Assembly (NCBI GenBank): GCA_001795385.1
Contig: MGOU01000027.1
Location: forward strand, 1-34,050
Length of the DNA: 34,050 nt
Direction of reading: 5' to 3'
Source: Clostridiales bacterium GWD2_32_19
GTDB lineage: Bacteria; Bacillota; Clostridia; Lachnospirales; UBA12420
Shown here: piece after piece, positions 1-34,050 of the stretch
Layout: every line of letters begins with the position of its first letter
How positions within the stretch are numbered: the first letter of the stretch is position 1
Program-made: the position numbers and the translations under genes
Notes under the pieces: model-generated
Told to the model about the DNA's origin: nothing
The model's input: the letters and a program-made list of their open reading frames with translations, nothing else
Database searches by the model: none

Positions 1-20
1 AACTTCTATGAGGTGATTTT

Positions 21-698
21 ATGTTCTTTAAATGGCTACTAAAATTATTATGCTTTGTAAAATTCATTTCTACAAGCAATCTTCCCAAACCTCTTAATAA
101 AGAAGAGGAGAAGATGTATTTAGAACAGTATAAAAACGAAAATGATGAAGATGCTAAAAGAATTCTTATAGAAAGGAACCTAAGGTTAGTTGCAAATGTA
201 GCTAAAAAGTATGGCAATGGAAGGAGAGATATGGATGATTTGCTTTCTATAGGGACGATAGGCCTTATAAAAGGTATAACAAGCTTTAAAATAGAAAAAG
301 AAAGTAAACTTTCAACATATGTTTCAAAATGCATAGAAAATGAGATATTAATGAGTATAAGAAGCGGAAAGAAAGGAAGTAAAGAGGTTTCACTTAATGA
401 ACAAGTCGGAGTTGATAAAGAAGGTAATGAAATCTCACTTATGGATATTCTTAGTATAGATGAGAAAGAAGTGTTTGAGAAGATAGATTTAAAGTCAAAT
501 ACAGAAATGTTATATAATAAAATACAAAGTATACTTACAAAATTAGAAGAACAGGTTATAGTGAAAAGATATGGTTTGTATAATAAAAAAAGAAAGACGC
601 AAGACCAAGTGGCGTGTGAATTAAATATATCACGCTCATATGTCTCAAGAATAGAAAAAAAAGCACTAGAAAAATTAAGATCAAGCTTTAAAGATTAG
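21..698 (+). CDS. sigK: RNA polymerase sporulation sigma factor, sigma-K type
   Basis: Predicted late mother-cell sigma factor that directs RNA polymerase to spore coat and maturation genes. The 225-residue protein has sigma region 2 at about residues 40-110 (IERNLRLVA, then SIGTIGLIKG) and a region 4 helix-turn-helix at about 190-220 (ISRSYVSRIEKKALEKL). The segment CIENEILMSIR and the later DKEGNEISLMDIL are typical of SigK and distinguish it from SigE. The first 20 or so residues are hydrophobic and precede LPKPL, matching the position of the pro-sequence removed from pro-sigma-K in Bacillus. GAGGTGA at 10-16 is the ribosome binding site for the ATG. The gene is uninterrupted, with no skin-like element. 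Its promoter lies outside the window. Confidence 0.88.
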   Translation: MFFKWLLKLLCFVKFISTSNLPKPLNKEEEKMYLEQYKNENDEDAKRILIERNLRLVANVAKKYGNGRRDMDDLLSIGTIGLIKGITSFKIEKESKLSTYVSKCIENEILMSIRSGKKGSKEVSLNEQVGVDKEGNEISLMDILSIDEKEVFEKIDLKSNTEMLYNKIQSILTKLEEQVIVKRYGLYNKKRKTQDQVACELNISRSYVSRIEKKALEKLRSSFKD

Positions 699-710
699 GA
701 ACTAAGCTAG

Positions 711-739
711 TTGACTTTTATGATAAGAGAGTATATAAT
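711..739 (+). promoter_or_regulatory. Sigma-A type promoter for truB
   Basis: TTGACT (711-716) and TATAAT (734-739) are separated by exactly 17 bases. It lies 13 bases after the sigK stop and drives a leader of roughly 80 nucleotides ahead of truB, so truB is probably transcribed independently of sigK. Confidence 0.8.
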
Positions 740-760
740 TAAGCGAAAATGGCACATGGT

Positions 761-799
761 CAGAACAAGATCCCTCGGGTGATGGAGGGATTTTGTCTG
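761..799 (+). other. Strong hairpin in the truB 5' leader
   Basis: Bases 761-776 pair with 785-799. The core is ATCCCTC/GAGGGAT, extended by a CAAG/TTTG-type region with one G-U pair and one bulge, and the loop is 8 bases. There is no U-run after it, so it is not a standard terminator. It could be an mRNA-stabilising or protein-binding leader structure, or the remnant of a dispersed GATCCCTC/GAGGGATC-type repeat as seen at 15741 and 25453. Confidence 0.6.
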
Positions 800-828
800 C
801 AACTTGATAACTAGAAAGGAATTGAATT

Positions 829-1734
829 ATGGGAGAGATAAATGGAATAATAAATATATATAAGGAAAAGGGATATACTTCACATGATTTGGTGATGAAA
901 GTCAGAAAGATTTTGTGGACTAAGAAAGTTGGACATGCAGGTACACTAGACCCTGATGCAGAGGGAGTAATGACCGTATGTATAGGGAAAGCTACAAAAG
1001 TAATAGAATATATGGTTGAAAAAGATAAAGAGTATGTAGCAACGGTGAAACTAGGTGTTACTACAGATACACAAGACATAACAGGTAAAGTAATTACAGA
1101 ATGTGAGGTGCCACATCTTGATAAACCCCACTTATTAGAAGTTATGAATGCTTTTATGGGTGAGTACATGCAAATGCCTCCTATGTTTTCAGCTATAAAA
1201 ATCAATGGAAAGAAATTATATGAATTAGCAAGAGAAGGAAAAGAAATTGAACGTGAGACAAGAAAAGTATATATAAGAGAAATAGAGTTGACAAAGATAG
1301 TAAGCTACGATGAATTTGAAATACGAGTTGTATGTTCAAAAGGTACATACATAAGAACACTTTGTCACGATATAGGACAAGTACTAAGCTGTGGGGCTTG
1401 TATGAAAACACTTTTAAGAAAAAGAGTTGGAAGGTTTTCTTTAGCTGATTGTATAAAACTAGAAGATTTATCAAATGATAAACTATTATCTGAAAAGTTG
1501 ATTAATATAGAAGACATCTTTGAAAAATATGAAAAGATATATGTAGATGAATTAGGAGAAAAAACTTTATTAAATGGTGCCAAAATAAACTTGAAAAATA
1601 TAAGAAATAATGCTATTATAGAAACATCTAATTTTTATAGGGTCTACGATACAACAGAAAAATTTATAGCATTGTATAAATGCATAGAAGAAGAGGACGA
1701 AAAGCTGTTGAAGGTGGAAAAGATGTTTATATAA
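829..1734 (+). CDS. truB: tRNA pseudouridine(55) synthase TruB
   Basis: Converts uridine 55 in the T-psi-C loop of tRNAs to pseudouridine in the cytoplasm. The 301-residue protein has the family motif GHAGTLDPDAEG with the catalytic aspartate at D41, and the second conserved block KGTYIRTLCHD at about residues 171-181. Length is normal for bacterial TruB. AGAAAGGA at 813-820 is the ribosome binding site for the ATG. It has its own promoter (711-739) and a leader hairpin. In many Firmicutes truB sits in the rbfA-truB-ribF cluster; here it stands alone between sigK and a deacetylase gene, so that synteny is lost. Confidence 0.95.
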   Translation: MGEINGIINIYKEKGYTSHDLVMKVRKILWTKKVGHAGTLDPDAEGVMTVCIGKATKVIEYMVEKDKEYVATVKLGVTTDTQDITGKVITECEVPHLDKPHLLEVMNAFMGEYMQMPPMFSAIKINGKKLYELAREGKEIERETRKVYIREIELTKIVSYDEFEIRVVCSKGTYIRTLCHDIGQVLSCGACMKTLLRKRVGRFSLADCIKLEDLSNDKLLSEKLINIEDIFEKYEKIYVDELGEKTLLNGAKINLKNIRNNAIIETSNFYRVYDTTEKFIALYKCIEEEDEKLLKVEKMFI

Positions 1735-1806
1735 GGAAACAAAGCGAAATCAAAGATAGTGTCAAAAGTATTTTACACTACCAAATCAAAAGAAGAGGTG
1801 TTAAAT

Positions 1807-2883
1807 ATGAAAAAAATAATATATATTTTCGTACTTATGTTTTTACTAACAGCTTGTGCTAATGATCAATCTGTGAAACAAAACACAAATAATGTTCCAA
1901 ATACAGTAAATACGGAGAAAGAGGCATCCAGCGACTCAACTAAAAGTCTGATGACCAACGATGATTATGCTAGACTAAAAGTTAATGAATTGGGTGAAAT
2001 ACCAGTCGTTATGTATCATGCATTAGTAGACGAAAATCCGCCAACCTCATACCAAAGGACGAGGACTGCTTTCAAAAATGATTTACAGTATTTATATGAT
2101 AATAAATATAGGCTTATATCAATGAATGACTTTGTAAATCATAATATTAAAGTAGAAGCAGGATATACACCTGTGGTTTTCACATTTGATGATGGAGAAC
2201 CGTCTGACTTCTCTTTAGTGGAAAATGATGGGAAGTTAGTAGTAGCACCGGATTGTGCGGTAGATATATTAGAAAAATTTGCATTAAAGAATACTGACTT
2301 CGGGAAAAGTGCAACTTTCTTTATTAATGGTGGAGAAAGTCAGTTTAAAGGAGCAGGTACCTATAAGGAAAGACTTAAATATCTTGTTGATAATGGATTT
2401 GACATAGGAAATCATACTTACTCACATAGTGAGATGTCTAAACTTTCAGCAGGAAAGATACAAGAAGAAATAGGTAAAGTAGATGAAGCAATAAAGAAAG
2501 CAGTATCAGGGTATAATGTGAGTGCTTTAACATATCCATTTGGAATAAGACCTAAGACGGATGAGTTAAGACAATTAGTTCAGAATGGTGAGTATAATGG
2601 AGCTAAGTATCACAACGATATAGCATTTAGGGAAGGACCTAGTATGCCTAAATTATTACCTACAATACATGTGAAATATGACATGCTAAACGCACCTAGA
2701 CTAAGAGGAAATGAAGATGAAAAAGATGGAAATGACATGGGCGGATACCTGAAAAAATATGAGAAAACTCCAGAAAGAAGATACATCTCGGACGGTGATG
2801 CCAGCACGATAGTGGTACCGGTAAATGAAGAAGTGAATATTAATAAAGAAAGAGTAGGAGATAAAAAAATAGTAACATATTGA
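1807..2883 (+). CDS. Polysaccharide deacetylase family lipoprotein
   Basis: Predicted membrane-anchored carbohydrate esterase of family 4 (NodB homology), acting outside the cell on N-acetylated glycans such as peptidoglycan. I place the start at the ATG at 1807, not at upstream in-frame codons, because AGAAGAGGTG (1791-1800) is a good ribosome binding site and this start gives a clean lipoprotein signal: positive KK, hydrophobic stretch, lipobox LTAC with lipidated C17. Catalytic motifs are TFDDG at 126-130, HTYSH with metal-ligand histidines H203 and H207, and TYPFG at 242-246. The protein has 358 residues; an Asn/Thr/Ser-rich linker follows the lipid anchor. The substrate is not determinable here; a role in cell wall or spore cortex is only possible. 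Confidence 0.85.
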   Translation: MKKIIYIFVLMFLLTACANDQSVKQNTNNVPNTVNTEKEASSDSTKSLMTNDDYARLKVNELGEIPVVMYHALVDENPPTSYQRTRTAFKNDLQYLYDNKYRLISMNDFVNHNIKVEAGYTPVVFTFDDGEPSDFSLVENDGKLVVAPDCAVDILEKFALKNTDFGKSATFFINGGESQFKGAGTYKERLKYLVDNGFDIGNHTYSHSEMSKLSAGKIQEEIGKVDEAIKKAVSGYNVSALTYPFGIRPKTDELRQLVQNGEYNGAKYHNDIAFREGPSMPKLLPTIHVKYDMLNAPRLRGNEDEKDGNDMGGYLKKYEKTPERRYISDGDASTIVVPVNEEVNINKERVGDKKIVTY

Positions 2884-2914
2884 TCATAAAAAGATAATGC
2901 AAGTCTAATGTTAC

Positions 2915-2942
2915 AGTTCTCCCCTACTCTAGGGGAGGAACT
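2915..2942. repeat. Near-palindromic GC-rich hairpin before serS
   Basis: AGTTC plus CCCCTA pair with TAGGGG plus GAACT around a 3-base loop. The ends match those of the hairpin tips of the dispersed element copies at 11024 and 27088, so it may be a remnant of that family. It could also serve as a transcription end for the deacetylase gene, but no clear T-run follows. Confidence 0.6.
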
Positions 2943-2969
2943 AAAAATTTAAAAAGGGAGAGATAACTT

Positions 2970-4253
2970 ATGATAGATATTAATTTAATTAGAGAAAATG
3001 CAGAGGAAATAAAGGTGAAAATGCTCAAGAAGGTTGATAATATAGATTTTACAGACCTTTTAGAAAATGATAAAAAAAGAAGGGAACTTATTTTAGTAGT
3101 TGAAGAATTAAAGGCTGAAAAGAATAGAGTATCTAAGGAAATACCGGAGCTGAAAAAAGCTGGCAAAAATGTAGATAGTCTTATAAATGAAATGCAAGAA
3201 GTAGGAGAAAAAATAAAAAAACTAGACGAAGAATTAAATGAATATGATGCGAAGATACAATATTTTTTAGATAGATTACCCAATATACCAGATGACGATT
3301 TATTACCAGGTGGAAAAGAGAATAACAAGCATATTAGAGAATTTGGTAAAAAACCAGAGTTTGATTTTGAACCTAAAAACCATGTGGATTTGGCAACAAG
3401 TTTAGGACTTATTGACTACGAACGTGGAGCAAAACTTGCAGGTAATGGTTTTTGGATATACAAAGGTCTTGGAGCACATCTCGAGTGGGCATTACTAAAT
3501 TATTTTGTAAGCGAACACACTAAGGATGGTTACGAGTTTATAATGCCACCACACATACTAACATATGAAAGTGGCTATACAGCTGGACAATTCCCTAAGT
3601 TTGAAGAAGAAGTTTTTGTACTTGAAAAGCAAGAAAATAAAAGTTACAGACAATTTTTGGCACCTACAGCAGAAACTGCACTTATAAATTTACACAGAGA
3701 TGAAACACTAAAAGAAAGCGAATTACCTAAGAAATATTTTGGATATACACCTTGCTATAGAAGTGAAGCAGGAAGCTATAGAGCGGAAGAAAGAGGTATG
3801 ATAAGGGGACATCAATTTAATAAAATTGAAATGTTCCAATACACAAAGCCAGAAGATAGTGATGCAGCATTTGAAGAGTTAGTAAGAAAGGCTGAAAAGC
3901 TAGTTGAGGGATTGGGATTACATTATAAAACAGCTAAACTCGCTGCTGGTGACTGCAGTCATGCTATGGCGAGGACTTATGACATAGAAGTTTGGATACC
4001 AAGCATGGAAATATATAAAGAAGTAAGTTCAGCTTCAAATGCTAGAGAATATCAAGCAAGACGCGGTAATATGAAGTTTAGAAGAGAAGATGCAAACAAA
4101 ACAGAATATATACATACACTTAATGCATCAGGACTTGCAACAAGTAGAATAATACCTGCAATTCTAGAACAATTTCAACAAAAAGACGGTAGTGTAATAG
4201 TGCCTGAGGTGTTGAGAAAATTTATAGGTGTAGATGTTATAAAACCAGTATAA
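2970..4253 (+). CDS. serS: Serine--tRNA ligase
   Basis: Class II aminoacyl-tRNA synthetase that charges tRNA-Ser (and tRNA-Sec where present) with serine. The 427 residues show the expected order: an N-terminal coiled-coil arm at about 25-105, rich in Lys and Glu, which grips the long variable arm of tRNA-Ser; then the catalytic core with the TAETALINLHRDE block, motif 2 around YRSEAGSYRAEERGMIRGHQF, and the C-terminal motif 3 region HTLNASGLATSR. Length is normal. The ATG follows the ribosome binding site AAGGGAG (2954-2960). Confidence 0.97.
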   Translation: MIDINLIRENAEEIKVKMLKKVDNIDFTDLLENDKKRRELILVVEELKAEKNRVSKEIPELKKAGKNVDSLINEMQEVGEKIKKLDEELNEYDAKIQYFLDRLPNIPDDDLLPGGKENNKHIREFGKKPEFDFEPKNHVDLATSLGLIDYERGAKLAGNGFWIYKGLGAHLEWALLNYFVSEHTKDGYEFIMPPHILTYESGYTAGQFPKFEEEVFVLEKQENKSYRQFLAPTAETALINLHRDETLKESELPKKYFGYTPCYRSEAGSYRAEERGMIRGHQFNKIEMFQYTKPEDSDAAFEELVRKAEKLVEGLGLHYKTAKLAAGDCSHAMARTYDIEVWIPSMEIYKEVSSASNAREYQARRGNMKFRREDANKTEYIHTLNASGLATSRIIPAILEQFQQKDGSVIVPEVLRKFIGVDVIKPV

Positions 4254-4300
4254 TTTAATCTCTTTGGGTTCCTACCCCGTCGGCTTGCCACGGGGTAGCT

Positions 4301-4419
4301 TAATCTTCAGGGTCAATTACCCGCAGCTCTGTTGCGTGCGTCCTGTCATTGCGAGGTACGAAGCAATCTTGTACTTAAGCTAAAGGAGAGATTGCTTCGT
4401 ACCTCGCAATGACAAATAG
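4301..4419. repeat. Dispersed palindromic element, copy 1
   Basis: The gene-free interval 4254-4632 starts with this element. Its core is a perfect 25-base inverted repeat, 4345-4369 against 4389-4413 (GTCATTGCGAGGTACGAAG at the left end), around a 19-base loop. A near-identical copy in the same orientation lies at 7887-8006, including the unpaired left flank with CCGCAGCTCTG. Flanking hairpins CTACCCCGT/ACGGGGTAG (4273-4299) and CCGCAG/CTGCGG (4425-4440) belong to the same GC-rich patch. Similar GTCATTGCGAG-type palindromes occur between genes in many bacteria as I recall; none here encodes a protein. Confidence 0.85.
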
Positions 4420-4541
4420 ATACCCCGCAGCTTGCTGCGGTGAGGTTCATTAAAATAAAAGGAAAATACAGGAATATGGAGTAAATACGAGATAATGGCT
4501 GAAATCATAGTAAAACTGATGAAAATGAGTCCATACGAATC

Positions 4542-4570
4542 TTGCAAAAATGAGCCAAAGTTAGTAAAAT
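4542..4570 (+). promoter_or_regulatory. groESL promoter
   Basis: TTGCAA (4542-4547) and TAAAAT (4565-4570) with a 17-base spacer. The predicted transcription start falls just before the CIRCE operator, the classical arrangement for HrcA repression. Confidence 0.7.
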
Positions 4571-4579
4571 GTAACATAC

Positions 4580-4606
4580 TTAGCACTCTAAGTTAAAGAG
4601 TGCTAA
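4580..4606. promoter_or_regulatory. CIRCE operator (HrcA binding site)
   Basis: Perfect consensus TTAGCACTC, 9-base spacer, GAGTGCTAA. CIRCE is the known binding site of the heat-shock repressor HrcA. It lies between the promoter and groES, so the operon should be derepressed on heat or protein-folding stress. Confidence 0.97.
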
Positions 4607-4632
4607 AAATGCAGAAAAAAGGAGGAATATGT

Positions 4633-4917
4633 ATGAAACTTAGACCATTAGGGGATAAAGTAGTTTTAAAACAATTAGAAGCTGAAGAAAAAACAGTATC
4701 AGGGATAGTATTGCCTACAAAATCACAAGAAAAGCCACAGGAAGCTGAAGTAATAGCAGTTGGACCAGGTGGGTTTGTAGAAGGTAAGGAAGTAAAGATG
4801 GAAGTGAAGGTAGGAGACAAAGTATTGTATGCAAAATATTCAGGTACAGAAGTAAAAAAAGGTGAAGAAAAATACATGATAGTAAGTCAAAATGATATAT
4901 TAGCAATAATGGAATAA
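4633..4917 (+). CDS. groES: Co-chaperonin GroES (Hsp10)
   Basis: Seven-subunit lid of the GroEL folding chamber. The 94-residue protein begins MKLRPLGDKVVLK and carries the mobile-loop segment (EEKTVSGIVLPT) at about residues 18-29 that contacts GroEL. The start is the ATG at 4633, preceded by GGAGGA (4621-4626); an upstream in-frame codon at 4600 lies inside the CIRCE element and is rejected. It is the first gene of the CIRCE-controlled operon with groEL 34 bases downstream. Confidence 0.96.
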   Translation: MKLRPLGDKVVLKQLEAEEKTVSGIVLPTKSQEKPQEAEVIAVGPGGFVEGKEVKMEVKVGDKVLYAKYSGTEVKKGEEKYMIVSQNDILAIME

Positions 4918-4923
4918 TGATTA

Positions 4924-6580
<1,657 letters not shown>

Positions 6581-6584
6581 AAAT

Positions 6585-6605
6585 AGCTCCTTAGGGAGCT
6601 GTTTT
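6585..6605 (+). terminator. Terminator of groESL
   Basis: AGCTCC (6585-6590), a TTAG loop and GGAGCT, followed by GTTTT. It begins four bases after the groEL stop. Confidence 0.8.
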
Positions 6606-6649
6606 CAATTACTAGTTATAATTTAAAAGAGGAAAATGGAGTTGAGTTA

Positions 6650-7513
6650 ATGTTAGAAAATATACAAAAATATTTTAATGATTATGCCAATACTGATGTA
6701 GATAACATATTAATACTTATTGGTATTGTTTTAGGTATATATATGATAAAGGATATCTTTTCTTTTATTGTTTATAGAAAAACCAAAGACGCCAAATTGG
6801 GATATGCTATAAAAAAGTTTCTTTCTTATATAACAATTTTTGTAGGAACAGCAATATTTTTTTATGTATACTTTAGATATTATAAATATTTAGGTACGCT
6901 ACTAGGTTTTTTCTCAGCTGGTCTTGCAATTGCACTTAGAGAACCTATTTTAAACATAGCAACGTGGTTCTATATATTTTCAACAAAGCCTTTTGAAGTT
7001 GGAGATAGGATAAAAATAGGTGAGTATTCAGGAGATGTTATAGATATAAGGTTATCAAGGTTTACATTACTTGAAATAGGGGACTGGGTAGAATCAGAAC
7101 AAAGTACTGGCAGAATTATTCATGTACCTAATGGAAGAGCAATTTTAAATGAGATAACAAACTATACTAAAGGATACAAATATATTTGGGATGAAATTTC
7201 AGTTACCGTCACACTAGATAGTGACTGGAAAGAAGCGAAATATATTTTAAATAAAATCATACTAAAATATACAGATCATTTAAGTAAGAAGGTACGAGAA
7301 AATATAAAACAAGCAAATAAAAAATATATGATATCTAATTTTAAATATCTAACACCGGTTGTTTATACTAAATTAGAGGAAAATGGAATAAAACTAATTA
7401 TGAGGTATTTAACAAAACCAAGAAATAGAAGAACCATGCAGCATAGGATTTGGGAAGAGATACTTGAAAAATTTATTGGACTTGAAAATATAAAAATCGT
7501 ACAAAAACCGTAG
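6650..7513 (+). CDS. Mechanosensitive ion channel, MscS family
   Basis: Predicted inner-membrane tension-gated channel that releases solutes after hypo-osmotic shock. The 287-residue protein has about three transmembrane helices (residues about 17-40, 57-80 and 83-108). The third is the Gly/Ala-rich pore helix (GFFSAGLAIALREPILN), followed by the beta-domain signature FEVGDRIKIGEYSGDVIDI and VPNGRAILNEI. Length matches small MscS proteins. Its stop codon lies in the loop of the terminator hairpin at 7496-7530. A CDS-independent promoter was not identified; a short gap follows the groEL terminator. Confidence 0.88.
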   Translation: MLENIQKYFNDYANTDVDNILILIGIVLGIYMIKDIFSFIVYRKTKDAKLGYAIKKFLSYITIFVGTAIFFYVYFRYYKYLGTLLGFFSAGLAIALREPILNIATWFYIFSTKPFEVGDRIKIGEYSGDVIDIRLSRFTLLEIGDWVESEQSTGRIIHVPNGRAILNEITNYTKGYKYIWDEISVTVTLDSDWKEAKYILNKIILKYTDHLSKKVRENIKQANKKYMISNFKYLTPVVYTKLEENGIKLIMRYLTKPRNRRTMQHRIWEEILEKFIGLENIKIVQKP

Positions 7514-7530
7514 GAGGGTTTTTGTACGAT
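7496..7530 (+). terminator. Terminator overlapping the end of the MscS gene
   Basis: Perfect 14-base stem, 7496-7509 with 7517-7530 (ATCGTACAAAAACC/GGTTTTTGTACGAT), and a 7-base loop that contains the stop codon. The left arm encodes the last residues of the channel protein. The T-content lies inside the stem, so it may work as a terminator or as an mRNA 3'-end stabiliser. Confidence 0.65.
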
Positions 7531-7583
7531 TTGTGATTTAAGGATTGAGGATTAAAAGATTAAGGATTTAAGGATTAAGGATT

Positions 7584-7859
7584 AAAAGATTAAAAGATTA
7601 AAAGATTAAAAGATTAAAAGATTAGTAATTTAAAGATTAATACGTTACTTTTTTGAAAAAGTAACACAAAAACACACAAGCGACTTAAATCTTTTAAGAA
7701 GTTCTTAGTTTTTCTAATACGAATTGCTTAGACAAGGCGTTCGCGTTCGCTAGTATGGACAAGACATTATCCGCAATTCATACCTACGAAAAACTAGACT
7801 TCTAAAAATCTTTAAGTAAAAGATTGGGAAAGATTAAAAGATTAAAAGATTAAAAGATT
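7584..7859. repeat. Tandem 8-bp AAAAGATT arrays flanking a foldback
   Basis: Five perfect AAAAGATT units occupy 7584-7623, preceded by degenerate AAGGATT-like units from about 7540. Four further units (the first GAAAGATT) occupy 7828-7859. The two arrays flank the foldback at 7684-7816. Unit length and sequence match the AAAATATT array at 8251 apart from one base. Confidence 0.9.
7684..7816. repeat. Imperfect foldback element
   Basis: The left arm (7684-7727) and right arm (7773-7816) are imperfect inverted repeats of about 44 bases with small mismatches and indels, for example CTTAAA/TTTAAG at the tips and GAATTGC/GCAATTC at the inner ends. The 45-base centre contains GCGTTCGCGTTCGC. Just outside lies a GTTACTTTTTTGAAAAAGTAAC hairpin (near 7645). 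It resembles a non-autonomous, MITE-like element without a gene. Confidence 0.7.
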
Positions 7860-7886
7860 AGAACAAAAGAACAAATAGTTAATAAT

Positions 7887-8006
7887 TAATCTCTTAGGGT
7901 CAATTCCCCGCAGCTCTGCTGCGTGTGTCCTGTCATTGCGAGGTACGAAGCAATCTTGTACTTAAGCTAAAAGAGAGATTGCTTCGTACCTCGCAATGAC
8001 AAATAA
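7887..8006. repeat. Dispersed palindromic element, copy 2
   Basis: Near-identical to 4301-4419 and in the same orientation. The perfect 25-base inverted repeat lies at 7932-7956 and 7976-8000. Differences from copy 1 are a few single bases in the flank and loop (for example AAAGAG against AAGGAG). The preserved stem in both copies suggests recent spread or selection on the structure. Confidence 0.85.
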
Positions 8007-8250
8007 AATCTCTGTCATATTCACTTACAGGTATGTCCCGGCGCTCAGTATTTTTGAGCGGAAAGGGCAGAACGTTAGAAGCCTCTAACCAAAAATAAAA
8101 TAATCTTTTTTCCTAATCCGCAAACTGTTTGAGCAGAGTGAAGCGAACGCGTAATGAGCGAGTTCTTGCGGCTATTCCCACAAGGGTGGGGGTTAGGGGG
8201 GTTGAGTTTTTTTGTTACTTTTTTTTGAAAAAAAGTAAAAGTATTTATTT

Positions 8251-8378
8251 AAAATATTAAAATATTAAAATATTAAAATATTAAAATATTAAAATATTAA
8301 AATATTAAAATATTAAAATATTAAAATATTAAAATATTAAAATATTAAAATATTGAAATATTGAAAGATTAAAATATT
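8251..8378. repeat. 8-bp AAAATATT tandem array upstream of spoIIR
   Basis: Thirteen perfect AAAATATT units (8251-8354), then GAAATATT, GAAAGATT and a further AAAATATT. The array ends 38 bases before the candidate sigma-F -35 element of spoIIR. Such perfect arrays are prone to slipped-strand copy-number change. Confidence 0.92.
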
Positions 8379-8416
8379 GAAAATATAATTCTTGAAGGGA
8401 TTATATTTTTTTTATT

Positions 8417-8446
8417 GTATAAAAAAGGTTAGATATGGCAATAAAT
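8417..8446 (+). promoter_or_regulatory. Candidate sigma-F promoter of spoIIR
   Basis: GTATA (8417-8421), exactly 15 bases, then GGCAATAAAT (8437-8446). As I recall it, the Bacillus sigma-F consensus is GYWTA, N15, GGNRANAMTW; the -10 element here has one mismatch. spoIIR is a known sigma-F target, which supports the call. Confidence 0.5.
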
Positions 8447-8493
8447 TATATAGAAGATGTATTTGTAAATGTGTAAAAGGGAGAGTGATTTTT

Positions 8494-9126
8494 ATGTTAG
8501 CTATCTTGAAAAAAGAAAGGAATATATTAATACTATCTTTAATAATTGGAATGATTATTACCTTTTCATATGTTACTGCCACAGCAAGTTTTTATACAAG
8601 AGATTTACAAGAAGATATGGCTAGTAAAATAATAAGATTTCATTGTATAGCAAATAGTGATAGTAGTGATGATCAAACACTTAAGTTGAAAGTTAGAGAT
8701 GAAATATTAAATAAGATGAGAGATAAAATGAGTGATGCACAGAATATAAATGAAACAAGAAAGATTATATTGGAAAATATAGATAGTATAAAGAAAGTAG
8801 CTGAAAGTGTGGTGGCTTCTGAAGGTAAAAATTATAAAGTACAAGTAAAATTACAAGAAAATGTAAGCTTTCCAGTAAAAGAATACGGTGACATAGTAAT
8901 GCCAGCAGGTAAATACGAGGCTTTAAGGGTGATAATAGGCAGCGGCGAAGGTAAGAACTGGTGGTGTGTAATGTTCCCTCCACTATGCTTCGTAGATGAA
9001 TCATATGCGATAGTAGATAGCAAGTCTAATAAAAAATTAAAAGATACATTAACATATGATGAGTATAGAATGATTACAGAAAATAAGAAGGTAGATGTGA
9101 AGGTAAAGTTTAGAATGTTTCAGTAA
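8494..9126 (+). CDS. spoIIR: Stage II sporulation protein R
   Basis: Forespore-made secreted signalling protein that triggers SpoIIGA to process pro-sigma-E in the mother cell. I choose the ATG at 8494, preceded by AAAGGGAGAG (8476-8485). This gives a 210-residue protein with an N-terminal signal/anchor helix at about 12-32. The conserved core is IIRFHCIANSDSSDDQTLKLKVRDE at about residues 50-72, and the C-terminal half carries WWCVMFPPLCFVD, typical of SpoIIR. An in-frame codon at 8392 would lie upstream of the likely promoter and is rejected. The gene appears monocistronic and precedes the toxin-antitoxin-like locus. Confidence 0.9.
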   Translation: MLAILKKERNILILSLIIGMIITFSYVTATASFYTRDLQEDMASKIIRFHCIANSDSSDDQTLKLKVRDEILNKMRDKMSDAQNINETRKIILENIDSIKKVAESVVASEGKNYKVQVKLQENVSFPVKEYGDIVMPAGKYEALRVIIGSGEGKNWWCVMFPPLCFVDESYAIVDSKSNKKLKDTLTYDEYRMITENKKVDVKVKFRMFQ

Positions 9127-9140
9127 TTTATGATATTTTG

Positions 9141-9169
9141 TTGTAAACTAGAAAATAATATTATATAAT
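9141..9169 (+). promoter_or_regulatory. Promoter of the small toxin-like gene
   Basis: TTGTAA (9141-9146) and TATAAT (9164-9169), 17-base spacer. It begins just after the spoIIR stop and would give an mRNA starting near 9176, right at the CCTCC anti-Shine-Dalgarno arm. Confidence 0.65.
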
Positions 9170-9176
9170 AAAAAAG

Positions 9177-9196
9177 CCTCCATACAAGAAAGGAGG
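9177..9196 (+). other. Shine-Dalgarno sequestering hairpin of the toxin-like mRNA
   Basis: CCTCC at 9177-9181 is exactly complementary to GGAGG at 9192-9196, the ribosome binding site of the 24-codon gene, with a 10-base loop. Type I toxin mRNAs commonly hide their ribosome binding site this way in the primary transcript. Confidence 0.55.
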
Positions 9197-9203
9197 TGTT
9201 GGA

Positions 9204-9278
9204 GTGAACTTTGCAATGATTAGTGAATTGCTTCTTTTGGTAGCAGTATTAGAAATAATACGAGCAATCAGAAAATGA
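9204..9278 (+). CDS. Small hydrophobic peptide, candidate type I toxin
   Basis: A 24-codon reading frame starting at GTG 9204 behind an unusually strong ribosome binding site, AAAGGAGGTG (9189-9198), seven bases upstream. The peptide has one hydrophobic helix (SELLLLVAVLEII, residues 7-19) and a basic tail RAIRK, like the single-helix holin-like and Fst/TxpA-type toxins of Firmicutes. It has its own promoter, a terminator seven bases after the stop, and a consensus promoter firing toward it from the opposite strand. I do not recognise the exact family; a regulatory leader peptide is an alternative. The call rests on architecture, not on a matched sequence. Confidence 0.6.
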   Translation: MNFAMISELLLLVAVLEIIRAIRK

Positions 9279-9284
9279 ACGCAA

Positions 9285-9317
9285 GAAAAAACAGTAGTTA
9301 ACGCTACTGTTTTTTTG
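9285..9317. terminator. Bidirectional terminator between toxin and antisense RNA
   Basis: The stem ACAGTAG (9291-9297) with CTACTGT (9304-9310) has an A-run on the left (9285-9290) and a T-run on the right (9311-9317), so each strand reads hairpin plus U-run. It can end the toxin mRNA and the opposing antisense RNA in the same place. Confidence 0.85.
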
Positions 9318-9340
9318 TTGTTGGTTGAACTTTGCTTTGT
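9285..9340 (-). ncRNA. Candidate antisense RNA (type I antitoxin)
   Basis: Inferred from the perfect promoter at 9347-9375. A transcript beginning near 9340 and running left would reach the bidirectional terminator, giving about 55 nucleotides complementary to the 3' end of the toxin-like mRNA. Readthrough would extend the complementarity into the coding region. Convergent 3'-overlap is the layout of txpA/RatA and of the Clostridioides type I modules. Ends are predicted from sequence only. Confidence 0.5.
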
Positions 9341-9346
9341 AAGATT

Positions 9347-9375
9347 ATTATACCACGACATGCCACGCATGTCAA
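9347..9375 (-). promoter_or_regulatory. Perfect consensus promoter of the antisense RNA
   Basis: On the minus strand TTGACA (9375-9370), 17 bases, TATAAT (9352-9347). Both hexamers are perfect. No minus-strand gene lies downstream except the complement of the toxin-like locus and spoIIR, which argues for an antisense transcript. Confidence 0.8.
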
Positions 9376-9412
9376 TATTAGTATATAAAATTTTATAGTG
9401 ATTATGCATTTT

Positions 9413-10153
9413 TCATATTCCACCATCGAGTCTAATTACTTGTCCAGTCATATATTTTGCTTTGTCTGAGGCTATGTACATACATAAATCAGCTACATCT
9501 TTGGGTTTGCCTGATTTCATTAAAGATGTATTATTGTTTAGAAATTCAGTTCTTTCGTCCTGAGATAAGTGAGAATTCATATCAGTTTCTATGAAACCAC
9601 AAGATATCGCATTGACTCTAATGTTTGATGGTCCGACCTCTTTGGAGAGTGCTTTCGTAAAGGCGTTTATGCCGCCTTTTGATGTAGAGTAAGCTACTTC
9701 ACATGAAGCTCCGAGTTCGCCCCATATAGAAGATAAATTTATAATTATTCCACTTTTATTGTTTATCATGGTGGGCAGTATTTCACGAGTAACATAAAAT
9801 ACTGAATTCAAATTTGTATTTATAACATTATGCCATTCATCAATAGACATATCGGTAATAAGTCCATAGTGTGATATTCCAGCATTATTAATGAGAATAT
9901 CAATTTTAGGAAATGAAATATTTATGTCACTAAAAACTTTTTGAACCTGAGCAAAGTCTGAGATGTCACACTGTATTCCTATAATATCTATATCATGACT
10001 TTTTATTTCCCCGATGAGACTTTCGGCTAGGTTTTGACTTCTGTTGTAGAGGAAAATAACTTTGGCACATTCTTTTGCAAAGGCATTGACAATCTCACGA
10101 CCAATCCCTCTTGTTCCACCAGTGATTAAGACGGTTTTATTTTTAAATTCCAT
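9413..10153 (-). CDS. SDR family oxidoreductase (FabG-like)
   Basis: NAD(P)-dependent short-chain dehydrogenase/reductase; the closest functional class by motif is 3-oxoacyl-ACP reductase. The 246-residue protein has the Rossmann cofactor motif TGGTRGIG at about 11-18, NNAG at about 88-91, the catalytic Ser in NLSSIW and the YSTSK motif (Tyr/Lys pair) at about 154-158, and ends with the family pattern TGQVIRLDGG. Its start overlaps the end of the upstream endonuclease IV gene by 11 bases, so the two are translationally coupled. No fatty-acid genes are nearby, so the true substrate is open; FabG is one possibility. Confidence 0.85.
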   Translation of the reverse strand: MEFKNKTVLITGGTRGIGREIVNAFAKECAKVIFLYNRSQNLAESLIGEIKSHDIDIIGIQCDISDFAQVQKVFSDINISFPKIDILINNAGISHYGLITDMSIDEWHNVINTNLNSVFYVTREILPTMINNKSGIIINLSSIWGELGASCEVAYSTSKGGINAFTKALSKEVGPSNIRVNAISCGFIETDMNSHLSQDERTEFLNNNTSLMKSGKPKDVADLCMYIASDKAKYMTGQVIRLDGGI

Positions 10154-11000
10154 TTCTTATCACCTCTATTTCTTGTTTGTATAAGTTAGTTTTGTCATCT
10201 ATCCAAGGAGTTTCTAGTATAAGAGGTTTTTCGCCCACTACACTGTGGTGAGTTACTTTGAGTATGGCTTCCTTTCCAAGATAGTCTTTACCTTTTGGAT
10301 TATCATCAGATGCGCCAATGTTTGCATGACGATCTTTACTTGCCCCTCTTGGATTAAGTGAACCATTGATGTGAAAAACTTTTATTCTGTCTACTCCAAT
10401 GATTTTATCAAAGTCGTTAATAACTCCATCAAAATCATTTGTTATATCATATCCAGAATCATGTGTATGGCATGTATCGAAACAAATGCCTATATTTTCA
10501 TTGTATTTTACTTTTTCAATAATGCTAGCGAGTTCTTCAAAACTTCTACCTACTTCGGAACCTTTGCCAGACATAGTCTCCAAACATACAAATATACCTA
10601 AGTCTCGAGTCAAAACTTCATTAAGACCTTCAACAATTCGTGATATACCATAAGCAGAGTCCATTTCGGTATATGAGCCAGGATGAAGTACTAAATAATT
10701 TGATCCCACCGCTTTTGCACGCTCAATTTCTTTAGCTAAAAATGTGACAGCTAGATTAAATATTGAAGGCTTGAACGAAGCTAGATTGATTATATATGGG
10801 GCATGTACCACAATATCAGAAATATCATGCTCTTTCATAAAAATGAGTCCCTCTTCTATTTTTAAATCGGATACGGGTTTCCTTATCGTATTTTGTGGTG
10901 CACCTGTGTATATCATAAATGTATTTGCACCATACGAGTATGCTTCTTTTGCAGCGCCAATCAGTCCTCTGCTCATTGATACATGCGAGCCTATTTTCAT
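10143..11000 (-). CDS. nfo: Deoxyribonuclease IV (AP endonuclease)
   Basis: Base-excision-repair enzyme that cuts DNA 5' of abasic sites using a three-metal centre. The 285-residue protein starts MKIGSHVSMSRGL and shows the metal-ligand blocks VVHAPY, LVLHPGS, CLETMSGKG, CFDTCHTHDSGYD, FHINGS and DRHANIG, ending with ILETPW. Length is normal. The usual NDSK after FH(V/L) reads NGSL here, a local variation that keeps the metal-binding His and the DRH. GGAGG at 11008-11012 (minus strand) precedes the ATG. It is co-transcribed with the SDR gene. A dispersed repeat lies immediately upstream. Confidence 0.94.
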   Translation of the reverse strand: MKIGSHVSMSRGLIGAAKEAYSYGANTFMIYTGAPQNTIRKPVSDLKIEEGLIFMKEHDISDIVVHAPYIINLASFKPSIFNLAVTFLAKEIERAKAVGSNYLVLHPGSYTEMDSAYGISRIVEGLNEVLTRDLGIFVCLETMSGKGSEVGRSFEELASIIEKVKYNENIGICFDTCHTHDSGYDITNDFDGVINDFDKIIGVDRIKVFHINGSLNPRGASKDRHANIGASDDNPKGKDYLGKEAILKVTHHSVVGEKPLILETPWIDDKTNLYKQEIEVIRNGI

Positions 11001-11023
11001 ATAAAAACCTCCAAGTTTAGTTA

Positions 11024-11123
11024 GGTAGTGTAAAATATTTATAATACTAAATACTATACTATCCCTTTATATTCAATATATTTTATCAGTATTATCTTCC
11101 CCCTCTCCTTCGCAGGGGAGGAA
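11024..11123 (-). repeat. Dispersed ~85-bp element, copy A
   Basis: The gene-free interval 11001-11348 holds this element and little else. Read on the minus strand it begins with a GC-rich hairpin (CTCCTTCGCAGGGGAG region, 11104-11119), then a conserved AT-rich body down to GTGTAAAATATTT, ending 24 bases before the nfo start codon. The body matches 27101-27178 nearly base for base in inverted window orientation. In both places the element sits directly upstream of a ribosome binding site, in the same sense as the following gene. Confidence 0.9.
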
Positions 11124-11262
11124 CCAAAAACAATAATTGTAAGCAGTCTGCCATTTGACATATTATTACTTTAATATTACAAAATATTACATTTCAATTA
11201 AAATATACACAAATATTTGACATGTTTAAAGAAATTTGTTACTCTTAAATTACCTCATACTA

Positions 11263-11290
11263 ATTTTATCACAAATAGCCTAAATGTCAA
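11263..11290 (-). promoter_or_regulatory. Possible promoter for nfo-SDR
   Basis: On the minus strand TTGACA (11290-11285), 16 bases, TAAAAT (11268-11263). This would give a leader of about 250 nucleotides that includes the dispersed element. Confidence 0.45.
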
Positions 11291-11348
11291 ACTAAAAAAA
11301 TATTTTATATGTATGAGATTATTATAGAAAGGTAGGTTTGGTTGCTAA

Positions 11349-11615
11349 GTGTATTGTAGTATTTATGTAAAAGATGTATTTGATAGAGCAAAAGCAAGTC
11401 AGAACATTATTTGTCTAAAATACAAAATAGACGAACTGATTTTTTCAAAAAAATGCATATTGGTTGAATTTGATGAAAGAAAAGATGAAGAAACCTTTCA
11501 AAAAAAATTAAATTTGTATTTTTGGGATTTGACAGAAGACTCGAAAGATAATATACTACAGCTAGAAGTTGAGGATGTACACGATTTTATAGTAACAAAC
11601 GAGAAATATTATTAA
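11349..11615 (+). CDS. Small protein of unknown function
   Basis: A frame of 88 codons, rich in Lys, Glu and Asp, with no membrane segment or recognisable motif. A stop lies directly upstream in frame (11346-11348), so the GTG at 11349 is the first possible start; GGTAGG (11331-11336) is a weak, rather distant ribosome binding site. It is followed by a good terminator (11645-11672), which supports it as a transcribed unit. No function is proposed. Confidence 0.55.
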   Translation: MYCSIYVKDVFDRAKASQNIICLKYKIDELIFSKKCILVEFDERKDEETFQKKLNLYFWDLTEDSKDNILQLEVEDVHDFIVTNEKYY

Positions 11616-11644
11616 TACTGCTAATTGTTTGAAAGGGTCACAAA

Positions 11645-11672
11645 AACTTCCATAGAAAATGGAGGTTTTTTT
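11645..11672 (+). terminator. Terminator after the 88-codon gene
   Basis: ACTTCCAT pairs with ATGGAGGT around a short A-rich loop and is followed by a run of seven T residues. Confidence 0.85.
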
Positions 11673-11673
11673 A

Positions 11674-11682
11674 TGTTATAAT
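11674..11682 (+). promoter_or_regulatory. Extended -10 promoter, ftsH-like gene
   Basis: TGTTATAAT: a perfect TATAAT (11677-11682) with TG one base upstream, just after the terminator. No good -35 is visible. The leader between 11700 and 11785 contains an imperfect inverted repeat built from AGAACAAAGAAC-like and GTTCTTTGTAC-like stretches. Confidence 0.5.
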
Positions 11683-11803
11683 GTATATAGGACGAAAAAC
11701 AAGAGAACAAAGAACATAGAACGAAGAAGTATAGCATAAGGTTTGTAGTTTTTTAATTTTATACTTTGTTCTTTGTACTTTGCATTGGGGGGTGACGATA
11801 GTT

Positions 11804-13555
11804 TTGAAAAAGTGGTATAAGATATTGATAACGGCGGTAGTATTTCTTGGAGTTGTTGGATACATTATATATACTGGGTCTGATGTAAATAAAGTAAACA
11901 TATCATACAATGACTTTTTAGTAAAGATGGAAAGTGGAAAGATTCAAGAAGTTTTTTTGAGTGAAGGACCTATGATTAAGATAAAATTAAATAATGATAA
12001 TAAAAACATATATTATACAGATAATCCTAGGAAACTTGATTTTAAAGAGAGCTTGCTTAAAAATAAAATAAAAGTTGTAGAAGAGAAAAACTATTCGACC
12101 AGTATAAGTACATTAATATTTTTAGGTATATTTATATTTATAGGTTATAAGTTAATGAAAAGTGGAAATTTGGGTGCAAAAAAAGGGAAGGCATATGATG
12201 TAAATTTTGAAGAAGTTTCTATAAATTCCGAAAAAAGAGTTTGTTTTGCAGATATAGCGGGTAATGATGAGGCAAAGGAAAGCGTTAGAGACATTATAGA
12301 TTTTATAAAAAATCCAGATAAATTTGTATATTATGGTGCAAGGATACCTAGGGGAATTCTGTTTTATGGGCCACCTGGTACCGGAAAAACGCTTATGGCA
12401 AAGGCGATAGCAACAGAAGCAAAGGTTTCATTTTTCGTAGTGAGTGGTTCTGATTTCGTTCAGATGTATGTTGGAGTCGGGGCTAGTCGTATAAGGGAAC
12501 TGTTTGCAAAAGCACGTGAAAAGGGAAAAGCAGTTATTTTCATTGATGAAATAGATGGTCTGGCTAAAAAAAGAGCAGCAAAGATGAATTCGGGTAATGA
12601 GGAACGGGATCAGACTTTAAACGCTTTGCTTACTGAAATGTCAGGGTTTACTGAAAATGAGGGAATAATAGTTATTGCAGCTACAAATAGAATAGATGTT
12701 TTAGATGATGCAATATTGAGACCAGGACGTTTTGACAGACAGATAGAAATAGGATATCCAGATAAAAATGCAAGAGAAATGATTTTGAAATTGCATGCAA
12801 AAAATAAGCCATTAGAAAGAAAAATAAAACTAGAAAAAGTAGCATCTCAAACTGTTTATTTTACAGGAGCAATGCTTGAAAATCTATTAAATGAGGCAGC
12901 AATAAATGCGGCTAAAAGGAATGCAAAGAAGATAATGGAATTAGATATAGACAGAGCTTTTTATACTGTAATTGCAGGGGAAGAGAAAAAGGATAAGAGT
13001 CATATACTTGAAATGGATAAGCAAATAACAGCGTACCATGAGGCTGGACATGCACTCATAACAAAGCTTTTATGCCCTGAGAACAAGGTTTCTAAGGTTA
13101 CAATAATACCAAGTACTAGGGGTACTGGGGGATTTACAATGAATATACCCCCAGATAAAATGTATGCAACTAAGGCAGATATAAGAAAACAGATTCAAAT
13201 ATATTTGAGTGGACGCGTAGCAGAAGAAATCACATTTGGTTATGATAACATAACAACAGGTGCAAGTAATGATATAGAAAGAGCAACAAAAATGATGATG
13301 GACTATATAAGAAAATTTGGAATGAGTGAGAAGTTTGGACTAGTAAATTTAGATGTTATATCTGGAAATGAATATGCAAACTCCGGAGTTGAGAAGGATA
13401 TTATGAAAGAGTGTATAATCAGTATAAATGAACTGTATAAAGAAACAAAGGAACTTATGAATGGAAATATACACCATTTAAAAGCAGTAGCAAGTGCACT
13501 TTTATTAAAAGAAACAATTAATGAAGTAGAACTTGATGTATTAATAGGTAGTTGA
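11804..13555 (+). CDS. ftsH: ATP-dependent zinc metalloprotease, FtsH family
   Basis: Membrane-anchored AAA+ protease that degrades membrane and short-lived soluble proteins. I choose the TTG at 11804 because GGGGGGTGA (11787-11795) sits at the right distance; TTG 11780 and GTG 11792 are in frame but poorly placed. The 583 residues comprise TM1 (about 6-25), an outside domain of about 80 residues, TM2 (about 105-122), and an AAA domain with Walker A GPPGTGKT (189-196), Walker B VIFIDEID (244-251) and an arginine-finger region ILRPGRFDRQ. The protease domain has HEAGH (zinc ligands H412 and H416, catalytic E413) and D490. The pore motif is YVG rather than FVG. It lies alone, not beside tilS/hpt, so it may be a second FtsH. 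Confidence 0.92.
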   Translation: MKKWYKILITAVVFLGVVGYIIYTGSDVNKVNISYNDFLVKMESGKIQEVFLSEGPMIKIKLNNDNKNIYYTDNPRKLDFKESLLKNKIKVVEEKNYSTSISTLIFLGIFIFIGYKLMKSGNLGAKKGKAYDVNFEEVSINSEKRVCFADIAGNDEAKESVRDIIDFIKNPDKFVYYGARIPRGILFYGPPGTGKTLMAKAIATEAKVSFFVVSGSDFVQMYVGVGASRIRELFAKAREKGKAVIFIDEIDGLAKKRAAKMNSGNEERDQTLNALLTEMSGFTENEGIIVIAATNRIDVLDDAILRPGRFDRQIEIGYPDKNAREMILKLHAKNKPLERKIKLEKVASQTVYFTGAMLENLLNEAAINAAKRNAKKIMELDIDRAFYTVIAGEEKKDKSHILEMDKQITAYHEAGHALITKLLCPENKVSKVTIIPSTRGTGGFTMNIPPDKMYATKADIRKQIQIYLSGRVAEEITFGYDNITTGASNDIERATKMMMDYIRKFGMSEKFGLVNLDVISGNEYANSGVEKDIMKECIISINELYKETKELMNGNIHHLKAVASALLLKETINEVELDVLIGS

Positions 13556-13570
13556 GCAAAAAATGGATAA

Positions 13571-13600
13571 AAAAGCAGGCAAAATTCGCTTGCTTTTTTT
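13571..13600 (+). terminator. Terminator of the ftsH-like gene
   Basis: AAGCAGGC (13573-13580) pairs with GCTTGCTT (13588-13595, one G-U pair), followed by a T-run to 13600. Confidence 0.8.
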
Positions 13601-13671
13601 AGTGGAATAAGATAAAATGAAAGCACATACTACTAATTTGTAAGTTGTACATTGAAGAAAGGGGTATTACA

Positions 13672-15723
13672 ATGGATGAAAACCTAAAAGCGGAGGCTAT
13701 ATTTAGCGATGAGACAGACACATATAGAACACCTGCATCCCCTAAGTTAGGCGATAGCATTAAGATAAGAATACAATCAGCGAAGAGTGTTTTTGATGGT
13801 GTATTTCTTCATTATGACGGCAAAAAATTTAAAATGTATATAAATAAAACCATGGATTTGCTTGATGTATATGAAGTTGAAATAAAAAACCTTACTAAGG
13901 ATGTGGAGTATTATTTTTCTTTAGCAAAGGATGAGAAGGTGTATTATTTTAATAAGGTAGGGTTTAACGAGAGTCTAGACATACAGTATAATTTTAAAAT
14001 AAGATTGAATTTTGAGACACCAGCTTGGGCAAAAGGGGCTGTAATGTATCAAATATTGGTTGATAGATTTTGCAATGGTGACCCCAAAAATGATGTAGAG
14101 GATAACGAGTATATATATCTTTGTAATCCAGTTAGCAAAGTAAAAAATTGGTATCAGTACCCTAATGTTGATGATGTAAGGGAATTTTACGGCGGTGATT
14201 TACAGGGAGTCATAGAAAAGATGGATTATTTAAAGGAACTAGGAATCGATGCGATTTATTTTAATCCTCTATTTGTTTCGCCTAGCAATCATAAATATGA
14301 TATACAAGACTACGACTATATCGATCCACATTTAGGTGTAATTATAAACGATATAAACAAGCCATTATCAGTGGATAAGCAGGATAACAAATTTGCAGAA
14401 ATGTATATAAAAAGAACTACAGACCTTGAGAATCTGAAAGCAAGTAATGAACTTATGAGGAAATTAATAGAAATGGCTCATGCACGAGGTATAAAAGTTA
14501 TACTAGACGGTGTATTTAACCATTGTGGGTCTTTTAATAAATGGATGGATAGAGAAGAGTTTTATCAAAAAGCTAAAAATTATCCAAGTGGAGCATATAA
14601 TGATGAAAAGAGTAAGTATAATAAGTATTTTAAATGGTCAAAAGAAAACTGGCCAGAAAATGATGATTATGATGGATGGTGGGGACATAAAACGCTGCCA
14701 AAACTAAATTATGAGGGTTCAAGTGAATTAGAAGAATATATATTAAGTGTAGCTAAAAAGTGGGTGTCACCTCCATATAATGCAGATGGGTGGAGGCTTG
14801 ATGTGGCTGCGGATCTCGGATATAGCAAAGAGTATAACCATTCGTTTTGGAAAAAATTCAGAAAGGTAGTAAAGGAAGCTAACCCTAATGCCATAATAAT
14901 AGCTGAACATTATGGAAATCCTAGTGATTGGCTTATGGGGGATCAGTGGGACACGATAATGAATTATGACGCTTTTATGGAACCAATAAGCTGGTTTTTG
15001 ACAGGGATGGAAAAGCACAGTGATGATTCAAACCCGGGGCTACTAGGAAATGCCCAGAGCTTTGAAGATGCAATGAGGTACAATATGGCAGCTATGCACA
15101 CAGAATCAGTGCAAGTGTCAATGAATGAGTTGTCAAATCACGATCATTCGAGATTTTTAACGAGAACAAATAAAACAGTAGGGCGAATATATGATAAAGG
15201 ACCAGAAGCAGCTGCAGTTGGCGTGAACAAAGGAATATTTAAAGAAGCAATAATTATGCAAATGACTTGGCCAGGTGCACCAACGATATACTATGGTGAT
15301 GAAGTAGGGCTTACTGGCTGGACAGACCCAGATAATAGAAGAACATATCCATGGGGTAGAGAAGATTTAGAACTTTTGTCTTTTTACAAAGAAGCTATAA
15401 AGTTGCATAAGAGCTATGAAACACTTAAAGCAGGTTCAGTAAAGGTTATATATAAGAGCTTTAATATATTAGCTTACGCTAGATGGGACAAGAAAAACAT
15501 AATAATTTCTATCTTCAATAATAATGACATAGAAGAAGAAATTCAGCTACCAGTTTGGGTAATTGGAACAAAAGAAAATGAAGTATTTACACGAGTAATG
15601 AAAACAGATATAGCAAACTACTCTACAGAAGAGAAAAAATATAGAGTAGAAAAGTGCGGACTGTATATAAAATTAGCACCGTTTAGCAGTGTTGTACTTA
15701 TTAAATTGAAAGTTGAAAGATAA
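13672..15723 (+). CDS. GH13 alpha-glycosidase (neopullulanase/cyclomaltodextrinase-like)
   Basis: Cytoplasmic enzyme of glycoside hydrolase family 13 that hydrolyses alpha-1,4 (and possibly alpha-1,6) glucosidic bonds in maltodextrins or glycogen. The ATG at 13672 follows AAAGGGG (13658-13664); there is no signal peptide. The 683 residues form an N-terminal beta domain (about 1-115, CBM34-like), then the TIM barrel starting at VMYQILVDRFCNGDP, with DGVFNH, the nucleophile D377 in DGWRLDV, the acid/base E412 in AEH, and D491 in SNHDHSR, and a C-terminal beta domain. All three catalytic acids are present. No sugar transporter is adjacent, so storage-glycan or imported dextrin use cannot be separated. 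Confidence 0.88.
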   Translation: MDENLKAEAIFSDETDTYRTPASPKLGDSIKIRIQSAKSVFDGVFLHYDGKKFKMYINKTMDLLDVYEVEIKNLTKDVEYYFSLAKDEKVYYFNKVGFNESLDIQYNFKIRLNFETPAWAKGAVMYQILVDRFCNGDPKNDVEDNEYIYLCNPVSKVKNWYQYPNVDDVREFYGGDLQGVIEKMDYLKELGIDAIYFNPLFVSPSNHKYDIQDYDYIDPHLGVIINDINKPLSVDKQDNKFAEMYIKRTTDLENLKASNELMRKLIEMAHARGIKVILDGVFNHCGSFNKWMDREEFYQKAKNYPSGAYNDEKSKYNKYFKWSKENWPENDDYDGWWGHKTLPKLNYEGSSELEEYILSVAKKWVSPPYNADGWRLDVAADLGYSKEYNHSFWKKFRKVVKEANPNAIIIAEHYGNPSDWLMGDQWDTIMNYDAFMEPISWFLTGMEKHSDDSNPGLLGNAQSFEDAMRYNMAAMHTESVQVSMNELSNHDHSRFLTRTNKTVGRIYDKGPEAAAVGVNKGIFKEAIIMQMTWPGAPTIYYGDEVGLTGWTDPDNRRTYPWGREDLELLSFYKEAIKLHKSYETLKAGSVKVIYKSFNILAYARWDKKNIIISIFNNNDIEEEIQLPVWVIGTKENEVFTRVMKTDIANYSTEEKKYRVEKCGLYIKLAPFSSVVLIKLKVER

Positions 15724-15740
15724 AATGCGAAGTGTTTAAA

Positions 15741-15788
15741 AGCCTCCTTTGACAAGGGAGGTGGCGCGGAGCGACGGAGGGATCTCGT
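15741..15788. repeat. GC-rich dispersed repeat (AGCCTCC...GGGATCTCGT)
   Basis: A hairpin (CCTCC...GGAGG type) followed by GGCGCGGAGCGACGGAGGGATC. It is related to 25507-25553 and, inverted, to 25453-25495. The middle segment differs between copies while both ends are conserved. It fills the gap between the glycosidase gene and rarA. Confidence 0.8.
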
Positions 15789-15810
15789 TTTCAAAAAGGA
15801 GTTGACATAT

Positions 15811-17058
15811 ATGAAACCATTAGCAGATAAATTTAGACCTGAGACTCTTTCAGATGTGATAGGGCAAGAGCACCTAATCGCAACTGGCAAACCTCTACGA
15901 CGTATAATTGAGGCAAATAGAGAAGTAAACATGATTTTTTATGGACCCCCAGGGGTGGGTAAGACTACAATTGCTAATATAATTGCTAGTAAAACCAATA
16001 AAAAATTATATAAGCTGAATGCAACAAATGCATCAGTAAAGGACATAAAAGCTATCGTGGACGACATGGATAGCTTACATACCATGAATGGAATATTACT
16101 TTATTTAGATGAAATCCAAAATTTTAATAAAAAACAACAACAATCTCTACTTGAGTATATAGAAAATGGTAAAATAACACTGATAGCAAGTACAACAGAA
16201 AACCCATATCAGTACGTATATAAAGCTATACTTAGCCGCTCTATGGTTTTCGAATTTAAGAATTTAAACAAAAGTGATATTGAGAAGCTTGTAAAACAAA
16301 TATTTACAAAGCTTGAAGTAAGTGACACATACAAACAAATTTCATATGATGAGGACGTTTTGAGTTATATAGCAGATATGAGTGGTGGTGATGCAAGGAG
16401 AGCTATCAATATAATAGAACTTGCATCCATTTGCTCAAAAGATGAAATAGGTAATGTGAACCTAAGTGTGAGTATACTTGAAGAGTATGTAAATAAAAAA
16501 TATCTTGATTACGACAAAAACGGAGATAGCCACTATGATATATTAAGTGCGTTTCAAAAATCGATAAGAGGTTCTGACCCAGATGCGTCTATTCACTATC
16601 TTGCGAGACTTATAAAAGCAGATGATTTACTATCCATTTGCAGGAGATTACAAGTTATAGCATGTGAAGACATAGGACTAGCATACCCAAGTGCAATAAC
16701 GATAGTCAAAGCTTGCACTGATTCAGCCAAGGAACTCGGTTTCCCAGAGGCAAGAATACCACTAGCTGAGGCTACTCTACTCCTAGCTACTGCGCCAAAG
16801 TCGAACTCAGCTTACATGGCACTAGATAAAGCTATGGCAGATTTGGATACGAAAGAAATTGGGGACATACCAAGACACTTGAAAAACACCAATTTTATAG
16901 AGCCGAGGTATAAGTATCCTCATGCTTATTCAAATAATTATGTAGAACAGCAATATTTGCCGGATAAGATAAAGAATGCTGTTTACTATGAATCTGGTGG
17001 AAATAAGCTAGAACAAATGGCGAAAGAACATATGAATAAGATAAAGGGATTACTTTGA
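15811..17058 (+). CDS. rarA: Replication-associated recombination protein A
   Basis: AAA+ ATPase related to clamp loaders that acts at stalled replication forks (MgsA/RarA family). The 415-residue protein starts MKPLADKFRPETLSDVIGQEHL, has Walker A GPPGVGKT at 45-52, Walker B LLYLDEIQNFNK, the sensor-1 region TTENPY and a C-terminal tetramerisation domain with LIKADDLLSICRRL and ACEDIGLAYP. The ATG at 15811 fits AAAAAGGAG (15793-15801) better than the TTG at 15802. Length is close to the family norm. The terminator is about 115 bases downstream (17174). Confidence 0.94.
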   Translation: MKPLADKFRPETLSDVIGQEHLIATGKPLRRIIEANREVNMIFYGPPGVGKTTIANIIASKTNKKLYKLNATNASVKDIKAIVDDMDSLHTMNGILLYLDEIQNFNKKQQQSLLEYIENGKITLIASTTENPYQYVYKAILSRSMVFEFKNLNKSDIEKLVKQIFTKLEVSDTYKQISYDEDVLSYIADMSGGDARRAINIIELASICSKDEIGNVNLSVSILEEYVNKKYLDYDKNGDSHYDILSAFQKSIRGSDPDASIHYLARLIKADDLLSICRRLQVIACEDIGLAYPSAITIVKACTDSAKELGFPEARIPLAEATLLLATAPKSNSAYMALDKAMADLDTKEIGDIPRHLKNTNFIEPRYKYPHAYSNNYVEQQYLPDKIKNAVYYESGGNKLEQMAKEHMNKIKGLL

Positions 17059-17307
17059 TAAGTAAGGTAACAAGGATCCGCAGAGGAATCTCTTTTATAA
17101 TAAATGTTGGGTGTAAAAAAATGTAATCTATTTAGTAAGCAGTCAATATAAAGTGCCTTTATGCAACGATGAGCTGATTCCTGTATTATACAGGAATCAG
17201 TTTTCTAGTTTTCACTGATAAGTTAATAAATTTACAATTAACATCGATCAGTTCAAATAGTAAAATAATACATTTTGTCCTAAAACTTACAAAAAAAGTA
17301 AAAACTG
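17059..17307. other. Gene-free gap after rarA
   Basis: No gene is supported. Apart from the terminator at 17174 the interval is AT-rich with no repeat I can pair elsewhere in the window. The kinase promoter begins at its right end. Confidence 0.7.
17174..17204 (+). terminator. Terminator of the rarA transcript
   Basis: Perfect 12-base stem CTGATTCCTGTA/TACAGGAATCAG with a 3-base loop, followed by TTTT and a second T-rich stretch. Its position implies a 3' untranslated region of about 115 bases. Confidence 0.9.
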
Positions 17308-17336
17308 TTGACAAATGTTAAAAAAAATTATATAAT
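17308..17336 (+). promoter_or_regulatory. Consensus promoter of the kinase cassette
   Basis: TTGACA (17308-17313), 17 bases, TATAAT (17331-17336). Both hexamers are perfect. The following A-rich leader resembles the one upstream of the gene at 19646. Confidence 0.85.
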
Positions 17337-17376
17337 AAATAAAACAATGCAGGACAATACAAAGGGGAAATGACTT

Positions 17377-18798
17377 ATGATAATGAATATGAAACTAGAG
17401 GATAAGACAAAATATATGTATGAGCCAAGAGGGGCAAACACACCCAAATATTGGTTAAAACTACCTAATGGTCCTTTGGGCTTATTCAAGCCGGATAATA
17501 ACAACGCAGCATTAGCAGAAGATTTGGCATATAGAGTTGGAGGACTCGTGGGTGTAAGATGTGCAAAGACATATTATTGTGAATTGGATACAAATGGCAA
17601 AAAAATGGTAGGTTATTTAAGTGAGGGTATATTAAGATGGCAAAAGGATGTAAAAGGACTTACAAATGAAGAAATAGATAATAACAAAGATCAAGAGTTA
17701 AAAGAGATGCATACTATAATTCAAGGAATATATCCTAAATTTAATTCTAAAGAATTAAAGTGTGAAGATACAGGAAAGATTTTCGATATTGAAATGTTAT
17801 GTGATGTAATGGATAAGGTCGATCCTAAGTCAAAAGTAGATATGTTAAAGATGGCTATATACGATGCTTGGATAGGTAATACTGATAGAAATCCAGCTAA
17901 TGAAGGTATGGTAGATGATTTAATATCTAGAGATGTATATTTTGGAGAGTTGTATGATAATGCAACAACATTTGGAGCTAACATATTTGAAAAAAATAAT
18001 ATGTTACAACTTATATCAGATATGAAGAAACACATTAAAGATAAGGATGTAGCAAAACTCTATGAAATGGAGCAAAGTAGTGATGTTAAAAAGTATTTAG
18101 AACTTAGCAGGCTTATTACAAAAAGGCCATTTGAAGAAGTGAGAGGATTAGGGTCATTAGAAGAGTTAATGGAATATTATAGTGATAATATATCTTCTAA
18201 TGATAAAGAAGATATATTATCATGTGCATGTATTTATAAATTAAATATTCTTAATCAATTATCACAATCTAGGGATGTAATAGAATATAATAGGTTGAAA
18301 AGTATTGATTCACAACCAATAAAAGCATATGTGGGTTTAAAAGATAAATATAATAGAATAATACATGAACAATGTGTGTCAAAATTAGGTGTGTATGGAG
18401 AACTACATACAAACTTTGATGGAATAATTGATTATATTACTTTGAATTATAATGATAATGAAGAAATAAATGAGCTGTTGAATAATATAAGTAATGTAGA
18501 TAGGAAATCTATTTTAAGACAGTTTAGTGATATAGAAACTGAAAACAAAGGTTGTAAGTCGTTAGAAAATATAAAAAGAGTTCAAAGTTTTGTTCCAAAT
18601 TTCTTATTGGAAAGAGCAGAGGCAATAGAGATAACAAGAGGTTTTAACAATGATTTTTTTTTAGAAAGGGACAAACTTCAAGTTAAAGAAATACTAGACT
18701 CAGATGTGGGTGAATTTGATGTAGAGAATATAGGTTTGATAGGCCCTGAAAGTTACACTGAAATTGAAGGTGCAGGATTAAAAGCTGCGGGGTTATAA
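17377..18798 (+). CDS. HipA-like kinase lacking the N-terminal subdomain
   Basis: Predicted protein kinase of the HipA/CtkA-like fold. In the 473 residues I see an N-terminal lobe with RGANTPKYWLK (18-28) as the likely nucleotide loop and the ATP-contacting K38 in GLFKP; then helix ALAEDLAYRVGGLVGV; the catalytic loop GNTDRNPAN (D170, N175); and the metal-binding D194 in LYDNATTFG. The HipA N-terminal subdomain that normally precedes this is absent; the next two genes resemble it. The last roughly 260 residues are mostly helical and unrecognised. AAAGGGG (17361-17367) precedes the ATG. There is no HipB-like repressor gene nearby. Targets are unknown; HipA kinases typically phosphorylate tRNA synthetases or other translation factors. 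Confidence 0.7.
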   Translation: MIMNMKLEDKTKYMYEPRGANTPKYWLKLPNGPLGLFKPDNNNAALAEDLAYRVGGLVGVRCAKTYYCELDTNGKKMVGYLSEGILRWQKDVKGLTNEEIDNNKDQELKEMHTIIQGIYPKFNSKELKCEDTGKIFDIEMLCDVMDKVDPKSKVDMLKMAIYDAWIGNTDRNPANEGMVDDLISRDVYFGELYDNATTFGANIFEKNNMLQLISDMKKHIKDKDVAKLYEMEQSSDVKKYLELSRLITKRPFEEVRGLGSLEELMEYYSDNISSNDKEDILSCACIYKLNILNQLSQSRDVIEYNRLKSIDSQPIKAYVGLKDKYNRIIHEQCVSKLGVYGELHTNFDGIIDYITLNYNDNEEINELLNNISNVDRKSILRQFSDIETENKGCKSLENIKRVQSFVPNFLLERAEAIEITRGFNNDFFLERDKLQVKEILDSDVGEFDVENIGLIGPESYTEIEGAGLKAAGL

Positions 18799-18820
18799 TA
18801 AAAAAATTGTGAGGTATAAG

Positions 18821-19192
18821 ATGAATAGTCTAAATTTAAATGTTTTTTGGAAGGATTTAAGCGGTTATATACACAAAATCGCTAAGATGGGTATAAAAGG
18901 TAGCAAATTTGAATTTTTATATGATCAATTTGGTGCAAATGAAGCTAGAGAATCTGGATTTAATTGTGTGAGTACATTCCCAGATATAGATAAAGTATAT
19001 TTTGGAGATGAATTTCCAGAATTTTTTAATTCTAGAATACCGAGTAGAAGTAGATCAGATGTTTTCAATGGTTTAGGGATACCAGTTAATGATATTGAGG
19101 AATATATAAAAGAAACTGGAGCTAAATTAGCAACAGATAATATAAGTTTTGGAATAATAGAGGATGAAACAGAAGAAGAAACAGTGGTATAA
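18821..19192 (+). CDS. HipS/HipA-N-like small protein, paralogue 1
   Basis: A 123-residue protein whose ATG (18821) follows GAGG (18811-18814), 22 bases after the kinase stop, so it is very likely co-transcribed. Landmarks are an N-terminal strand LNVFW, then FEFLYD, GF at 46-47, FPDIDKVY (53-60), FFNSRIP (68-74), R78/D80 and KLATDNIS (102-109). The pattern of F-Y, a hydrophobic FF.N.(L/I)P block and a final TGG.L.D-type motif resembles HipA N-subdomain 1, called HipS when encoded separately in HipBST systems. The C-terminus is acidic (EDETEEE). It may restrain or target the kinase; that is inference from adjacency. Confidence 0.6.
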   Translation: MNSLNLNVFWKDLSGYIHKIAKMGIKGSKFEFLYDQFGANEARESGFNCVSTFPDIDKVYFGDEFPEFFNSRIPSRSRSDVFNGLGIPVNDIEEYIKETGAKLATDNISFGIIEDETEEETVV

Positions 19193-19218
19193 ACATTTAT
19201 GTTATCGGAGGGATTATT

Positions 19219-19563
19219 ATTAATGTAGATATTAATGTATATTGGATAAGCTTTGGTGGAAAAGGGAAATATATGATAGGAAAGTTGTGGAATCAGGATA
19301 ATACATACAAGTTCAAATATAATTTAGAGGAATTAGAGAATGCAAGAAAAGATGGTTTTGATATATTAAAACCTTTTTTAGATGATAAAAAATTATATAG
19401 TAGTGATAAAATGTTTGAATTCTTCGCGAACAGAATACCAGATAAAGGTAGAATGGATATATATAACGCATATGGTATAAATACATATAATCCGATTGAG
19501 TATCTAAAGATAACAAAGGGTAAACTTGCCACAGACAATATAAGTTTAGAAGTAGTAAGTTGA
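19219..19563 (+). CDS. HipS/HipA-N-like small protein, paralogue 2, likely ATT start
   Basis: A paralogue of the preceding gene. The first in-frame ATG (19273) would remove the N-terminal strand, but the frame is open upstream and encodes INVDINVYW, matching LNVFW of paralogue 1. No ATG, GTG or TTG exists in frame before 19273. GGAGGG (19207-19212) lies six bases before an ATT at 19219. Starting there, 115 codons including the stop give 114 residues, and GF 46-47, Y60, FF 68-69, RIP 72-74, R78, D80 and KLATDNIS 102-109 fall at exactly the same residue numbers as in paralogue 1. ATT is a rare start codon (known in infC). A mutated ATG is the alternative. Confidence 0.6.
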   Translation: MNVDINVYWISFGGKGKYMIGKLWNQDNTYKFKYNLEELENARKDGFDILKPFLDDKKLYSSDKMFEFFANRIPDKGRMDIYNAYGINTYNPIEYLKITKGKLATDNISLEVVS

Positions 19564-19583
19564 GTATTTAATGTCGAAAAATA

Positions 19584-19610
19584 TTGACAAATGTAAAAAA
19601 AGTATAAAAT
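19584..19610 (+). promoter_or_regulatory. Promoter-like leader of the 156-codon gene
   Basis: TTGACA (19584-19589) followed by TAAAAT (19605-19610) with a short 15-base spacer. The stretch TTGACAAATGT plus an A-run and the later ACAAGGGG closely resemble the leader of the kinase gene (17308-17367), suggesting duplication and shared control. Confidence 0.5.
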
Positions 19611-19645
19611 ACAATTAATGCAAAATACACAAGGGGGACATCATA

Positions 19646-20116
19646 ATGAGTTATATAGTTGATGAAGTTAATAAACTAACTTATGAAGGGGAAATATCAA
19701 AATTGCAACAATCACCAATTGAAGTAATTATTAGGGAGAGTAATCAACCTAAAGAATGCCTGCGTGTGACATATATATCAAATAAAGATAATATTGATTC
19801 TGTACATATAGAAGAAATACTTGGCAATGATAAACCCGGAGATATGATTTCACTATTTTTTGATGGAAGTATGGTGGGAGAAGAAGAGCATAAAGGAAAA
19901 TCATTAGAATCAAGTAAGGTTGTAAGTAATGGAAATGGAGATGTATTCGTAACTACACCTTTAGGAGAGTCTGGGAATACAGCAGGTATTTTATTTAACA
20001 ATCAGGATGAAGTACATGTTTATGAACTTACAGGCGATGAGACTCGTCAATCATTAAAATGTAGCCATTATATTCCAGAACAAGTTATAGTTCCAGATGA
20101 TGAAGTGACACTTTAA
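19646..20116 (+). CDS. Unrecognised acidic protein of the kinase cassette
   Basis: A 156-residue protein I do not recognise. It is acidic, seems to be mostly beta strand by its alternating pattern, has no signal peptide, no membrane helix and no cysteine cluster (two scattered Cys). AAGGGGGAC before the ATG is a good ribosome binding site. It lies 82 bases after the HipS-like paralogue 2 behind a leader related to that of the kinase. It could be a substrate, an immunity-like partner or an unrelated passenger. Confidence 0.7.
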   Translation: MSYIVDEVNKLTYEGEISKLQQSPIEVIIRESNQPKECLRVTYISNKDNIDSVHIEEILGNDKPGDMISLFFDGSMVGEEEHKGKSLESSKVVSNGNGDVFVTTPLGESGNTAGILFNNQDEVHVYELTGDETRQSLKCSHYIPEQVIVPDDEVTL

Positions 20117-20159
20117 ATTGTGTTAAATACAAAATGAGATATCGTATATAAGAAAATGC

Positions 20160-20191
20160 TTGAATTTATTATAATATCTGTTATAATAAAT
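20160..20191 (+). promoter_or_regulatory. Promoter with overlapping operator-like palindrome
   Basis: TTGAAT (20160-20165), 16 bases, TATAAT (20182-20187). An 11-base perfect inverted repeat, ATTTATTATAA (20164-20174) and TTATAATAAAT (20181-20191), covers the end of the -35 and all of the -10 element. It could be an operator for a dimeric regulator or, as RNA, a weak terminator for the preceding gene. Confidence 0.5.
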
Positions 20192-20222
20192 CTAAGTATT
20201 TTTTATTTTAAAGGAGAATTAT

Positions 20223-22100
20223 ATGCAAAAAAGAATGGTACCAGATTATATATTAAAGCAAGTAGAAAAGCCAGTGAGATATACGGGTGGAGAGTACAAT
20301 ATGGTTGTGAAAAATCCAAAAGATGTAGATATACGTTTTGCTTTGTGCTTTCCGGATGTTTATGATATAGGTATGTCACATCTAGGGCTACAGATATTAT
20401 ATGGGATGTACAACGCGAGGGAAGATACATATTGCGAACGTGTGTTTTCACCGTGGACCGATATGGAAGCAAAAATGAGGGAAAATGACATAAAATTGTG
20501 TACTCTTGAGACTCAAGACGAAGTGAAAAACTTCGATTTTCTTGGGTTTAGTTTTCTTTATGAAATGTGCTATACAAATGTTTTAAATATACTTGATTTG
20601 TCTGGTGTATCGATGTACAGCAAAGATAGGGGAGAGGATGAACCTATCGTTTGCGCAGGTGGACCTTGTGTAAATAACCCCGAACCTATGGCTGATTTTA
20701 TAGATTTTTTTTATATTGGCGATGGAGAAGTGAAGTATGACGAAATATTTGATATATATAAAGTTCATAAAAAAAATGGTGGAAAGCGAAAGGAATTCCT
20801 AGAAAAGATAGCTCATATAGATGGAATATATGTCCCAGCTTTTTATGATGTGGATTATAATGAAGATGACACGATAAAAAGTATAAATGTAATAAATGAA
20901 AATGCAAAGCCTGTTGTGAACAGAGTGTTTGTAGCTGATTTGAATACATCATATTACTCTGAAAAACCGATTGTACCTTTTTTGGAAACAGTGCATAACA
21001 GGGTAACACTAGAAGTTTTTAGAGGATGTATAAGGGGATGCAGGTTTTGTAACCCTGGACTCATGTATAGACCAATTAGGAGTAAAACAGTAGATACATT
21101 GATGAAGCAACTTGAAGCGCAGGTGAAAAACACAGGTTTTGAAGAAATATCGCTTGTTTCGTTGAGTACAAGCGATTATAGTGGTCTTAATGAACTTTCA
21201 AATAGAATAATGGACAAGTATAGTAAAGAGCATATAAGTCTTTCACTACCTTCACTTAGGGTAGATGAGTTCTCGCTTGAGCTTATGAATAAATTACAGG
21301 AAGTAAGAAAAAGTGGACTTACATTTGCACCTGAGGCAGGAACTCAAAGAATGAGGGATATAATAAATAAAGGTATATCAGAAGAAGAAATACTATCAGG
21401 ATGCAGGCTAGCATTTGAAGGTGGATGGAATAGGGTAAAGCTATACTTTATGATGGGACTTCCAGGAGAAACAGATGAAGATATAGTAGGTATAGCGGAG
21501 CTTACGAAAAAGATAGTAGGTGAATATTTCAAAGTACCTAAGGATAAGCGTGCAAATGGGATAAGTGTAAATGTAAGCGCATCTTGCTTTGTTCCAAAAC
21601 ATAATACGGCATTCCAGTGGGAGAGTCAAAACACATATGAGGAGTTTGAAAGAAAACAACGAATACTAAAGGATGCAATAAGAAAAGTGAAGCAAGCGAC
21701 ATATAGATATCACGATGCAAGGACAAGTGTAATAGAAGGGATATTAACACGAGCAGATAGAAAAGTAGGAAAACTTATATATGATGTGTGGAAAAGCGGA
21801 GCAAAATTAGAAGCTTGGTCTGAGTATTTTGATTATAAAAAATGGATTGAAGCTTTTAGTGAAAACAACATGACCATGGAGTTTTATAACACGAGAAAAC
21901 GCGAAATTGATGAAATAATGCCATGGGATCATATAAATGTAGGTGTTAATAAAAAGTTTCTAATGCGTGAGAAAGTTAAATCACAACTTGGAGAAGTAAC
22001 TAGAAACTGTAAGGAAATGTGTGCAGGCTGTGGAGATTGGAAAACAGGTGATGAATCTGAGAATGCTAAAAGTACTTGTGAAATGAAAAACAAAAAATAA
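20223..22100 (+). CDS. B12-binding radical SAM protein (TIGR03960 type)
   Basis: Predicted radical SAM enzyme with an N-terminal cobalamin-binding-like domain, of the family found beside rng/rplU in many Clostridia. The 625-residue protein has FPDVYDIGMSHLGLQILYG near the N-terminus, the Fe-S motif CIRGCRFC (C269, C273, C276; CX3CX2C) and a Cys-rich C-terminal end (CKEMCAGCGDW). AAAGGAG before the ATG is the ribosome binding site. The downstream gene (TIGR03936 type) is its usual partner. The usual next gene, ribonuclease G, is absent. The reaction is not established to my knowledge; links to tRNA or ribosome modification are only suggestive. Confidence 0.87.
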   Translation: MQKRMVPDYILKQVEKPVRYTGGEYNMVVKNPKDVDIRFALCFPDVYDIGMSHLGLQILYGMYNAREDTYCERVFSPWTDMEAKMRENDIKLCTLETQDEVKNFDFLGFSFLYEMCYTNVLNILDLSGVSMYSKDRGEDEPIVCAGGPCVNNPEPMADFIDFFYIGDGEVKYDEIFDIYKVHKKNGGKRKEFLEKIAHIDGIYVPAFYDVDYNEDDTIKSINVINENAKPVVNRVFVADLNTSYYSEKPIVPFLETVHNRVTLEVFRGCIRGCRFCNPGLMYRPIRSKTVDTLMKQLEAQVKNTGFEEISLVSLSTSDYSGLNELSNRIMDKYSKEHISLSLPSLRVDEFSLELMNKLQEVRKSGLTFAPEAGTQRMRDIINKGISEEEILSGCRLAFEGGWNRVKLYFMMGLPGETDEDIVGIAELTKKIVGEYFKVPKDKRANGISVNVSASCFVPKHNTAFQWESQNTYEEFERKQRILKDAIRKVKQATYRYHDARTSVIEGILTRADRKVGKLIYDVWKSGAKLEAWSEYFDYKKWIEAFSENNMTMEFYNTRKREIDEIMPWDHINVGVNKKFLMREKVKSQLGEVTRNCKEMCAGCGDWKTGDESENAKSTCEMKNKK

Positions 22101-22116
22101 AATAGGATGTGATGAA

Positions 22117-22776
22117 ATGAAATATAGAGCAAAGTATACAAAAGGTGATAATGTAAAGTTTGTGGGGCATTTAGATTTGTTGCGTTCTATTCAACGTGCA
22201 ATAAAAAGAGCAGAACTAGTGGTTAAATATTCACAAGGATTCAATCCACATCAAGTATTTAGTATTGCACAACCTTTGGCAGTAGGGCATACAAGTGTGG
22301 GAGAATATATGGATTTTGAACTCGTAAATGATATGTCAGAAGATGAAGTAAAACAAAGGTTTAACGATGTATCACCGGAAGGAATAAAGATTATAGAGGT
22401 TAGAAAACTTAATGATGGAGAAAACAAAGCAGCAGCCCTTGTAGAGTACGGTAGCTATAAGGTGGTACTTGATAAAAACATAAGTGACGATACAATCAAA
22501 AATTTTATATCTCAAGATACAATAGAGGTAGAAAAAGAGACTAAATCAGGGACAAAAATTGCTGATATAAAAAATGATATAATAGATGCAAAGATAGAGG
22601 GTACTGTATTACACGCTACGATAAGCACAGGGAGTAATCAAAATCTGAAGATAGAGTTATTAGCTAAAGCCCTGTATACATATGCAGGAGAAGAATTTGA
22701 CGAGAATAAGATAGATGTGGAGAGACAGGATTTGTATTATATGTATAAAGATGAACTGAAAGGTTTGATGGAGTAA
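22117..22776 (+). CDS. TIGR03936 family radical-SAM-associated protein
   Basis: A 219-residue DUF2344-type protein starting MKYRAKYTKGDNVKFVGHLDL, with RAIKRAELVVKYSQGFNPH at about residues 28-46. These motifs are characteristic of the small partner of the preceding B12-binding radical SAM protein, with which it is often fused or adjacent. The gap is only 16 bases, with GGATGTGATG before the ATG as ribosome binding site. Function is unknown in the family. The gene ends without an obvious terminator before the next radical SAM gene. Confidence 0.87.
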   Translation: MKYRAKYTKGDNVKFVGHLDLLRSIQRAIKRAELVVKYSQGFNPHQVFSIAQPLAVGHTSVGEYMDFELVNDMSEDEVKQRFNDVSPEGIKIIEVRKLNDGENKAAALVEYGSYKVVLDKNISDDTIKNFISQDTIEVEKETKSGTKIADIKNDIIDAKIEGTVLHATISTGSNQNLKIELLAKALYTYAGEEFDENKIDVERQDLYYMYKDELKGLME

Positions 22777-22813
22777 AATAAATATTTAAATAGAATATAA
22801 TAATGAGGAGTGA

Positions 22814-23833
22814 GTGAGCGATTTGAAAGCTAATAATGAAGTACTAAGAAGTAAAATAATTGATTTAGATAATAAACATATAAGATTAGTTAGAGTAGGC
22901 AGTACTGACCAGACAAAGGATATACAGTTAGATACAAACTTTGGCGGATATGGGAGAATTAAAAGTTTTAAAGGTGAAGCGAAAGACAATTGGCCCGTAA
23001 ACATTATTCAGTTAAAAGAAGTATGTAAAAATCTTAGTATGCCTTATTCCAACAAGTTGAAAGCTCAGATTTTTCAACTTGTTGGATGTGATTTAAGATG
23101 TTGGTATTGCTTTGTTCCTAATGATTCATTAAAACCAAATGAGGATATTTCAGACTGGGTGTCAGCAGAAGAGATGATAGATGCTTTTGTTAATCAAAGT
23201 GAAACAAACCAACTAATAGATTTATCAGGAGGAAACCCAGCTTTGGTACCTGAATGGGTATTATGGATGATTAGAGAACTCAGAAAGAGAAATATAGAAG
23301 ATAAGGTTATATTATGGTCAGAAGATAACTTATCGAGCGATATGTTTTTTGAGAAACTAAGTAAAGAAGAAATACAAGAGATAGTAACAAATAAAAACTA
23401 TGCTAGATTATGCTGCTTAAAAGGGTATAATGAGGAGTCTTTTGCGTTTAACACAGGACTAAATAAGGAAGGGTTTAAGTTTCAATTTGAAAGATTGAAA
23501 AAACTATATGATACAGGGATGATCATATATCCATATGTAACGATGACTACACCTAATTTAGGTAATCTAAAGAATGATGTCAAAACATTTGTGGATAAAC
23601 TGCAAGACATAGATGAAAAGCTACCACTAAGAACGATACTTGTCCAAATAAAGGAATACGAGATTACGAAAGAACGAATTGAGGCTTCTTCTAGAAAGAG
23701 TCTCGAAGAGCAGTCGTTAATAAATCAATTAGAAGTAGCAAAAGTATTTATGGATGAATTGACGGATAGGTATTCAAAGGATGAAATTGCTGAAAATATA
23801 TTAGTTCCTACCTATGAAAGCGGGGAATTATGA
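22814..23833 (+). CDS. Radical SAM enzyme of unknown function, coupled to a HAM1-like gene
   Basis: A 339-residue single-domain radical SAM protein. The cluster motif is CDLRCWYC (C92, C96, C99; CX3CX2C), followed by the SAM-binding GGN at about residues 136-138 (LSGGNPAL), resembling pyruvate-formate-lyase-activase-like enzymes. There is no second Fe-S cluster (SPASM) domain. The start is uncertain: GTG 22814 has its GAGGAG only three bases upstream, while TTG 22823 has it 12 bases upstream. Its stop overlaps the next start (ATGA), so it is translationally coupled to a HAM1/RdgB-like nucleotide pyrophosphatase. The substrate could therefore be a nucleotide or a nucleotide-derived product; that is inference. 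Confidence 0.82.
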   Translation: MSDLKANNEVLRSKIIDLDNKHIRLVRVGSTDQTKDIQLDTNFGGYGRIKSFKGEAKDNWPVNIIQLKEVCKNLSMPYSNKLKAQIFQLVGCDLRCWYCFVPNDSLKPNEDISDWVSAEEMIDAFVNQSETNQLIDLSGGNPALVPEWVLWMIRELRKRNIEDKVILWSEDNLSSDMFFEKLSKEEIQEIVTNKNYARLCCLKGYNEESFAFNTGLNKEGFKFQFERLKKLYDTGMIIYPYVTMTTPNLGNLKNDVKTFVDKLQDIDEKLPLRTILVQIKEYEITKERIEASSRKSLEEQSLINQLEVAKVFMDELTDRYSKDEIAENILVPTYESGEL

Positions 23834-24423
23834 AAATTTTACTTGCCACAAATAATGAAAACAAATTAAAAGACATGCAGAAATTTTTACCTTCACATGT
23901 AACATTAATAACACTAAATGAAGCTGGTATATGCCTAGAGCCCGATGAAAACGGAGATATACCTGAAGAAAATGCTAGAATAAAAGCAGAAGAATTTTGG
24001 AATGAAGTTAAGAGAAAAAATCTAGATATAACAGCTGTTGTTGCAGATGATGTAGCTGTCTATGTTGAAGCGTTTCCAGAACTTATAGGGGTAAAAGCAG
24101 CTAGATGGCATAAAGGAACTTCAGAAGATAGAAATAACAAACTATTAGAAATAATGAAAAATGAAAAAAACAGAAATATATATTATGAAACAGTTGTAAG
24201 TTATAAAGACGAACACGAATGTTTGTTCTTTAAAGCATATAATTATGGAGAAGTATCAAAGGAAATAAGAGAAGGAACGGGATTTGCATATGATTTTATA
24301 TTCAAACTACCTGATGGAAGGATGTTGTCAGAAATATCCCAAGATGAAAGAGATGGGATGATTGGTAGGGCTGTAGCAGCAAGAGAATTATCTGATTACA
24401 TAAAAACAAAGATGGATTTATAA
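23830..24423 (+). CDS. HAM1/RdgB-like non-canonical NTP pyrophosphatase
   Basis: A 197-residue protein of the inosine-triphosphatase superfamily, which removes pyrophosphate from damaged or modified purine NTPs. The N-terminal TNNENK (7-12) corresponds to the family SGNxxK phosphate-binding loop with Thr-Asn replacing Ser-Gly; ADDVAV (about 75-80) corresponds to the ADDSG motif but lacks its Ser-Gly; GVKAARW follows as in GVYSARY. Canonical RdgB therefore seems unlikely; a divergent subfamily with another substrate is plausible. It overlaps the radical SAM gene by four bases. Its last codons lie in a 42-bp palindrome shared with the opposing gene. Confidence 0.75.
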   Translation: MKILLATNNENKLKDMQKFLPSHVTLITLNEAGICLEPDENGDIPEENARIKAEEFWNEVKRKNLDITAVVADDVAVYVEAFPELIGVKAARWHKGTSEDRNNKLLEIMKNEKNRNIYYETVVSYKDEHECLFFKAYNYGEVSKEIREGTGFAYDFIFKLPDGRMLSEISQDERDGMIGRAVAARELSDYIKTKMDL

Positions 24424-24441
24424 ATCCATCTTTGTTTTTAT
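24400..24441. terminator. Perfect 42-bp palindrome, bidirectional terminator that is also coding
   Basis: Bases 24400-24420 are the exact reverse complement of 24421-24441, with no spacer. Each strand reads a stem with a terminal TTTTTAT run. The palindrome carries the stop codons of both convergent genes (24421-24423 plus, 24420-24418 minus) and encodes IKTKMDL as the last seven residues of both proteins. Confidence 0.92.
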
Positions 24442-24933
24442 ACATTCATATATATCCTTAGCATTATTTTTCCAGTGTTCAGATATGTTCTTTGCTTTTT
24501 CTTTTGAGAGTTCAGGTATTTTTATATTTAAGATTTCAATTTCATTTTTAGTAATAAAGCAATCTAATCGATATTTATCTTTTGCATATTCGGAAATTGT
24601 TGAGTTATATAAAGTGATATCATCATATTTGTTCATAATATTAGAGCAAAAAACATCCATAACATCCACATAGTCCTTAGGTATTCTATTAGTAAAATAT
24701 TGAAGTGCGATAGAACCGTCAGGGGTAATCATGTATAGAGATTTTCTGTTTTGATTTATCTTATGTACAAGTCTTGATTTTAAAAGTTCAGCCATGTATT
24801 GCTGTATATTGAAGTAATCAGAATATTCATTTTTAATCATAAAATCAGCCAAATCTGAATTGTCGATGGGTGCATTCACTCTAGTTAATATATATAAAAG
24901 TATAAGTTTGTTTATAGTAAGATCATTAATCAT
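24418..24933 (-). CDS. DUF4364 family winged-helix protein
   Basis: A 171-residue protein of a family common in Clostridia, with an N-terminal winged-helix-like domain (INKLILLYILTRVNAPIDNSDLADFMI at about residues 6-32, then a QQYMAELLKSRLV helix) and a conserved YFTNRIPKDY block at about 79-88. It is probably a small DNA-binding or regulatory protein; the role is not known. GGAGGTATTCCC precedes the ATG and a good promoter lies at 24978-25006. It converges on the HAM1-like gene, overlapping it by six bases at a shared palindrome. Confidence 0.82.
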   Translation of the reverse strand: MINDLTINKLILLYILTRVNAPIDNSDLADFMIKNEYSDYFNIQQYMAELLKSRLVHKINQNRKSLYMITPDGSIALQYFTNRIPKDYVDVMDVFCSNIMNKYDDITLYNSTISEYAKDKYRLDCFITKNEIEILNIKIPELSKEKAKNISEHWKNNAKDIYECIKTKMDL

Positions 24934-24977
24934 GGGAATACCTCCAGTGCTTTGTTAGATACGAGTGTCTGGTATTA

Positions 24978-25006
24978 ATATTACTACACAAATGCCTATT
25001 TGTCAA
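24978..25006 (-). promoter_or_regulatory. Promoter of the DUF4364 gene
   Basis: On the minus strand TTGACA (25006-25001), 17 bases, TAATAT (24983-24978), about 45 bases before the start codon. It is divergent from the noncoding RNA promoter at 25062. Confidence 0.75.
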
Positions 25007-25061
25007 GGTTTGGGAGTATTAAAAAATTTTAAATAATATGTAAAAATATTACATATATATA

Positions 25062-25090
25062 TTGACAAAAGCTGCATTTAGATGTATAAT
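25062..25090 (+). promoter_or_regulatory. Perfect consensus promoter of a noncoding RNA
   Basis: TTGACA (25062-25067), 17 bases, TATAAT (25085-25090). Both hexamers are perfect, and no coding frame follows for about 500 bases. Expected start near 25097. Confidence 0.9.
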
Positions 25091-25096
25091 AAGGAT

Positions 25097-25394
25097 AGTC
25101 AAAAAGGCAAAAACAACTAAACATAAACAAGTTCTACTGAGTTCGAAATGGGAAAGTATTTTCTACCTAACGCAAGAATTGCAAAAGGGAATCTAATCTC
25201 TTTATACACAGTATACGCCACAGAGGGTAAGGGGTGGACATACAAAGTATAAAGGATGACAACCATAACAGGTGGAATTAGATACAAATACTTATTCCGA
25301 CGGCTTGGTGGAGCTTTTTCTCTTAAATATTTAAGCTACCCTAATAAGATACACCATCAAATTTGAAACTATTCAAATTTGATGGTGTTTTTTT
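25097..25394 (+). ncRNA. Structured noncoding RNA of about 300 nt, family not recognised
   Basis: Bounded by a perfect promoter and a strong terminator: a 17-base perfect stem (25351-25367 with 25372-25388) and a T-run. Inside are three nested helices: AAGTATTT (25154-25161) with AAATACTT (25286-25293); ATCTAAT (25191-25197) with ATTAGAT (25277-25283); CTTTATAC (25200-25207) with GTATAAAG (25247-25254). Further hairpins are GCAA/TTGC (25172-25182) and one near 25307-25340 with AGCTT/AAGCT. No long reading frame is present. It does not match tmRNA, RNase P RNA, SRP RNA or the riboswitch cores I know. A free-standing clostridial RNA such as raiA is possible, but I cannot confirm it. With the flanking repeats it accounts for the gene-free interval 24934-25595. 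Confidence 0.75.
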
Positions 25395-25452
25395 GTTCTA
25401 AAAAAGAGAGACGAGCGTATGATATATTATAAGTATCGAAGGTAGAAAAAAT

Positions 25453-25553
25453 GGGATCCCCACCGCTAACGCGGAGCCCCCTTAACAAGGGAGCCAAAGA
25501 GTGAAAAGCCTCCCTTGTTAAGGGAGGTGCCCGATAGGGCGGAGGGATCTCGT
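25453..25553. repeat. Two facing copies of the GC-rich dispersed repeat
   Basis: 25453-25495 (GGGATCCCCACCGC...CAAGGGAGCC) and 25507-25553 (AGCCTCCCTTG...GGGATCTCGT) are inverted copies of each other separated by 11 bases, so the pair can fold into one large hairpin. The second copy matches 15741-15788. The unit contains its own small hairpin, CTCCCTTGTTAAGGGAG. Confidence 0.82.
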
Positions 25554-25595
25554 AAAATCGACTAATATATAGTATTACAAAAGAGGAGTGAAAAA

Positions 25596-26543
25596 ATGAA
25601 TCAGGTTATGAATTTTTTTAGTAATTCATTAAGAGAAAGGATGCAAAATCTAAATCTTGAAGGAAAAATGTTGCAGGAGATAAGGCTACGTGTGTATAAG
25701 CCCGTCATTATTTATATAGATAATGAGGAGTATTTTTTATCAGTAAACGGAGAGATTTCGAAAGAAAGTATTTCGCCGATGATTATATTGCCAAAAGATA
25801 TAACGGATACGCTTGAACTTATGAGTGAGTATTCTTTGTATTCATATGAAGAAGAATTAAAGAATGGCTATATAACGATAAAAGGTGGACATAGAGTAGG
25901 TATTGTAGGGAAAGTTGTTATTGAAAATAATAAAATAAAAACATTGAAGAATATAAGCGGTTTAAATATAAGAATTTCGCATCAAATGATGGGATGTGCA
26001 GATAAAATATTGATACATGTTTTAAATAGTCCTTCAATTTATAATACATTAATTGTTTCGCCACCTAAATGTGGTAAAACAACTATATTAAGGGATATAA
26101 CTAGACAAATAAGTGATGGGAATCCGGAGTTTAAAGGTCTTAATGTATCCATAGTGGATGAACGTTCAGAGATAGCAGCCTGTTTTAATGGAATGCCACA
26201 AAATGATGTAGGGATAAGGACAGATGTACTAGATGGATGTCCTAAAGTATGGGGCATGAGGATACTACTTAGATCCATGTCTCCGGATGTTGTCGTAGTT
26301 GATGAGATAGGTGGAGAAGAAGATGCAAAGGCAATAAGAGATATATTAAATGCAGGAATAAAGGTAATTTGCAGTCTACATGCCTCTGATTTTGAGGATA
26401 TAAAAAGTAAAAAATATGTAGCAGACCTTATCAATGAAAAAGCATTTGAAAAGATAGTATTTCTAAGTAATAAGAAAGGCATGGGCACTCTTGATTGTGT
26501 GTGGAATATAGCAAACAGGAGGTGGGATTACAAACATGATTAA
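25596..26543 (+). CDS. spoIIIAA: Stage III sporulation protein AA
   Basis: ATPase of the SpoIIIA-SpoIIQ feeding-tube complex linking mother cell and forespore during engulfment; related to secretion ATPases. The 315-residue protein has Walker A SPPKCGKTT at 155-163 (Ser and Lys/Cys replace the more usual GPPxxGKTT), Walker B VVVVDEIGGEED, and the conserved GGHRVGIVG and RISHQMMGCAD upstream. AGAGGAGTG precedes the ATG. First gene of the spoIIIA operon, overlapping spoIIIAB by eight bases. Expected to be under sigma-E, but no clear sigma-E promoter was identified. Confidence 0.95.
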   Translation: MNQVMNFFSNSLRERMQNLNLEGKMLQEIRLRVYKPVIIYIDNEEYFLSVNGEISKESISPMIILPKDITDTLELMSEYSLYSYEEELKNGYITIKGGHRVGIVGKVVIENNKIKTLKNISGLNIRISHQMMGCADKILIHVLNSPSIYNTLIVSPPKCGKTTILRDITRQISDGNPEFKGLNVSIVDERSEIAACFNGMPQNDVGIRTDVLDGCPKVWGMRILLRSMSPDVVVVDEIGGEEDAKAIRDILNAGIKVICSLHASDFEDIKSKKYVADLINEKAFEKIVFLSNKKGMGTLDCVWNIANRRWDYKHD

Positions 26544-27057
26544 GATAATAGGAATGTTAATAGTTATTGCTACTTCGGCTGGAATAGGATTTTATATACC
26601 TAAATTACATAAAAACAAGATAGAATTTCTAATAGATATGAGGCAAAGCTTCTATTTATTAAAAAATGAAATAAACTATTCTATAAATACTATTGTGGTT
26701 AGTTTTTTTAATATATATGAAAAGGCAAGTAATCAATGTGTAAAACAATTTTTTTATGATATGTATGAAAAACTACAAGAAAAGAGTGGCATTAGTTTAA
26801 AAAGTACATGGGAAACAGGAGTAAATGAGCTTTTATGCAAAGAAAAAATAAATGAAAATGAAGCAAAACACATAACCAGTTTCGGTAATTCTTTAGGATA
26901 CTTAGACAGGGAACAGCAACTTAAGAACATAGATTTTTTAGTAGAGGGACTAGATGAAATTATATTAATGCACAAAGAAAAATATGAAAAACATAGTAAA
27001 CTATATAGTAGGATGGGTATACTGGTGGGCTTGATGGCAACAGTAGTTTTATTATAA
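26536..27057 (+). CDS. spoIIIAB: Stage III sporulation protein AB
   Basis: A 173-residue membrane protein of the spoIIIA operon, related to type II secretion GspF-like proteins. There is an N-terminal helix (IKIIGMLIVIATSAGIGFYI), a cytoplasmic or intermembrane helical middle with LIDMRQSFYLLKNEINYSI, and a C-terminal helix ending MGILVGLMATVVLL. The start overlaps the end of spoIIIAA. A dispersed repeat element separates it from spoIIIAC. Confidence 0.92.
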   Translation: MIKIIGMLIVIATSAGIGFYIPKLHKNKIEFLIDMRQSFYLLKNEINYSINTIVVSFFNIYEKASNQCVKQFFYDMYEKLQEKSGISLKSTWETGVNELLCKEKINENEAKHITSFGNSLGYLDREQQLKNIDFLVEGLDEIILMHKEKYEKHSKLYSRMGILVGLMATVVLL

Positions 27058-27087
27058 ATGCAAGTATATGGGATTAAAGTTTTATGT

Positions 27088-27178
27088 TCTCCCCTTCGCA
27101 GGGGAAGATAATACTGATAAAATATATTGAATATAAAGGGATAGTGTAGTATTTAGTACTATAAATATTTGACACTAC
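27088..27178 (+). repeat. Dispersed ~85-bp element, copy B, inside the spoIIIA operon
   Basis: A hairpin CCCCTTCGCAGGGG (27091-27104) is followed by an AT-rich body nearly identical to the reverse complement of copy A (11024-11123). It separates spoIIIAB from spoIIIAC by 145 bases in an operon that is usually tightly packed. Immediately after it, CCCTT (27178-27182) can pair with AAGGG (27187-27191) at the spoIIIAC ribosome binding site. Confidence 0.9.
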
Positions 27179-27202
27179 CCTTTGAGAAGGGGAGGTATAA
27201 TT

Positions 27203-27397
27203 ATGGATGTGCAGATAATATTTAAAATTGCGGCGGTAGGGATATTAGTTACTGTTATAAATCAAGTGCTCACTCGTTCAGGTAGAGATGAACAGGCTAT
27301 GCTTGTAACGCTGGCAGGACTGGTTGTTGTGCTATATTGGGTTATAAATTATATAAGTGATTTGTTTAATACAGTACAGACATTGTTTGATCTATAA
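27203..27397 (+). CDS. spoIIIAC: Stage III sporulation protein AC
   Basis: A 64-residue membrane protein with two helices (about residues 4-24 and 33-52), with the family start MDVQIIFKIAAVGILVTVIN and the segment GRDEQAMLVTLAGL. I take the ATG at 27203, preceded by AAGGGGAGG (27187-27195); the upstream in-frame codon at 27182 is inside the ribosome binding region. Part of the SpoIIIA channel complex in the mother-cell membrane. Confidence 0.93.
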   Translation: MDVQIIFKIAAVGILVTVINQVLTRSGRDEQAMLVTLAGLVVVLYWVINYISDLFNTVQTLFDL

Positions 27398-27436
27398 AGT
27401 TAATTAGTTATTACATTACACCGGAGGTGCACACAC

Positions 27437-27823
27437 ATGGAGATAACACAGATAATCGTTATATGTTTTATTGGTGTGGTTATGATTTCAATATTAGGGA
27501 AAGACAATAAAGAGTATGGAACATATATAAGGATAGTAATAGGAGTAATCGTATTTGCCGCTATTTTTATGAAGTTAGCTTCAATAGCTGAGATGTTCAT
27601 GAACATAATAAATAAGACAAATTTATCGAGTACATATATTGAAGTAATATTAAAAATAATAGGAATTGCATATTTATCTGAATTTGGTAGCCAAATATGT
27701 AAAGATGCAAATGAAGCATCCTTTGCCACCAAAATTGAATTTACGGGTAAGATATTAATAATGGTAATCGCAATGCCAATAATGACAGCAATTTTGGATG
27801 AGGTATCGAATTTCTTCGTGTAG
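27437..27823 (+). CDS. spoIIIAD: Stage III sporulation protein AD
   Basis: A 128-residue membrane protein of the SpoIIIA complex with about four hydrophobic segments and the family block VILKIIGIAYLSEFGSQICKDANEASFATKIEF at about residues 72-104. CCGGAGGTG precedes the ATG, 39 bases after spoIIIAC. Length is normal. Confidence 0.94.
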   Translation: MEITQIIVICFIGVVMISILGKDNKEYGTYIRIVIGVIVFAAIFMKLASIAEMFMNIINKTNLSSTYIEVILKIIGIAYLSEFGSQICKDANEASFATKIEFTGKILIMVIAMPIMTAILDEVSNFFV

Positions 27824-27856
27824 GGATATTAGACCTAAGAGTTTAGGGGGTTACTT

Positions 27857-28990
27857 ATGAAAAAAATATTTTTGATTATTTTATACATTATTATTTTTAG
27901 TAATGTTGCATATGCAAATGAGGTAATGGATGAACAGTTAAATCATATAAATTTTAATGGAATACAAAATAAAATAGATGACATAGGTGTAAAAGATAAA
28001 AATGAAGCTCTTCAAAATTTTGATTTTTTGGCGGAGGTTAAAAAGCTAATTACAGGTGAAACTGATATTAGCATTGAAAATGTTGTAGGAATAGGTACGA
28101 CAGCTCTAATAAAAGAGGTTAAAAGTAATTTTATACTTATGGCACAGATTTTGCTTTTAGTCATACTTAGTGCGATTATTAAAAATTTGACTGATTCATT
28201 TGAAAATAAGGAAGCTTCCGAAATTGCTTTCTATGTATGTTATGTGATTATAATAATTTCAGTAATAAAAACTTTTAAAATAACAATAGATATTGCGACA
28301 ACGACAATAGATAATATTTTATCTCTAATGAAGGTAATAATACCTGTTTTTATATCAACAATATTTACAACTGGGAATATAACAACAGCAACTACGGCAA
28401 ATGCTGTAATATTTGCAAGTATAAATTATATTGCAATTCTTGTGAAAACCATATTTTTACCTGTTATTACATATCTTAGTGTTGTACAGATTATAAATTT
28501 CTTATCTGAAAAAGAAATATTGAAGGAATTGACTGATTTGATAAGAAAATCAGTTATATGGGGGCTCAAAGGTATGGTTGTAATTTTCTTGGGATTGTCA
28601 GCAATCCAAAGATTTACTGCGCCTGTTTTAGATGGTATAACAAAAAAAGGTGTTGCACTCACTACAAAAACTATAGTGCCCGTACTTGGGGATGTTATGA
28701 ATAGTGCAGTAGATACTTTTATAAACTGTACCATACTTATTAAGAACTCAGTCGGTATAGTAGCAGTAATAGGTCTAATTCTTATTTGTTTTATTCCACT
28801 TTTGAAGATTTTGGCAGTTATAATAACATATAAACTTGTAGCTGCTATAATGCAACCAATAGCAGAGAGTAGGGTTGTAAAATGTTTTTCAGAATTTGGA
28901 AATAACATAGCAGTAATTTTCGCCTGCGTTTTAGCAGTTGCTCTTTGTTTTGTAATATCTATTTCTATACTCATTACAGTCGGAAGCTAG
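27857..28990 (+). CDS. spoIIIAE: Stage III sporulation protein AE
   Basis: A 377-residue polytopic membrane protein with an N-terminal signal sequence (MKKIFLIILYIIIFSNVAYA), an extracellular linker and about seven membrane helices, related to a permease-like SpoIIIA component. Conserved blocks include LLSLMKVIIPVFISTI-like ILSLMKVIIPVF, KGMVVIFLGLSAIQRF and KTIVPVLGDVMNSAVD. TTTAGGGGG precedes the ATG, and CCTAA/TTAGG can fold over it. It is the last spoIIIA gene present; AF, AG and AH do not follow. Confidence 0.94.
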   Translation: MKKIFLIILYIIIFSNVAYANEVMDEQLNHINFNGIQNKIDDIGVKDKNEALQNFDFLAEVKKLITGETDISIENVVGIGTTALIKEVKSNFILMAQILLLVILSAIIKNLTDSFENKEASEIAFYVCYVIIIISVIKTFKITIDIATTTIDNILSLMKVIIPVFISTIFTTGNITTATTANAVIFASINYIAILVKTIFLPVITYLSVVQIINFLSEKEILKELTDLIRKSVIWGLKGMVVIFLGLSAIQRFTAPVLDGITKKGVALTTKTIVPVLGDVMNSAVDTFINCTILIKNSVGIVAVIGLILICFIPLLKILAVIITYKLVAAIMQPIAESRVVKCFSEFGNNIAVIFACVLAVALCFVISISILITVGS

Positions 28991-29104
28991 ACAAAGAACA
29001 AAAAAATAATTTTAAAATGATAGAAATTGAATTGGGAAAAAATGATAAAAAAATTGGAATAAAAAAGCAAGACAAAATCTACAAAGAATATAAAAAAAAT
29101 AGCG

Positions 29105-29167
29105 TGGTATAATAATATTGAAGTTTAATGTCGCTTCATAAAAAAAATTAACTCAAAATTTTGAGTT
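29105..29167 (+). promoter_or_regulatory. Extended -10 promoter and palindrome before the DUF378 gene
   Basis: TGGTATAAT at 29105-29113 is an extended -10 element with perfect TATAAT; no -35 is evident. AACTCAAAATTTTGAGTT (29150-29167) is an 18-base perfect palindrome touching the ribosome binding site GGGAGG (29168-29173), so it could be an operator or a translation-control fold. Confidence 0.5.
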
Positions 29168-29178
29168 GGGAGGCTATT

Positions 29179-29403
29179 ATGAAAACAGCAAGAGTTATAG
29201 ATTGGCTAGCATTGCTATTTATTGTAGTAGGAGCGCTCAATTGGGGACTTATAGCTTTTTTTAATTTAGATATAGTTGCTACATTGTTTGGAGGAGCAGA
29301 CTCCACTTTAAGTAGGCTGATATACGGTATTGTAGGTATTTCAGGTATTTATGGACTAACTTTTTTCGATGGAATCCGAGAACGAGCGAAGGGTATCGAA
29401 TAG
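29179..29403 (+). CDS. DUF378 family small membrane protein (YuzA-like)
   Basis: A 74-residue protein with two membrane helices (about residues 7-27 and 44-62) and the family core LLFIVVGALNWGLIAFFNLD at about 11-30. I use the ATG at 29179 behind TTGGGAGG (29166-29173). Function is unknown. It occupies the place where spoIIIAF-AH would be expected, with its own promoter and terminator. Confidence 0.85.
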   Translation: MKTARVIDWLALLFIVVGALNWGLIAFFNLDIVATLFGGADSTLSRLIYGIVGISGIYGLTFFDGIRERAKGIE

Positions 29404-29416
29404 GAATGCTAGTTAG

Positions 29417-29446
29417 AAAAAAACTGCTTACGGGCAGTTTTTTTTT
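29417..29446 (+). terminator. Terminator of the DUF378 gene
   Basis: AAACTGC (29421-29427) with GCAGTTT (29434-29440), an A-tract to the left and a T-run to 29446, so it may work in both directions. Confidence 0.85.
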
Positions 29447-29470
29447 AAGGATTACAGGAAGGTGGGAAGC

Positions 29471-30742
29471 GTGGAAAAGAAACTTTTTAAAATTTTATTT
29501 TCGTTATTTTTTTGTATTTCTATAATATTTGCCTCTATTTATATTTCTCTTCCAGAAGAAATAAACATTATTGAAGGTGAAAAACATCTTTTTAGTTTCA
29601 ACTTACCGATAGAAGCAAAAATCAATTCTGATAAAAAAGGTGTAATGTACTTAAATAATGAAAAGGTAAAGGAAAATGAAATAAATGTTGACTTGAATCA
29701 ACCATTTAGCCTAAAGTTTGCAGAAAAGAATATAAGTGATGTAGATTTTAACATATTTGGTTTATCACTAAAGAAAGCTAAGATTGACACTATACCCAAT
29801 CAAAAGCTCGTTCCGGTAGGTAAGATAATGGGGATAAGGATATTTACTGACGGTATAATGGTTCTAGGTACAGGATATGTGAATGGGGAAGATGGTAAAA
29901 TATACGAACCTAGTAAAGGAGTGCTTAAAACAGGCGATCTAATTTTAGAGGCAAATGACAAGGAAATATCTGATAAAGATATGCTAACAAGTATTGTGCA
30001 AGAAGATGGTAAAGAAATAAAACTAAAGATAAAAAGAAAAGATAATATAGTATATGAAAAAATTACTCCTATAATGAGCAATGAAGATGACATGTATAAA
30101 ATAGGGATTTGGGTTAGAGATAGCACTCAAGGAATTGGAACTATAACATATTATAACCCACATACAGGCTATTATGGAGCACTTGGACATGGAATATTAG
30201 ATGTAGATACAAATGAACTTATGACTATAAAAACAGGGAAGATATTAAAGGCAAATATAAGCAATATAAAAAGGGGTGAAAAGGGCACTCCAGGTGAACT
30301 GATGGGGATAATCATAGATACATTAAAGACAAACTTCGGCAGCGTAGTAAAAAACACCGAATATGGAATATTTGGAGAATTAAATAATAAAAATAAAAGT
30401 TTAATAGAAAATAATGAACTTAGTATAGCATTAAAAGAAGAGATAAAAATAGGAAAAGCATATATATATAGTGATATACTAGGTAAGGGTACTGAAAAAT
30501 ATGAAGTAAAAATAGAAAGAATAAATAGTTTGAATTATGATATTTCCAAAGGTGTAATAATAAAGATAACTGACAAGAAGCTTCTTGATAAAACAAATGG
30601 CATAATACAAGGGATGAGCGGAAGTCCTATTATACAAAACGACAAGATAATTGGAGCAGTAACGCATGTTTTTGTAAATGATCCAAGTAAAGGATATGGT
30701 ATATTTATTGAAAATATGTTAAAAGAAGAAAAAAATATATAA
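29471..30742 (+). CDS. spoIVB: SpoIVB peptidase (stage IV sporulation protein B)
   Basis: Forespore-secreted serine peptidase of family S55 that activates the sigma-K checkpoint by cleaving SpoIVFA. I use GTG 29471, five bases after AAGGTGGG; GTG 29462 is an in-frame alternative. The 423 residues contain an N-terminal signal/anchor helix (about 5-27), a PDZ domain at about 110-195 (LVPVGKIMGIRIFTDGIMVLG, then GDLILEANDKEI) and the peptidase domain with H240 in LGHGI and the nucleophile Ser in GMSGSP (381-386). It is followed by spo0A, the usual clostridial order. Confidence 0.94.
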   Translation: MEKKLFKILFSLFFCISIIFASIYISLPEEINIIEGEKHLFSFNLPIEAKINSDKKGVMYLNNEKVKENEINVDLNQPFSLKFAEKNISDVDFNIFGLSLKKAKIDTIPNQKLVPVGKIMGIRIFTDGIMVLGTGYVNGEDGKIYEPSKGVLKTGDLILEANDKEISDKDMLTSIVQEDGKEIKLKIKRKDNIVYEKITPIMSNEDDMYKIGIWVRDSTQGIGTITYYNPHTGYYGALGHGILDVDTNELMTIKTGKILKANISNIKRGEKGTPGELMGIIIDTLKTNFGSVVKNTEYGIFGELNNKNKSLIENNELSIALKEEIKIGKAYIYSDILGKGTEKYEVKIERINSLNYDISKGVIIKITDKKLLDKTNGIIQGMSGSPIIQNDKIIGAVTHVFVNDPSKGYGIFIENMLKEEKNI

Positions 30743-30770
30743 CAAAAAACAAAAAAGATTAAAAAAACTA

Positions 30771-30799
30771 TTGACTTTATAATAATAAAAACTTATAAT
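30771..30799 (+). promoter_or_regulatory. Vegetative-type promoter of spo0A
   Basis: TTGACT (30771-30776), 17 bases, TATAAT (30794-30799), leaving a leader of about 75 bases. No convincing sigma-H promoter or 0A box was found by eye between spoIVB and spo0A. Confidence 0.75.
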
Positions 30800-30880
30800 T
30801 GGTTATATAGTAAAATTTTTACATTTTATTATATATATACTACACAATACTAAAATACAAATGATAAGGAGGATTTTAAA

Positions 30881-31675
30881 ATGGAGAAAAAACTTACTCA
30901 GATTGTTATAGTGGACGACAATTTGGATTTTTGTCAAATTCTACAGGATTATTTTAAAAAACAACCCGATATGCAAATAATAGGTGTCGGACATAATGGA
31001 CTTGAGGCTATTGAACTAATAAAAACTAAAAAACCAGATGTTCTTATTCTTGATGTAATAATGCCACATCTAGATGGAATAGGTGTCTTGGAAAAATTAA
31101 ATGACATGAAACTTGAAAAAAAACCTATGATTATAATGCTTTCAGCAGTAGGTCAAGAAAAAATAACTAGTAAATCTTTAAATTTGGGTGCAGAATATTA
31201 TATAATAAAGCCATTTGATATTGAAGCACTTGTAACTAGAATAAGAGAAATAGGTGACGACAACATTTTTGCAAAAGAAAATGGAGGAGGAATCTTTCTT
31301 AAAAAAGAACGTAATGCAAATAGAGACTTAGAAACAGAAGTAACAAGCATTATACATGAAATAGGAGTTCCTGCTCACATAAAAGGATACCAATATCTTC
31401 GTGACTCAATAATGATGTCTGTTGAAAACATGGAGATACTAGATTATATTACAAAAGAATTATACCCAACAATAGCTAAGAAATATAGTACAACACCGAG
31501 TAGAGTAGAACGTGCAATCCGTCATGCAATAGAAGTAGCATGGGAGAGAGGAAGCACTGAGTATATAGATAAATTATTTGGATATACAGTAAATCACAGA
31601 AAAGGAAAACCAACGAATAGCGAATTTATTGCTTTGATAAGTGATAAACTGAGACTAGAGTTAAAGGCAAGCTAG
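30881..31675 (+). CDS. spo0A: Sporulation transcription factor Spo0A
   Basis: Master response regulator of sporulation entry. The 264-residue protein has a receiver domain with the acidic pair D12/D13, phospho-acceptor D58 in LILDVIMP and the conserved Lys in YYIIKPFD, then the Spo0A-specific DNA-binding domain starting [21 protein letters not shown]-like at about 153, with the recognition helix region [21 protein letters not shown]. Length is normal. AAGGAGG precedes the ATG. It follows spoIVB and ends with a large terminator. Confidence 0.97.
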
Positions 31676-31718
31676 ATCCTTTATCTTGCAAATTAATATT
31701 TAATTTATAAACTAACGA

Positions 31719-31770
31719 ACATCTTCAATTTATTGTTTAGATTTTGAACAATAAATCGGAGATGTTTTTT
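31719..31770 (+). terminator. Terminator of spo0A
   Basis: Two-part stem: ACATCT with AGATGT, and ATTTATTGTT (31728-31737) with AACAATAAAT (31747-31756), followed by a T-run. Confidence 0.9.
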
Positions 31771-31793
31771 GTATTATAAAAATATACAAAATA

Positions 31794-31823
31794 TTGACAA
31801 AATAGATTTTAAAGTTGTATAAT
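31794..31823 (+). promoter_or_regulatory. Promoter of the lipoprotein gene
   Basis: TTGACA (31794-31799), 18 bases, TATAAT (31818-31823), about 46 bases before the start codon. Confidence 0.75.
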
Positions 31824-31869
31824 CATTGTTATGAAAAATGAAACTTAAAATAATAGGAGAGTCGATAAC

Positions 31870-32829
31870 ATGTTAAATAATTTTAAAAATAAAATTAATG
31901 TAATAGCAATAATATGGATTGCGGGTGCACTTGTGGCTTGTGGAGGGGAAAATAAGAATGTAACTAAGCCCTTGATAACCACTGTCAAGTCAGTTGATAA
32001 AGAAACTGATGTATCAGAAGTTGATAAAAAGGAGGTTATATGGGAAGGTACATGGTCAAGGGGTACATCGAAAGAGTATGAACATGAACCAGCTACATTA
32101 GAGATAAAAAAGGTAAGTGATAAGAAAATTTCATTTACACTAGATGCAGCAAGAGTTTTAGATGAAGAATCAGGAAATGTGAATATAGGCAACATAAAAG
32201 GCGAAGTAAACATAGTAGGTGATACTGCTATTTTCAAAGGTGAAGAGGGAGCAGAGGTTAGATTTAAATTAGAAAATTCTCAAATAACTGTAGAAACGAA
32301 TGATGAAGCAAGTTACTATGCAGGGGCAGGAGTTGTCTTTTATGGTAACTATGTGAAAAGTACGAAAGAGCAATTAGATGATAGTCTTAAACTGCAAAAT
32401 GAAGAAATTATATACAGTTTCAAGACAGATAACGGTAAAACGGTTTCCATCTGTACACCTCAAAAAACTTATGACTATATTGTTTATAGATATGGGACGA
32501 AGAAAAAGGTAGAACTAGAATATCCAAAGGACAAAGCTGATTCATGGAGCAAGTTTAAGTACTCAACTTATACTCGACCTATTCAAGGGCAAGACCTTTT
32601 ATTGACTTCTTCGAGTCAAATATCATTTACGAGTGACGCATATAAATATGAAATTTACTCAGAAAATTATGCTAACGAAAAAAATGAAAGTGAGGATGCA
32701 ATAGGTATTAGAGTAACAAATACAAGCGATGACAATGTAACAACGATACAAGGTAAAACTGATTCAGAAAAAGGAAGTTTAGATTACTTAGATGGTAAAT
32801 ATAAATTAATTAATAAAGTAGAGGAATAA
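31870..32829 (+). CDS. Lipoprotein of unknown function
   Basis: A 319-residue secreted lipoprotein: basic N-terminus, hydrophobic helix (VIAIIWIAGALVAC) and lipobox LVAC with the lipidated Cys at residue 24. After a Lys/Asp/Glu-rich linker, the part at about residues 57-145 (starting WEGTWSRG) looks like a beta-barrel lipocalin-like or DUF-type domain with alternating strands; a second beta-rich segment with many Ser/Thr follows. I do not recognise a family. AATAGGAGAG precedes the ATG. The gene has its own promoter, and a group II intron lies 94 bases downstream. Confidence 0.82.
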   Translation: MLNNFKNKINVIAIIWIAGALVACGGENKNVTKPLITTVKSVDKETDVSEVDKKEVIWEGTWSRGTSKEYEHEPATLEIKKVSDKKISFTLDAARVLDEESGNVNIGNIKGEVNIVGDTAIFKGEEGAEVRFKLENSQITVETNDEASYYAGAGVVFYGNYVKSTKEQLDDSLKLQNEEIIYSFKTDNGKTVSICTPQKTYDYIVYRYGTKKKVELEYPKDKADSWSKFKYSTYTRPIQGQDLLLTSSSQISFTSDAYKYEIYSENYANEKNESEDAIGIRVTNTSDDNVTTIQGKTDSEKGSLDYLDGKYKLINKVEE

Positions 32830-32923
32830 AGCATAGCTTTTGCTTATACAAAGATAGAGTAAAGTTTAAAACATATGAGAAAACTACGCCATAGTGTACA
32901 TATATTGAAGAAGTCAAACCTGA

Positions 32924-34050
32924 GTGCGCCAGTTCGGTGCTAATATATAGTTGGTGAAAACCCAATCTAGTAAGACCTAGCCAGTCGCTAGTATCTAGTC
33001 TTGGAGCCGAAACGGTGACGATAGGTTTAAGCGTAGACAAGAAAGAGCGCGAGCCGTAATGTGTGAACATGAAGCAAGTTGAGCCTCGTAAGGATTAAAA
33101 GATAGAAGCCGATACTCTTCAGGTAGTAGCAGGCAATAACACACAGACGATAAGGCAAGGAAGTGTGATTTCTATCGGGGTCGAAGAGCATGGCGAGCGC
33201 ATCGAAACATAAAATATATTAAGCATACCTGGGAGATCTGTAGTTATTTTTTTACAGAAGTCGGATTAGTTCATAGTAGCAATGAGATATATGAAAGTAT
33301 ACGGAGCCAAGGGACTAACATAATAATCGTTTCTGAAGTAAAACATTAGCACACTAGAGGTGAGAAAACAAATGGAAAATGAGACTAAAGAAATAAAAGA
33401 ATTAATAAACAAACATAAAAGACTGCAAACACTAATGTATTTAGTAAACAAAGAAACATTACTAATGGAACACAAGAGACAGAAAGTGAATAAAGCAAGT
33501 GGTGTAGACAAAATGACAAAGGAAAAGTATAGCACCAAAAAGGAAGAAAATATAGAAGAACTACTGAGGAAAATGAAGGGGTTTAGTTATAAACCACAAC
33601 CAGTGAGGCGAGTGTATATACCTAAAGTAGGAAGTGATAAGCTAAGACCGCTTGGAATACCAGCATATGAAGACAAGTTAGTACAAGGAGTAATGGCAAA
33701 TATACTAAATGAAATATACGAACAAAAGTTTTACGGCTTCTCATATGGATTTAGACCGAACAAGAACTGTCATCAGGCGATAAAAGAAGTAAATAAAATC
33801 ATAATAGAGAAGAAAATAAACTACATAGTGGATGCAGATATAAAAGGATTCTTTGATAATGTAGACCAAAAATGGCTTATGAAATTTCTTGAGCATGACA
33901 TACAAGATAAGAACTTTCTAAGGTATATAGTAAGGTTTCTAAAAGCAGGAATAATGGAAGAAGGAGAGATACAAGAAAGTGAAAAGGGAACTCCACAGGG
34001 AGGACTGATATCACCGATACTAGCAAACATCTATCTGCATTATGTACTAG
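32924..34050 (+). mobile_element. Group II intron, 5' part, cut by the window end
   Basis: The ribozyme starts with the group II 5' consensus GTGCGCC at 32924-32930. The next 440 bases are GC-richer and highly structured with no open frame (domain I and following helices), as expected, and a reverse transcriptase gene begins at 33372 in the domain IV position. The 3' end (domains V and VI) is beyond the window. The upstream exon is noncoding sequence 3' of the lipoprotein gene, so the insertion does not break a gene. I cannot assign the intron class. Confidence 0.85.
33372..34050 (+). CDS. ltrA: Group II intron reverse transcriptase/maturase, partial
   Basis: The frame is open from ATG 33372 to the window edge (226 codons seen; about 420-600 expected in full). 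It shows the group II RT order: ASGVDKMT at about residues 42-49, RPLGIPAYEDKLVQ at about 89-102, FYGFSYGFRPNKNCHQA, the first catalytic block VDADIKGFFDNV at about 148-159, and GTPQGGLISPILANIYL at about 205-221. The YADD box would lie just outside the window. AGAGGTGAG precedes the start. It mediates splicing and retrohoming of the surrounding intron. Confidence 0.93.
   Translation, partial: MENETKEIKELINKHKRLQTLMYLVNKETLLMEHKRQKVNKASGVDKMTKEKYSTKKEENIEELLRKMKGFSYKPQPVRRVYIPKVGSDKLRPLGIPAYEDKLVQGVMANILNEIYEQKFYGFSYGFRPNKNCHQAIKEVNKIIIEKKINYIVDADIKGFFDNVDQKWLMKFLEHDIQDKNFLRYIVRFLKAGIMEEGEIQESEKGTPQGGLISPILANIYLHYVL

Follow-up and report, generated by a model that had tools for sequence, protein, structure and literature searches.

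The four-gene cassette that lies between rarA and a TIGR03960 radical SAM gene in the window (the whole 34,050-nucleotide stretch analysed, from Clostridiales bacterium GWD2_32_19) probably holds a divergent hipJS-like kinase/antitoxin module of clade XI (hipIN/hipJS; PADLOC PDC-M03) in which the HipS component has been duplicated. The cassette is likely to be of the toxin-antitoxin or defence type. Three of its features are new: a diverged tandem pair of HipS genes, an extension of the kinase and an orphan fourth gene.

ORF reading confirmed the four frames of the cassette (17308 to 20116) at about the positions given in the original prediction, position 17308 being the first base of the promoter listed in the table. 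The G+C content inside the cassette is 28–29%, compared with 33–37% in most of the surrounding intervals. As had been proposed, no HipB is present: rarA/mgsA lies upstream, no HTH gene adjoins the cassette and none was recognised within it by ORF inspection and family-profile searches.

Table. Features of the cassette and of the split kinase genes found in related loci (positions are those of the window unless a locus is named)
Feature	Position	Strand	Basis or remark
Terminator-like hairpin	17171..17203	+	3' of the upstream rarA gene; sets the cassette apart from rarA
Sigma-70-type promoter of the cassette, TTGACA-17-TATAAT	17308..17336	+	12/12 consensus match
HipA/CtkA-fold Ser/Thr kinase without HipA N-subdomain (predicted), 473 aa	17377..18798	+	Profile and fold matches; residues 1–300 kinase core, ~300–473 extension without relatives
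HipS-like protein 1 (S1), 123 aa, without HIRAN domain	18821..19192	+	PDC-M03B N-terminal half; model fold
HipS-like protein 2 (S2), without HIRAN domain	19219..19563	+	PDC-M03B; Couple_hipA; S1 paralogue
Promoter-like TTGACA + A-tract + TATAAA/TAAAAT, 5' of the fourth gene	19584..19610 (approximate, by eye)	+	
Orphan acidic protein, 156 aa	19646..20116	+	Module membership inferred from position only
Variable slot between rarA and the TIGR03960 gene	17046..20115	.	Cassette absent from sister genome G001
Split HipJ-like kinase gene	L085 5748-6669		
Split HipJ-like kinase gene	L100 5721-6627		
Split HipJ-like kinase gene	L103 5721-6627		
Split HipJ-like kinase gene	L114 5682-6606		Identical copy L116 4034-4958
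Split HipJ-like kinase gene	L119 222-1155		
Split HipJ-like kinase gene	L125 5688-6633		

The kinase (P0001) carries all the landmarks first pointed out in its sequence (K38, GNTDRNPAN and LYDNATTFG), and the suggestion that it lacks the HipA N-subdomain was borne out by both profile and model. P0001 matches the PADLOC profile PDC-M03A (2.4e-19) and no Pfam family. Among the PDB sequences, a profile built from P0001 and 13 relatives recovers the kinase cores of CtkA (3.9e-20), Legionella HipT and HipA. In the structure comparison the model fits CtkA (Z 19.2, rmsd 3.8, 255 aligned residues) and HipT(Lp) (Z 14.9), at a middling model confidence (mean pLDDT 55 overall, mostly 70–90 at residues 20–190). 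Residues K38, D170, N175 and D194 are invariant among the aligned relatives, and P0001 is presumably a kinase in activity. No sequence relatives of the extension (residues ~300–473) were found and its pLDDT is mostly below 50; therefore no reading of its fold is offered. P0001 forms a very long branch in the kinase tree, and its grouping with kinases of uncultured Bacilli (94/90) was set aside because both are long branches. Single-sequence searches of phages, plasmids and viral contigs gave no close relatives of the cassette.

The two small proteins encoded downstream had been taken for HipS-like paralogues, which the searches uphold. In S1 and S2 the similarity to PDC-M03B covers its N-terminal part, which corresponds to HipS (1.6e-16 and 6.8e-22, respectively). 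The two proteins are paralogous to each other (36% identity, E 1.3e-18); a duplication of the antitoxin gene probably gave rise to the pair. The matches to PDC-M03B end near position 120 of 232–250, and the HIRAN half is absent from both proteins. S2 also matches Pfam Couple_hipA (5.5e-4, just under the gathering score). The model of S1 is confident (pLDDT 89.7) and, far from falling outside the HipA-N fold, matches HipS(Lp) of Legionella (Z 11.1), E. coli HipS (Z 10.3), the HipS-like protein HI_0666 of H. influenzae (Z 8.0) and the N-subdomain of Shewanella HipA (Z 7.3), the next, unrelated fold reaching a Z of only 3.5. The resemblance of both small proteins to HipS is thus well beyond chance, shown for S1 by its modelled fold as well and for S2 by sequence.

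The beginning of S2 allows two interpretations. Its homology extends upstream to 19225 and no ATG, GTG or TTG is found in frame before 19273; therefore S2 would either start at an in-frame ATT near 19219, preceded by GGAGGG at 19207–19212, or start at the ATG at 19273 and have lost its first beta strand. The protein would measure ~115 residues in the former case and 96 residues (19273–19563) in the latter. The HipS-invariant residues of the family alignment (F32, Y34, F53, F69, R72 and D106) are retained in both copies, so each of them probably binds the kinase. The loop that faces the kinase active site in solved HipS structures reads PSRSR in S1 and PDKGR in S2, the PDKxR-type consensus being retained in S2 and not in S1. 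In the aligned loop neither copy has an equivalent of Trp65 of E. coli HipS.

No relatives of the fourth protein were detected in Pfam, NCBIfam, PADLOC, PHROGs or the PDB sequences, nor in phages, plasmids, viral contigs, 196 related genomes or the fetched loci. Its gene has a promoter-like sequence of its own, which also occurs 5' of other genes of the genome. This promoter type (TTGACAAATG, an A-tract and a TATAAT-like element) stands before several unrelated genes of the genus (in the window at 17308 and ~19584, and in L002, L004, L005 and L217). Similar upstream stretches found elsewhere by DNA search were discarded, as they reflect only this shared promoter type before unrelated genes. 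All four genes occupy one variable slot, which supports, and does not prove, that the fourth belongs to the module.

The slot itself, between rarA and the TIGR03960 gene, is a place of swapped cassettes. In the sister genome G001, where the flanks show 86–88% DNA identity, the corresponding stretch is replaced by 3.9 kb encoding two paralogous DHH-domain proteins and a 158-residue orphan (L217 2903–6310, G001:C30), and in G002 a 258-residue orphan precedes the TIGR03960 gene. The searches gave no close relative of the complete cassette against which to gauge selection on the four genes or their joint inheritance. Elsewhere in the window, positions 33360–34050 hold a group II intron reverse transcriptase/maturase that runs off the contig end.

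A scan of GTDB genomes and viral contigs yielded 87 fetched kinase loci, and in 83 of them a HipS gene lies directly downstream of the kinase, an association that the original prediction had proposed to look for. Among these 83 pairs, 51 have a HIRAN domain and 32 have none detectable (a few of these 32 being truncated at a contig end or diverged in the tail), so that HIRAN-less partners are common in kinase-first modules. Two HipS genes side by side were seen in none of the 83, and when 383 genomes of the order were searched with a profile, an adjoining pair of strong HipS matches appeared only in the genome of the window. A weaker parallel is offered by L161, from the same bacterial order, where HipS-like ORFs flank the kinase on both sides; in L092 a similar second HipS gene lies 2.8 kb away. 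The genome of the window has a second locus (L014 5565–7250, G000:C20), of hipIN type, with an intact HipN and a kinase whose N-terminus is out of frame near an A-run. The PDC-M03A/B profiles match a complete hipIN pair; the name PDC-M03 was not found in the literature searched.

Other relatives illustrate the range of settings. Another species of the genus carries a broken hipIN-like remnant composed of a kinase fragment, a HipS and a HIRAN-like fragment (L205 814–1546, G002:C53). Relatives of the kinase also occur in viral contigs, and the C. difficile phage phiCDKH02 (Clostridioides phage) encodes a complete hipIN pair adjacent to the integrase gene (L225 3050–4639). In uncultured Bacilli/Tenericutes (L049–L053 and L057) a kinase of 368–383 residues and a HipS of 115–117 residues occupy a conserved position on the chromosome, where they follow a PDZ-protease gene resembling spoIVB; this suggests that the pair is kept vertically.

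In seven relatives of the HIRAN-less type a single additional C breaks the kinase gene, always at the same codon, an AAA-CGG site; no such break was seen in the window. The site reads TA(T/C)AAA-C-GG(A/T)AGAATTGG in the split genes, with TTCAAACGGAAGATATGG in L085, and most intact relatives have TATAAAGGAAGAATTGG at the corresponding position. Near-copies aside (L100/L103 and L114/L116), the split kinases are 49–75% identical among themselves, and they are otherwise fully open. CGG codons are very rare in the loci concerned (0–2 uses per 686–3076 codons counted). Six of the seven genomes contain a single copy of the motif; the sequence in L085 departs from the search pattern. Since a shared extra-C site, otherwise open frames and a rare CGG codon are the expected traces of it, we propose a conserved programmed +1 ribosomal frameshift in this toxin-antitoxin-type kinase as a candidate.

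In the explanation that we prefer, the cassette encodes first a HipT/CtkA-like Ser/Thr kinase and then two diverged HipS-domain proteins without HIRAN. In the solved systems HipS inhibits HipT, and in HipBST it does so by binding near the Gly-rich loop and blocking the kinase (PMC10627512, PMC9325769). E. coli HipS acts via Trp65, placed beside the kinase active site (PMC10627512), and in the case of Legionella HipS a loop-to-helix change blocks ATP binding (PMC9325769). By analogy with HipBST, each HipS of the cassette would bind to the N-lobe of the kinase by the Gly-rich loop and keep the kinase inactive; the tryptophan wedge is not claimed, because both copies lack this residue. A trigger would remove or displace HipS, and the freed kinase may then phosphorylate an essential host factor and stop growth, as in a toxin-antitoxin system or in abortive infection. 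HipA/HIRAN gene clusters have been predicted to act in phage defence (PMC11706625); here such a role is hinted at only by the relatives found in phage genomes and among PADLOC's candidate systems. The literature searched yielded no experimental study testing a hipIN or hipJS module. The families and folds, the kinase and HipS residues kept, the gene order of 83 of the 87 loci, the phage and viral relatives and the accessory slot speak for this explanation, whereas the long branch of P0001 and its want of a Pfam match, the missing Trp65 and the first strand of S2 without a canonical start speak against it.

The same data can be read in other ways. The two HipS copies may have different jobs, one inhibiting the kinase and the other serving as a sensor, a decoy or a substrate-recruiting subunit in place of HIRAN, which would make the cassette a three-part switch. 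The low identity of S1 and S2, both still open and with the family-invariant residues, their different loops at the site facing the kinase active site in solved HipS, and the HipS-like ORFs on both sides of the kinase in L161 are in line with this division of roles. However, no tandem pair exists among the 83 relatives and plain redundancy explains the data equally well, and we regard the division as unlikely. Were it real, the cassette would allow kinase inhibition to be separated from sensing in modules of the hipIN/hipJS type. A broader version is a four-component switch: a pair of specialised HipS subunits would act jointly with the extension of the kinase and with the orphan protein, and together they would replace the HIRAN DNA sensor by another trigger. 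We consider this version clearly unlikely.

Loss of HIRAN, a lost S2 start and a fast-evolving kinase could alternatively be signs of an eroding module with little function left. The long branch of P0001 and the want of a canonical start for the first strand of S2 would fit such decay, as would the broken hipIN-type genes in the same genome (L014 kinase N-terminus) and in the sister G002 (L205). Against it, none of the four reading frames is interrupted, the promoter matches the consensus perfectly and the catalytic and HipS-invariant residues are intact; we consider erosion very unlikely. We give still less credit to the view that the cassette is no toxin module and that its kinase regulates host processes, with the HipS-type proteins as regulatory subunits. 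The best-scoring relatives (L049–L053 and L057) do share their upstream neighbour across genomes, unlike a mobile defence gene; yet the cassette sits in a variable slot, a single-sequence search of the two other genomes of the genus found no relative of the kinase, and other relatives reside in phages.

Compared with known systems, the duplicated-HipS module that we favour has its closest solved kinase fold in CtkA of Helicobacter pylori, which differs in being devoid of the extension after residue 300. To our knowledge, CtkA has no HipS partner. The HipBST systems of E. coli O127:H6 and Legionella share with the cassette the HipT-like kinase fold and the HipS fold (for S1 by model, for S2 by sequence only), but they have HipB upstream and the order B-S-T, in contrast to kinase-HipS-HipS without HipB, and their Trp65, which many HipS proteins share and some lack, has no counterpart in the cassette. 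Clade XI Hip kinase modules resemble it in the core lacking N-subdomain-1 and in the HipS-like gene directly downstream. The hipIN module consists of the HipI kinase followed by HipN (HipS-HIRAN), and hipJS of the HipJ kinase followed by HipS; hipIN is the suggested ancestor of hipJS, which would have lost the HIRAN domain (Gerdes et al. 2021, PMC8262856). With hipIN and PDC-M03 the cassette shares the PDC-M03A and PDC-M03B matches and the gene order, but hipIN has a C-terminal HIRAN on its putative antitoxin, which both of the duplicated HipS are missing. In its published organisation, hipJS resembles the cassette in that the kinase is encoded first and consists of a core without N-subdomain, a HIRAN-less HipS follows downstream and HipB is absent. 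Thus the arrangement of a split HipA announced as new in the original prediction is not new in its kinase-first order without HipB, because this organisation is already published for hipIN/hipJS (PMC8262856) and matched by PADLOC PDC-M03; its novelty stands for the tandem HipS pair, for the extension of the kinase and for the fourth gene, the orphan. While hipJS comprises two cistrons, one for a lone HipS and one for a kinase from the short families of 279–321 residues (PMC8262856), the cassette combines tandem HipS, a 473-residue kinase and the orphan, and its duplicated HipS widens the range of described kinase-first Hip modules.
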